A stretch of DNA of 50,470 nucleotides from an uncultured Lactobacillus sp. (lineage in GTDB: Bacteria; Bacillota; Bacilli; Lactobacillales; Lactobacillaceae): the NCBI GenBank assembly GCA_947641735.1, contig CANRQR010000007.1, forward strand, positions 1-50,470. Direction: 5' to 3'. The position numbers were made by a program, and so were the translations under genes. Shown here in pieces: positions 1 through 50,470 of the stretch; position 1 is the stretch's first letter; each line of letters opens with the position of its first letter. Below the pieces are notes generated by a model. The model was given only the letters and a program-made list of their open reading frames with translations. It did no database searches and had not been told where the DNA came from.

Positions 1-2
1 CC

Positions 3-2555
3 GGTGCTGTTGCTTGTCCAGAAGGATTTTTCTGGTCAAATGCTGGTTTTGCAGAGTTGAGAAACACATGGAAAGATGGTATCTACAACTTTAAGAGTGA
101 TGACGGGACTACAGCAGTTATTACCCATCAAACTCCTATTTTTGATAATTTCTATCTTTTAGGAGATTCTCCAGCGGAAATATTGCGTCAGTACTATAAA
201 ATTACGGGGTCTCCTCTTTTCTTGCCAAAATATGCACTCGGTCTGGGTTATCTTGGTAACTACCTTGATACTTGTTGGACAGCAGCTAAACCTCAAGAAA
301 ATAGTGCAATTAAATTTGAAGACGGCAATACTTATAAAATTGCGTATAGCAATGATGATATTGTGGCCAAGTCCTCTCTTAATGGAGAAGAACAGTACCA
401 ATTTTCTGCTCGGGCAATGATTGAAAGGTACAATTCATATCATCTTCCACTTAGTTGGTTTGTTCCTAACTATGAAAGCAAACAAGACTTAAACGAAGAT
501 GAAATGAATAATTTAGTTGATTTTGCAAAAGATCAAAATGTAAAAATAGGATTCTATGGATCCTTGCCTACTGATGCACCAGCTAATTTTTTAAAGTTCA
601 AGACTGATCCTGCTAATTTCCCTAATGAAAAAATAATGCAGGACTTTGCTATCGCTAGTGAACCTCTAATTGATAAAAATCAAACCAATCGTCCTTGGGC
701 AATGGCAAGTAATGGTTGGAGTGCTATTCAAACTTTGGCTACTACCGCAAATGAAGGCGTTGGCGGTGAATGGGATCAAATTGCTACTGAAATTGCTAGC
801 TTTTTAAGTATGTCTCTTTCTGGGCAGCCAAATGTCGGAAGTGCTATTGATGGAAAAGAAGGTGGCGGTAATGCACAAGTAAATATCCGTGACTTACAAT
901 GGAAAGTCTTTACCCCACTTCTTTACTCAATTGATAATTATGGTAATATCCAAAAAACGCCATTTGCATTTAATGCAAAAATGACTAGAATTACTCGCGC
1001 CTATCTTAAACTTAGAGAAAAAATCACCCCATATCTCTATACTCTTACCCGCGCAGCTCAAGATGGAATGCCAATTGTTAGACCTCTTTTCTTAGCTTTC
1101 CCTCATGAGCGAGTTAACTATACTAACCAAGTTAAACATGAATTTATGCTGGGAAATAACCTACTAATCGCGCCAATTACTAACGGACGAGAAGATCCAA
1201 GTGGTGCTTCCCTAAAGGATAATCTCTACTTACCTGATCATCGCACAATGTGGATTGACCTCTTTACTGGTAAGAAATTAATTGGTGGTCGAATTTACGA
1301 TAAGTTACATTACCCACTCTGGCATCTTCCTGTATATGTCCGCGGCGGTGCGATTTTACAAGAGTCCTTAAGAAGTGCACTTGTTTACCCACAAAGTAAA
1401 AGCTCAGCCATTTTATATGAAGATGATAATCAAACTACTGATTATGAAAAGGGCCATGCAGCTACTACACAAATCACTAGCTCTGTTAGCGGATCAAACC
1501 TTCATATTACTGTCTACCCAACTGAAGGCAGCTACACTGGTCTTGAAGAGAAACAAATTACTAATTTAACGATTATGTCTGATCGTTATCCTGGTAAAGT
1601 TTCTCTTAAACTAAACGATCAATTTGTTCCACTAACTGAATATAACGATCTTGATAGCTTTAACAAAGCTGAAGAAGGTATCTTCTACCAACAAGACTAT
1701 ATGCCATGCAAAGAATTTGGTTACTTTACTGGTCAACTGCAACCAGCTCTTAGAGTGAAAATGCCTGCTGTTGATATTCATGATAATAAGTTCGAACTGA
1801 TGATTGAAAACTTTAGTTATGGTAGCGAAGTAGAACAACATGCTATTATTGACTCAGCAATGGCTTCTCCAAGAAGTGCAGCAATTTTAACTGACCGCTT
1901 AACTTCAAAGAGCATTACTATTACCTGGACTAATCCAACTAATTTCGCAGATAAAAATATAATGGCCGATATCGAAGTTAACGGAACTGTTCATACTAAT
2001 ATTGACGGTAATACTTTTACTTTCCATGAGCTTGAACCTAATACACGCTACCGCTTCAGAATTAGAAATAAATTCGGTAATAAAGTATCCGATTGGTCAG
2101 AATACTTTGGCACTCATACAAAGCGCGATCAGATGGATTACGCCATTTCAAATGTTACAGTTACAAGTACGGGAGAAAACGAAGAAGATTTACCAGTCGA
2201 AAACCTAACTGATCTAAAATTAGCTAGTGAGTGGCTTTCTAAAGACCAAATTACTAAAGATAGTCCTCTAGACTTAACTTTTAACTTCAACCATATTTAT
2301 AAACTGAGCCGGATGGTTTACGTTCCTCGTTCACGTGATCGCATTGGTCATGTTTTACGTGTTCAAGTTGCTATTTCCAAAGACGGAGAAAACTTTAGCG
2401 ACTTCAGTAAAGAAATTAATTGGCCAAACGATGCTAAAAACAAGGTAATTGGCCTAAGAGACGTAGTTGCTAAATCAATTAAACTTAGAATTTTGGCAAC
2501 TTCTGATAATTTAGCCTCTGGAAAAGAAGTTCTATTCTTTATGGCTAAAGAATAA
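3..2555 (+). CDS. GH31 family glycosidase with FN3 and F5/8-type C-terminal domains (5' end outside window)
   Basis: The reading frame is open from the first bases, so the start codon and N-terminal domain lie outside the window; TTG at 57 is only an internal codon. About 850 residues are visible. Counting from that TTG, a GH31 barrel covers roughly residues 1-400, followed by a beta domain of the DUF5110 type, a fibronectin III domain at about 610-690, and a discoidin-like F5/8 C domain at about 695-832. GH31 hallmarks include RPWAMASNGW (212-221), SLSGQP (253-258) and the IVRPLF strand. FKTD at 181-184 resembles the nucleophile motif of YicI-type alpha-xylosidases. The usual acid/base motif WGGD is replaced by VGGE at 235-238, and the barrel is shorter than usual here. 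The added domains suggest binding to a polymeric or glycoconjugate alpha-glucan or xyloside. Family call is solid; activity and substrate are open. Confidence 0.85.
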   Translation, partial: GAVACPEGFFWSNAGFAELRNTWKDGIYNFKSDDGTTAVITHQTPIFDNFYLLGDSPAEILRQYYKITGSPLFLPKYALGLGYLGNYLDTCWTAAKPQENSAIKFEDGNTYKIAYSNDDIVAKSSLNGEEQYQFSARAMIERYNSYHLPLSWFVPNYESKQDLNEDEMNNLVDFAKDQNVKIGFYGSLPTDAPANFLKFKTDPANFPNEKIMQDFAIASEPLIDKNQTNRPWAMASNGWSAIQTLATTANEGVGGEWDQIATEIASFLSMSLSGQPNVGSAIDGKEGGGNAQVNIRDLQWKVFTPLLYSIDNYGNIQKTPFAFNAKMTRITRAYLKLREKITPYLYTLTRAAQDGMPIVRPLFLAFPHERVNYTNQVKHEFMLGNNLLIAPITNGREDPSGASLKDNLYLPDHRTMWIDLFTGKKLIGGRIYDKLHYPLWHLPVYVRGGAILQESLRSALVYPQSKSSAILYEDDNQTTDYEKGHAATTQITSSVSGSNLHITVYPTEGSYTGLEEKQITNLTIMSDRYPGKVSLKLNDQFVPLTEYNDLDSFNKAEEGIFYQQDYMPCKEFGYFTGQLQPALRVKMPAVDIHDNKFELMIENFSYGSEVEQHAIIDSAMASPRSAAILTDRLTSKSITITWTNPTNFADKNIMADIEVNGTVHTNIDGNTFTFHELEPNTRYRFRIRNKFGNKVSDWSEYFGTHTKRDQMDYAISNVTVTSTGENEEDLPVENLTDLKLASEWLSKDQITKDSPLDLTFNFNHIYKLSRMVYVPRSRDRIGHVLRVQVAISKDGENFSDFSKEINWPNDAKNKVIGLRDVVAKSIKLRILATSDNLASGKEVLFFMAKE

Positions 2556-2560
2556 AATTA

Positions 2561-2610
2561 AAAAGTCCGAAAAGGAAATGTATAGTCATTTCATCTTTTC
2601 GGACTTTTTT
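2561..2610. terminator. Bidirectional Rho-independent terminator after GH31 gene
   Basis: AAAAGTCCGAAAAG and its perfect complement CTTTTCGGACTTTT form a 14-bp stem with a T run on each strand. It lies between two convergent genes and can serve both. Confidence 0.9.
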
Positions 2611-2621
2611 CTACAGTTTTT

Positions 2622-2637
2622 TGTTTCACGTGAAACT
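2622..2637. other. parS-like ParB (Spo0J) binding site
   Basis: TGTTTCACGTGAAACT matches the Firmicute parS consensus TGTTTCACGTGAAACA at 15 of 16 positions, including the central TTTCACGTGAAA palindrome. It sits just past the terminator and overlaps the stop codon of the convergent esterase gene. parS sites recruit ParB and SMC and cluster around the replication origin. That fits the origin-proximal wal operon in the same window. Confidence 0.85.
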
Positions 2638-3454
2638 AAACATAAATCTTTCTATCTTTTAACCATTCAAGGCTCAATTCAAACCAATGTGCCAGATGTG
2701 GATCAGCTTTGCGTTCAGCAGTTGCCAATTCAGGAGTAGCAAGAGAAAATCCATGTCCTCCTTTATTAAACAAGTGTGCTTCAAAGTAAACTCTATTTTT
2801 TCTTAGGGCAGTAATATATTCAATAGTATTATCAATTAAGACAACTGGATCATCTACTGCTTGAAAAATAAAAGTAGGCGGTGTTTCAGGAGTAACTCCT
2901 AACGCTGTATCTAATAAATCCTTCGCAGTTGGCATTTTTTCCTTAGCATAAGAAGGTAAAGGAAAACCAATATCTTTAATATTAATTAACGGATAACCTA
3001 AAATAGTCGCATTTGGTGATACTTTATCATGCTCAAAATGATATTCAGATTGCCATTTTTGACTTTCTGCCATTACATTCATCGAACTAACAACATGGCC
3101 GCCAGCTGAAAAACCAATTGTTGTAATTTTATCCTTATCAAGGCCTAACTTCTCACTGTTTTTTCTAAAGTATGCAACAGCAGTTAAACCAGATAAAGCA
3201 GCATCAGGATAAATTCTGCCAGGATCGGTAGTTAAATTATATGACACTATTGCTGCATCAAATCCATGAGCTGCATAAGCTAGGGCAACTGGTTCTCCTT
3301 CTCTTAATGATAAATGATCAAAACTACCACCTGGAAAGACTAACATTAGTGGTCTTTTCTTTAGGAGAAGTTGCGGATTATCTTGCAAACTATAATAAGT
3401 AACGTTAAATTCACGCCCATTAAAATTTGTTAACGTCAAATTCTCTATTTTCAT
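2636..3454 (-). CDS. Alpha/beta hydrolase, acetyl-esterase-like
   Basis: A 272-residue cytosolic alpha/beta hydrolase of the esterase/lipase group (Aes and BD-FAE-like). The oxyanion region is FPGGSFDHLS (40-49), the nucleophile elbow is GFSAGG with Ser116, the acid is in AVDDPV (about 201-202), and the catalytic His is in KGGHGF (His234). No signal peptide is visible, so it probably de-esterifies small acyl or acetyl substrates inside the cell. ATG at 3454 is preceded by GAGG. It is a single gene between the YibF-like gene and the GH31 gene, ending in the shared terminator region, and its stop codon lies inside the parS-like site. The substrate cannot be read from sequence. Confidence 0.85.
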   Translation of the reverse strand: MKIENLTLTNFNGREFNVTYYSLQDNPQLLLKKRPLMLVFPGGSFDHLSLREGEPVALAYAAHGFDAAIVSYNLTTDPGRIYPDAALSGLTAVAYFRKNSEKLGLDKDKITTIGFSAGGHVVSSMNVMAESQKWQSEYHFEHDKVSPNATILGYPLINIKDIGFPLPSYAKEKMPTAKDLLDTALGVTPETPPTFIFQAVDDPVVLIDNTIEYITALRKNRVYFEAHLFNKGGHGFSLATPELATAERKADPHLAHWFELSLEWLKDRKIYV

Positions 3455-3476
3455 ATTACTGTGCCTCTATTTATCT

Positions 3477-4238
3477 CTACTTTTTATTTTCTTTATTCGT
3501 TAAAGTATGTGCTAAGAATATTATAGTTAATGGTACCGTTAAAAGCACGCCAATGAACGAATATACAATAATTAAAAACTCATCCACAAAAAGTTTATCA
3601 TTTAAAATTTCAAATAAGGAATAATTTAGTCTTACATACCAAATAAATATTGGTAAAAAACTGCCAAATAAACCAAATAAGATTGTATTCATGGCTGTTC
3701 CTAGTACATCCGCTCCAACTTCATTCCCACTTCTAATTAATTGCTCTTGTGTAATGTTAGGATCATGCCGCTTTAACTCAAGTAAACCAGCACTCATTGC
3801 AACACTGGCTTCCGCAATTGCACCTAGCATTGAAAAGATTGCAACTAAAATTGCGATTTGAGAAAAACTAATTCCTACATTTAATGATAAACCAATTAAT
3901 TCTTCCCCTGCCTGGTCTCCAAAGCCTTGAGTTTGCGCTAAATTTTCAAACAAGATAATTATCAACATCACAATTAAACTCACGCATAGAGCAGTTAAAA
4001 AGGCATTTTTGGCTACAGTATAATCATGTGTTCCTAAATAAATAATCGTTAGTAATTTCAAAGGAATAAATATTACTCCAACCAATACAATATTTACTCC
4101 CCAGGAAATAAGTAGTGCAACTAAAATCAGTAAACAGGCATTGATAACGACGCTTAGATAACTCTTAAAGCCAGTTTTTCCTCCAACTATAATCATCAAT
4201 ATCAAAAGAATTAATAAAAGAGCAGTTAAAGTTGTCAT
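3477..4238 (-). CDS. YibE/F-like integral membrane protein (second subunit)
   Basis: A 253-residue membrane protein with about six hydrophobic segments, matching the YibE/YibF family C-terminal half. It contains the small-residue-rich stretch IAEASVAMSAGLLELKRHDP. Its ATG overlaps the stop of the upstream partner as ATGA, with GGTGG just before it, so the two are translationally coupled and probably form one complex. The family is widespread in Firmicutes and its biochemical role is not established; a transport function is only a guess. No other gene in the cluster specifies a substrate. Confidence 0.8.
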   Translation of the reverse strand: MTTLTALLLILLILMIIVGGKTGFKSYLSVVINACLLILVALLISWGVNIVLVGVIFIPLKLLTIIYLGTHDYTVAKNAFLTALCVSLIVMLIIILFENLAQTQGFGDQAGEELIGLSLNVGISFSQIAILVAIFSMLGAIAEASVAMSAGLLELKRHDPNITQEQLIRSGNEVGADVLGTAMNTILFGLFGSFLPIFIWYVRLNYSLFEILNDKLFVDEFLIIVYSFIGVLLTVPLTIIFLAHTLTNKENKK

Positions 4239-5341
4239 TTTTCTACCACCTCTGCTTTTTTGTTTTTTAAAAAGACAGCACTAGATAGAGTAGCAAAAAT
4301 CACTGTCAGTACAATTCCGATCGCCGAGCTTAAACTCTGGATGACCCCTAAGGAAAGAGTGTATTTAAAGGTATAGACTAAAGTATTATTATCTCTCAAA
4401 TACAAAATTGTCATGGGTAAGGCTTCAGCCATAAAAATTAAAACTAGTACATTTATTAATGGCCCCATAATCTCTTGACCTAGAGTTCGTCCGCTAATAA
4501 ATAGCTCTTTAAATGTTAGCTCTGACTTATGTTTTGCTAATGCATAAAGACTAGAAACAATATCAGTAGCTTCATCCATTACTGCTCCTAGAACTCCTAG
4601 AATTGTCTGAGATAAAAATAAAGCTCGAGGATCTTGAGTAGCATAATCTACTGCTTCATAGTCAATTCCACGCTCATGAGTTACTCTCATAACTAAATAA
4701 AAGATGCCAAAAGAGACAAACACTCCTAACAAAGTAGCAGTTAAAGTCACCAGCATTTTTTGATTAAAGCCTTGTACTATTACCAGAGAAATAAAAGTAA
4801 ACAGAATTGCTGCAATACTATAAATTAAGAAAATTCTTGTTCCATTTTCCTTTACATCACTTTTAATTACAAAATAAAAAATTATACTATTTAGGATCAT
4901 TGAAATTAAAAGTAAACTAGCCTGTTTTCCTGTAATTAAAACAATTACACTAATCGTCAAAAACATGCTTAAAACAACAACCCAGTCACGTTTTGGTTCA
5001 ACTAATTTAGGTTTGCCTTTAATAAATGAAACAATTACACGTTGATGAGGTCGATACTTTTGTGAAACAGCTTGAGACGGCGAATAAGTATTAGTAACTA
5101 AAAATGTCTTTCCCTTATATTTTCCAGACAAAATTTTTAAATGTAGATTTTGTTGCCGTACCTCGTCTTTGTTTTCATAGTTGTCTTTTGTCTTATCGAC
5201 TAATGTATCTGTTATTTGCCTATCAGTAATGACCGCAATTGGCTTACTTGCAAAAGCAGTTGAAAAATAGGTAATTAGAGTAAAAAATATTCCCACAAAT
5301 AAGACTGCTAAACTAAGCCAAATTTTCGCATTCTTCTTCAC
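4235..5341 (-). CDS. YibE/F-like integral membrane protein (first subunit)
   Basis: A 368-residue YibE/F family protein. It has an N-terminal membrane anchor (about 10-31), an extracytoplasmic beta-rich region (about 35-118, with GKYKGKTFLV) and then about seven membrane segments. The motif VMDEATDIVSSLYAL is typical of the family. The start is GTG at 5341 with AGGGAAGG upstream. It is the first gene of a two-gene operon with the 253-residue partner and diverges from the antiporter gene. The split into an exported-domain subunit and a purely membrane subunit is the usual family layout. Function is unknown. Confidence 0.8.
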   Translation of the reverse strand: MKKNAKIWLSLAVLFVGIFFTLITYFSTAFASKPIAVITDRQITDTLVDKTKDNYENKDEVRQQNLHLKILSGKYKGKTFLVTNTYSPSQAVSQKYRPHQRVIVSFIKGKPKLVEPKRDWVVVLSMFLTISVIVLITGKQASLLLISMILNSIIFYFVIKSDVKENGTRIFLIYSIAAILFTFISLVIVQGFNQKMLVTLTATLLGVFVSFGIFYLVMRVTHERGIDYEAVDYATQDPRALFLSQTILGVLGAVMDEATDIVSSLYALAKHKSELTFKELFISGRTLGQEIMGPLINVLVLIFMAEALPMTILYLRDNNTLVYTFKYTLSLGVIQSLSSAIGIVLTVIFATLSSAVFLKNKKAEVVEK

Positions 5342-5375
5342 TTTTTTGCCTTCCCTAAATAATTCAATAGTTAGT

Positions 5376-5393
5376 ATGCTACTATAGTAGCAT
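5376..5393. promoter_or_regulatory. 18-bp perfect palindrome in divergent promoter region
   Basis: ATGCTACTATAGTAGCAT is a perfect palindrome between the divergent YibE-like and antiporter genes. It could be an operator for both. Its first 11 bases recur at 9023-9033 upstream of the CAP-domain gene. No regulator is identified. Confidence 0.4.
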
Positions 5394-5445
5394 TAAAAGT
5401 TTTTACTAATTATTAAAAAATAGTAATTTATCTGAGGTAGATTTA

Positions 5446-7017
5446 ATGGAACTTATGATTTCAACTTTTACCCTAGCAATTGCTGCAGCAATTAGTATTA
5501 TCATTGCCCAAGCAATTGATAAGGTATCTGTTAACTATGTGAGCATGATCATTGGGATAATTATTGGTCTTATTCCCTTATTAAATAGCCAAGTTGCTAG
5601 CTTTGATTCAGAAATTTTTATGGAATTGATCGTAGCTCCACTTTTGTTTTTTGAAGGTCAAAAAACTAGAATTCATAATATTGGTAGAAGAATTAAGGAA
5701 ATCATCGGATTAACTGTAATTATGGTTCTTCTAGCCTTAATAATCAGTGGATTCAGTATTTATTTATTCACTAGCATTAGTCTTCCACTAGCCTTTATCA
5801 TTGGTAGTATCAGTACACCAACGGATGCAACAGCAAGTGAAGCCGTAACTAATGGTTTACGAATGCCTAGACGAGTAACAGCTTCATTAAAAGCTGAGTC
5901 ACTTTTTAATGATGCTTCAGGAATCATTTTACTGAATATGAGTTTGCTTTGGTTTGCCAATGGTTACATCAACTATGGGCAAACTATTCATGACTTCTTT
6001 GTTTCCTCATTAGGTGGAGCGGTATTAGGTTTTGCAGTTGCTTGGATAATTATTATTTTTCGACAAAGTCTGGTTAGATCACGATTTAATTCTTTAAATG
6101 CACAGAATTTAATTTATATCCTTACCCCGCTAGCACTTTATGCGTTAGCAGAAGATTTACATGTTTCGGGAATTATTGCCGTTGTGGTTGCTGGCTTATT
6201 ACATAATGCAGAATCTCAGCAAAGTTTACTTCTTAATTCAAGACAAATCCATATGGGACGAGACTTGCAAAATCTTATTTCAGATATTTTCAACAGTATG
6301 GTTTTTATCATTTTGGGACTAATGATGGTCAGAATATCCCGAAATAAATTATTTAATGGTGACTTAGCCAAGTGGATTCTTGTTGGCTTCATTGTTTATC
6401 TCGCAAATTTACTTGTTCGTTATGTCTATGGACGTTTAGTTATTCGCTATGATCGACGAGAAAGTACTGTATTTTCACTTGGAGGTATTCATGGTGCTGT
6501 TACTCTTGCTCTAGCCTTAACAATTAGTGCTAACTTTTTAGGAACTAAAAACTACAATCTAGTTATTATGTCTGAAGCAGTTTTAATTATTTTGAGCATG
6601 CTTGTACCCACGATTGTATTTCAATTTATTCTTCCCCATGAAGTTAGTGATGAAGAAGCACACATTGTTATGGAGAAGATCCGTAATGAAATGGTTAAAC
6701 GAGCTCTAATTTCAGTCCATAAAATGTACCTACCTAAAAGAGTTAAGCGCCATGTTATCTATACTTTACTCAATCAAAAAAGAGTTGTTAAAACACGAGA
6801 ATACATGCGTGTGTTGCTAAAAACAATTGATCAGCCTAATCTAACTAAATCAGAACAGTATTTACAGCGTTTAGCATTTTTTAGAGCATTTGCTATTGAG
6901 CGTGAATATTTAGAAATGATTGGACAAAAAGAGAGTAAATATAGAACGTATATCTTAAGTCTGTATAACGACGTATTACTAGCTGAATCATTAATTATTG
7001 AATCTGATGATGAATAA
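5446..7017 (+). CDS. CPA1-type Na+/H+ antiporter
   Basis: A 523-residue sodium/proton exchanger of the NhaP/NhaK (CPA1) type. About 12 membrane segments occupy residues 5-395, followed by a charged, helical cytosolic tail of about 125 residues. The ion-binding Asn-Asp pair is in LFNDASG (155-156), the conserved STPTDATA loop is at about 123-130, and GGIHGAVTLALAL lies in the late membrane region. The ND pair points to electroneutral exchange by analogy with NhaP. It would export sodium to control cytosolic pH and salt. ATG at 5446 has GAGG upstream, and the gene is transcribed alone toward a bidirectional terminator. Confidence 0.88.
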   Translation: MELMISTFTLAIAAAISIIIAQAIDKVSVNYVSMIIGIIIGLIPLLNSQVASFDSEIFMELIVAPLLFFEGQKTRIHNIGRRIKEIIGLTVIMVLLALIISGFSIYLFTSISLPLAFIIGSISTPTDATASEAVTNGLRMPRRVTASLKAESLFNDASGIILLNMSLLWFANGYINYGQTIHDFFVSSLGGAVLGFAVAWIIIIFRQSLVRSRFNSLNAQNLIYILTPLALYALAEDLHVSGIIAVVVAGLLHNAESQQSLLLNSRQIHMGRDLQNLISDIFNSMVFIILGLMMVRISRNKLFNGDLAKWILVGFIVYLANLLVRYVYGRLVIRYDRRESTVFSLGGIHGAVTLALALTISANFLGTKNYNLVIMSEAVLIILSMLVPTIVFQFILPHEVSDEEAHIVMEKIRNEMVKRALISVHKMYLPKRVKRHVIYTLLNQKRVVKTREYMRVLLKTIDQPNLTKSEQYLQRLAFFRAFAIEREYLEMIGQKESKYRTYILSLYNDVLLAESLIIESDDE

Positions 7018-7052
7018 AAAAATAGGATGCCGCATTTCGGCATCCTATTTTA
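7018..7052. terminator. Bidirectional Rho-independent terminator
   Basis: AAAATAGGATGCCG, a four-base loop and CGGCATCCTATTTT form a strong stem between the convergent antiporter and HTH/coiled-coil genes. Its right arm reaches the latter's stop codon. Confidence 0.92.
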
Positions 7053-7766
7053 CTTGAAAAAGCGATCCCACCAATGGTGTTTTTTCTTAGGACGAATTTG
7101 CATTTGAGCTAGGGTACGATGAATATTTTCTTCTACCTGTTGCTTACGACGCTTTTCTTCGTTCTCTCTAGCTTTTCTTAAAATTTCTTCATGAGCCTCT
7201 TGCTCACTTTTTTGTTCTTCAGTAATCTCTTTGGCAGCTTCCTGATCTTTATTATTAGCTTTTTCTTTAGAATCTTCTGATTCCGGCTCAGCTAATTGGT
7301 GTGAACGATCAATTAATTTTTTGTTTTGAGCTTCAACACGCGCTACCTGCTTCTGCAAATCTTCAATTGCTTTATTCTGACTTGCAATAGTATTTTGTAG
7401 CATTGTTAAAAGTTTTACTACTTGATCAGCATCAACAATGGCAGTATTAGTAGCAACTGATTTTTGCATTTTTGCTGCTTTTTTAACTTCTTCAGTTTTC
7501 TTATCGCTTACTGCAAAGATTTGTCTAGCTGCTTCTTGCAAGGTTAAATCCGCATTTTTAGACAATGCTCTAAAAGCTTTTAAATCTTCAATATCCTTTG
7601 CCGAGTACAAGCGAGACTTTTGCTTGGTTCTTTCATAGTAATCTTTATTTCCAGTAACCTTTTCCACAATTAAAGAATACTTTCTTAATGTTGCTACGCT
7701 AATATGAAGTTCTTCTGCCGTTTTTGCTGGGGCCTCAAGTTCTTCAAAATTATGGTCGCTTGCCAT
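7050..7766 (-). CDS. MerR-like HTH plus coiled-coil protein (RacA-like architecture)
   Basis: A 238-residue protein. Residues 14-80 form a MerR-type winged helix (TAEELHISVATLRKY, then SRLYSAKDIEDLKAF). A variable linker is followed by a coiled coil at about 113-160 (VVKLLTMLQNTIASQNKAIE). After that comes a Glu/Lys-rich helical tail of about 60 residues and a terminus KKKHHWWDRFFK that is basic and aromatic. MerR-head plus coiled-coil proteins in Firmicutes include the chromosome-anchoring RacA, so a role in nucleoid or plasmid-like DNA organisation is possible, but a plain regulator is not excluded. No effector-binding domain is present. ATG at 7766 has AAAGGGAG upstream. Probably monocistronic. 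Confidence 0.65.
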   Translation of the reverse strand: MASDHNFEELEAPAKTAEELHISVATLRKYSLIVEKVTGNKDYYERTKQKSRLYSAKDIEDLKAFRALSKNADLTLQEAARQIFAVSDKKTEEVKKAAKMQKSVATNTAIVDADQVVKLLTMLQNTIASQNKAIEDLQKQVARVEAQNKKLIDRSHQLAEPESEDSKEKANNKDQEAAKEITEEQKSEQEAHEEILRKARENEEKRRKQQVEENIHRTLAQMQIRPKKKHHWWDRFFK

Positions 7767-7810
7767 CCTAAATTCTCCCTTTACTACTTACTTTATTAAA
7801 CATACTAATT

Positions 7811-8896
7811 TTAATCATGTTTATGCAACAAAGTCTTCTTGTGATCGTAACGTTCCATTGCGTAATCAATTAATTTAGTAATCAAGTCAGTATATGGAAT
7901 TCCAACTTCTTCAAATAATTTAGGATACATACTGATATTGGTAAAGCCTGGAAGAGCATTAACTTCTGTTAAAACAACTTCGTTGTCTTCTTTACGAAGC
8001 ATAGAGTCGATTCTTGCTAAACCACTACATTCAGTTGCTTGGAATACTTTTAATGCGTTCTTTCTGACTTTTTCAACAATTCCTTCTGGTAATTTAGCTG
8101 GTATTTCCAAAGTTGAAGTTGAATCATCATCATACTTATTTTCGTAGGTATAGAATGAATCCTTAGCGTTAATAATTTGACCAACACCAGCAACAATTGG
8201 ATTATCATTGCCTAAAACAGCAGTTTCTACTTCAGTACCATGAACAGTTTCTTCAACTAAAACCTTATCATCGTATTTAAAGGCTTCAGCTAAAGCAACC
8301 TTATATTCTTTTTCGTTAGTAACATGACTTACACCAACTGAAGAGCCTTGGTTTGATGGCTTAACAAATAAATCTGATCCCAATTGGCTAGCTACGTATT
8401 CATAGTCTAACTTCTCGTTATCTGGATCGTTATATTCAAAACGCTTAACTGCAATCCATTTTGCTACAGGAACACCAGCACGTTGAGCGAGGATCTTAGT
8501 CATTTCCTTATCCATCGTTACAGCTGCTGCTAAAACATCGTCTCCAACAAATGGCTTATCTAAAACTCTAAATAGTCCTTGTAAACAACCATCTTCACCT
8601 AAGTTTCCGTGTACAATTGGGAAAAATACGTCAATTTCAGGACGATCTTTTAATTCAATAATGTTAGAAATATTAGCTACTTTATGAGGATTAGCCACTT
8701 CCATTTTAGGATTATCTAATACTTTGCGAGAATCTGCATCATCAGCTAAGTATCCATCGTTAGTAATCCACATTGGATAAACATCAAATTTATTAGTATC
8801 AATTTCTTCATAAATGTTGTGGGCAGACATGATAGAAACTTCATATTCTGAAGAATTTCCACCTAAGATCAAACCTACCTTAATTTTGTCAGTCAT
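7811..8896 (-). CDS. ddl: D-alanine--D-alanine ligase
   Basis: Makes D-Ala-D-Ala for peptidoglycan, using ATP, in the cytosol. The 361-residue product starts at ATG 8896, chosen because AAAGGAG precedes it and family homology begins there; an upstream in-frame start would add 14 unrelated residues. The ATP-grasp fold shows LILGGNSSEYEVS (9-21), HGNLGEDG (96-103), KPSNQGSSVGVS (179-190) and the metal-binding end LTEVNALPGFT. The specificity residue is Tyr255 in ENKY. Leuconostoc-type ligases that make D-Ala-D-lactate have Phe there, so this enzyme should make D-Ala-D-Ala and the host should be vancomycin sensitive. Confidence 0.95.
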   Translation of the reverse strand: MTDKIKVGLILGGNSSEYEVSIMSAHNIYEEIDTNKFDVYPMWITNDGYLADDADSRKVLDNPKMEVANPHKVANISNIIELKDRPEIDVFFPIVHGNLGEDGCLQGLFRVLDKPFVGDDVLAAAVTMDKEMTKILAQRAGVPVAKWIAVKRFEYNDPDNEKLDYEYVASQLGSDLFVKPSNQGSSVGVSHVTNEKEYKVALAEAFKYDDKVLVEETVHGTEVETAVLGNDNPIVAGVGQIINAKDSFYTYENKYDDDSTSTLEIPAKLPEGIVEKVRKNALKVFQATECSGLARIDSMLRKEDNEVVLTEVNALPGFTNISMYPKLFEEVGIPYTDLITKLIDYAMERYDHKKTLLHKHD

Positions 8897-9055
8897 ATTT
8901 TTATCTCCTTTTTGTCCTCGAAACCTTATTATAAACAATCGTGACGCTATAATGCATCAATTTCGAAAAAAAGTCTAAAAAGAATGCAATTTTTTTATAA
9001 TTACGTTATATATATTACTATCATGCTACTATATGATTCGCTAAAAGGAGTAATT

Positions 9056-10582
9056 ATGACTTTTACCAAAAAAGCAGCCACTTTTTTAGCAACTATTGTG
9101 TTAAGTACAACTACTTCTACCGTTATAGTTACTAACGCACAGGCTGCAACCTTTACTAAAGATGAAATTCAAGAAGTTCATCAAATTCAAAATCAATATA
9201 AAAATTTACCTAAAGAAAATTTTAATGCAGATAATCTTTATGCCAGCACTCCTCATCTCACGGCTCCCTTTTCACCCGGTTCTGTTACAAATTCTTATAT
9301 CAATTCTCAATTAGATTATATTAATTTTTACCGAGCTTTATTTGACTTACCAAGTATTTCAACAAATAAAACCGATAATGATAACGCTCAAATCACGGCA
9401 AGCGTTATGGCCGCAATCAAAGCTAACCCATTCACTAACCAACATGGCCTCCCTAGTGAAACTAAACCTGATTATATTAATGAGAGGTACTGGACAATTG
9501 CCAAAAACGTCTCTGCAAGTTCAAACCTTAACTTTAACGTAAGTAATCAATCCGCTGGGGACGTAATCACAGATTTATTAACTGATACCTATAATCTTGA
9601 TGGTTCAGACACGGGACACCGCGCATGGCTTTTATCTAGTCGACTTACAACTACAGGTATTGGCGCCGCTTATGGTGAAAATAATTATCGCTATTCTGTT
9701 CAACAAGTTGCCTATCCAAGTGATGGCTACAAAGCAGCTGCAAAAAGTACAGTTGCTTATCCAAATAGTGGCGTTTTTCCAATCGAATTACTTCAGGGAA
9801 ATAATATCGCCTGGTCCCTCTATTTATCGGACAAAACTATTTTTGGTACTCCCAAAATTACAATTACTGATCTTGATACCGGTCAAACAAGTCAAGCAAC
9901 AAAAGTTAATAACTTTAGTAACAAAGGATACGGTTATTTCGACACTATTCTGACCTATTCTCCTGGAGATATTAAGTTAGTCTCAGGACATGAATATAAC
10001 GTAAATATTTCTAATGTCTATCAGTACAGCTTTAAGCTTTTTAATCAAGTAGCAGCCAATCAACCAAAATTAGAAGTTTCGGAAGATAGCACTAAGACTA
10101 AAAACAAGGTTAAAAATTCATCTACTATCTCATCCTCTCAAAATATTAAAGAGGCTACTGATGAAACAACCCGCAATATCTTAAAACAAGCTGATGATCC
10201 TTCTTCAAATACAACCATTAAATCTGCTCTTTTACTTCAAGCAGAAGAGTTACGTGATTCTTTAAATAAAAATCGTCGCATGAACCCGATAATTTTTGGT
10301 CGTTCTTATCAAGACGGTTACTCTTACTACAATTTAGGTGAAGATCAATGGTTCCATAATTTCTATGTTTACGGTAATCCAGACCTAACTGCCGGCGTAG
10401 TAAATATTGATAATAGTTCTCTTGATACTCATATTTACACTAGCCCTTATCCTAGTTTACAAAAAACAACTTCTAATCACGTTACCCCTGGAAAAAGCTA
10501 TGCTTACGGTCAATCTATTACAACCAACCATACAACTTGGTATTATCTTGGTAAAAATCAATGGATTAGGCAATTTAATTAA
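9056..10582 (+). CDS. Secreted CAP-domain (SCP-like) protein with C-terminal SLAP/SH3-like repeats
   Basis: A 508-residue exported protein. The start is ATG 9056, directly after AAAAGGAG, giving a signal peptide MTFTKKAATFLATIVLS ending near NAQA-ATF. A CAP domain spans about residues 80-230, with LDYINFYRALFDLP near its start and GHRAWLLSSRL as the CAP signature. A beta-rich region (about 230-345) and a Ser/Lys-rich linker follow. Two related C-terminal segments (YYNLGEDQWFHNF and WYYLGKNQWIRQF) resemble the wall-binding SLAP or SH3-like modules of lactobacilli. It has no LPXTG motif, so attachment would be non-covalent. CAP proteins of lactobacilli have no settled role; adhesion or peptidoglycan-related roles are guesses. 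It is monocistronic and diverges from ddl. Confidence 0.8.
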   Translation: MTFTKKAATFLATIVLSTTTSTVIVTNAQAATFTKDEIQEVHQIQNQYKNLPKENFNADNLYASTPHLTAPFSPGSVTNSYINSQLDYINFYRALFDLPSISTNKTDNDNAQITASVMAAIKANPFTNQHGLPSETKPDYINERYWTIAKNVSASSNLNFNVSNQSAGDVITDLLTDTYNLDGSDTGHRAWLLSSRLTTTGIGAAYGENNYRYSVQQVAYPSDGYKAAAKSTVAYPNSGVFPIELLQGNNIAWSLYLSDKTIFGTPKITITDLDTGQTSQATKVNNFSNKGYGYFDTILTYSPGDIKLVSGHEYNVNISNVYQYSFKLFNQVAANQPKLEVSEDSTKTKNKVKNSSTISSSQNIKEATDETTRNILKQADDPSSNTTIKSALLLQAEELRDSLNKNRRMNPIIFGRSYQDGYSYYNLGEDQWFHNFYVYGNPDLTAGVVNIDNSSLDTHIYTSPYPSLQKTTSNHVTPGKSYAYGQSITTNHTTWYYLGKNQWIRQFN

Positions 10583-10675
10583 TAAACTAATACTTTAAAA
10601 GAGCTTATAAAGTAACTAATTTGTAATTTAAGAATATTCTTTTGGTACAATCCAAACATATTATATTATTTAAGA

Positions 10676-10893
10676 ATAATTAATGGTTTCAACTTGATTT
10701 AAAGCTTAATTACTGTAAAAATAAGTATTGAGAAATGGTTGAGGACCCTTACAAGAGCCATTATGGCTGTTGCATATTACAATTATTTTATACCCTAACT
10801 ACTTTACACTTACTTGAATACAATTAAGATCATCCAATCCGGCGCCATTTCCCAGAAAAAGGTCTCAGGTTAAAACCTGAGACCTTTTTGTGT
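10676..10893 (+). ncRNA. Candidate structured small RNA
   Basis: GAGAAATGG (10730-10738) can pair with CCATTTCCC (10845-10853) as a closing stem. An inner hairpin CAA-G-AGCC-loop-GGCT-G-TTG lies at 10752-10772. A TTGGTA/TATTAT promoter with 16-bp spacing lies upstream and a strong intrinsic terminator follows at once. Size (about 215 nt) and layout would suit a 6S-like RNA, but I cannot assign a family. Inference from structure only. Confidence 0.3.
10857..10893. terminator. Bidirectional Rho-independent terminator
   Basis: AAAAAGGTCTCAGGTT and AACCTGAGACCTTTTT form a 16-bp near-perfect stem with A/T runs on both sides. It serves the plus-strand unit and the convergent membrane-protein gene. 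Confidence 0.93.
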
Positions 10894-10906
10894 GCTTATT
10901 AAAATT

Positions 10907-11746
10907 TTATTCAGCGCTAGTAATTTGCCAAGTAATAGTACTAATTACAAATAAAACTACACCAACAATTACTAATTCCAAGAAAATGCCACTAGCTATT
11001 TCTAAAAAATAACCAATATTTAAAATAAAGCCTTCAACATCAAAAATTGTTGGAATAAATGCTAGTAATCCAAAGATCACAATCATACAAATTGCCGCTC
11101 TCATCCCTCCAGCAGCAACCATATGAATTAAACGTCTAGTTGAAACAATTTCTTGTAATCTTTTAATTTGCTGATAAGCTAAGATACCTACAAAAATAAT
11201 TATCAAAATGCTCAAAACTAATAATACTATCTCGATATTTGCCATTAATGTAGCATTAGCTAAACCAAAACTGGTGATAATTGCATAAAGTCCACCATTT
11301 TTATTTTTCCTGAGCTTTTCTTGTACGGATTTAGCTTCCATGGAAGAATTATCATCTATTTTTGTTAATATAATTTTTCTAATTTGACCAGCTAAACTTG
11401 AATTCTCAGCTCTAAATAGATGGATGCCCAAGGTATAATCAATCATCGCATCTGCAATTGGTCTTGTTTGTTCAACGGTAAGAAGATTATTAGTGCTATT
11501 ATTACTACTTCTATCAGCACCAATTGCCGCAGCGAAATTATCAAACTTCTGATTAATATATCGTTCAGCTACTACTCCGTTGCTTTCCTTTGCAATTTGA
11601 CTCTTCATAAAAATTGGATTCATAAAAGTTACTAAGCCAAAAAATAAGACCACAATTGTAAAGATTGCAATTCCAAAGGATCTTTTATCATGCACAGTTT
11701 GAGCTTGATCAATTCTACGTAACTCACTGCGTGTGCGTACTGCCAT
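10907..11746 (-). CDS. Integral membrane protein of unknown function, TetR-linked
   Basis: A 279-residue membrane protein that I do not recognise as a named family. It has one N-terminal membrane segment (about 24-44), an external region of about 120 residues rich in polar residues, and then three membrane segments (about 168-190, 210-232, 240-272). ATG at 11746 is preceded by GGAAGG. It lies 21 bases downstream of a TetR-family gene on the same strand, so it is the probable target of that regulator. By analogy with other TetR-membrane protein pairs it may take part in efflux or envelope stress, but it has no transporter signature. Confidence 0.6.
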   Translation of the reverse strand: MAVRTRSELRRIDQAQTVHDKRSFGIAIFTIVVLFFGLVTFMNPIFMKSQIAKESNGVVAERYINQKFDNFAAAIGADRSSNNSTNNLLTVEQTRPIADAMIDYTLGIHLFRAENSSLAGQIRKIILTKIDDNSSMEAKSVQEKLRKNKNGGLYAIITSFGLANATLMANIEIVLLVLSILIIIFVGILAYQQIKRLQEIVSTRRLIHMVAAGGMRAAICMIVIFGLLAFIPTIFDVEGFILNIGYFLEIASGIFLELVIVGVVLFVISTITWQITSAE

Positions 11747-11767
11747 TTCCTAGACCTTCCTTAAAAA

Positions 11768-12427
11768 TTAATTGTCAAACATCTCATTGATTGTTTGGGT
11801 CAAAGTAGCTAGTTCATATTTTTGTAAAGCAGATTTTGCCTCATCAATTGTTTGATCTACCTTAGACTCATCCATTGATAGAAATGTTGACATAAAAGTT
11901 TTTACCATTATATCAGAAATTTCATCTGCATCTAAATCCAATTCAGCACGTTTTATGTATAAACTTCCGCCAGCTGTGACAATAAAGTTTAAGCCAATCT
12001 GAACCTGACGGTCACTTCCAAGATCATGCTTAACTCCTTCATTTCTAAGCCAATCGTCAAGAATTTGACTCCAGCGATCTAGGGAATCACTATCGCTTAA
12101 AATGCTCTTAACTACACGCTCTACTCCTTCATCTTGAATACCTTGCTCTAAAATTAAATAAATAAAAATTTTCATTTTAGAATATGTATTTAAGTCTTTA
12201 AAGTCAGTCGCATTTAAACTTTTTAAAACAGCCGTCATAAAGTTAGTAACAATTTCTGTAATTAACAGATTTTTATGTGGGTAGTAAGATTGGAGCAATG
12301 ATTTAGAAATCCCCGACTTATCTGCAATCATTTGCAGCGATACATTCTCCATCCCTCTCTTTTTCAGAAGGATAAAAGTATTGCGTAATATTTCATGCCG
12401 TCTTACTAAATTTTTTTGTCTTGCCAT
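11768..12427 (-). CDS. TetR/AcrR family transcriptional regulator
   Basis: A 219-residue regulator. The N-terminal TetR helix-turn-helix covers about residues 8-55 (RHEILRNTFILLKKRG, then MIADKSGISKSLLQSYYPHK). The rest is an all-helical ligand-binding and dimer domain. ATG at 12427 has GAGGAAA upstream. It is the first gene of a two-gene unit with the downstream membrane protein. A 13-bp palindrome overlaps its likely -10 box, which suggests autorepression. The ligand is unknown. Confidence 0.85.
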   Translation of the reverse strand: MARQKNLVRRHEILRNTFILLKKRGMENVSLQMIADKSGISKSLLQSYYPHKNLLITEIVTNFMTAVLKSLNATDFKDLNTYSKMKIFIYLILEQGIQDEGVERVVKSILSDSDSLDRWSQILDDWLRNEGVKHDLGSDRQVQIGLNFIVTAGGSLYIKRAELDLDADEISDIMVKTFMSTFLSMDESKVDQTIDEAKSALQKYELATLTQTINEMFDN

Positions 12428-12457
12428 ATCTTTTTCCTCGTACTATTTATTCTATTC

Positions 12458-12470
12458 CTATACAGTATAG
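12458..12470. promoter_or_regulatory. Candidate TetR operator over the tetR promoter
   Basis: CTATACAGTATAG is a perfect palindrome around one central base. Read on the minus strand it contains TATACT, a plausible -10 box with TTGTAA 18 bases upstream. A repressor bound here would block its own promoter. Inference. Confidence 0.5.
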
Positions 12471-12556
12471 CGTTTTCATAGTGTTAATTACAATTATTAT
12501 ACCAAGTGCTATTACTAATAACGAATTAGGATTTATTTTTTTAATTAATCCTATAT

Positions 12557-12586
12557 AAAAAACTGACGCTTTGTCCGTCAGTTTCT
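12557..12586 (-). terminator. Terminator of the amino acid permease gene
   Basis: On the minus strand, AAACTGACGGACAAAGCGTCAGTTTTTT forms a stem followed by a T run just past the permease stop codon. Confidence 0.85.
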
Positions 12587-12591
12587 TCTCA

Positions 12592-13947
12592 CTATTTACT
12601 TTTTCTTCTCTCTAAAAGAGTATAGCTTAAGGCTAAAGCTAAAATAAAAATAATTGAAATAATTAATGGTAGTCTAGTTGCTGGAATTAAAGCTAATATT
12701 ACTAAAATTACTAAATAAAAAATTATTGTAATCCAGCTCGTTATTGGAAAACCAGGCATTCTAAACTTGCCAAGTTGTCCCTTATTTTCTGCTCGATACT
12801 TCAAGTGAGTCCACATAATAATTATCCAAACCATAATAAAGTTAATTGTTGAAACACTAGAAATAATATCAAAAACTTGAGCCGGCATAATATAGTTAAG
12901 AATTACTACAATGAATAGAATCAAAGATGAAAATGTTAAGGCATTATTCGGAACAGCCTTTTTACTTAACTTGCCGAATCTCTTAGGTGCATTATTGCCT
13001 CGAGATAAAGCATATAAGGATCTACTAGTTGAAAAAATTGCACTATTTGTCGCTGACATTGCTGCTGTTAAAACAACAAAGTTTAAAATTCCGGCAGCTG
13101 CTGGAATACCAATTGCTCCAAAAACTTGTACAAAAGGACTGGTTGTAGTAACAATCTTATTCCATGGATAAACTGCCATAATAGCAATCATCGAGCCAAC
13201 ATAAAACAATCCAATTCTAACTGGCAAAGTATTTATTGCCTTGGGAATATCTTTGTCAGGATTAGCTGTTTCACCAGCTGTCAGTCCCACAATTTCAATT
13301 CCTACAAATGCAAAAACTACCATCTGAAATGACTTCAGAAAGCCCCAGGATCCTGTTGGGAAAAAGCCACCATAGTTTACCAAGTTACTTAGTGAAACAG
13401 TTCTAGAATCGATTTTAGTATGCATAATTAAAAGAATTAGTCCCGTAATGATCAAAGCTAAGATAGCTAAAACCTTAATCATTGAAAACCAACTCTCAAG
13501 CTCTCCAAATAGTCCCACATTAACCATGTTAACTAACATTAACAAGATCACGATCACTAATGGGCCTATCCATTGAGGCAGATCTTTAAACCAATATTTC
13601 AAATAAATTCCCGTTGCAGTTAAATCAGCCATAGCTAAACTAAGCCAGCATAGCCAGTAAGTCCAGCCTGCAACAAATTCCATTCTATTTCCAAGATATT
13701 TTTTCACTGATTCAATAAATGAGTGTTGCTCAGGATCCGCTAAAATTAATTCTCCTAAGGCCCTCATCATAAAAAAGCTAATAATACCAACGATCAAATA
13801 AGATAAGATAATTGATGGACCAGCACTTTGAATAGCTGTACCAGACCCTAAAAATAATCCAGTACCGATGGCTCCACCAATTGCAATCATTGTTACATGA
13901 CGACTCTTAAGTGATCTTTTTAACTTTAGCTTCTCCTTTTCATCCAA
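12592..13947 (-). CDS. Amino acid permease (APC superfamily, AAT family)
   Basis: A 451-residue proton-coupled amino acid transporter with about 12 membrane segments. The family N-terminal motif is intact (SRHVTMIAIGGAIGTGLFLG, 16-35), as are ALGELILADPEQHSF and the GETANPDKDIPKAI loop. The gene is monocistronic. It is expressed from a strong promoter (TTGACA, 16 bp, TATAAT on the minus strand) and has a leader of about 115 nt carrying a terminator-like hairpin. The substrate cannot be read from sequence; AAT members carry lysine, aromatic, branched or small amino acids. GGGAGG lies 13 bases before ATG, a rather long spacing. Confidence 0.85.
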   Translation of the reverse strand: MDEKEKLKLKRSLKSRHVTMIAIGGAIGTGLFLGSGTAIQSAGPSIILSYLIVGIISFFMMRALGELILADPEQHSFIESVKKYLGNRMEFVAGWTYWLCWLSLAMADLTATGIYLKYWFKDLPQWIGPLVIVILLMLVNMVNVGLFGELESWFSMIKVLAILALIITGLILLIMHTKIDSRTVSLSNLVNYGGFFPTGSWGFLKSFQMVVFAFVGIEIVGLTAGETANPDKDIPKAINTLPVRIGLFYVGSMIAIMAVYPWNKIVTTTSPFVQVFGAIGIPAAAGILNFVVLTAAMSATNSAIFSTSRSLYALSRGNNAPKRFGKLSKKAVPNNALTFSSLILFIVVILNYIMPAQVFDIISSVSTINFIMVWIIIMWTHLKYRAENKGQLGKFRMPGFPITSWITIIFYLVILVILALIPATRLPLIISIIFILALALSYTLLERRKSK

Positions 13948-13971
13948 TTTTATAGTCCTCCCTTAAAGACA

Positions 13972-14010
13972 AAAATGCCTCTAGTATTTAACATATACTA
14001 GAGACATTTC
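13972..14010 (-). terminator. Terminator-like hairpin in the permease leader (possible attenuator)
   Basis: The arms ATGCCTCTAGTAT and ATACTAGAGACAT (one mismatch) form a stem followed on the minus strand by TTTTTG. It lies between the permease promoter and its ribosome binding site, so it can end transcription early. A second inverted repeat (CAATTAATTG within 14034-14055) lies upstream in the leader. Confidence 0.6.
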
Positions 14011-14067
14011 TTTTTATGAAATTAAAATTCTTGTATAGTCAATTAATTGGCTATTTTATTTGTTTGT

Positions 14068-14095
14068 ATTATAACTTGCATGAGAAAATTGTCAA
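14068..14095 (-). promoter_or_regulatory. Sigma-A promoter of the permease gene
   Basis: On the minus strand, TTGACA (14095-14090), a 16-bp spacer and TATAAT (14073-14068) match the consensus exactly. Transcription would start near 14061. Confidence 0.8.
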
Positions 14096-14177
14096 ATTAT
14101 GTCTGGAAGGCTAGTCATGATTTTAAGGATAGATTTAATTAGATTTTACTCTTAATTAAATATAAAATGTTCAAACA

Positions 14178-14220
14178 CAAAAAGACTGATCTAAACTTTA
14201 AACCAAGATCAGTCTTTTCT
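14178..14220 (-). terminator. Terminator of prs
   Basis: AAAAGACTGATCT and AGATCAGTCTTTT are perfect 13-bp arms just past the prs stop codon, with a T run on the minus strand. Confidence 0.9.
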
Positions 14221-14243
14221 TAAATATTAAATTTTAATGTGAA

Positions 14244-15233
14244 TTATCCTTGAATTCTGTTTTGTTCATCAAAAATTTGGTGAATTGACTTATCGTTGTA
14301 AATATAATCAATACCTTTAGCAAGTAAACGTGCTACAGATAAACGAACCATTCTATCTGGGTACTTCTTATGCTTAATAGTATCAGTTACTACGATTTGT
14401 TCTACTGGCAATTCGTTCAATACATCGATTGCATTTTGAGAAAGTAGTGCGTGAGTTGCAGCAACATAAACTTTCTTAGCACCAGCAGCTAAAACTGATC
14501 TAGTTGAAGAAGCAATTCTAGAACCAGTATCAATCAAGTCATCAACGATAATGACTGTCTTGTCTTTGACGTCCCCAATCATATCATGAGCTTCTGCGTC
14601 ATAACGTGCACCACGTTGATCAACAATAGCAATTGGAGCATCGAAGTATGAACCAAAAGTACGTGCAAGTTTTGCACCAGAGTGATCAGGAGAAACAACT
14701 ACTACATCATCATTATCCTTGCTTGCAATACCATTGTCTAAGAAGTATTGAGCTAAAATTGGCATCGCATGTAAGTGATCAACTGGGATATTGTAGAAAC
14801 CTTGAATTTGAGATGCATGTAAATCAACTGCAATTAAATCATCAATATCAGTCAATTGAAGCAAGTTAGCCAATAATTTTGCAGTAATTGGTTCACGTGA
14901 ACGATTCTTAGTATCTTGACGAGAATATGCCATATAAGGAATTACTACGTTAACAGAGTGAGCAGATGCACGATGTAAAGCATCCAATACAATCATTAGT
15001 TCCATGAAGTTTTCATTCACTGGATCTTGAATAGATTGAATTACGTAGACATCACAGCCTCTAACACTTTCTGTAATGTTTACTTGAATTTCTCCGTCAC
15101 TAAAGTGTTGAACAGCAGTTTCAAGTAATGGCTTATCCAAAGCAGCCGCAATTCTTTCTGCTAGGGCTTGGTTTCCACCAAGTCCGATTAATTTCATTGG
15201 GTGCAACATTTCATGCAATTCTTCTTTTTTCAT
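14244..15233 (-). CDS. prs: Ribose-phosphate pyrophosphokinase (PRPP synthetase)
   Basis: Transfers pyrophosphate from ATP to ribose 5-phosphate, giving PRPP for purine, pyrimidine, NAD, histidine and tryptophan synthesis. The 329-residue length is normal. Visible motifs are VVIPYMAYSRQDTKNRSREP (flexible loop and ATP site), DLHASQIQGF (ribose 5-phosphate region) and the PRPP-binding loop VIIVDDLIDTGSR. ATG at 15233 follows AAGGAAGGG. It ends in its own terminator and appears monocistronic. Lactobacilli often carry two prs copies; whether this is the main one cannot be seen here. Confidence 0.96.
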   Translation of the reverse strand: MKKEELHEMLHPMKLIGLGGNQALAERIAAALDKPLLETAVQHFSDGEIQVNITESVRGCDVYVIQSIQDPVNENFMELMIVLDALHRASAHSVNVVIPYMAYSRQDTKNRSREPITAKLLANLLQLTDIDDLIAVDLHASQIQGFYNIPVDHLHAMPILAQYFLDNGIASKDNDDVVVVSPDHSGAKLARTFGSYFDAPIAIVDQRGARYDAEAHDMIGDVKDKTVIIVDDLIDTGSRIASSTRSVLAAGAKKVYVAATHALLSQNAIDVLNELPVEQIVVTDTIKHKKYPDRMVRLSVARLLAKGIDYIYNDKSIHQIFDEQNRIQG

Positions 15234-15315
15234 TAATTTGCCCTTCCTTGTAAAATTAACAGCTATTCTTATTATAACGAAAAATTCCTATTTTGCTCTA
15301 CTTTTCAGCTGTAGA

Positions 15316-15678
15316 TTATAAATGATTATTTTCAGCTGCCTTAATTTGATCTAAACGACCAACAACATAAGTATAAAAATCTTCTGCATCTTGTGGGTTT
15401 GTATTTTCAAAAGCACGTAAAATAATGGCTAGCTCGTCTTTTCCCATTTGATGTAAGGTGGCAGTTTGATAAAGCATGGGATTATCTCCCTTAGGTACTA
15501 ATTTTAGAAAGCCGTTAATTAATAGATGTGCTTTTTTATAAACTACTGCTTGCAGACTATGAATATCTAACACTACTTCACGCTTACCTAAAAATAAAGG
15601 TCCTGTATGCTTCACAGTAATCTTATCTCCCTCTACTACCATTTCTCCATTCATTCCCTGCACTGCTATTTCTTTCAT
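15316..15678 (-). CDS. Small PH-like (DUF4429-type) protein
   Basis: A 120-residue soluble protein. The N-terminal 75 residues are beta-rich (VQGMNGEMVVEGDKITVKHT, then REVVLDIHSLQAVVYKKA) and resemble the PH-like DUF4429 fold. The C-terminus is helical (ELAIILRAFENTNPQDAEDF). No membrane segment or catalytic motif is visible. It lies 82 bases upstream of prs on the same strand, between two terminators, and may be transcribed with prs. No function can be assigned. Confidence 0.65.
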   Translation of the reverse strand: MKEIAVQGMNGEMVVEGDKITVKHTGPLFLGKREVVLDIHSLQAVVYKKAHLLINGFLKLVPKGDNPMLYQTATLHQMGKDELAIILRAFENTNPQDAEDFYTYVVGRLDQIKAAENNHL

Positions 15679-15750
15679 AATCCTTATCCTCTGCCTCGTT
15701 AATTTATACTTTATATATTAATTCTATCTGATTTAAGTACAAAAAGAAAA

Positions 15751-15778
15751 AGAGGACTAGTAAACTAGTCCTCTTTAC
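15751..15778. terminator. Terminator overlapping the 3' end of a hydrolase gene
   Basis: AAAGAGGACTAG, a short loop and CTAGTCCTCTTT form a 12-bp stem. One arm encodes the last three residues (Lys-Glu-Asp) and the stop codon of the hydrolase gene ending at 15765. A-rich and T-rich flanks are present on both strands. Confidence 0.85.
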
Positions 15779-16427
15779 AAAAATCTTTAATTAAGTCTAA
15801 TAATTTTAAACTATGAACAACATAACTGTAGTGAGTTTGACGCGGCATTAAGACTAACCGACAATTAGGTAGTAACTGACTATACCAGCGAACATGTTCG
15901 ACTTTAACCCAATCTCTTTCTCCAACAACACATAGAGTAGGAGTTTTTATTCGCTTTAGCGTTTCAACAGGAATATGACTTTCTCTTAAAGCCACCTTAC
16001 TATCTCGATCCCCTTTAAAAAATCCACGAATTGTATTAGCAGCAATATGTTTTGCGTTCACACCATTTCCATTAACGTAAGTTCCGGCAACTATTACTTT
16101 AGAAACTAACTCTAGAGCCTGGGCAGCTAAAGAAAGAGCTACTAAACCACCTGAACCAAAGCCTAAAATATATGGCTTATCTAACTTAAGCGCGTTAATA
16201 AAGGCTCGTAAGTCTTCTACCTCTGTTTGATAGTGCTCACTTGCCTCTCCTTCACTTAGTCCATGACCACGCATATCAGGAACTACCACAGTATAGTATA
16301 GAGAAAGAGGTGCAACTAGCTTATCAAAGATCCCACCGTCTTGATGATGTCCATGCAATAAAATTAAGGGATGTCCTTTACCTAATTTTTGATAGTAAAT
16401 CTTTACCCCATTAACTTTTACTTTCAT
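15765..16427 (-). CDS. Alpha/beta hydrolase-fold protein lacking the nucleophile serine
   Basis: A 220-residue alpha/beta hydrolase with LLHGHHQDGG (oxyanion loop, 23-32), DMRGHGLSEG (51-60), the acid Asp172 in VVGERDW and His199 in RQTHYSY. The nucleophile elbow reads LGFGSGG, where relatives have LGFSDGG. Gly91 therefore occupies the nucleophile position and a Ser follows one place later. Asp and His being kept suggests either a shifted serine or a protein with a non-esterase role. It lies 24 bases after the glycosyltransferase gene on the same strand, with AAAGGA before ATG 16427, so the two form an operon. Confidence 0.8.
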   Translation of the reverse strand: MKVKVNGVKIYYQKLGKGHPLILLHGHHQDGGIFDKLVAPLSLYYTVVVPDMRGHGLSEGEASEHYQTEVEDLRAFINALKLDKPYILGFGSGGLVALSLAAQALELVSKVIVAGTYVNGNGVNAKHIAANTIRGFFKGDRDSKVALRESHIPVETLKRIKTPTLCVVGERDWVKVEHVRWYSQLLPNCRLVLMPRQTHYSYVVHSLKLLDLIKDFCKED

Positions 16428-16451
16428 ATTTATTCCTTTAGTTGTAAGTTC

Positions 16452-17282
16452 TTATAAATCTTGATGGTCAAAATCGCTTAAAGATGCCTTTTTGGCGATT
16501 TTTTTACTTTCTTTTTGAGTCTCACGCTCTGCCATTAAGCTTTTAATAATCTGGCGCCAAACCCGATAATTTGCTCTAAAATTATCAGGTATTTTCTTTG
16601 GATTAAGATCGTGAACCATGCTATCTGCTCTCTGCCAGTAATGATAATAAGGAGTTGAGCTGTAGTAAAAGCCATTAGTCAAAGATACATATTTAACATT
16701 GAAAATCTGATCTTCCATAAATGCCAGATCTTCTACAAAACGCAAGTGATACTTTTTAATGATGCTAATTTTGTATCCCTTATTCCAGGTATAACCCTTA
16801 ACAGGTGAGCCAAATACATTGGTCATCTTTAAATAGGCTTCTCTTTTATCAATTAAGCCACCACTTTGCTTACTTCCTACAGGATGACTCTCATGACGCT
16901 TTTCTGAATCAATCCAAAAACCACAAGAAACAATATCAACATCTGGGTGCTCATCAAAGGCTCTGACAAAGTATGCAGTATAACCTGAATCTACCCAATC
17001 ATCCCCATCATGAAAAGTAAAATATGGTGTAGTTACGTGAGTCATTCCAACATTTCTAGCGTCAGAAAGCCCTCCATTTTTCTTATTAATAATATCAAAA
17101 TAAAGAAACCGATCCCGGTATGACTCGGCTATTTCACGAGTTCTATCCTTTGATCCGTCATTAACAATTAGTAATTTAAAATTTCTATCTTTTTGTTTAG
17201 CTAAAGCGTCAAGTGCCCGACCTAAATACTTTTCCATATTGTAGACGGGCATAATCACCGTTAACATTGGCTGGCGTAACAC
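16452..17282 (-). CDS. Family 2 glycosyltransferase
   Basis: A 276-residue GT-A fold sugar transferase. The nucleotide-sugar site is TVIMPVYNMEKYLGRAL (8-24) with NDGSKDRT (41-48), and the metal-binding region is FHDGDDWVDSG. GLSDARNVG is the usual GT2 loop. It has no membrane segment and would act at the inner face of the membrane on a lipid- or wall-linked acceptor. GTG at 17282 is preferred over ATG 17267 because AAAGGAGG lies 8 bases before it. The C-terminus is Lys/Ser-rich. It is transcribed with the downstream hydrolase-fold gene. Donor and acceptor are unknown. Confidence 0.85.
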   Translation of the reverse strand: MLRQPMLTVIMPVYNMEKYLGRALDALAKQKDRNFKLLIVNDGSKDRTREIAESYRDRFLYFDIINKKNGGLSDARNVGMTHVTTPYFTFHDGDDWVDSGYTAYFVRAFDEHPDVDIVSCGFWIDSEKRHESHPVGSKQSGGLIDKREAYLKMTNVFGSPVKGYTWNKGYKISIIKKYHLRFVEDLAFMEDQIFNVKYVSLTNGFYYSSTPYYHYWQRADSMVHDLNPKKIPDNFRANYRVWRQIIKSLMAERETQKESKKIAKKASLSDFDHQDL

Positions 17283-17404
17283 GGCGTCTGCCTCCTTTTG
17301 CTTATGATTATAGCATCTTAATACTTATTTACATAATTCACTTGATTATTTAGGTTATAATATAGCCATTAAAATGAGTATCTTTCATAAGGAGAATAAT
17401 TATT

Positions 17405-18373
17405 ATGAAAAAAATACTAATTGCATTTCTAGCTATTCTAACAAGTGGATTTTTAAGCTTAGCCACTTTTGCTAATAATAAAATTGCAAAAGCAGATGAT
17501 AACAATACTCCTGTTGTAACATTAGGTACATCTCTTACCTCTTCTCAAAAACAAGGAACAATTAATACCCTAACACAATCATTAAATGGTACTAACTACA
17601 CTACCATCACAATTACTGGGTCTGATCTTGTCAAATACCTTAACCCTTCTGGCTATGACTTCACCAACAATTCTGGTGTCTGGTCAAGTGCAATGGTCCA
17701 AAAGACCAACTCTGGTAGTGGAATTAATGTTCATATTTTACCTTATAATGGTCACAATAACATTACAACAATTACTGCTAACCAATATAAAAATGCCGCT
17801 TTAACTGCTGGTATTTCAGACGCTGATATTTATGTCACTTCTGCTACTCCAATTGATGGATCTGGTGCTTTAGCAGGCGTATATGCCGCTTATGCTAAAA
17901 ATGGCAATTCATTAAATCAAAGCCAAATTAATGCTGCACAAACAGAAATGAATACCCTGAGTAAAATTACTAACCAAAATAAGAGTAAAGAAGGCTACTC
18001 AGATGCCCAATTAAATAATGCTATTGCTGGAGCTAAAAAGGAAATGGCTAAACAAGGTCAAAATATTTCTAATAGTCAAATTAGAGATATTGTTAATAAT
18101 CAAATTAATATTAATCATCTCGGTGACACAATTAACAACGACCAAAAAGAGCAAATTATTAATGTTTTAATTAAGGTCAAAAATTCTGGTGCCTTAAAAG
18201 ATAAAAATTTCCAGCAACAAGCTGGTCAATTAACTGACCAAATTCAATCTGGTGCTAAAAACATTTTTTCAAAATTCAATACCCCGGAAACCCGCAACTG
18301 GTTCCAAAAGTTAATTGATTCTATTGTTAACTGGTTTAGAAATATTTTCGGCGGTGCAATTATTTTAAAATAA
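17405..18373 (+). CDS. Secreted DUF1002 family protein
   Basis: A 322-residue exported protein with a signal peptide (MKKILIAFLAILTSGFLSLA, cleavage near residue 30). The DUF1002 domain follows (VTLGTSLTSSQKQGTI, later IYVTSATPIDGSGALAGVYAA). The C-terminus has an amphipathic helix rich in Trp and Phe (NWFQKLIDSIVNWFRNIFGG, about 297-316) that might bind membranes. AAGGAG lies before ATG 17405, and TATAAT is visible near 17355. The family is common in Firmicutes and has no known biochemical role. Monocistronic. Confidence 0.8.
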   Translation: MKKILIAFLAILTSGFLSLATFANNKIAKADDNNTPVVTLGTSLTSSQKQGTINTLTQSLNGTNYTTITITGSDLVKYLNPSGYDFTNNSGVWSSAMVQKTNSGSGINVHILPYNGHNNITTITANQYKNAALTAGISDADIYVTSATPIDGSGALAGVYAAYAKNGNSLNQSQINAAQTEMNTLSKITNQNKSKEGYSDAQLNNAIAGAKKEMAKQGQNISNSQIRDIVNNQININHLGDTINNDQKEQIINVLIKVKNSGALKDKNFQQQAGQLTDQIQSGAKNIFSKFNTPETRNWFQKLIDSIVNWFRNIFGGAIILK

Positions 18374-18383
18374 ATTAAGAAAA

Positions 18384-18447
18384 AAGACGGCTAAATATAG
18401 CCGTCTCCGTCGTCAAAACTAGTACCTGCGTGCGTTCTAGTCTTTCA
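18384..18447 (-). ncRNA. Candidate minus-strand small RNA with intrinsic terminator
   Basis: The hairpin AGACGGCTA/TAGCCGTCT at 18385-18406 has a T run only on the minus strand, so it is not a good terminator for the plus-strand DUF1002 gene. On the minus strand a TATAAT lies near 18455, with TTGATG upstream at a long 19-bp spacing. Together they would give an RNA of about 65 nt. Inference only. Confidence 0.3.
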
Positions 18448-18482
18448 CTTATTATTATAGCAACTACTAAAAAAAGTGCATC

Positions 18483-18512
18483 AAAAAAGTCTGCAATTTT
18501 GCAGACTTTTTT
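18483..18512. terminator. Bidirectional terminator
   Basis: AAAAAAGTCTGCAA and TTGCAGACTTTTTT form a strong stem with T runs on both strands. It can serve the DUF1002 gene and the convergent 69-residue gene. Confidence 0.9.
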
Positions 18513-18537
18513 ATTTAGCAAGCGGATTTTTTAATAA

Positions 18538-18747
18538 TTAGTTTGTTTCAGTTGAATCAGTAGTCTCAGTCGAATTTTCAGTACTATCATCAGATTCTCC
18601 ATCTTCAAACTCTGGTTCTTCGTCTTTAACTACATCTTCGCCACTATTATTGTTTTTATCTATAAGCTTCTTGGTTACAGCAGCTGCCGCACCAATGCCA
18701 GTACAAATAGCTGCACCGATACCAACTACTTTAAAGAACTTTTTCAT
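18538..18747 (-). CDS. Small membrane-anchored acidic protein
   Basis: A 69-residue protein. It has an N-terminal hydrophobic segment rich in Gly and Ala (VVGIGAAICTGIGAAAAVT, residues 7-25), a short basic patch, and then an acidic Ser/Thr/Glu tail of about 35 residues. GAGGTGAT precedes ATG 18747 and a terminator follows, so it looks real. It has its own transcript unit. I do not recognise a family. Confidence 0.65.
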   Translation of the reverse strand: MKKFFKVVGIGAAICTGIGAAAAVTKKLIDKNNNSGEDVVKDEEPEFEDGESDDSTENSTETTDSTETN

Positions 18748-18830
18748 AATATCACCTCATTTAAATTGGTTTATGCGCTTTCACTTCTAATTATAGTCTC
18801 TCTTAGTGATATTACGAATTTTTGAACTTT

Positions 18831-19562
18831 CTATTTCATTTGATCCATATATTTGTTTAACTCGTGATCAACGAAATTATTTCCTTGATTGTCAGCATGT
18901 CCCTTGGTCCAGCTAAATTCACTGTCAGAAAAGTGTCCCAATAAACTATCTAGTTTCTTCCATTCAGAAGCATTAATCAAGGGCCCATTTGATCTCTTCC
19001 AGCCACGCTTCTTCCAGCCCTTAATCCAGTGTTTATTGATTCCATTTAAAACATATTGTGAATCTAAAACAAACAATAAATGCTTGTCATTGAATTTTAG
19101 CTCAATTAATTTTTCCAGTGCATTAATTAGTCCGAGCAGCTCCATCTTATTATTTGTGGCACCAAATTCTCCCCCCGAACTATATGTCCGACCATTATCC
19201 CATTCAATTAAATAAGCCCAAGCTGCTTTATCGGTCTCATTAACATGACCGCCTTTATGAACACCAGTATTTCGAGATCCTCCATCAGTGTAAATAGTGG
19301 CAAAATAGTCAGCCGAAGTCTTAGAGTTAGCTTGAGATGCTCCACTAGCTGACTTAATTTTTTTAATTGCATTACTTAAAGAATCTTCTTTAACAATATC
19401 AGGTTGTGTTTCCTTATTCCAATCTAGATATTCAGTTGCATCAGTGATTTTTTCAAAAGATTTATACTCTGCACCAGAGAATCCATCTACTTGCTTTTTA
19501 GCATCTTCCCATGTTCGATAAACACCTGGTGTGCGGCCATTTTTTACTGCGTAGTATTTCAT
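18831..19562 (-). CDS. rnhA: Ribonuclease H with N-terminal hybrid-binding domain
   Basis: Cuts the RNA strand of RNA-DNA hybrids during primer and R-loop removal. The 243-residue product starts at ATG 19562, after AGAAAGGA. Residues 1-48 form the caulimovirus viroplasmin-type hybrid-binding domain (MKYYAVKNGRTPGVYRTWED), followed by a linker and the RNase HI domain from about 87. Catalytic residues are Asp93 (YTDGGS), Glu141 (NNKMELL), Asp167 (VLDSQY) and Asp232 (VDHELNK). The frame stays open 77 codons upstream, but that part is hydrophobic, lacks homology and crosses the divergent promoter region, so it was excluded. Confidence 0.93.
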   Translation of the reverse strand: MKYYAVKNGRTPGVYRTWEDAKKQVDGFSGAEYKSFEKITDATEYLDWNKETQPDIVKEDSLSNAIKKIKSASGASQANSKTSADYFATIYTDGGSRNTGVHKGGHVNETDKAAWAYLIEWDNGRTYSSGGEFGATNNKMELLGLINALEKLIELKFNDKHLLFVLDSQYVLNGINKHWIKGWKKRGWKRSNGPLINASEWKKLDSLLGHFSDSEFSWTKGHADNQGNNFVDHELNKYMDQMK

Positions 19563-19650
19563 AATTGTTCCTTTCTTCATTTGCTCTAACCTATAAAATG
19601 TTAGAATAATTTTAACGCTAAAATTATAAAGAAAGAAGGGAGGAAAAAGA

Positions 19651-20577
19651 GTGTTTTTTATCCAGAAAAAATATAGTGAAGAAGTCGAAAAAAACAATAA
19701 GCATAAAAATAAAGAACCTAGTATTGCTCGAATGACTGTTTTAGGTTTAATGGCTACTTTTACCCCTACTCGCTGGCTCCTCCGGATGCACAAAAGAAAA
19801 GTTGAGGACAGCTCGACTACCGAAAAAATAGATCCAACAATTGAACAGATACCTGTTTTTTATGTGCATGGCTTTCGCGGAGGAGATTATACGACAAATA
19901 AAATGGTCCAAGCTGCCTGTGAGGCAAAAGGCAGTGATAAGTTTCTTAAAGCTACAATTGATCCATTTGGTAATTTCATCTTAGAAGGAACTTGGACAGC
20001 AGATAAGCAGCCCATTGTGCAACTTATTTTTAAGGATCGAATTGCTGGTGTTTATGCTAGTTCTTATTATCTTCGAGCAGCTCTTTCTTATTTAAGTAAA
20101 AGATATCATTTCAAAAAATACAGTGCTGTCGCCCATTCCTTAGGAGCTCCTTCAGTAATCAAAGCTGAGATGAAAACCAGCTTAAGAAAGAATTTTCCAC
20201 ATTTAGATCACTGTGCCTTGATTGCAGGACCTTTTGATGGAGTAATGTATTTAGGTGATTTGCCCAACGTCAATCGTCTTAATGAAAAAGGGCGACCCAT
20301 TTTAATGAGTCCATCTTATATGGGGATGCTTTTTAATCAGAGACGTTTTAACCCCAATATTTCAGTTTTAAATATTTATGGAAATATTTTAGATGAAACT
20401 AATACGGATCGATTCATTTCTGTTGTTTCTGCTAAATCGATTCGCTACATTCTTGCTCCTGTTGCTCATACCTTCCAAGAAGTAGAGGTGCGGGGAGATG
20501 CCGCTGAGCACAGTGTTTTACACGATAATCCTTTTGTAATTAATATTATTAACAAATTTTTGAAGTTAAATGATTAA
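19651..20577 (+). CDS. DUF915-type alpha/beta hydrolase
   Basis: A 308-residue member of the DUF915 alpha/beta hydrolase family. A hydrophobic helix near residues 27-45 may anchor it. The oxyanion region is VFYVHGFRGGDYTTN, the nucleophile elbow is AVAHSLGAPS, and a late His lies in VAHTFQE or AEHSV. GTG at 19651 follows GGGAGG with good spacing. It starts a plus-strand run with the YugP and cardiolipin synthase genes. The family is poorly characterised; a lipid or cell-envelope ester substrate would suit the neighbours, but this is inference. Confidence 0.8.
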   Translation: MFFIQKKYSEEVEKNNKHKNKEPSIARMTVLGLMATFTPTRWLLRMHKRKVEDSSTTEKIDPTIEQIPVFYVHGFRGGDYTTNKMVQAACEAKGSDKFLKATIDPFGNFILEGTWTADKQPIVQLIFKDRIAGVYASSYYLRAALSYLSKRYHFKKYSAVAHSLGAPSVIKAEMKTSLRKNFPHLDHCALIAGPFDGVMYLGDLPNVNRLNEKGRPILMSPSYMGMLFNQRRFNPNISVLNIYGNILDETNTDRFISVVSAKSIRYILAPVAHTFQEVEVRGDAAEHSVLHDNPFVINIINKFLKLND

Positions 20578-20600
20578 TTTTATAAAGAGAGAAAATAATT

Positions 20601-21308
20601 ATGTACTATATGCCATTTTTTTATGACCCATATTTTTGGATGATTATTCTAGGTGTAGCAATTTCAGGCTGGGCCTCAATGAATGTTAATTCAACTTTTA
20701 ATCGTTATGACCAAGTTCGAAATCAAGGAAATTATACTGGTAAAGCCGCTGCCCGTTATATTCTTGATCAAGCTGGTCTATACGAAGTAGAAATTCGTGA
20801 AGTTGCCGGCAATTTGACTGATAACTACAATCCCACCAATAAAGTTCTAAGTCTTTCACAATCAGTCTATAATTCCTCTTCAATTGCGGCGGTTGGCGTT
20901 GCAGCGCACGAAGTTGGGCATGCCTTGCAAGATGCTAGTGATTATGCCCCAATGAGAATGCGTTCTGCCTTAGTGCCAATTGTTTCTCTTGGTTCCAATT
21001 TATCAATGCCACTAATTCTTTTAGGATTAGTGTTAGGAATGAACCAAACCCTAATTAAAATTGGCATTTGGTGCTTTGCCTTAGTTCTGCTTTTCCAAGT
21101 AGTAACATTACCAGTTGAATTTAATGCTTCTCATCGTGCTTTACGGATGCTAAATAATGGGGCTATTTTATCCCCACAAGAAATGCCAATGGCCCGTAAA
21201 GTCTTATTTGCAGCAGCTTTAACATATGTCGCAGCCGTTTTAACAAGCATGTTACAATTGTTTAGACTTCTACTCATTTTTGGAGGCCATAACAACGATA
21301 ATAATTAA
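20601..21308 (+). CDS. YugP-type membrane zinc metallopeptidase
   Basis: A 235-residue membrane protein with the zinc-protease motif HEVGH (His103, Glu104, His107) and a third ligand probably in the NASHRAL region (about 175-181). About four membrane segments occur (residues 8-24 and three in 125-225). It matches the YugP/zinc peptidase 2 family, which probably cleaves membrane or secreted proteins; substrates are not known. It lies 23 bases after the DUF915 gene and 4 bases before the first in-frame start of the cardiolipin synthase gene, so the three form an envelope operon. Confidence 0.87.
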   Translation: MYYMPFFYDPYFWMIILGVAISGWASMNVNSTFNRYDQVRNQGNYTGKAAARYILDQAGLYEVEIREVAGNLTDNYNPTNKVLSLSQSVYNSSSIAAVGVAAHEVGHALQDASDYAPMRMRSALVPIVSLGSNLSMPLILLGLVLGMNQTLIKIGIWCFALVLLFQVVTLPVEFNASHRALRMLNNGAILSPQEMPMARKVLFAAALTYVAAVLTSMLQLFRLLLIFGGHNNDNN

Positions 21309-21312
21309 TTAG

Positions 21313-22782
21313 TTGGGAGGGATACTTATTTTTTCGAATGAATTTTGGGCACTTCTTTGGGCTGTCAACACAATCTTAGCCTTCTATGTTGTATTCCACC
21401 GAAAAAGATCTGTCGCTACCTCTTGGGCATGGTTAATTATTTTACTAATTTTTCCAATTTTAGGCTTTATTTTATATGGTTTTATTGGACGTGGATTATC
21501 ACAAGAAAATCTTTTTGCCATTAACAATCAAAAACACATTGGTTTAAATAAAGTAAATAAGATGATCCCGCGTGTTCCTAAATCCGCTGGGCCAACAGAT
21601 ACTTCTAAAGAAGCCAAAATTTTAATTGATTACTTTAACTTTAAGCACGATTCCCCCCTTTCTAAAAACAACAAAATCAGTTTTTATACTGATGGCGAAA
21701 AGAAGTTTGAAGCTCTTTTTAAAGACATCGAACAAGCTCAAGAAACAGTTAATGTTGAATATTATTCCTTCATGAATGATGATTTAGGTAATAAATTTCT
21801 TAATTTATTAATTAAAAAAGCTCGCGAAGGTGTTAAGGTAAGACTTATCTATGATCCTTGGGGTTCTCCTGGAGCTTCAAAGACTTGGTTTAAACCTTTA
21901 ACTGATTTGGGCGGTGAAGTTGTAGCCTTTATCACAGCTCAAAACATGATTAAAAAGTATCGGATGAATTATCACCTTCACCGTAAAATTGTCGTTATAG
22001 ACGGGCGAATATCTTGGACGGGCGGCTTTAATGTCGGAGACCAATATGTCAGCAAAAGCAAAAAATTTGGCTACTGGCGTGATACTCATCTTAGAATCGT
22101 CGGCTCCGCGTCCCTGCTGTTGCAGGAGCGTTTTGTAATGGATTGGAATGCTTCAATTACTGATAAAAATCAGACAATTTCATTTAATGAAAAACTATTT
22201 CCAAAAATTGAAGAAAATCAGCTAACAGAAGATGATGTTGCAACTCAAATTGTTTCAGATGGTCCTGATACTTCTACGCCATATTTACGTAATGGCATGA
22301 TTAGAATGATGATGATGGCTAGAAAAACACTCTGGATTCAAACACCCTATCTTGTTCCAGACGATCCAATGATTGCCACTTGGGTTATTGCGGCTCATTC
22401 AGGCGTTGACGTGCGTATCATGATTCCTTCAATGCCTGATCATCCCTTTATTTACCGCGCTACACAGTGGTATGCAAATTACCTGCTCCATGAGGGAATA
22501 AAGATCTATGTTTATGATAATGGTTTTATTCATGCAAAAACCGTCATGGTTGATGATCGCTTCGCTGCAGCTGGATCAATGAATCAAGACTTTAGGTCAT
22601 ATAGCTTAAACTTTGAGACTGATGCAGTCTTCTACGATAAAAATATTACCCGGGAATTAAATCATATTTTTGAAAAAGATTTAGCTAAATGTACAGAATT
22701 GACTTTAGAAATTACCGATAACTGGTCGCGTTATCTTCGATTTAAACAAGCTTTTTCTAGATTACTTTCTCCCATTCTATAA
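21313..22782 (+). CDS. cls: Cardiolipin synthase
   Basis: Joins two phosphatidylglycerol molecules into cardiolipin at the membrane. The protein has 489 residues from TTG, with two N-terminal membrane segments and two phospholipase D (HKD) motifs: HLHRKIVVIDG...WTGG and FIHAKTVMVDD...GSMNQD. The formal TTG start at 21313 sits inside the ribosome binding site GGGAGG (21315-21320) and has none of its own. ATT at 21328, 7 bases after that site, is the better-placed start and gives FSNEFWALLW after the initiator Met. It is the last gene of the operon with the DUF915 and YugP genes and ends at a terminator. Confidence 0.93.
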   Translation: MGGILIFSNEFWALLWAVNTILAFYVVFHRKRSVATSWAWLIILLIFPILGFILYGFIGRGLSQENLFAINNQKHIGLNKVNKMIPRVPKSAGPTDTSKEAKILIDYFNFKHDSPLSKNNKISFYTDGEKKFEALFKDIEQAQETVNVEYYSFMNDDLGNKFLNLLIKKAREGVKVRLIYDPWGSPGASKTWFKPLTDLGGEVVAFITAQNMIKKYRMNYHLHRKIVVIDGRISWTGGFNVGDQYVSKSKKFGYWRDTHLRIVGSASLLLQERFVMDWNASITDKNQTISFNEKLFPKIEENQLTEDDVATQIVSDGPDTSTPYLRNGMIRMMMMARKTLWIQTPYLVPDDPMIATWVIAAHSGVDVRIMIPSMPDHPFIYRATQWYANYLLHEGIKIYVYDNGFIHAKTVMVDDRFAAAGSMNQDFRSYSLNFETDAVFYDKNITRELNHIFEKDLAKCTELTLEITDNWSRYLRFKQAFSRLLSPIL

Positions 22783-22784
22783 AA

Positions 22785-22842
22785 TAAAAAGGGATAGATC
22801 CTCCCTACTCGCAATATGAGTACTTAGAGATCTACCCTTTTT
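22785..22842. terminator. Bidirectional terminator after cls
   Basis: AAAAAGGGATAGATC and GATCTACCCTTTTT pair with one bulge. The hairpin lies between two convergent genes and has A and T runs on both sides. Confidence 0.85.
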
Positions 22843-22850
22843 TATTAACT

Positions 22851-23327
22851 TTACATCATTGATTGGACTTCTATTCCAACATTTGAGCCGAGATATTTTC
22901 TGATATTAACAATCACATCACTAACCTGCTGTGAGAATCTAAGATAGTAAGCCTGACGATTATTAGTTTGAAAGATTGCCATTACAGTTGGCTTTTTAGG
23001 ATTGGGAACTGTAATTAATGTAACGTGAGCAATGTCGCTATACTTAACTGTTCGCTTAAAATATCCACTTACAACTAGACGCTTCTTAGCTAGCCCACTA
23101 ACACCATCAATTATGCTCATTAGCAAAAATGTAGCAATAAAAACATTCATAAGAACTGTTGGATCAGTGAAATAATCTAAATAAAAACCGATTAGTAAAA
23201 AAATTAGAGCCCAGATAACTGAGGAACTTCTAAAGCGGGCCTTATAATCAATGTTTGCTTGCCAATACCAGCTATAAAAAATATAGCCAACTAGCAAGAT
23301 ATCAAAAGCAATATATAAAAGTGACAT
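22851..23327 (-). CDS. Small membrane protein with C-terminal PH-like domain
   Basis: A 158-residue protein of unknown function. Three membrane segments (about 3-22, 34-52 and 58-72) are followed by a beta-rich soluble part (KRLVVSGYFKRTVKYSDIAH, then NNRQAYYLRFSQQVSDVIVN) that looks like a small PH-type domain. AGAAGG precedes ATG 23327. It is monocistronic, convergent to cls and divergent from the sirtuin gene. Confidence 0.65.
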   Translation of the reverse strand: MSLLYIAFDILLVGYIFYSWYWQANIDYKARFRSSSVIWALIFLLIGFYLDYFTDPTVLMNVFIATFLLMSIIDGVSGLAKKRLVVSGYFKRTVKYSDIAHVTLITVPNPKKPTVMAIFQTNNRQAYYLRFSQQVSDVIVNIRKYLGSNVGIEVQSMM

Positions 23328-23453
23328 AATTTACCTTCTAAAATTATTTATTAACGTTAAAAATCTTACACTAATTATAACAAATACCACTTTTTCTCTC
23401 AGCATTCTATAATTGACTTAGCTGAAAATTAATAATAGTAGGAGGTTTTAATT

Positions 23454-24167
23454 ATGGATGTAGATAAGCAAATTGCTGCACTTCAAGCTGATCTTAATGC
23501 AGCTCATCATATTACCTACTTAACGGGTGCAGGCGTTTCAACTCCGTCGCATATCCCTGATTATCGTTCAAAAAATGGAATTTACAATGGGATTTCGGAA
23601 AGCCCAGAACAAATTTTAAGTGAAGAAACTCTTTTTCATCAACCAGCTAAATTCCATCACTTCGTAATGGAAAATATGTATTTTCCAGATGCAAAACCTA
23701 ATATTATTCATCAAAAAATTGCTACTAGTTGCAATAAAAATGGAACTTTAATTACTCAAAATGTAGATGGTTTAGATAAAAAAGCTGGCAATAAACACGT
23801 CATAGAATTTCACGGTGATCTTTATAATATCTACTGTACTAAATGTCATGAAAAAATTTCATATGACAGCTATAAAAAATCATACCTTCATGAAAAGGAT
23901 CAAGGGATAATTCGTCCGGGAATTGTTTTATACGGTGAACCAATTAACGAAAAAGTACTCACAAAATCTGTTGAAAAGATTCATGATAGCGATTTAGTTA
24001 TTATTGCCGGAACAAGTTTTGTTGTTTATCCTTTTGCTCAACTTCTCGCCTATCGGCAAGCTAATGCAAAAATTTGGGTAGTTAATAATACTCCTATACC
24101 AGCTCCCAAAGAAGTTTCAACAATTATTGAGAATGCTGAAAAAGTATTTGACAAATTATATATATAA
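23454..24167 (+). CDS. Sir2-type NAD-dependent deacylase with incomplete zinc site
   Basis: A 237-residue sirtuin that would remove acyl groups from lysines using NAD. The NAD motifs are TGAGVST (24-30), PDYRSKNG (35-42) and TQNVDGL (101-107), and the catalytic His120 is in EFHGDLY. GTSFVVYPFAQL is the C-terminal Rossmann motif. The zinc ribbon has only its first pair (Cys128, Cys131); the second CxxC is replaced by HEKDQGII before RPGIVLYGE. The fold may be metal-free or use other ligands. AGGAGG precedes ATG 23454. Monocistronic. Confidence 0.88.
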   Translation: MDVDKQIAALQADLNAAHHITYLTGAGVSTPSHIPDYRSKNGIYNGISESPEQILSEETLFHQPAKFHHFVMENMYFPDAKPNIIHQKIATSCNKNGTLITQNVDGLDKKAGNKHVIEFHGDLYNIYCTKCHEKISYDSYKKSYLHEKDQGIIRPGIVLYGEPINEKVLTKSVEKIHDSDLVIIAGTSFVVYPFAQLLAYRQANAKIWVVNNTPIPAPKEVSTIIENAEKVFDKLYI

Positions 24168-24283
24168 CCGCTATTATCTTAACTAACATTTTATTTAATT
24201 TGTTTCCCTCCTCCTTATGTTATTTTTTGTTGTACAATATAAGGTACAGTTAATATATCAATTAAAAGAAAGGTTAGGATTAA

Positions 24284-24814
24284 ATGCCACTTGCCCAAGC
24301 AAAAGTTTTCTATTATGATTTTGTTGAAATTAAACCATGGATCTATGAACTAGTTATCAGCAACTTGGGATTAGCATTTGTTGGATCAAAGAATAGTAAC
24401 ATTGAAGCATCCATTTTGGGATTCTATCCTAATCATATTTTGATTCAAGACTCAAAAAAACTTGCTCCTTATGTTCAACAATTAAAAGAATACTTTGCTG
24501 GGAAGCGCCATTCTTTTACTGTTCCAATTGATTATTCAAGTTTTGGGACACCATTTCAAAATAAGGTTGTAAAAATGATTGAAAATATTCCATATGGGAC
24601 TACTATTTCCTATCGTGACCTAGCAGCTTCCATCAATGGTTCTACTTCAGTTCGATCAGTTGCCCATGCAGTAGCTCTAAACCCATCTTTAATTTTCATC
24701 CCAAGTCATCGTGTAGTTTTAGCTCCAGATAAGGTAGGAAGTTATAGAATGGGAGAGAAAGAAAAACAACGTTTAATAAATCTCGAAGAAGGCTATTTAA
24801 ATGCAGCTAATTAA
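24284..24814 (+). CDS. Ogt-like alkyltransferase homologue without the active-site cysteine
   Basis: A 176-residue homologue of O6-methylguanine-DNA methyltransferase. An N-terminal domain of about 80 residues is followed by the DNA-binding domain with FGTPFQNKVVKMIENIPYG (87-105), the Arg finger in TSVRSVAHAVALNP (Arg124) and a C-terminal GSYRMGEKEKQRLINLEE. The universal PCHRV motif reads PSHRV: Ser141 replaces the methyl-acceptor Cys. Suicide methyl transfer should therefore be impossible. Alkyltransferase-like (ATL) proteins have Trp or Ala here and flag damage for other repair systems, so a similar role is likely. It overlaps the TerC gene by 14 bases, and a 3-methyladenine glycosylase gene lies 1.2 kb downstream. 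Confidence 0.85.
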   Translation: MPLAQAKVFYYDFVEIKPWIYELVISNLGLAFVGSKNSNIEASILGFYPNHILIQDSKKLAPYVQQLKEYFAGKRHSFTVPIDYSSFGTPFQNKVVKMIENIPYGTTISYRDLAASINGSTSVRSVAHAVALNPSLIFIPSHRVVLAPDKVGSYRMGEKEKQRLINLEEGYLNAAN

Positions 24815-25583
24815 ACTTTATCAACCTTTTTTTGACGCTAATAATTGGGCACACGTCTTAACTAGCGGTCAAGATTGGATGATGATTCTTACCCTAATTT
24901 TGATGGAATGTTTACTTTCCGTTGATAATGCCGTTGTCCTAGCAGCTCAAACACAAGTATTACCCACTAAAGATGAACAAAGAAAATCTCTAGTTTATGG
25001 TTTATGGGGAGCCTATTTATTTCGTTTCATTGTAATTGGAATTGGTACTTACTTAATTAACTTCTGGGAAATCAAGTTATTAGGAGGCCTATATTTACTT
25101 TACCTAGTTTACAAATACTTTTATGACGTTCGCCACCCTGAGCTAGTTGCTAAAAAAGAAGAGGCTAAAAAAGAAAATCATAAGAAAAAGAACTCCAAAA
25201 AAAGAAAGCACCATCTTTCCTTATTTTGGAGAACTGTAATCTCAATTGAGTCAATGGATATTGTTTTCTCAATTGATTCGGTTTTAGCTGCCTTAGCCAT
25301 GTCAAATAACCCAGTAGTAGTTCTAGTTGGTGGAATGATTGGAATTTTATGCATGCGTGGCGTAGCCGAAATTATTATTAAGCTAATGGAAATTATTCCA
25401 GAGCTTCAGACTATGGCCTATGTCTTAATCTCAATTATTGCGATTAAACTGCTTATTTCACTGCCACCGTTAAACTTTAAATTACCTGATGCAATCTTTG
25501 CTGGTATTGTATTTGGCACGGTTATTTTAACAATTATTTTTCACTATGTACGACAAAATGTACACGGTAAGAAAATGCCTTAA
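24801..25583 (+). CDS. TerC family membrane protein
   Basis: A 260-residue protein with about seven membrane segments. Both TerC signature motifs are present: LMECLLSVDNAVVLA in the first helix pair and SIESMDIVFSIDSVLAAL later. A Lys/Glu-rich cytosolic loop (about 113-142) joins the halves. TerC/Alx/MeeF relatives export manganese or support metal loading of exported proteins, so a role at the membrane in Mn homeostasis is likely. Its ATG lies inside the 3' end of the Ogt-like gene, giving coupled translation. Its end overlaps the convergent DUF488 gene by 4 bases. Confidence 0.88.
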   Translation: MQLIKLYQPFFDANNWAHVLTSGQDWMMILTLILMECLLSVDNAVVLAAQTQVLPTKDEQRKSLVYGLWGAYLFRFIVIGIGTYLINFWEIKLLGGLYLLYLVYKYFYDVRHPELVAKKEEAKKENHKKKNSKKRKHHLSLFWRTVISIESMDIVFSIDSVLAALAMSNNPVVVLVGGMIGILCMRGVAEIIIKLMEIIPELQTMAYVLISIIAIKLLISLPPLNFKLPDAIFAGIVFGTVILTIIFHYVRQNVHGKKMP

Positions 25584-25942
25584 CTTAATTGCTTATCAAT
25601 AAATTCCTTAAGTACAACTGCTTGGTTGTACTTTTTATTTTTAGCTCCATATAAGAAAAGAACATTTTCTTTGGCTAGTTTTTCTTTTACATTTTTAATA
25701 AAAGCTGGTGTTGCTGGATTAGCTTTCAATTGCGCTATATACTTAGACTTGAATTCAGGATATTTATCGTCTTCATGATTAAACCATTTTCTCAATTCAT
25801 TAGTTGGCCCAATTTCTTTATCCCATTCATCTAAGTGAGCCTTTACCTTGCTCATTCCTCTAGGCCACAAACGATCTACCAAAATTCGATAACCAGCTGG
25901 TTGCTCATGGTCATATATTCTAACTACTTTTATTTCATTCAT
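25580..25942 (-). CDS. DUF488 family protein
   Basis: A 120-residue soluble protein of the DUF488 family, with KVVRIYDHEQ, then RILVDRLWPRGMSK and LRKWFNHEDDKYPEF, and a C-terminal VLFLYGAKNKKYNQAVVLKE. Start ATG 25942 is chosen because GAGG lies 9 bases upstream; an in-frame GTG at 25957 includes that site. Biochemical function is unknown. It is monocistronic and convergent with the TerC gene with a 4-base overlap, and no terminator lies between them. Confidence 0.82.
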   Translation of the reverse strand: MNEIKVVRIYDHEQPAGYRILVDRLWPRGMSKVKAHLDEWDKEIGPTNELRKWFNHEDDKYPEFKSKYIAQLKANPATPAFIKNVKEKLAKENVLFLYGAKNKKYNQAVVLKEFIDKQLS

Positions 25943-26018
25943 GGTTACATTCCTCACTCGCTGCTAATATTTATCTTCAATTATCAGTGTACAACTTTTT
26001 TTAGAAAGAAAAATTAAT

Positions 26019-26645
26019 ATGAATTACACAGAATTTTTCACTAATCGTTCTACAAGCGAAATCAGTAAAGACCTACTAGGTAGAACCTTGTCTTACAATA
26101 ATGGAGAAGAAATTCTATCTGGTACTATTGTTGAAGCAGAAGCCTATGTCGGTGTAAAAGACCGAGCTGCTCATTCTTATGGCGGCAGACGTAGTCCCGC
26201 AAATGAGGGTTTATATCGGCCGGGTGGCAGTTTATATATTTATTCCCAAAGGCAATATTTTTTCTTTGACGTTTCTTGTCAAGAAGAAGGTGAACCGCAA
26301 GGAGTATTAATCAGAGCTATCGATCCTCTAACAGGAATTGACACGATGATTAAAAACCGTAGCGGTAAAACAGGACCGCTTTTGACTAATGGACCTGGAA
26401 AAATGATGCAAGCCTTAGGGATTACTAGTCGTAAATGGGATTTGGTTGATTTGAACGATTCGCCTTTTGATATTGATATCGATCACAAACGCGAAATAGA
26501 AGAAATTGTTGCCCTTCCAAGAGTAGGAATTAATCAATCAGATCCTGAATGGGCTCAGAAGAAATTAAGATTCATCGTTAGCGGTAATCCTTATGTTTCA
26601 GACATCAAGAAAAAAGATATCAAAAAAAATCATGGATTTATTTGA
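26019..26645 (+). CDS. DNA-3-methyladenine glycosylase (AAG/MPG family)
   Basis: Removes 3-methyladenine, hypoxanthine and related bases from DNA, opening base excision repair. The 208-residue protein has the family landmarks LLGRTLSY, GTIVEAEAYVG with the catalytic Glu, DRAAHSYGG, GLYRPGGSLYIYSQRQYF and LLTNGPGKMMQALGI. AGAAAG lies before ATG 26019. It has its own terminator. With the Ogt-like gene just upstream it makes a small alkylation-repair neighbourhood. Confidence 0.92.
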   Translation: MNYTEFFTNRSTSEISKDLLGRTLSYNNGEEILSGTIVEAEAYVGVKDRAAHSYGGRRSPANEGLYRPGGSLYIYSQRQYFFFDVSCQEEGEPQGVLIRAIDPLTGIDTMIKNRSGKTGPLLTNGPGKMMQALGITSRKWDLVDLNDSPFDIDIDHKREIEEIVALPRVGINQSDPEWAQKKLRFIVSGNPYVSDIKKKDIKKNHGFI

Positions 26646-26646
26646 C

Positions 26647-26674
26647 AAAAGATTAAAAATCGTTTAATCTTTTC
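26647..26674 (+). terminator. Terminator of the glycosylase gene
   Basis: AAAAGATTAAA, a five-base loop and TTTAATCTTTT form a perfect 11-bp AT-rich stem starting one base after the stop codon. Confidence 0.7.
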
Positions 26675-26689
26675 ATCGGTTAAATAAAT

Positions 26690-26872
26690 CCCCAATGCAA
26701 TAGAGGTTGCGATAATCACAGAATTTACTTGAGTACGCGAATACAGTGAGAGTCAATTTTAGGATTACCGCCGAAACAAATTTTCTTTCGTGAAGTTAAT
26801 TTGTTGGGATGTAAGAGAATATCTTACATACTGTCCTGGTCGTCCCCAGGGAGCGCTATATGATTTGGTTTA
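26690..26872 (+). promoter_or_regulatory. Lysine riboswitch (L-box)
   Basis: The leader shows the conserved lysine-aptamer blocks in order: AATAGAGGTTGCGA (26699), TTGAGTAC, TACCGCCGAAACAAAT pairing with AATTTGTTGGG, TCTTACATACTGTCCTGG, and GGAGCGCTATATG at the 3' closing stem. It is followed by a strong terminator, so lysine binding should stop transcription of the ABC importer downstream. Family identity rests on close agreement with the lysC L-box layout. Confidence 0.93.
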
Positions 26873-26891
26873 ATTACTGATGATTTTTACA

Positions 26892-26926
26892 AACCTCGTT
26901 GTTTTTGGTAAACAACGAGGTTTTTT
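26892..26926 (+). terminator. Riboswitch-controlled terminator
   Basis: AAACCTCGTTGTTT and AACAACGAGGTTTTTT make the expression-platform hairpin between the lysine aptamer and the importer genes. Confidence 0.9.
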
Positions 26927-26977
26927 CGCTTTTATTGTATTGGCTTTATTTGAAATAATTTTTGGAGGTATTTCAAA

Positions 26978-28591
26978 GTGAAGTCAAAAATAAGATGGTT
27001 TAGTGCTTTATTAGCCTTAATTTTAAGTTTAGTGATTGGTTTTAGTTTTAATTCTAATCAAACTCAAGCGGCTAAAAAAGAAGCGCCTTTAAAAATTGGT
27101 ATGGAGGCTAACTATCCCCCATACAATTGGACTCAAACAACAGACAAAAATGGCGCTGTTCCAATCGACGGCTCTAAGCAATACGCAAATGGATACGATG
27201 TTCAAATTGCAAAAATCATCGGCAAAAAATTACATCGTAAAGTTGTAGTAGAAAAAACTGAATGGGATGGTTTATTACCAGCTTTAACTTCTGGAAAGAT
27301 TGACTTAATCATTGCTGGTATGTCTCCTACTGCTGAACGTAGAAAAGCAATCAACTTCTCTAAACCATATAGAAAAAGTACTTTCGTAGTTATCACAAGC
27401 AGAAACGGAAAATTTGCTCAAGCAAAAGGTTTAAATGATTTTAAAGGCGCAAAATTAACTGCACAACAAGGTACATTACACTATGACCTGATTAAGCAAC
27501 TTCATGGTGCTAAACGCGAACCAGCAATGAGAAGCTTTTCTGCAATGCGTCAAAGCTTACAATCAGGTACTATTGATGGTTATGTTGCAGAAGATATTGA
27601 ATACAAAAGTTACAAGACAGTTAACCCTAACATCGTTGCCGTTAACTTAAACAAAATGCAAGGTTTCAAAGTTGATCACGATGATTCAATTACATCAATT
27701 GGTGTTAAGAAAGGCAATACTGAGTTACTTAACCAAGTTAATAGCATTTTAAATGGTATTTCTAATAAAAAGCGCGACCAATTAATGGCTGATGCTGTAA
27801 AAGAACAACCTCAAGCTGGGGGCAACAAGAAAGAAAATTGGTTTATGTCAATTATGCATCGCTATGGTTCAATGATCCTTGGCGGTGTTGGTATGACACT
27901 TCTTCTTGCCTTAGTTGGTACTATCGTTGGTTTCTTCATTGGTTTACTTGTAGGTATTGTTAGAACTATTCCAACTCCTAAGTCTGCTGGTAAAAAGTGG
28001 GGCCTAAAGATAGTTGATTGGATTTTAGCTGTTTATATTGAAGTATTCCGTGGAACTCCTATGATGGTTCAAGCTGCTGTTATCTACTACGGAATTGCCC
28101 AATTATGGCACCTCAACTTAAACCGTACTGTAGCTGCTTTAGTAATTGTTTCAATTAATACTGGAGCTTACCTAGCCGAAGTTATTCGTGGTGGTATTAA
28201 TGCCACTCCTAAAGGTCAATTCGAAGCAGCTTCTGCAATCGGTATGACACACTCACAACAAATGTGGCATATTATTTTACCTCAAGCCATTAGAAATTGT
28301 TTACCATCTATTACTAACGAATTTATTGTTAACATTAAGGATACTTCAGTATTAAGTATTATTTCTGTTTCAGAATTGTTCTTTGTTGGTACAACTGTTG
28401 CCAGTCAAACATTCCAATTCTTCCAAACTTACTTCATCATTTCAATGATCTACTTAATCTTGACATTCTCTATTACTAGAATCTTTAACTTCATTGAAAA
28501 GAAACTTGAAGGTCCAAAAAACTACAATTTAATGGCTAACCAATTACAAGTAGAAGATCCAAAGGAGACTGGATTTGAACATGAACAATAA
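26978..28591 (+). CDS. Lysine ABC importer: fused substrate-binding protein and permease
   Basis: A 537-residue fusion. Residues 1-31 are a signal or anchor helix ([19 protein letters not shown]). Residues about 37-275 form a family 3 solute-binding domain ([34 protein letters not shown]). Residues about 295-520 are a His/Glu/Gln/Arg-type permease ([28 protein letters not shown]; the coupling loop [20 protein letters not shown]). GTG at 26978 follows GGAGG. The lysine riboswitch in the leader makes lysine the likely substrate, with expression when lysine is scarce. Fused SBP-permease proteins of this kind work with one ATPase, encoded next and overlapping by 17 bases. Confidence 0.93.
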
Positions 28592-29339
28592 TAACGAAGA
28601 AAACATTTTACAAGTACAACATTTACAAAAGAAATATGGTGATCATACAGTATTAAAAGATATTTCTTTTAATATTAATAAAGGAGAAGTAATGACCATT
28701 ATTGGTCCATCTGGTGGTGGTAAATCAACGATGCTAAGATGTATTAATCTTCTTGAAGAACCAAGTAATGGAAAAATTCTCTTCCATGGAGAAAACATTC
28801 TTGATCCTCATTTTAATCGTAATACCTTCCGTTCTAAGGTCGGAATGGTATTTCAGCAATTCAACTTGTTTAACAACAAGAATGTCCTTCAAAACTGTAT
28901 GATTGGCCAAGAAATGGTTCTTGGTCGCTCCAAAGAAGAAGCTAAAAAAGTTGCTATTGAAAACTTGCAGAAAGTTGGAATGGATCCATTTCTTACTGCT
29001 AAACCTCAACAATTATCTGGTGGTCAACAACAACGTGTAGCAATTGCTCGGGCAATTTCTATGGATCCAGAAGTTCTGCTCTTTGATGAACCTACTAGTG
29101 CCCTTGACCCAGAAATGGTTGGTGAAGTACTTAATACCATGCAATTACTAGCTAAGACTGGACTAACAATGGTGATTGTTACTCACGAAATGGGATTCGC
29201 TCGTGATGTATCTGATCAAGTTGTCTTCATGAGTGATGGAGTTATTACCGAACAAGGAACACCACAACAGATCTTTAACGATCCACAAGAAGAAAAAACT
29301 AAGAAGTTCCTACGTAACTTCAGAAATAATGAACTTTAA
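28575..29339 (+). CDS. Lysine ABC importer ATPase
   Basis: A polar amino acid ABC ATPase of 254 residues. Walker A is GPSGGGKST, the Q loop is in VFQQFNLF, the signature is [12 protein letters not shown], Walker B is [12 protein letters not shown] and the switch His is in [15 protein letters not shown] ends 7 bases before TTG 28575 and 13 before ATG 28581, so TTG is better placed, though ATG is possible. It overlaps the fused binding-protein/permease gene and shares its lysine riboswitch. A terminator follows. Confidence 0.94.
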
Positions 29340-29379
29340 GCAAAATAATATAGAATTTGCTTTTCCCCTATAAATTATA

Positions 29380-29427
29380 AAAAGGCTGATACTCTTTGTT
29401 ATAAACATTGAACTATCAGCCTTTTTA
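29380..29427 (+). terminator. Terminator of the lysine importer operon
   Basis: AAAAGGCTGATA and TATCAGCCTTTT form a 12-bp stem followed by T residues. Confidence 0.88.
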
Positions 29428-29592
29428 TTAGTCTATTGTTATCTACCTATTTATTTTTAGTATCTTTTCTTTTAACAAAGTACAAATTATTGAAATCATG
29501 GTTCCTAGGATTCATACTATTCCCGAAAAGAGCGAATGGTCCCAATATACTAATTGAGACTTTATTAAACGTAAAAGAAAGGAAAATACATA

Positions 29593-29859
29593 ATGTTTGA
29601 TTTTGTATTTTGGGTTTTAGTAATCTGGTTTATTATAAATGTTATTTGGATGTGGTTTGTATTAAACAAACAATCATATCAAAAATCCTTTGCCTGGATT
29701 AATGTAGCAACAGTGATTATTGGTTTTTGGGTTTACTACGGTACTGGTGCTCACTCCGGTGGATTAGCTGATTGTTTCTTATGGCTAAATTGGCTTAACG
29801 TAGTTTTAGCTTGCCTTCAATTTTACTTCGGCTACCGCAAACTTAACAGTACTAATTAA
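29593..29859 (+). CDS. Small membrane protein of unknown function
   Basis: An 88-residue protein with three membrane segments (about 3-25, 35-52, 60-82), rich in Trp and Phe, with a Gly/His-rich loop (YGTGAHSGGLADC). AGAAAGGA precedes ATG 29593, and a terminator lies just past the stop, so it is likely a real gene. It is monocistronic. No family recognised. Confidence 0.6.
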   Translation: MFDFVFWVLVIWFIINVIWMWFVLNKQSYQKSFAWINVATVIIGFWVYYGTGAHSGGLADCFLWLNWLNVVLACLQFYFGYRKLNSTN

Positions 29860-29883
29860 GCTCTCAAAAAAATACTTTAATCA

Positions 29884-29928
29884 TCTAAAAAGACTAGTAT
29901 TCCACTATCAGTGTTATACTAGCCTTTT
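29884..29928. terminator. Bidirectional terminator
   Basis: AAAAGACTAGTAT and ATACTAGCCTTTT pair with a small bulge between convergent genes. Confidence 0.75.
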
Positions 29929-29941
29929 GTATTTATTAGAA

Positions 29942-30871
29942 TTAAATAATTTCGCTATTTTCTCGCTCTTTTTCTAATTTCCAACCAATATCAAAGTATG
30001 TTTTGCGCTCATTACGCAAGGCACCATAGTCACTTTGCAAACTATCAATCGCGTCCTGTAATTTTTTATTTTGCTTCCGAATTGCATTTAATTCTGGATC
30101 ATTCACAATTCCTTTTAAATGAACCTTGCCAGCCAAGTCTCTTTTAGCAGCTTGAAACTCTTCCTTCAAATTAGCTAAAGCATCTTCATACTTAACTAGC
30201 TTTTTATTTACGATAGTTAATTGATCGTTCAATTTAACAAATAATTGATATGGCATGTTCGATTTAATCTTATTGCATTCACTACACGATAAAATCAAAT
30301 TATCAAAAGAATTATCATGTGATAAAGAAACGGGATCTTTGTGATCTACACTCGTTCCACGCCGGCCGCAATACTGACAGCGGTAATTATACTTATGCCG
30401 AATTCGTTCCCGATCTACAAAGTCAACTTCATTTAAAGAAAAATCAACTTCAATCCCCATCTTTTTCATATTTACTGCAAAATCAACATTATTCTCAGGA
30501 ACATAGTCTATTTCATTATCTTCACTCTTAATAATTGCTAAATTAAACTCACGACGTGAAATTTGTTGCAAAGTAACTTCATTGCCATCATAATCTTGAA
30601 TGAACGACTCATACTGTCGCCTATTAGTATTGTCTACAAGATAGTGCTTTAAAGAATCCGGCTTAATCTGACCATTATTCTTCTTTCCTACAAAGCTATA
30701 GAGCATTACCTGGGAAATACTTTCAACTACCGGATTTTCATAGTTCTCTGCATCCAAATTTCTTGTTAAACAAATATCACAAATACTTGTCAACTTAGGG
30801 TTCATTAACCCTTCTTGCTTAAAATGAAGACTATCAAGTCGTAAACCACAGGATGCACACTGTAATTTCAA
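29942..30871 (-). CDS. HNH endonuclease-domain protein with N-terminal zinc ribbon
   Basis: A 309-residue protein. An N-terminal zinc ribbon has Cys5, Cys8, Cys31 and Cys34. A middle region of about 120 residues has no known fold. The HNH nuclease domain spans 160-206: CQYC (165-168), the catalytic VDHKDP (His177), NSFDNLILSCSECN with Cys196 and Cys199, and KIKSNMP. A long coiled coil follows (about 215-300). The start is TTG at 30871, supported by the zinc-ribbon cysteines right after it and by GGGGGAAG upstream. It begins one base after the stop of the HD-domain gene, so the two are co-translated. No methyltransferase or integrase is nearby. It may be a stand-alone nuclease or a defence module. 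Confidence 0.82.
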   Translation of the reverse strand: MKLQCASCGLRLDSLHFKQEGLMNPKLTSICDICLTRNLDAENYENPVVESISQVMLYSFVGKKNNGQIKPDSLKHYLVDNTNRRQYESFIQDYDGNEVTLQQISRREFNLAIIKSEDNEIDYVPENNVDFAVNMKKMGIEVDFSLNEVDFVDRERIRHKYNYRCQYCGRRGTSVDHKDPVSLSHDNSFDNLILSCSECNKIKSNMPYQLFVKLNDQLTIVNKKLVKYEDALANLKEEFQAAKRDLAGKVHLKGIVNDPELNAIRKQNKKLQDAIDSLQSDYGALRNERKTYFDIGWKLEKERENSEII

Positions 30872-30872
30872 C

Positions 30873-31517
30873 CTATTCTTCCCCCATTAACAAAATACTA
30901 AATGCAATTCTTTGCATTTTATCTTTACCGGCAAAATCGCCCTTAAATAAATCTGGCAAAATTTTCTTAATAAAGTATTGAACACAAGTTAAATCATCAA
31001 ACTTTTTAATAGTTTCAAGACTTTCTTTAAACATCTGCATGAACACAGGATTTGGATTTCCTAATTCAATTTCACCGTAAGCTTCATAAAGTAAATCCAA
31101 CTTATCACAAATAGATAAGATCTTACCCTCTAAAGTATCATCTTTTCCTTCAGATAGGCGTTTTGTATAAATTTTTTGAAATTCTTTTGGAATTTCATCC
31201 TTAATAAATTTAGCAGTCATGGTTTCTTCAACATCCCCAATCATCTTACGTAATTGCGGAGTTGCATACTTAACTGGCGTCTTGATATCACCAATAAAAC
31301 GTTCAGTATAATCATGATTAAGACTCTTTTCATAAAGAGCTTTCCAATTTACTTTTTGCTTACCAATGACTTCTTCGATATCTCCCATCATTTGAGCAAG
31401 TTCTGCTGTTCTAAAGCTATGATCAGCTACAGAATGGTGTTGATATTTAAAATACCCTGGTGCACGGTCAATCGACTCTAAACTATTAAAACCTTGAATA
31501 TACGCATTTAATCCCAT
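30873..31517 (-). CDS. HD-domain phosphohydrolase (YfbR-like)
   Basis: A 214-residue HD-superfamily enzyme. The metal-binding residues are His33 (VADHSFRT), His68-Asp69 (SLNHDYTE) and Asp138 (ICDKLDLL), the arrangement of YfbR-type deoxynucleoside 5'-monophosphatases. It would hydrolyse a nucleotide or related phosphate in the cytosol. GGAAGGGG lies upstream of ATG 31517. It is the first gene of a two-gene unit with the HNH protein, an unusual partner for a housekeeping nucleotidase. Confidence 0.83.
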   Translation of the reverse strand: MGLNAYIQGFNSLESIDRAPGYFKYQHHSVADHSFRTAELAQMMGDIEEVIGKQKVNWKALYEKSLNHDYTERFIGDIKTPVKYATPQLRKMIGDVEETMTAKFIKDEIPKEFQKIYTKRLSEGKDDTLEGKILSICDKLDLLYEAYGEIELGNPNPVFMQMFKESLETIKKFDDLTCVQYFIKKILPDLFKGDFAGKDKMQRIAFSILLMGEE

Positions 31518-31596
31518 AAAAACTTACCCCTTCCAGAAATATAAAAATGTCTAAAATTTCTACTATCATAGCAAAACCACTCTACTCTTGCAAATC

Positions 31597-31638
31597 AAAA
31601 ATAGAGAAAGATTTAACACCTTAATCTTTCTCTATTTC
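31597..31638 (-). terminator. Terminator of the polysaccharide operon
   Basis: AATAGAGAAAGAT and ATCTTTCTCTATT form a 13-bp stem that includes the stop codon and last codons of the GH8 gene. A T run follows on the minus strand. Confidence 0.85.
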
Positions 31639-32756
31639 TCTAATCCCGTCAACTCATTTGTATTTAAAGCAGCTAAAACACTCAATGTTGCATCATAGTA
31701 ATTATTAGCAGGAAGCGGTCTTGAAAAAATATATTTTTCATGTTCTACCAAAGTACCATATCCTTCATTTTGATACTTACTTGCAGCTACAAAGATCGGT
31801 GCACTAAAGCTCGCAGACTCATATGGATATAGGGGTTTTCCACTCAAGGTAAACCCACTTGATATTTCTTCTTTTTGCTTAAAAAAACTCAGCATTTTCT
31901 TTACGATATTATTTGCGTCTTTATCATTACTTGCTGCTAAGAGCATCGGAACTCGGCAGGCATTGGCGCTGTAATTACCATCATCTTTGGTTGCTACATC
32001 ATTAGCCTTAGCAGGAGACGCCTGTTTTTGCTTTGAAATCCAGGTAAAATCCGGAACTAGTCCTGTTTTATGTTGGCTGCTAAGCTGTTGTAAATAAGCC
32101 AGCATCTGTGATTTTATTTCTATCCAGCTGTGATCTCCAGTTGCTTGATAAAATTCTTCAAATGCTTGTGGCATTACATCGGATGTTCTCATTACATTAT
32201 AAAAATGTGATTTCTTATTTGCCCAATTTCCTACAGTAATTATTTTAGCCGAACGATTGCTTTCTAACTTTTTGATATCACTGATTAATTTAATAGCTTG
32301 AGCTTTATATCCATGTCCTGGCCAAACTTTATCAGCTTCAAGCAATGCTTGAGCAATCATCATGTCGCCGTCACTTGCGCTCACTGGATTATCCTGTAAG
32401 CTTCCCTTTTTATTTTCTTGTCTCCAGCTCATTAAGTTTGAATTAGACAATCGATGCCTTAAATAATAATTATCCAATTTTTGAAAATCAGTTTGGCTTC
32501 CTAAGTGCTTCTGTCCTGCCTTTACAGCTAGTAACATTCCATATCCCTGTGCTTCCGACAAGGCAAACGGTGGCTTATTTTTTCCAGCTGCGTTAACATA
32601 CTGCTCACTTTCACTTTGATTTTTTATATAGTCTTCTCGCCAAACCTGATAGTATCTTTTTTCTATCGTGCGATCATTGCTCATCCTTACATATCCAATA
32701 ATTCCTAAGTAAGCTACTATCACACCTAAAATCAAGATTAAATTTTTAACTCTCAT
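31632..32756 (-). CDS. Glycoside hydrolase family 8 (BcsZ-like), membrane anchored
   Basis: A 374-residue protein with an N-terminal anchor (LILILGVIVAYLGIIGYV, 6-23) and an extracellular GH8 barrel. The general acid is Glu68 in LSEAQGYGM, and the base region is SASDGDMMIAQALLEAD (Asp129, Asp131). GH8 enzymes cut beta-1,4-linked glucans or chitosan-like polymers; BcsZ trims cellulose during export. It lies 9 bases after the synthase gene, with AGGGATAGGG before its ATG, and probably edits the polymer made by that synthase. Confidence 0.88.
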   Translation of the reverse strand: MRVKNLILILGVIVAYLGIIGYVRMSNDRTIEKRYYQVWREDYIKNQSESEQYVNAAGKNKPPFALSEAQGYGMLLAVKAGQKHLGSQTDFQKLDNYYLRHRLSNSNLMSWRQENKKGSLQDNPVSASDGDMMIAQALLEADKVWPGHGYKAQAIKLISDIKKLESNRSAKIITVGNWANKKSHFYNVMRTSDVMPQAFEEFYQATGDHSWIEIKSQMLAYLQQLSSQHKTGLVPDFTWISKQKQASPAKANDVATKDDGNYSANACRVPMLLAASNDKDANNIVKKMLSFFKQKEEISSGFTLSGKPLYPYESASFSAPIFVAASKYQNEGYGTLVEHEKYIFSRPLPANNYYDATLSVLAALNTNELTGLEK

Positions 32757-32765
32757 GCCCTATCC

Positions 32766-34073
32766 CTAATCTGCAAATCTCTTTGTTTTTACCCATTTAC
32801 TACCGTCTCGCTTAAAGATTTTATCCCCGATAACTGAGCAAACTGCTTGGATAGAAATAGCAATAAATAATTGTGAATAGGTAAAATACGAACCCAATGC
32901 TAACCAAATTTGATCACTAGTGGCTTGTCCATATTGTGTAGCTAAAGCCAGATTGATTTGAGTTACATATAAAAGAATCATCAGTAACCAATTAATTAAT
33001 AAAAGTTGCATCAGTAAGAGATTGGAATCCATTGCAAAAATAATTGGTATCTTAGGATTAAAAAATCTTGCCACTACACATCCTAAATCTACGAAGAAGA
33101 TAATATCGGAAAGAACAACCGCTAAGTTAAACCAAAAGAAAACACAGGTTAAATAAAACGTTTCTAATTTAACGCGCCAATTACTCCTATCAAATAAATG
33201 CTTAAAATTATTTATCACAACTTGATAGTTTCCTTTTGCCCAACGCAATCGTTGATAATAATAATCACGTAAGTGCTCAGGCTCTTGTTCAAACGCTTCT
33301 GAATTATAAGCTAAAGCAATCAAGTATCCATCTTCCATAATCCGAAAAGAAATTTCTGTATCTTCAGTTAAAGCACCCTGTTGCCAACCACCAATACTTC
33401 TTACATACTCGGTATTAATGATGAAATTTGTTCCTGGAATTCGTCCAATTTTAAATAAATTCCAAACCCCAACATGTTGAATACGTTGAGAAACAATTAC
33501 TTCTTGATTGATACATCTAGTTAAAAAGTTTTGTTTTGCATTGCGTGTTTTATTTCTTCCAAAGGTAGCCATGTAGCGACTTGGGTTCTCTAAAACTTTT
33601 TTAATTAAAAAATACAAGGCATTTTGTTCTGGTAATGCATCTGCATCATAGACACAGATATATTCTCCTTGAGCTATTTCTAAGGCATCATTCAAAACGC
33701 CAGCTTTTCCTCCAGAACCCTGTCTTTCAATAATTTGTACGTTTCGATACCTATATTCAGGCATATCAACTGCCTTTCGCATCTCAGCAGCTGTCTTATC
33801 TTGACAATTATCCGCATATAAAAGTACTTCTATTTTTGAAGCAGGATAGTTTAAATCAAGGATTCCTTTTGTCGTTTTAGCAATTACAAGCTCTTCATTA
33901 TGGGCCGGTACTACAATCGTAATCGTAGGGTAGCGTTTTAGAGGGGTAATAGAAACAATCTTTTTACTATGTTTAATCCAAAAGCGAATCGCACCATAAA
34001 GCGTTACTAATGACGCTAAAAGAGAAAACCAAATAGATACTAAAGTTGAAAATGCTAAAAAATTATTTAACAT
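32766..34073 (-). CDS. Processive family 2 glycosyltransferase (BcsA/PgaC-like polysaccharide synthase)
   Basis: A 435-residue membrane synthase. A membrane helix (about 5-30) precedes the GT-A domain (TITIVVPAHNEE, 50-61; DAD at 143-145; the base motif TED at 236-238; QRLRW at 274-278), and about three membrane helices follow. These are the motifs of enzymes that make and export cellulose- or poly-N-acetylglucosamine-like chains. It has no PilZ domain, so any c-di-GMP control would need a partner. Its start overlaps the 48-residue membrane protein gene by 11 bases. Operon order is GGDEF-like protein, micro-protein, synthase, GH8. Which sugar is polymerised is not readable. Confidence 0.9.
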   Translation of the reverse strand: MLNNFLAFSTLVSIWFSLLASLVTLYGAIRFWIKHSKKIVSITPLKRYPTITIVVPAHNEELVIAKTTKGILDLNYPASKIEVLLYADNCQDKTAAEMRKAVDMPEYRYRNVQIIERQGSGGKAGVLNDALEIAQGEYICVYDADALPEQNALYFLIKKVLENPSRYMATFGRNKTRNAKQNFLTRCINQEVIVSQRIQHVGVWNLFKIGRIPGTNFIINTEYVRSIGGWQQGALTEDTEISFRIMEDGYLIALAYNSEAFEQEPEHLRDYYYQRLRWAKGNYQVVINNFKHLFDRSNWRVKLETFYLTCVFFWFNLAVVLSDIIFFVDLGCVVARFFNPKIPIIFAMDSNLLLMQLLLINWLLMILLYVTQINLALATQYGQATSDQIWLALGSYFTYSQLFIAISIQAVCSVIGDKIFKRDGSKWVKTKRFAD

Positions 34074-34209
34074 GATGATGCTTTCCTAAATGAAGGACGG
34101 TATGTTCAGTTTGATGATAAATCGTCCAAACACTATGAATCATAGCAAAAAGTGCAATTAAAAATATTAATGTAACTAAAATAGCCAGCATAAAGAAAAC
34201 ATCTATCAT
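34063..34209 (-). CDS. 48-residue membrane protein in the polysaccharide operon
   Basis: A short gene that is easily missed. ATG at 34209 overlaps the upstream stop as ATGA, with AAAGGGAG 7 bases before it, and its 3' end overlaps the synthase start by 11 bases. The product has one membrane helix (VFFMLAILVTLIFLIALFAM, residues 4-23) and a His-rich C-terminus (LGKHHHVK). Both overlaps and the ribosome binding site argue that it is translated. Poly-GlcNAc synthases need a small membrane subunit (PgaD, IcaD), so this could be the equivalent accessory subunit. That is inference from position and size. Confidence 0.75.
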   Translation of the reverse strand: MIDVFFMLAILVTLIFLIALFAMIHSVWTIYHQTEHTVLHLGKHHHVK

Positions 34210-35066
34210 GATTCGACTCCCTTTAAATATTCAACAACTAAATCTGTTTCAAGCTTTCGTTTTAAATGTTTAAGAATTGCATCAAGATCTGGGTATAATA
34301 TCAAATCTTCCTCAACAATATGCTGAGTAGCCATTTTAAATGCTGGGTGATAGTCTTCATATTTTAAAGCTCGAAGTTCTGCTTTTAATTCATCATTCAA
34401 AACCATCAAAGTTCCAGGTGCAATTGTATTAGAAATAATTAAAAATTCACCATTTCCCAGGTAATATAAATTTTCATCAACTAATCTGCTCTTTTTAAGC
34501 ACTTTAGCTATTTGTTTCAAAATTTGACTATGCTCTTCTAAATTAAACTGAGCAAACTGTTGATTATGCTCCCATTTAATGATTGTAAAGTCATCCCACA
34601 AAGGTAAATAACTTTTCTCTCTTAAAATTCTGCTTATCTTCTGGTATAGCTTCTGTGCGTTATAGGTCGTTTGGAGTTTTACATTTTGATCGTAGTGGGT
34701 AATATAGCGATAAACACTAGCTTCATTTTTCTTATAGATGCTCCACTTAAAAATGCATTCTCTCAACTGACTCGCTAGATAGGCTTCTACTGGAAACGAA
34801 AGCAATAATATTGCCTTAGCATATATATCTAATCTCACATAGCCAAGGGTTAAGCCGCTGATTCCCAATACAGTTAAAATTAAAATAAGCCATGTACTAA
34901 CAATATTTGGCAAAATTAGGCCAACAAGTGCGCCTAATACCAGAAGCATCGCAACTCCCCAAAAAACATTATCTAAAAAATTATCTGCTACTCCTAAAAA
35001 AAGAGACGGCAAAATAAGGGCGAAAATTGCTTTTAATTCTAGCCCTTTTATCGAAATGTTATTCAT
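34206..35066 (-). CDS. Membrane protein with degenerate GGDEF domain
   Basis: A 286-residue protein, first gene of the polysaccharide operon. About four membrane segments fill residues 10-100 and a cytosolic GGDEF-like domain fills about 120-275. The active loop reads GNGEF (204-208) instead of GGDEF, with the pattern YYLGNGEFLIIS, and RLVD (194-197) lies near the position of the RxxD inhibitory site, one residue off. It is unlikely to make c-di-GMP but might bind it or a related nucleotide and control the synthase encoded downstream, which lacks a PilZ domain. ATG 35066 has only a weak AGGA upstream. The fold call rests on a short motif and context. Confidence 0.65.
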   Translation of the reverse strand: MNNISIKGLELKAIFALILPSLFLGVADNFLDNVFWGVAMLLVLGALVGLILPNIVSTWLILILTVLGISGLTLGYVRLDIYAKAILLLSFPVEAYLASQLRECIFKWSIYKKNEASVYRYITHYDQNVKLQTTYNAQKLYQKISRILREKSYLPLWDDFTIIKWEHNQQFAQFNLEEHSQILKQIAKVLKKSRLVDENLYYLGNGEFLIISNTIAPGTLMVLNDELKAELRALKYEDYHPAFKMATQHIVEEDLILYPDLDAILKHLKRKLETDLVVEYLKGVES

Positions 35067-35186
35067 TTTAAAATTTAAATCCTATGCTTTATTACTTTGT
35101 CCTCTATAAGACAATTTATATAGTAATATAATTTCAAATACAACAAAATGTTATTATATTAATTTTAATTTATATAACTTTTGATA

Positions 35187-35224
35187 CAAAAAAGGAGAGA
35201 CGCTAAATAGCGTCTCTCCTTTTA
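35187..35224. terminator. Bidirectional-type terminator
   Basis: AAAAGGAGAGACGCTA and TAGCGTCTCTCCTTTT form a strong stem. On the minus strand it ends the 46-residue gene just to its right. Confidence 0.88.
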
Positions 35225-35241
35225 TTGAGTAGTAAATTTAA

Positions 35242-35382
35242 TTACTTGTTTTCGTCTTTAGCAGCTTTGTTTAAGAAAGCAACTACTTCAGCAGCTCTCT
35301 TAACACGAGCTTTAGAATTCTTCTTGTTCTTAGGTCTTAAGTTTGGTGTAACACCTGTGTTGTAGTTTTCACCTTTACGCAT
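35242..35382 (-). CDS. 46-residue basic protein
   Basis: A short gene with ATG 35382, a GAGAGGAAG ribosome binding site and its own terminator. The product is strongly basic: an N-terminal MRKGENYNTGVTPNL, a Lys/Arg/Asn-rich middle (RPKNKKNSKARVKRA) and a short helix (AAEVVAFLNKAA). It resembles small nucleic-acid- or ribosome-associated proteins in composition but is not L33, L34 or L36. I do not recognise a family. Codon use is like that of highly expressed genes here (CGT, GGT, AAC, GTT). Confidence 0.7.
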   Translation of the reverse strand: MRKGENYNTGVTPNLRPKNKKNSKARVKRAAEVVAFLNKAAKDENK

Positions 35383-35460
35383 AGATCTATACTTCCTCTC
35401 AAATAAAATTTTCGAAAATCTTTTATTATCATACCACGAAGAAGCACGTCACTTCAATAC

Positions 35461-35871
35461 CTAGCAAATCTTTCCACCTAATTTTTTCATCTCATCTGCA
35501 GAAAGTTTTTCTCCTTTAAACTCTGTAATTGTTACTCCTCCATCAATAATTCCTTCATTTGAAGATAACGATAAAACAGCATTACGCGCGTTAAGAACTA
35601 ATCCATCATCTAAAAATGCTAATTCTTTATCAGATGTATACAAATCTAAATCCATATTATTTTTTACTTTAATTGAGAATTCTGGATCTTTGTGATCTAA
35701 CACAACTAGCTGAAAATTTGCTCCAATTGTACAAGTACCACCTAACTTAGAATAACCATTAGATCCATCATTTAAAGCAAGCAATACAACTTGATCTGGT
35801 TTTACTTTCTTTTCTAAAGCTTCTTTTGCACTGTCTTTAATTTTTAATTCAACATTCTTTGCATCAACCAT
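35461..35871 (-). CDS. HesB/YneR-like (iron-sulfur biosynthesis family) protein
   Basis: A 136-residue protein with the HesB-like fold: VELKIKDSAKEALEKK at the start, LGGTCTIGANFQLVVLD in the middle and ITEFKGEKLSADEMKKLGG at the end. Only scattered cysteines remain (in GGTCTIG and the C-terminal KIC), not the three of A-type Fe-S carriers, so a carrier role is doubtful. Start ATG 35871 is preferred because GGGAGG lies 7 bases upstream; an earlier in-frame ATG overlaps that site. Monocistronic. Confidence 0.7.
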   Translation of the reverse strand: MVDAKNVELKIKDSAKEALEKKVKPDQVVLLALNDGSNGYSKLGGTCTIGANFQLVVLDHKDPEFSIKVKNNMDLDLYTSDKELAFLDDGLVLNARNAVLSLSSNEGIIDGGVTITEFKGEKLSADEMKKLGGKIC

Positions 35872-36047
35872 ATAAATTCCTCCCATATCTATTTTACTAA
35901 CTTAAATATAGCAAGAATATTTCCATTTTTCCTAATAAAATGCTCAAATTATACATAATATAAGGTACTAATTCAAAAAAGACGTTGCGAACTTGCTACA
36001 AAGAGTTCAAAATAGTAGTGTTGATTTAATTTTAAGAGGGGACCTTA

Positions 36048-37154
36048 ATGACCGTCATCAAAAATATTGCTAAAGACCGTATTTTACAAATTACGGTTGT
36101 CATAACGATCATAAGCTTATTCTTCGCCCGCCCAAGGATTGAAGATATTAACTTCCACACACTATACTCAATTTTAGCGATGCTGACTATTATCCAAATT
36201 TTTTCTTACTTACACGTTTTGGATGTATTAGCTTATAAGCTCACAGCTAGCGCTAGAAGTACAAGAAGATTAACTGCAATTTTTACAATCTTATCAATTG
36301 TATCTGCAATGTTTTTAACTAATGATATAACCGTTTTAACTCTTATACCATTATATTTAACAATTGCTAAGCGTCACAATTTACCTGAAATTCTACCTGT
36401 TACTTTAATCGGAATGGGAGCAAATATTGGAGCTGCTTTTACCCCATGGGGTAATCCTCACAATATTTTTGTAGTTAATCGCTATAACGTTTCACCACTT
36501 AAATTTTTTAGCTGGTCACTTCCATTATTGCTGGTCAGTTTAATTATCGTTTTATTATTCATCTTTTTTGTTAAAGATACACCGATTCCTACAGTACCTT
36601 TAGAAGATATTAGGATTAGTGTAAGACCAATGATTTTGACGATTGCTGTTTCAATTTTCTTCTTCTTTGGTGTTTTTAATATTGTTCCAGCATATGTTCC
36701 AGCAATTGTTGCTGTAATTTTAGCTCTTATTATTAATCCTTCAATTATGTTACATGTGGATTATGCTTTACTCTTAACTTTCACATGCTTCTTTATTTTT
36801 ATTAGTGATATCCAGCAAATACCATTTATCGTTACACTTATTTCAAAGACCATGTTCTCTGAACATTCTGTCTTCTTGACTTCAATCATTTCAAGTCAAT
36901 TTATTTCTAATGTTCCTTCAACCATCCTAATTGGTAAATTTACTAATTATGCTGAAGCCTTATTCTTAGGTTCAAATATTGGAGGATTTGGTTCACTTGT
37001 TGGATCAATGGCTAACATGCTTGTTTTCAAAAGTTTCGTTGAAAACGGAACAGTATCAAAGCGCAAATTCTTCTGGGTATTTTCAGTTCTCGAATTTGCT
37101 GGTTTGATTATTTTGACAATCCTTGGATGGATCGTCTTAGACTTTGTTATTTAG
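36048..37154 (+). CDS. Anion permease of the ArsB/SLC13-like (IT) superfamily
   Basis: A 368-residue protein with about ten membrane segments. The two-fold motif pattern of the ion transporter superfamily is visible: FLTNDITVLTLIPL and GANIGAAFTPWGNPHNIF in the first half, SQFISNVPSTILI and GSNIGGFGSLVGSMANMLVF in the second. These Asn-Pro or Asn-Asp loops bind sodium and substrate. Substrate could be a dicarboxylate, arsenite-like oxyanion or Na+/H+ and is not readable. GAGGGGA lies before ATG 36048. Monocistronic with its own terminator. Confidence 0.82.
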   Translation: MTVIKNIAKDRILQITVVITIISLFFARPRIEDINFHTLYSILAMLTIIQIFSYLHVLDVLAYKLTASARSTRRLTAIFTILSIVSAMFLTNDITVLTLIPLYLTIAKRHNLPEILPVTLIGMGANIGAAFTPWGNPHNIFVVNRYNVSPLKFFSWSLPLLLVSLIIVLLFIFFVKDTPIPTVPLEDIRISVRPMILTIAVSIFFFFGVFNIVPAYVPAIVAVILALIINPSIMLHVDYALLLTFTCFFIFISDIQQIPFIVTLISKTMFSEHSVFLTSIISSQFISNVPSTILIGKFTNYAEALFLGSNIGGFGSLVGSMANMLVFKSFVENGTVSKRKFFWVFSVLEFAGLIILTILGWIVLDFVI

Positions 37155-37160
37155 ATATCG

Positions 37161-37188
37161 TAAAAAAGCACAAAACTGTGCTTTTTTT
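37161..37188 (+). terminator. Terminator of the permease gene
   Basis: AAAAAGCACA, loop, and TGTGCTTTTTTT. Confidence 0.9.
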
Positions 37189-37269
37189 ATGTTCTAATTT
37201 TCTGTTATTTGGTACAATATTCCTAACATTTTAGCTTAATATTTATGATATAGAGAAAGGATTCAGTTT

Positions 37270-37827
37270 ATGAGTTTAACCTGGATTATTATCATTATTT
37301 TAATTTTATTGGTAGCTATTTATATTGGCATCTATAACGGCTTACAAAAAGCTAAGGTGCATGCCGATGAAGCTTGGAGCCAAATTGATGTTCAATTAAA
37401 GCGTCGTAATGACTTAATCCCTAACTTAGTTGAAACAGTTAAGGGTTATGCTAAGCACGAAAGCGGCACTTTAGAAAAAGTAGTTTCATTAAGAAACCAA
37501 TTAGTAAATCTTCCAGCTTCTGATCACGAAGAAGCTAATAAACTTTCTAATCAAATTACTGATTCGTTGAAGAGTATTTTTGCTTTAGCTGAAAATTATC
37601 CTGACTTAAAAGCAAACCAAAACTTCTTAGCACTTCAAGAAGAACTTACTAATACTGAAAATAAGATTGCCTACTCACGTCAACTTTATAACTCAACAGT
37701 TGCTATGTTTAATGAGAAGTTACTAACTTTCCCATCTAACTTAGTAGCTAAGATGCATGGCTTTAAGAAAATGGACTATCTTCAAACACCAACTGAAGAA
37801 AAGGCCGTTCCTCAAGTCAAATTTTAG
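37270..37827 (+). CDS. lemA: LemA family protein
   Basis: A 185-residue membrane-anchored helical protein. One N-terminal membrane helix (WIIIIILILLVAIYIGIYNG) is followed by the LemA signature KAKVHADEAWSQIDVQLKRR and RNDLIPNLVETVKGYAKHE. GAAAGGA precedes ATG 37270, with TACAAT as a likely -10 box near 37213. It lies 8 bases before htpX; LemA-HtpX pairs are common in Firmicutes and probably cooperate in membrane protein quality control. Confidence 0.93.
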   Translation: MSLTWIIIIILILLVAIYIGIYNGLQKAKVHADEAWSQIDVQLKRRNDLIPNLVETVKGYAKHESGTLEKVVSLRNQLVNLPASDHEEANKLSNQITDSLKSIFALAENYPDLKANQNFLALQEELTNTENKIAYSRQLYNSTVAMFNEKLLTFPSNLVAKMHGFKKMDYLQTPTEEKAVPQVKF

Positions 37828-37835
37828 GTTAATTA

Positions 37836-38726
37836 ATGCTCTATCAACAAATAGCACGCAATAAGCGTAAAACAGCATTTTTGCTTGTTATATTCGTTAT
37901 TATTCTAGCTCTTGTTGGTGGTGGGTTAGGATACTTAATTAATGGCGAACCTTTTTCCGGAATCGCCATTGCTCTTATTGGTAGTTTAATTTATCTTTTT
38001 ATTGTTCTTCAAAATCCTGGAAACCTAGTGATGAGTATGAATCACGGGCGAGAGATTCATGAAGAAGACGATCCAGAACTTTGGCACATTGTTGAAGATA
38101 TGGCTCTGGCTGGACAAGTTCCGATGCCAAGAGTTTTTATTATCAATGATCCAAGCCCGAATGCTTTTGCGACTGGACGAGATCCTAAGCATAGTTATGT
38201 TGCCGTTACAACTGGCTTACGAGAACGATTAAATAGAAGTGAGTTAGAGGGCGTTTTAGGTCATGAAATTTCTCATATTAGAAATTATGATATCTTAGTT
38301 TCAACTATTGGAGTTGCACTAGCAGCAGTAATTTCTTTTATTTCTAATTTCGCCTCTCGCATTTGGTGGTGGGGCGGCAATTCAGACCGCGATGACCGAG
38401 ACTCAAGTCCTTTAGAAGCAATTTTTAAGGTAGTAGCAATTGTTTTTACCCTAATTTTAGGACCACTTGCTGCTGGACTTGCCCAAATGGCTCTGTCTCG
38501 TAATCGAGAATACCTGGCTGATGCGGGCTCAGTAGAACTTACTAGGAATCCACAAGGCCTAATTTCAGCCCTAGAGAAGATTTCTAACAGTGAGCCAATG
38601 AAAGATCCAGATCCATCAAGTGCTGGGCTCTACATTGAAAATCCACTTCATAATCGTGGGTTAAGTTCACTCTTTGATACTCACCCGCCTACTGCGGATC
38701 GAATTAAGAGATTAAAAAATATGTAA
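37836..38726 (+). CDS. htpX: HtpX-type membrane zinc metalloprotease
   Basis: A 296-residue M48 protease that degrades damaged membrane proteins at the cytosolic face. The zinc motif is HEISH in GVLGHEISHIRNYD, with the third ligand in REYLADAGSVEL. Four membrane segments occur (about 15-33, 38-55, 155-175, 190-215). DPSPNAFATGRDP is the family loop. Its C-terminal HPPTADRIKRLK is also typical. In an operon with lemA, ending at a bidirectional terminator. Confidence 0.95.
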   Translation: MLYQQIARNKRKTAFLLVIFVIILALVGGGLGYLINGEPFSGIAIALIGSLIYLFIVLQNPGNLVMSMNHGREIHEEDDPELWHIVEDMALAGQVPMPRVFIINDPSPNAFATGRDPKHSYVAVTTGLRERLNRSELEGVLGHEISHIRNYDILVSTIGVALAAVISFISNFASRIWWWGGNSDRDDRDSSPLEAIFKVVAIVFTLILGPLAAGLAQMALSRNREYLADAGSVELTRNPQGLISALEKISNSEPMKDPDPSSAGLYIENPLHNRGLSSLFDTHPPTADRIKRLKNM

Positions 38727-38727
38727 T

Positions 38728-38756
38728 AAAAGGGATGCAATTGCATCCCTTTTTGC
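38728..38756. terminator. Bidirectional terminator
   Basis: AAAAGGGATGCAA and TTGCATCCCTTTTT form a near-perfect stem between htpX and the convergent AraC-type gene. Confidence 0.92.
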
Positions 38757-38760
38757 ATAC

Positions 38761-39687
38761 CTATTTCAAATTAATATGAGCTTCTCTAAATAATCTCTTT
38801 CTCATTTCTGCTGGTGTCATCCCATAATAATGCTTAAATTTTTTATAGAAAAATGACTTACTTGAATAACCAATAGTTTCGATTATTTCTTTTAACGATA
38901 CATTTGGTTTAGCGAGCAGTCTTCTAGCCTCTCTCATACGCCGATCGTCAACATGTTCCACAAAACTCTTACCAGTTTTTTCTTTTACCATTGTAGAGAA
39001 GTAATTTCGATTAAAACCAAAATATTCAGCCGCTTCTGCTAGCGTAATGTCATTATAGTGCTGGTCAATGTACTGATCTAAGGTCTCATCCTTAAACTTA
39101 TTTTCTCTTCTTTCACTCAATTTAAAGTTCTGCTCACGTAAATTGCGCAAAATCACTACTTTAAGTAACTCTAATCCAATTGTACTATTAAATGCCGCAT
39201 GATTAAGATCATCTTGTACTATCTCTCTGATACTTTGGCTACTCCACATCACTGAGGTAGTCGTGAACAAAAAGGCTTTATCTTGAGATAAATTCTTTAA
39301 AAATAGGGTACTTAGTTTCTCTTCAGTGGGAGTATCAATTGTTACGTTTTCTATTTGCTCATCCCATGAAAAATCTCTAGTCAGCTTAAATTTTATAATT
39401 ACTGTATTCTTGTCACTAAGCTTGATTGCATAAGCGCTATCTTTTTCAATTAATAAGATGTTTCCACTTGTTAAAGAAAAGCTTTGCGTTCCTATCTTTA
39501 CTTCGCATGTACCAGTGAGACAATATAGCAGTTGACTGCTTCCGGACTGATATTCAATAAAGTCATAATGCATCCCCTCTAAATAAAGACGGTAGGACAA
39601 AAAATTCTGGGTTCGAAGCTCTACTTCACTAGCTTGATTATTTTGCATTAAACTTAATAAATAATTTTTTAATGTCGCTGTTGCCAT
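38761..39687 (-). CDS. AraC family transcriptional regulator
   Basis: A 308-residue regulator. The N-terminal half is a cupin-type sensor domain (QLLYCLTGTCEVKIGTQSFS). The C-terminal 100 residues carry two helix-turn-helix motifs (LAEAAEYFGFNRNYFSTMVK and LKEIIETIGYSSKSFFYKKF), ending with YYGMTPAEMRKR. AAAGGGG lies before ATG 39687. No sugar or transport gene is adjacent on its strand, so its target is unknown. It diverges from the thiamine-precursor operon, but that operon is explained by the TPP riboswitch. Confidence 0.9.
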   Translation of the reverse strand: MATATLKNYLLSLMQNNQASEVELRTQNFLSYRLYLEGMHYDFIEYQSGSSQLLYCLTGTCEVKIGTQSFSLTSGNILLIEKDSAYAIKLSDKNTVIIKFKLTRDFSWDEQIENVTIDTPTEEKLSTLFLKNLSQDKAFLFTTTSVMWSSQSIREIVQDDLNHAAFNSTIGLELLKVVILRNLREQNFKLSERRENKFKDETLDQYIDQHYNDITLAEAAEYFGFNRNYFSTMVKEKTGKSFVEHVDDRRMREARRLLAKPNVSLKEIIETIGYSSKSFFYKKFKHYYGMTPAEMRKRLFREAHINLK

Positions 39688-39787
39688 CTCAATCAGTCCC
39701 CTTTGATTCTATTCTGTTTTAATTATAACCTTTTTATTATTTTTAATTGTCTTTTAGTCTTATTAAGCGTAAGCTTAAACTGTAAAT

Positions 39788-39862
39788 ACATCTGGGGTGC
39801 CTATCGGGCTGAGAATATACCCATTGAACCTGTTTGATTAATATCAGCGTAGGGAAAATGAC
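39788..39862 (+). promoter_or_regulatory. TPP (thiamine pyrophosphate) riboswitch
   Basis: The conserved THI-element blocks are present in order: CTGGGGTGCC, GGGCTGAGA, ATACCC, TTGAACCTG and ATATCAGCGTAGGGAAA. It is followed within 25 bases by an intrinsic terminator and the ykoE gene, so high TPP should shut the operon off. Confidence 0.95.
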
Positions 39863-39882
39863 TATTTTTAGACTTTTATTTA

Positions 39883-39908
39883 AGTCACCTCTTTGAGGTG
39901 GCTTTTTA
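39883..39908 (+). terminator. TPP riboswitch expression-platform terminator
   Basis: AGTCACCTC, a three-base loop and GAGGTGGCTTTTTATTTTT form a terminator right before the ykoE ribosome binding site. Confidence 0.8.
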
Positions 39909-39923
39909 TTTTTGGAGGAAAAA

Positions 39924-40487
39924 ATGAAAAAATTACATGTAAGAGATATTATCTTAATTGCCTTAATTGCTATTATTTTTGGTTTTATTTATTTAGCTAG
40001 TGACGGCCTCTATAATGCTCTAACCGCTCTCCTAACTCCAATTGGCTATGGGATGTTAGCAAATGATATTATGATGGGAATCTGGTGTATGGCAGGACCA
40101 TTAGCCGGCTTTCTTGTTCGCATTCCTGGCTCTGCTTTCTTAGGAGAGTTCTTAGGTTCCTGCGTTGAATTGATTGCTGGGGAACAGTGGGGAGCTGTTA
40201 ATTTAATTTCTGGTGCCGTTCAAGGTCTAGGTAGTGAATTAGGTTTTACCTTTACTAGCTACCGTCGATATGATTGGTTTACGCTTTTCCTATCTGCTAC
40301 AACCACAACCATTGTCACTTATTTGTACGATTTCATAAAAAACGGCTATAGCTATTTTTCAACCTTTAATATGATTCTCTACTTTGTAGTTCGGTGGATC
40401 TCCATGCTCTTATTTACCTGTGTATTAGTAAAATTAATCGTAAATCTTTTAGAAAAAGCTCATGTCATCCAAACAAATCAAAATTAA
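39924..40487 (+). CDS. ykoE: ECF transporter S component for thiamine precursor (YkoE)
   Basis: A 187-residue membrane protein with about six segments that binds hydroxymethylpyrimidine or thiamine for an ECF importer. Family features are DIILIALIAIIFGFIYLASD, MANDIMMGIWCMAGPLAGFL without the start Met, and PGSAFLGEFLGSCVELIAG. Start ATG 39924 follows GGAGG; the in-frame TTG at 39912 lies before that site and is unlikely. Controlled by the TPP riboswitch. It overlaps ykoD by 26 bases. The TPP control and YkoE type identify the substrate class. Confidence 0.93.
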   Translation: MKKLHVRDIILIALIAIIFGFIYLASDGLYNALTALLTPIGYGMLANDIMMGIWCMAGPLAGFLVRIPGSAFLGEFLGSCVELIAGEQWGAVNLISGAVQGLGSELGFTFTSYRRYDWFTLFLSATTTTIVTYLYDFIKNGYSYFSTFNMILYFVVRWISMLLFTCVLVKLIVNLLEKAHVIQTNQN

Positions 40488-41808
40488 CCAACTTTCTTTT
40501 CAATACCAAGACAAATTAATTTTTAAGAATTTAGATTTTACTATTAACCAAGGCGACTTTGCCCTATTAACTGGTCCTAGCGGTTGCGGAAAATCTACAC
40601 TTTTAAAATTAATTGCTGGCCTTGAGCCTACTTCTACCAGCAAAATTACTACTGGCTCTTTAACTCAGCCCTTTACTAATTGGGGTATGGTCTTTCAAGA
40701 CCCTAATCGTCAATTCACCATGGCAACACCAAGAGAAGAGTTAATTTTTGCTTTAGAAAATAAACTAATTGATCGAGTTACTGCTCAAAAAATTATCGAT
40801 GAGGTTAGCCATAAAACGAATATTTCGCTTTTGTTAGACCGTCCCTTCCTTCATCTCTCAGGCGGTGAAAAGCAGCGTGTAGCCTTAGCTGTCTTAATTG
40901 CAATGCAAAGTGACCTCTTCTTATTAGATGAGCCATTTGCTAATTGCGACTCTCATAATCGAAATTTTCTGCTTAACTGCTTAGATTCACTCCATCAAGA
41001 CGGTAAAACAATTTTGATTAGTGATCATAACTTTGCTAATTATGAAAAAATTGATCCCAAAGTTTTTGCTATCAAAAATCAAAGAATTAAAACTTCTCCT
41101 CTACCTTCTCAAGAAGTAGTAGTAACCAATTTTTCTCTTCCTCATACAAATCAAGAATCAGTATATTCTTTTAATTCTTTTTCCCTATCATTCCCAGAAA
41201 AAGAGTTACTTTCTTCAACTAATTTAAAAATCTATTCTGGGAAAGCAACCCTCCTAACCGGAGAGAATGGTAGTGGTAAAACTTCTTTATTTAAGGCCTT
41301 AAGCAAGGTTATTACTTATCAGGGAGAACTACTCTTTAAAGATAAAGAGGTTAAAAATTGGCGTCGCCGCCCTTATTTGTCAAAAGTAGGACAAATTTTT
41401 CAAAATCCAGACGATCAATTCTTAAATGTTACGGTAAAAGAAGAATTAGATTTTAGCTTAAAATACAATCAAAATCCTTCTCTCAATGAGTCTAAGCTTC
41501 AGTCTATCCTAACTAAACTCAATTTAGAAAATATGGATGAACAAGTTATTTATTCTCTCTCTGGTGGTCAAAAAAAGAAGCTTCAAATTCTCGTCATGTT
41601 AATGGCCTATCCGGACGTTTTATTACTAGATGAACCATTTAGTGGTTTAGATCAAAAAAGCGTCTCAGAAGTTATTTTTTTGCTAAAGAACTACTTCCTA
41701 GATGCAAACCATAGCTTAATCGTAATTAGTCACCAGCTCGATCAAATTCAAAATCTATGTGACTATCATCTTGTTTTAAAAGGGCAACAACTTTTCTACG
41801 CTAAATAG
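40462..41808 (+). CDS. ykoD: ECF transporter double ATPase (YkoD)
   Basis: A 448-residue protein with two ABC ATPase domains fused in one chain. Domain one has Walker A GPSGCGKST and signature LSGGEKQRVAL with Walker B LFLLDEPF. Domain two has GENGSGKTS, LSGGQKKKLQI and VLLLDEPFSGLD. It powers thiamine-precursor uptake with YkoE and YkoC. Its ATG lies inside the 3' end of ykoE, and ykoC follows 11 bases later. Confidence 0.93.
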   Translation: MSSKQIKINQLSFQYQDKLIFKNLDFTINQGDFALLTGPSGCGKSTLLKLIAGLEPTSTSKITTGSLTQPFTNWGMVFQDPNRQFTMATPREELIFALENKLIDRVTAQKIIDEVSHKTNISLLLDRPFLHLSGGEKQRVALAVLIAMQSDLFLLDEPFANCDSHNRNFLLNCLDSLHQDGKTILISDHNFANYEKIDPKVFAIKNQRIKTSPLPSQEVVVTNFSLPHTNQESVYSFNSFSLSFPEKELLSSTNLKIYSGKATLLTGENGSGKTSLFKALSKVITYQGELLFKDKEVKNWRRRPYLSKVGQIFQNPDDQFLNVTVKEELDFSLKYNQNPSLNESKLQSILTKLNLENMDEQVIYSLSGGQKKKLQILVMLMAYPDVLLLDEPFSGLDQKSVSEVIFLLKNYFLDANHSLIVISHQLDQIQNLCDYHLVLKGQQLFYAK

Positions 41809-41819
41809 AGGTAAATAAA

Positions 41820-42473
41820 ATGAATCCCGGACTAAAATTATTTTTAATCTTAATTATTTCTCTGGAAATATCACTTGTGCCTAATTTAGGAGCAAATCTC
41901 ATTATTATCGGAGCTTGCCTTATCTATCTTCTGTTTAAGCACATTAACCTTAAGAAGCTATTTTTATTATTTATCATTCCTTTATTCGCGGCTTCCGTAG
42001 TTTTTATTACAATTTACTACTTCACTCCTAGCCGTAGTCTTTATCAAGCTTGTGTCTTGTTTACGAGAATTTACGCCTATGTTTTTTTAGGAGCTGCTTT
42101 CACTGAAACGACTTCTTTTCTTGCTCTAGCTCGTTCACTAGAACAAAATTTTAAATTACCCAGTAAGTTTGCTTATGGAACTCTAGCGGCCTTTAATGTT
42201 ATTCCAAAAATTCATGCCGAAGTGAATCGAATCCGCCTGGTCGGAGATATGAGACATTACCACTTATCTTTCTACTCACCGGCCTTATATTTTAAAGCAA
42301 TTTTATCCGCAGTTTCTTGGTCTAATAGTTTAGCTGATGGAATGATTTCACATGGCTATCGTGAAGACAAAGAAAGAAGTGTAATTGTTCCGATCGCCTT
42401 AACAAAAAAAGACTGGCTTATTTTTAGTAGCATCATAGTACTACTTCAACCAATCTTGTTTCTTCTCAAATAA
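41820..42473 (+). CDS. ykoC: ECF transporter T component (YkoC)
   Basis: A 217-residue membrane coupling protein (CbiQ family) with about five segments. The coupling helix signature is present as RIRLVGDMRHYH, with a second ATPase-contact motif in GMISHGYREDKERS. AGAGG lies before ATG 41820. Last gene of the TPP-controlled operon. Its stop codon abuts the convergent rlmH stop with no gap, so no separate terminator is possible there. Confidence 0.92.
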   Translation: MNPGLKLFLILIISLEISLVPNLGANLIIIGACLIYLLFKHINLKKLFLLFIIPLFAASVVFITIYYFTPSRSLYQACVLFTRIYAYVFLGAAFTETTSFLALARSLEQNFKLPSKFAYGTLAAFNVIPKIHAEVNRIRLVGDMRHYHLSFYSPALYFKAILSAVSWSNSLADGMISHGYREDKERSVIVPIALTKKDWLIFSSIIVLLQPILFLLK

Positions 42474-42953
42474 TTATTTATGGTATGGACTGCCGCTATT
42501 AATCATAAATGCACGGTAAATTTGTTCAATTAAAACCAAGCGCATTAATTGATGAGGCATTGTAAATTTACCAAAACTGATTAAGTCATCTGCTCGCTTA
42601 TTTACTGCGTCACTTGTACCGAGACTTCCTCCAATAACAAAGGTAATGTCAGAATGCCCATAAGTAGTTAAATTAGATAACTCTTTCGCAAAAGCCTCAC
42701 TAGTTCGCTCTTTCCCCTTAATTGCAGTTACATAAACATATTCTTTATCTTTTATCTTATCTAAAATTCTTTTTCCCTCGATTTCTTTGACCTGTTCCAT
42801 TTCAGCAGGACTTAGTTTTTCGGGGGCTTTTTCATCTGGAACTTGAACTATTTTTACTTTTGCAAAACGACTCATTCTCTTTACATATTCTGCAATTCCT
42901 TCTTTAAAATACTTTTCCTTTAATTTCCCTACACAGACAATTTTTATATTCAT
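42474..42953 (-). CDS. rlmH: 23S rRNA pseudouridine-1915 N3-methyltransferase
   Basis: Methylates pseudouridine 1915 in helix 69 of 23S rRNA using S-adenosylmethionine. The 159-residue length is standard for this SPOUT enzyme. Motifs are [17 protein letters not shown] at the start, [14 protein letters not shown] (SAM knot) and [20 protein letters not shown] with the C-terminal SGSPYHK. AAAGGG precedes ATG 42953. Its place beside the wal operon is typical of Firmicutes. Confidence 0.97.
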
Positions 42954-43033
42954 GCTAATTTATCCCTTTCACACATCTAGCTTTTTATTTTATCCCCTAA
43001 TTGACATAGCGTCCACATGAGTTTTCCCCTGGC

Positions 43034-43319
43034 TGTGGATTACTAAAAACTATATTTAGTGGTTTACTCAATTACCTCTCAACAAATTGTGGTTTATAAA
43101 AAAGTGGATAACTTTTTTACAAAATTTATTCCACATTTTTATAAATTTGATTAATTTTCCAAACTTTTCGCTCTATCCCTTACAGACTAGGATTGAACAG
43201 CCGTTCAACTTTTATAAAATCATGACTTAATTTACACACAATTCACAAGTTTTCCACATTTTTATTTTTATTATTGCCAACTTATGCACAATCCACAGAG
43301 TTTTCCACATTTTCCCACA
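43034..43319. other. Cluster of DnaA-box-like sequences
   Basis: Relative to TTATCCACA, 8 of 9 matches are TGTGGATTA (43034-43042, reverse), AGTGGATAA (43103-43111, reverse), TTTTCCACA (43250-43258), TTATGCACA (43282-43290, also a perfect TTATNCACA) and TTTTCCACA (43301-43309). Matches at 7 of 9 occur at 43088-43096 (reverse), 43127-43135, 43289-43297 and 43311-43319. Nine sites in 286 bases is far above chance, even in AT-rich DNA. Left-hand sites point mostly one way and right-hand sites the other. The cluster could be a DnaA-binding titration or regulatory locus, or an origin-like element. Confidence 0.7.
43193..43208. repeat. Inverted repeat inside the DnaA-box cluster
   Basis: TTGAAC, four bases (AGCC) and GTTCAA form a 6-bp-arm palindrome between the two groups of DnaA boxes. 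It may be a protein-binding site. It lacks a T run and is not a terminator. Confidence 0.5.
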
Positions 43320-43395
43320 ATCTATTCGATAATTCTAAGATCTTGACAATTTTAAAATGCGAACTTTATTAGGTTTCACACTTTAAATATTAAGA

Positions 43396-43450
43396 AAAAG
43401 CTATGATTACCGCTTACAAATCGTATAATCATAGCTTTTTTATCTCTATT
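43396..43450 (-). terminator. Terminator of the wal-htrA operon
   Basis: AAAAAGCTATGATTA and TAATCATAGCTTTTTT form a 15-bp stem just past the htrA stop codon. Confidence 0.9.
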
Positions 43451-43463
43451 TAATAATATTCAA

Positions 43464-44684
43464 TTAACTTAAGGTAACTTTGATATCTTGTGATTTTCCA
43501 TCTCTAACCACTTGAAGGGTTACTGTATCGCCAATCTTATGTGCATAAAGAGCTGTATGTAGTGAAACAACGCTATCCACATCTTTGCCATCAATCTTCG
43601 TAATTACATCACGAGCCTTGATACCAGCCTTCTCTGCACTACCATTCTTGGTCACACTAGCGACATAGACACCAGATTTAACACTGTCAGGCAAACCAAG
43701 TTTCTTGCGGCCATATTCTGTTAATTCATCAACAGATACAATTCTTACGCCTAATTTAGGACGCGTAATTTTACCATTCTTAACCAATTGATTAATAATT
43801 GAAACAACTTCATCACTAGGAATTGCAAAGCCCATTCCTTCAACGGCAGTCCCATCACTAGAAGAAGACAATTTCATTGAGTTAATACCAATTACTTGGC
43901 CAGACATATTAACTAATGGACCACCTGAATTACCGGGGTTAATAGCTGCATCAGTCTGAATAACGGTTGCCTGATTAGTTACTTGGCCAGATGAATTAGT
44001 TACATCTATTGTTCTATTCTTAGCAGAAATAATACCTTGAGTTACACTAGTTGCATATTCGCTCCCAAGTGGAGAACCAACAGCAATTACTTGTTGACCT
44101 GGCTCTAAGTTCTTAGATGAACCAAATTGGGCAGTTTGAGTAACATATTTACCATCAATAGTTAAGACAGCCAAGTCTGTTTCTGCATCAGTTCCGACTT
44201 TTTTAGCCGTTACCTTTTTACCATCGCTTAAAATAACTTGGATTTCATCACTTCCAGAAACCACGTGATTATTGGTTACAATGTAGCCTTTACCATTAGA
44301 TTTCATGTAAATAACTCCAGAACCTTCACTGTAAGTTTCTAAATCTGATTTAGAATTCTTCTTTGAAGAGCTGGAACTATCAGACCCAAAAATACCAAAT
44401 GGATCACTAGTTGAAGAAGAACTTTGTCTCTTCAAATTTACAACAGAAACAACAGAATTCTTTACCGTATTAAAGGCATTAGTCATCTGACTGCTGTTCT
44501 TACTGTTAGACTTCTCAACCTTAGCTGTTGGCGCAACAGTTGTTTGTGGAGCATTCTGTCCGTTAATTTGAGACAAACCTGCATAAGCTACTCCACCACC
44601 GAGTAATCCTGCAACCACTCCTACAATACCAGTTTTAATTAGAGCATTATGCTTATTAGAGTTCTTAGTATTATTTTCTGCCAT
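43464..44684 (-). CDS. htrA: HtrA/DegP-like serine protease
   Basis: A 406-residue membrane-anchored protease that degrades misfolded exported proteins. It has a membrane helix (about 16-36), a Ser-rich linker (88-113), a trypsin-like domain with His140 (TNNHVV), Asp170 (ETDLAVL) and Ser253 (NPGNSGGP), and one PDZ domain (about 310-400, with GVYVASVTKNGSAEKAGI). AAAGGAG precedes ATG 44684. It lies 83 bases after walJ on the same strand and is probably read both with the wal operon and from its own promoter in that gap. Confidence 0.96.
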   Translation of the reverse strand: MAENNTKNSNKHNALIKTGIVGVVAGLLGGGVAYAGLSQINGQNAPQTTVAPTAKVEKSNSKNSSQMTNAFNTVKNSVVSVVNLKRQSSSSTSDPFGIFGSDSSSSSKKNSKSDLETYSEGSGVIYMKSNGKGYIVTNNHVVSGSDEIQVILSDGKKVTAKKVGTDAETDLAVLTIDGKYVTQTAQFGSSKNLEPGQQVIAVGSPLGSEYATSVTQGIISAKNRTIDVTNSSGQVTNQATVIQTDAAINPGNSGGPLVNMSGQVIGINSMKLSSSSDGTAVEGMGFAIPSDEVVSIINQLVKNGKITRPKLGVRIVSVDELTEYGRKKLGLPDSVKSGVYVASVTKNGSAEKAGIKARDVITKIDGKDVDSVVSLHTALYAHKIGDTVTLQVVRDGKSQDIKVTLS

Positions 44685-44767
44685 AAAAATTCTCCTTTTC
44701 TATTCACTCTAGCCTAATCACAAATTTTGAATTTTTTATGAATTCAAGTCAAATTATTTGCTAAAAA

Positions 44768-45565
44768 TTATATTTCTGTGAGTGATCCGGCTTCTAGTGG
44801 ATTGGTATCAATAATTTTAACATCTGCGGGCAGATTTGCATCCCCTGCAACCAATAAATCATGTGCAGTCTCATGAGCTAAATACTGAGTATTATTATGT
44901 TGACTACGGTGGGCCAAAAAGATGTTTTTAGTTTTTGGAGAAACAACATCAAGTAGCGTATCAGCTGCCTGATCATTTGAAAGATGTCCCACATCTGACA
45001 TAATTCGATGCTTTAAAGACCAAGAATACGGTCCATTTCTAAGCATCATATCATCATAATTAAATTCCATTAAATAGCCATCTGCATCCTTAATTTCGCC
45101 TTTAACATTGCTTGAAACATATCCCGTATCCGTTAAACAAGCAAATCTTTTACCGCCACTGCTAAAAACATAATATTGGGGTTCAGCTGCATCATGACTA
45201 GTAGCAAAACTAGTCACATCTAAGTCACCAAAAGTTTTCGTTACCCCAGATTCAAAAGTATTGATCTGTTCAACAGGCAAGTTACCAATTTTCTTACTTT
45301 CAATTAAATAATTCCAGGTACCTGAATTTGCATAAGCTGAAATTTGTGGATACCGTCTCATTAAGACTCCTAAGCCCCCTGAATGATCGGTATGGTCATG
45401 ACTAATGAAAATCATATCAATATCTTTAATATCAACTCCGACTTGAGCTAGTAAGTCCTTGGTCTTTTTTCCAGATAAACCTGCATCCATCAAAATTTTG
45501 TGTTGCTCAGTTTCTATTAAAGTAGAATTACCTGTTGATCCGCTTGATAAAACTGATACTTTCAC
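44768..45565 (-). CDS. walJ: WalJ (YycJ/VicX) metallo-beta-lactamase-fold protein
   Basis: A 265-residue MBL-fold hydrolase of the WalJ family, with SVLSSGSTGNSTLIET at the start and the metal motif ISHDHTDHSGG (HxHxDH). Family members are linked to DNA replication and cell division, and exonuclease activity is known for relatives. GTG 45565 is preferred because AAGGAG ends 8 bases before it; a GTG at 45574 overlaps that site and the walI stop. Fifth gene of walR-K-H-I-J. Confidence 0.93.
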   Translation of the reverse strand: MKVSVLSSGSTGNSTLIETEQHKILMDAGLSGKKTKDLLAQVGVDIKDIDMIFISHDHTDHSGGLGVLMRRYPQISAYANSGTWNYLIESKKIGNLPVEQINTFESGVTKTFGDLDVTSFATSHDAAEPQYYVFSSGGKRFACLTDTGYVSSNVKGEIKDADGYLMEFNYDDMMLRNGPYSWSLKHRIMSDVGHLSNDQAADTLLDVVSPKTKNIFLAHRSQHNNTQYLAHETAHDLLVAGDANLPADVKIIDTNPLEAGSLTEI

Positions 45566-45570
45566 ATTTT

Positions 45571-46392
45571 TCACTCCTTAAAATCATCAGTCGTAACATT
45601 ATTTTGAATAATTGTTCCTGTAAATGCGTTTACCCGCTTCAAGGTAACTGTCTTAGAAGTATTATTTTCAATTGCTGCTAACCAAGTTGGAATATAAATA
45701 GTATTTCCCTTAACTGTTAATAATTTAGTATAAACTTGCTTCAATAAGATAACCTTAGAATTATTTGGCAATTCACTGTAAGTATATAACGAGTCAACCG
45801 CTGTTTTTGAACTAATTGTATTTTGCCTCTCACGGACAGGATCTAAATCATCAACATAGCTTTGGGAATAAGAGACAATTTGATTATCTTTTACAATAAT
45901 ATGAAGCCGAGCTGTTGCAGCAAAGAATTCTCCATATTTAGTCTTTTGGTTAAAAATATAATCGTCCCCCTCAGATAATTCTGAAAGGTAAGTATAATTT
46001 TTACCTTGATATACATTTTGGCTGTCATCCTTAAAACGCATCACTTGTCTCAGGGCTTCTTTTTTATTTTTAGATAAAGTAATTGGCTTATCTAAATGAA
46101 CAGAAATAAGATTTTCACTTGAATTATTTTCTACTTGTCCCTTTACCTGCTGAGTAGCTTTTTTGATCCAAGAATTATCAGTCTTGGCAGCCAAATAATA
46201 TCCATCTTCTTGTTTATCGTTAACCTTTGGAATAGTAATCTGATCAGCACTTGTTTCGCTCTTAATATCAGTCTGAGTCGGAGTAGAACCAGCAGATAAG
46301 AGAGTTGGCGTTTGCCATAATTCAATTCCCAAAAAGATATTAATTCCGATAAATACAATTAAAAATATCCATTCAATTCTTTTAAAGTCCAT
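45571..46392 (-). CDS. walI: WalI (YycI) regulator of WalK
   Basis: A 273-residue protein with one N-terminal membrane helix (IEWIFLIVFIGINIFLGIEL, 6-25) and an extracellular YycI domain made of two similar halves. With WalH it contacts WalK in the membrane and tunes its kinase activity. AAAGGAGGGA lies 7 bases before ATG 46392, which overlaps the walH stop by 11 bases. Its own end overlaps the walJ start region. Confidence 0.92.
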   Translation of the reverse strand: MDFKRIEWIFLIVFIGINIFLGIELWQTPTLLSAGSTPTQTDIKSETSADQITIPKVNDKQEDGYYLAAKTDNSWIKKATQQVKGQVENNSSENLISVHLDKPITLSKNKKEALRQVMRFKDDSQNVYQGKNYTYLSELSEGDDYIFNQKTKYGEFFAATARLHIIVKDNQIVSYSQSYVDDLDPVRERQNTISSKTAVDSLYTYSELPNNSKVILLKQVYTKLLTVKGNTIYIPTWLAAIENNTSKTVTLKRVNAFTGTIIQNNVTTDDFKE

Positions 46393-47710
46393 CTACTAGT
46401 CCCTCCTTTCCTGCATTGTCTAACTGATTATTTGTATTAAGCCACTCATCTAAGGTCTTCCACTGCTTGTTAATCTTTACATAGTAAGCAGGCTCTAAAT
46501 CTACTAGTTTCTTATTTTTACTGTTAGAAGATTTAGCCGTATAGCCAATAATAATTCTTTCGATATCTTTTCGGTGATATCCCTTTTGGTATAACTCATC
46601 CATGGCTACAGTAGTTGGAATTAAAGTTTTCTTTTCCCCATTAGTTGGGATTGGAATCTGTAAGTCTAAACTGTTGAAGTTAATCGTCATCCCATTAGAT
46701 GCAAATTTCACCTGTGCTCGCATCTTATATTTTCCTGGTAAAAAGATTGGATATTCTTCGACATAATTTTGATAAATAACTGTATTATCATCCGCATCAA
46801 AGAATCTTAAATCTGGTTCTGATAAACCAATCTTTCGTACGAAATATAAACTATCATTTAATTTACGACTAATTGTCTTAGGAATTTGATCTTGTTGATA
46901 ATCAATATATTCATAATTATGAGTATGTTTAGCAGCAATTAAACGCTCATATACTCCATTAGAGTATGTAATCGTATCGCCATTACTATGCTGGGTAGGA
47001 TTATTTGATCCTAACAAACGATAAACAAAATATGAATCAGATTCCTCATTAGTTAAGTAGCTATATACTGGTAAGCTTAGATTTTTTTCATAGAAAGGTA
47101 AATAGTCATCATGCACCTTTTCAAGAGTGACTGGCATTTGAGTTTGAGCGTTTCTAATATGCTCAATTAGGGTCTTAAATGAGACATCGTTTAAACGAAT
47201 GCGATAGAGTGTATGGTTCTCATCATTACCTAAATAGATGTAGTCGCTAGAAGTCGTTGAGACAAAAATGCGATTAAATTCCCGACTATCATTTTTTCTT
47301 ACATTAGTTAAAAATAATGAGATCGTTATCTGATCTGGGTATGTTAGCTGAATATAGTTTGGATTTCTCAACATTTTTTCATACTTAGTTTGACTAGACC
47401 AGATTCGGATTGGCAAGAGAGGTCTTAAAGACTGAGTTAATTTGGAAAACTCCAAAGGTAAATTGTTCTTTGTATCATAGACTTGATACATCTTTTTATT
47501 TTTAAAATAAAAAGTTTGCGTTGGTAGATAGATGTCTCTTAAAGAACGTTGACCTAGATCCTTAGTTTGCGTTTGATTAGATGTTTCTTCAATTCTAGAA
47601 AATCGAGCATCTGATCCCCAAATGACAGCCGATAAAATTATTGATAAGACAACCATTGCAATTAAGCTAACACGCAGTGCCACTCTAGAAACTTTATCTT
47701 TAAACCTCAT
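46382..47710 (-). CDS. walH: WalH (YycH) regulator of WalK
   Basis: A 442-residue protein with an N-terminal membrane helix (VALRVSLIAMVVLSIILSAV) and a large extracellular YycH domain. With WalI it modulates WalK. Start ATG 47710 follows AAGGAG inside the 3' end of walK, overlapping it by 11 bases; an extra 32 in-frame codons upstream would lie wholly within walK and lack a ribosome binding site. Confidence 0.92.
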   Translation of the reverse strand: MRFKDKVSRVALRVSLIAMVVLSIILSAVIWGSDARFSRIEETSNQTQTKDLGQRSLRDIYLPTQTFYFKNKKMYQVYDTKNNLPLEFSKLTQSLRPLLPIRIWSSQTKYEKMLRNPNYIQLTYPDQITISLFLTNVRKNDSREFNRIFVSTTSSDYIYLGNDENHTLYRIRLNDVSFKTLIEHIRNAQTQMPVTLEKVHDDYLPFYEKNLSLPVYSYLTNEESDSYFVYRLLGSNNPTQHSNGDTITYSNGVYERLIAAKHTHNYEYIDYQQDQIPKTISRKLNDSLYFVRKIGLSEPDLRFFDADDNTVIYQNYVEEYPIFLPGKYKMRAQVKFASNGMTINFNSLDLQIPIPTNGEKKTLIPTTVAMDELYQKGYHRKDIERIIIGYTAKSSNSKNKKLVDLEPAYYVKINKQWKTLDEWLNTNNQLDNAGKEGLVDGL

Positions 47711-49550
47711 CCCAGTTTTCTCCTTCCTCACTAATTGCTTCATATGGCAAAGAAATGTAGAAAGTTGATCCGGAACCTTCAGCACTATCTGCCCAAATCC
47801 GGCCATGGTGTGCTTCTACTATCTCTTTAGAAATAGCTAATCCTAGTCCAGTTCCACCTTGCTTACGAGAACGAGCCTTATCAACACGGTAAAATCTATC
47901 GAAAATCTTATTTAAGTCTTTTCTTGGAATTCCCAATCCTTGGTCAGAGATACTTAAGATGACATGCTTTTGGGCTTGAAGCAGGCGAACTGTTATAACG
48001 CCTCCGTCAGGTGAATACTTAATTGCATTGTTCATAATATTATCGATTACTTGCATCATCTTATCAGTATCGATTTCTACCCATAAAGCTTGGTGAGGAA
48101 ATTCACGCTTGATTGAATACTTCTTTTTATGCGTTTTATCTGTATCAGACTTCAGCATCATATCAAAACGGTTTAGAACGTGGTTAACAAAATCATTTAA
48201 GTTAACCCACTCCAAGTCCATTTTGGCTACACCACGATCCATTCTTGATAAGCTAAGCAGATCATTAATCATCCTAATCATTCGCTCAGTTTCATCTTGG
48301 ATAACATGTAAAAACTGCGGTGCAATATTTGGATCCTTCCATGCACCATCATTTAAGGCTTCAACATATGCTCTTAAGCTTGTTAATGGAGTTCTAAGTT
48401 CATGTGAAACGTTAGACACAAATTGCTGTTGTTCCCGTTCATTTTTTTGCTGTTGCGTAATATCATGCAAAACACAAACTAGACCTGAAACAAAGCCAGT
48501 TACACGCTGAATTAAAGAAAAGTTAGCATGTAAAATCATTTCATCTCTTGTATTGTCATTTACACGCACAACTAATTCTTGTTGCGTACTTAAAAGATCT
48601 TGAATTGTAACATCTTTTAAGCCAAGCAAATTAGTAATTGGTTTTCCAATAACATCTTTTTCAGTTTTGCCTAAAAAGTCTAAGGCAGTTTCATTAATGA
48701 TAGTAATATTTCCGTGACGATCAGTCGCAATAACCCCATCTGTCATATGGGTCAAAACATTATCTAACCGTCGTCGTTCACTATCAGAAATCTCTTGTGT
48801 TCTCTCAATTCGTACCGATAAAGTGTTAAATGCTTCAGCTAATTGCCCTAGCTCATCTTGTGCGTAAACCCGGACGTGTCCCGAATAATCTCCATTTGCG
48901 ACCCGTAAAGCTTGCTTACGCATTTCTTCAATCGGCCGAGTTATGGCCCGGGAAATTACCAAGGCAACTACCGCACCTAAGACAGCCGCAATTAACGAGG
49001 CAATCAAGAAGTAAATAGAAACTTGCCGTAAATTATTGAATACACCCTGTAAACTTGCTCTTACATAAATAGCTCCCACAGGTGTATTAGTTCCATTAGC
49101 AGACGTCAATGGCGAAATTTGCACCATATAGTTTCCATTATCATTAATTACCTTAGAAACTTGTTTTCCATTTGAAAGCACGCTTTTTATATCCGCATTA
49201 CTAGTCCTCTGGCCAATTCGATTCTGATCATTAACATTTGAAACAGCTCGGATCACGCCTTTATTATCTACTACCGTTAATTGACTAATATCGCCAAGAT
49301 TATAATTTGAAATAATCTGGCTTAGTTGTTGATTTGCACTCTTATTATTTGCCCTACTCAATTGACTAGCAATTTGGTTAGTAATAATGTTTGGTACTTG
49401 AATTGAAGACTCAAAATTCTGAATTGAGTTTTGTTCAAGCTGTCTAGTAAAAGATGCCCCAACTACTTCAATCGTTGCTAGTAGTAGCAACATAAAAATT
49501 ATTGCGATTTTAAAATTAATAGAATTAAATACACTTTTTATTTTCTTCAT
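47700..49550 (-). CDS. walK: WalK (VicK/YycG) sensor histidine kinase
   Basis: The essential sensor for cell-wall metabolism; it phosphorylates WalR. The 616-residue chain has a membrane helix (about 15-35), an extracellular Cache/PAS-like domain (about 36-175), a second helix (about 178-201), HAMP (to about 250), a cytosolic PAS domain (about 262-365), and HisKA with the phosphorylated His383 in SNVSHELRTPLTSLR. The ATPase domain follows with NAIKYSPDGG, DQGLGIPRKDL and GGTGLGLAISKEI. Start ATG 49550 is chosen over TTG 49565, which lies in the hairpin tail; a short AGGA lies close to the ATG. Confidence 0.96.
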   Translation of the reverse strand: MKKIKSVFNSINFKIAIIFMLLLLATIEVVGASFTRQLEQNSIQNFESSIQVPNIITNQIASQLSRANNKSANQQLSQIISNYNLGDISQLTVVDNKGVIRAVSNVNDQNRIGQRTSNADIKSVLSNGKQVSKVINDNGNYMVQISPLTSANGTNTPVGAIYVRASLQGVFNNLRQVSIYFLIASLIAAVLGAVVALVISRAITRPIEEMRKQALRVANGDYSGHVRVYAQDELGQLAEAFNTLSVRIERTQEISDSERRRLDNVLTHMTDGVIATDRHGNITIINETALDFLGKTEKDVIGKPITNLLGLKDVTIQDLLSTQQELVVRVNDNTRDEMILHANFSLIQRVTGFVSGLVCVLHDITQQQKNEREQQQFVSNVSHELRTPLTSLRAYVEALNDGAWKDPNIAPQFLHVIQDETERMIRMINDLLSLSRMDRGVAKMDLEWVNLNDFVNHVLNRFDMMLKSDTDKTHKKKYSIKREFPHQALWVEIDTDKMMQVIDNIMNNAIKYSPDGGVITVRLLQAQKHVILSISDQGLGIPRKDLNKIFDRFYRVDKARSRKQGGTGLGLAISKEIVEAHHGRIWADSAEGSGSTFYISLPYEAISEEGENWDEV

Positions 49551-49562
49551 TGGTCCTAATTG

Positions 49563-49591
49563 CAAAAAAAGCCACTATCACTAGTGACTTT
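49563..49591 (-). terminator. Terminator-like hairpin between walR and walK
   Basis: On the minus strand AAAGTCACTA, a GTGA loop and TAGTGGCTTTTTTT form a 10-bp stem (one G-U pair) followed by seven T residues. It lies in the 46-base gap between the walR stop and walK ATG. It probably lets only part of the transcription pass to walK. Confidence 0.75.
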
Positions 49592-49596
49592 GATCC

Positions 49597-50304
49597 TTAT
49601 TCATCTGATGGGTTTTTAACGTAATATCCTACTCCACGTCTGGTAACTAAAATTGTTGGTGAACTTGGATTGTCTTCGATCTTTTCCCGCAAGCGTCGAA
49701 CAGTTACATCCACAGTTCTAACATCTCCAAAATAGTCATAGCCCCAAACGGTTTGCAGTAAATGTTCTCTAGTCATTACTTGTCCCATATGCTGTGCTAA
49801 ATAATGAAGTAATTCAAATTCACGATGCGTTAATTCAATTTTTTCACCATTTTTTTCAACCATATAAGCTTCAGGCATAATCACAAGATTGCCAATGGTA
49901 ATATTCTTATCTTCATCATCTTCAGTAGCCTTTTGAGTCAAGTCACGTCTACGCAAGTTTGCTTTTACTCTAGCAACTAATTCTCGGTTAGAAAAAGGCT
50001 TAGTAACATAATCATCTGCTCCCATTTCAAGACCTAACACCTTATCAATCTCAGTGTCTTTAGCCGTTACCATAATAATTGGCATATCATGAGTTTGGCG
50101 CACTTCACGTGCAACCTCTAAGCCGTCTTTTTTTGGTAACATCAAGTCAAGAATCATTAAATCGGGATCATACTCCTCAACTTTTTTAACAGCTTCTTCG
50201 CCGTCGTATGCAGTGTCGACATCAAAGCCTTCCTTAGTCAGATTAAATTTAATAATGTCAGAAATTGGTTTTTCATCGTCAACGACTAAAATCTTCTTTG
50301 GCAT
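49597..50304 (-). CDS. walR: WalR (VicR/YycF) response regulator
   Basis: A 235-residue OmpR-type response regulator, essential in low-GC Gram-positives, controlling cell-wall hydrolases. The receiver has Asp9-Asp10, the phosphorylated Asp53 ([12 protein letters not shown]) and Lys102 (VTKPF). The winged helix shows [16 protein letters not shown] and [21 protein letters not shown] precedes ATG 50304. TATAAT lies on the minus strand near 50340. First gene of the operon, diverging from the tRNA-Lys gene. Confidence 0.97.
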
Positions 50305-50380
50305 AAATGATGCCTCCTCAGTATTAATAACTATATTATACTGTTTTCCCCACTTTTTTTAAACTTATGCAAAAAAAAGC

Positions 50381-50409
50381 TTGCACTTTCTTTACTTTAC
50401 TGGCATAAT
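50381..50409 (+). promoter_or_regulatory. Promoter of the tRNA-Lys gene
   Basis: TTGCAC (50381-50386), a 17-bp spacer and CATAAT (50404-50409), with one or two mismatches per box. The start would be near 50416, 15 bases before the tRNA. Confidence 0.75.
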
Positions 50410-50430
50410 ACTATTTGTTGGTTATCCAAT

Positions 50431-50470
50431 GGGTGGTTAGCTCAGCTGGCAGAGCAACGGACTCTTAATC
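50431..50470 (+). tRNA. tRNA-Lys(CTT), cut by the window edge
   Basis: The first 40 bases are visible: GGGTGGT acceptor arm, D arm GCTC...GAGC, anticodon stem ACGGA and loop CTCTTAA with anticodon CTT, which reads AAG (Lys). The T arm and 3' end lie outside the window. Confidence 0.9.

Follow-up and report, generated by a model that had tools for sequence, protein, structure and literature searches.

A conserved DnaA-box cluster upstream of rlmH near oriC in Lactobacillus, a likely counterpart of the Bacillus subtilis yydA region

The window analysed here, meaning the whole stretch of 50,470 nucleotides, is contig 7 of a draft assembly from an uncultured Lactobacillus sp. (1.46-Mb genome, 70 contigs, 72% complete). 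The best named match of its RlmH is that of Lactobacillus taiwanensis (96%), in a comparison from which near-identical records may be missing. A 510-bp gap (42954–43463) holding the DnaA-box cluster separates rlmH, encoding a SPOUT methyltransferase (42474–42953, minus strand; PF02590, E 4.6e-57), from htrA, encoding a trypsin-like peptidase with a PDZ domain (43464–44684, minus strand; PF13365 and PF13180). Because both genes are on the minus strand, the gap follows htrA and precedes rlmH in the direction of transcription. Past htrA follow a metallo-beta-lactamase-fold gene, two ORFs, a WalK-type kinase and a response regulator, which we take to be the walRK neighbourhood. The gap, 71% A+T, contains no ORF of 80 amino acids, in line with the earlier note, which had seen no gene there, and a six-frame translation of 12 of the 33 same-genus gaps showed, by eye, no short frame in common. 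A search for known RNAs across positions 40000–46000 returned two matches, both far under the curated cut-off. The dnaA gene of the draft genome is on a different contig (G000:C11), in keeping with the earlier note's remark that dnaA is not nearby.

A terminator-like hairpin with 15-nt perfect arms follows htrA (43395–43440). Its loop contains TGTTTCACGT, presumably the left part of the parS consensus, in L012, L014 and L016, and this element was not seen in the other gaps inspected. Between the hairpin and the box cluster, conserved TTGACA (43343–43348), CGAAC and TGTTnCACA blocks occupy 43343–43380 on the plus strand. The TTGACA faces the htrA terminator and is possibly the promoter of a short RNA that ends there; no conserved -10 element for it was found by eye.

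We searched for DnaA boxes with the consensus TTATCCACA, allowing at most one or at most two mismatches, and used dinucleotide-preserving shuffles as the null. The 286 bp at 43034–43319 contain 11 matches at 7 or 8 of 9 positions (5 with one mismatch and 6 with two), two more than the nine previously counted there. Shuffled versions averaged 0.20 boxes at the stricter threshold and 1.97 at the looser one, and the observed counts were reached in 0 of 2000. Likewise, the whole 510-bp gap has 5 boxes at the stricter threshold and 12 at the looser one, against shuffled means of 0.27 and 2.8, either count being reached in 0 of 2000 shuffles. Several DnaA boxes are thus clustered in this intergenic region beyond chance. 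None of the boxes in the gap is an exact TTATCCACA. The three left boxes of the 286-bp stretch are TGTGGATAA-like and the remaining eight TTATCCACA-like, so that the two orientations and the left and right groups described earlier are indeed present.

This stretch is the densest of its length within the window at both thresholds. Across the whole window, 27 boxes with at most one mismatch were found where 15.3 were expected, a count that 1 of 100 shuffles reaches; since this enrichment is only mild, the signal is local. For comparison at genome scale, we used G036, a near relative assembled as one contig whose RlmH is 99% identical. Its 2.0 Mb contain 682 boxes with at most one mismatch, versus 469 for the reversed-pattern control. 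Among eleven 20-kb stretches sampled in G036, a density of 5 boxes per 286 bp occurred only in the one with the rlmH-htrA gap, while the other ten had at most 2; the stretch ending at dnaA has 7. Pair searches in five genomes gave few dense spots, and those with 5 boxes per 300 bp (at most one mismatch) were the rlmH gaps and one place in G031, inside an 846-aa ORF (L269); not all dense spots are therefore at rlmH. Elsewhere in G036, about 101 kb from the other contig end, three DnaA boxes lie upstream of an ATPase gene that is Clp-like by eye (L280, 1468–1530), and similar box pairs were listed in four other genomes of the genus.

Two modules of boxes are read on the minus strand. Module 1 (43282–43319) consists of tandem boxes at 43311–43319, 43301–43309, 43289–43297 and 43282–43290, reading toward rlmH. 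Module 2 (43232–43258), a second copy of the array, lies 51 bp from module 1 and has boxes at 43250–43258 and 43232–43240 with TGTGAATTG between them. Closer to rlmH, two opposed boxes (43103–43111 and 43127–43135) fall within a 25-nt imperfect inverted repeat (43093–43145; arms 80% complementary), and the minus-strand box TAATCCACA (43034–43042) is the closest to rlmH of the one-mismatch boxes. A conserved AGGGGATAAAAT block on the minus strand (42987–42998), overlapping a two-mismatch box at 42990–42998, is a possible -10 region of the rlmH promoter.

The tandem array TGTGGAnA-n-TGTG[GA]ATTGTG, directed toward rlmH, is present in 32 of 33 same-genus gaps and, with one base changed, in the 33rd (L041). 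In 21 of the 33, a second module follows 51–54 bp further on, near five helical turns. A similar array pattern occurs at 61 places in 37 of 41 genus genomes, and its reversed control gave no match. By manual count, 48 of these places (32 genomes) are at most 1 kb upstream of rlmH and 7 are elsewhere; the remaining 6 belong to four genomes in which the position of rlmH was not located. G036 has a single exact copy of the core TGTGGATTGTGCATAA, at the gap; a copy with one mismatch lies at the dnaA end of the contig, 283 bp in, and the remaining 18 matches have three mismatches each. As the one-mismatch copy adjoins dnaA, oriC uses a nearly identical array. From the ORF layout and the matching own locus, we infer that the G036 contig begins at dnaA.

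Other motifs are interspersed with the boxes. The inverted repeat TTGAACAGCCGTTCAA (GAAC-N4-GTTC; 43193–43208), an uncertain candidate for a LexA-type box, was previously described as the element that the boxes surround. The repeat is present, but it is not a conserved centre of the cluster, for its left arm reads AAAC rather than GAAC in the genus consensus. In G036, GAACNNNNGTTC occurs at 9 places, one being the repeat in the gap and another just upstream of recA. Two conserved ACCACAAWWTRTAG-like blocks (43049–43063 and 43080–43093, minus-strand reading), about 30 bp apart, resemble paired NrdR boxes. A loose NrdR-like pattern gave 135 and 125 matches on the two strands of G036, where its reversed version gave 102 and 86. 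Similar boxes with a different spelling, 31 bp apart by eye, occur in the promoter of an nrdD-like 741-aa ORF that has an ATP-cone. In other families, a palindrome upstream of rlmH had been considered as paired NrdR boxes around a LexA box; we rejected this candidate, since in the genomes that have YyzF (PF14116, 17 of 47) the palindrome proved to be the end of the yyzF coding sequence (one translated by eye).

The comparison across Lactobacillus genomes that had been proposed revealed conservation of the cluster: all 33 same-genus htrA-rlmH gaps, the window's own included, have 3 to 8 boxes at the stricter threshold. When 32 of these gaps were aligned (L019, with a gap of 906 bp, was left out here but counted elsewhere), the commonest base averaged 0.82 in the columns of the reference boxes versus 0.58 in the other columns, and among 513 circular shifts of the box mask this difference was reached only by the unshifted one. 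Conserved blocks other than DnaA boxes are also present in the gap.

Among named relatives, represented by the best 80 of 512 confirmed loci, 75 of 80 have at least three boxes in the kilobase upstream of rlmH. These counts were reached by 0 of 100 shuffles in 73 of the 75 loci and by 1 of 100 in L162 and L172. Over these best 80 of 512, that kilobase has a density of 6.4 boxes per kb; the density falls to 0.67 one kilobase further upstream, and is 0.35 on the downstream side of rlmH and 0.34 in shuffled sequence. Of the five exceptions, L202, L206 and L238 have 7 or 8 boxes in the second kilobase upstream, and L212 and L226 (Lacticaseibacillus) have zero boxes within 2 kb upstream of rlmH. 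The related genomes in these cross-genome counts are not independent of one another. A contig titled Faecalicatena absiana (L179) carries a Lactobacillus-like rlmH (86% identical) together with the cluster; this record may be mislabelled or mixed.

Beyond the genus, we took genomes of the same order and class to be Lactobacillales and Bacilli, respectively. Shuffle controls covered the window, the class genomes and the named loci, and the 23 order loci were counted without shuffles: in the 1 kb upstream of rlmH, 18 have three or more boxes and 20 have two or more. L061 attains its count of three only through scattered boxes (best 1 per 292 bp), and L052 has no box within the stretch inspected. 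In L053 and L062, the cluster is beside htrA and away from rlmH, with about 1–2 kb of DNA intervening. Such insertions near rlmH recall, we assume, the SCC attachment gene orfX of staphylococci, though the SCC site is at the other end of orfX. L056, L058 and L063 have a denser box group 2–4 kb further off, which is perhaps oriC itself. The class sample comprised 40 genomes, mostly one per family, from 106 same-class genomes with a match. At least three boxes were found in the kilobase upstream of rlmH in 19 of the 40, each count being reached by 0 of 200 shuffles, and the other 21 have 0 or 1 box. Several other families have two boxes about 13 bp apart, at most about 60 bp from the rlmH start.

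The same place in the genome carries a characterized DnaA region in B. subtilis, whose yydA we take to be rlmH, an identity that gene order supports. YyzF (PF14116) was found in 17 of 47 genomes searched; of 14 named controls, only B. subtilis gave a match. It is at most 320 bp upstream of rlmH in 15 of the 17, matching the yyzF-yydA order, and its distance from rlmH is 2.8 kb in G096 and 1.0 kb in G170. Given this equivalence, the Lactobacillus cluster is at a position orthologous to the known cluster upstream of yydA. None of nine genus genomes searched has YyzF, so in them the cluster exists without yyzF. In B. subtilis, the yyzF-yydA region is one of eight high-affinity DnaA regions, with a Kd of 0.16 uM (ATP form) upstream of yydA, and DnaA appears to repress yyzF-yydD; an excerpt of PMC8203912 lists yyzF-yydABCD as directly regulated.

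In our view, this oriC-proximal DnaA-box cluster is likely to correspond, in Lactobacillus, to the B. subtilis yydA (rlmH) region, titrating DnaA and probably repressing rlmH. Besides its enrichment, conservation and position, the near-identical array beside dnaA and the B. subtilis findings on DnaA binding, on yyzF-yydD repression and on deletion of six clusters (early initiation) speak for this reading. Given its conservation and the place it shares with the B. subtilis cluster, it probably serves as an ancient brake on replication and rlmH, not as a second origin. Among the roles put forward in the earlier note, the conservation and shared position support two: DnaA titration or another replication control, and regulation of rlmH by DnaA. 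Regulation of htrA by DnaA is improbable, given that the cluster comes after the 3' end of htrA and its terminator-like hairpin. We infer DnaA binding, titration and repression in Lactobacillus, and picture them as follows. DnaA would bind along the phased tandem boxes of the modules, and part of its pool would be held away from oriC, restraining initiation. The locus is about 88 kb from oriC in G036 and would be copied early after oriC fires; titration capacity would therefore double at the moment when re-initiation must be avoided. The bound DnaA would adjoin the rlmH promoter and probably repress rlmH as a second output. The box pair about 13 bp apart near the rlmH start in several families fits such repression, and in Lactobacillus the equivalent place is occupied by the conserved AGGGGATAAAAT block. 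The repression part is weakened by L053 and L062, whose cluster remains by htrA. Against the reading as a whole stand the lack of an exact TTATCCACA in the gap, the 21 of 40 class genomes with 0 or 1 box, the absence of boxes from the stretches inspected in L052, L212 and L226, and the description of B. subtilis as not over-initiating when DnaA is overproduced about 10-fold.

The balance between the two outputs could also be reversed, the cluster being mainly a transcription switch by which DnaA ties the repression (or activation) of rlmH to the replication cycle, with titration incidental. Most genomes with the cluster carry it upstream of rlmH, the closely spaced pair of several families is near the rlmH start, and the apparent repression of yyzF-yydD by DnaA in B. 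subtilis points the same way; however, up to 12 boxes across more than 300 bp exceed the need of a simple operator, and where cluster and rlmH are parted, in L053 and L062, the cluster has remained by htrA. We regard such a switch as rather unlikely. Far less probable is a chance likeness in A+T-rich DNA, or a set of sites for another regulator that resemble DnaA boxes: loose matches are indeed common (203 with at most two mismatches in the window) and the gap has further conserved blocks that are not DnaA boxes, but 0 of 2000 shuffles reach the counts, the conserved columns are the box columns, and exact TTATCCACA is present in many relatives.

The earlier note had also considered a secondary origin-like element, and the array does resemble the one beside dnaA and sits in A+T-rich DNA. 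A secondary or ancestral replication origin is nevertheless the explanation to which we give the least credence. The GC skew of G036 keeps a positive sign across the cluster (0.118 before it, 0.097 after it), with no switch there; one 10-kb piece further off has a value of -0.004, and at the dnaA end the skew turns from -0.131 to 0.081. In the window, both flanks of the gap have a negative skew. A simple pattern test found no run of three TA[GA], that is, no DnaA-trio, in the gap; the same test found none in the piece upstream of dnaA in G036, and a TAG-repeat DnaA-trio run, TAGTAGTAG, is found between dnaA and dnaN of that genome. The lack of both a skew switch and a DnaA-trio at the gap argues against a second origin, and in the excerpt of PMC11019786 the use of alternative origins in B. 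subtilis is called unlikely.

We also put forward, as a tentative proposal that is less likely than not, a more far-reaching reading. The rlmH cluster might be an ancestral replication-control locus of the Bacilli, a Gram-positive analogue of datA, in which the fixed two-module array (TGTGGAwAA, TGTGGATTG, TGTGcATAA, repeated 51–54 bp on) builds a defined DnaA oligomer and the place near oriC has been selected for duplication timing and not for rlmH control.

What is new here is the breadth of conservation and the two-module array; this kind of cluster is itself already known from B. subtilis. In the open-licence literature searched, we found no report of the Lactobacillus rlmH DnaA-box cluster, and neither its breadth of conservation nor the two-module array in print. 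Work on DnaA-box clusters other than oriC has centred on E. coli and B. subtilis (excerpts of PMC5295017 and PMC13220808), and their importance in B. subtilis is disputed. If one such cluster has stayed in place between Bacillus-type genomes and Lactobacillus, even where its neighbour yyzF was lost, then DnaA titration or rlmH control would be old and under selection, and Lactobacillus would offer an independent testing ground for either. The conserved array, moreover, reveals the box spacing that selection keeps.

The closest known system is the B. subtilis yydA region, which shares with the Lactobacillus locus a DnaA-box cluster directly upstream of rlmH and a place near oriC (at 4113 kb, with the trmE peak beside oriC at 4191 kb, compared with about 88 kb in G036). 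The two differ in that the B. subtilis locus has an intervening yyzF, of which the nine Lactobacillus genomes searched gave no match, and in that the two-module spacing is the Lactobacillus array's own. DnaA binding to the rlmH-upstream region has been demonstrated in B. subtilis only, the Lactobacillus sites being predicted. We assume that the yydA cluster is one of six B. subtilis clusters whose deletions have been studied jointly. As a set, these oriC-proximal clusters resemble the Lactobacillus one in being groups of boxes outside oriC but near it, and differ in that an effect on initiation is known for them, from the six deletions together: initiation came early (excerpts of PMC5295017 and PMC13220808). 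Their role is called inhibitory, by sequestering DnaA, in the excerpt of PMC11019786, and about 10-fold overproduction of DnaA in B. subtilis is described, again in excerpt, as not leading to over-initiation. E. coli datA has features of its own, namely a requirement for IHF and the promotion of DnaA-ATP hydrolysis; what it has in common with the Lactobacillus cluster is that it is a non-coding group of DnaA boxes thought to restrain initiation (excerpt of PMC5295017).
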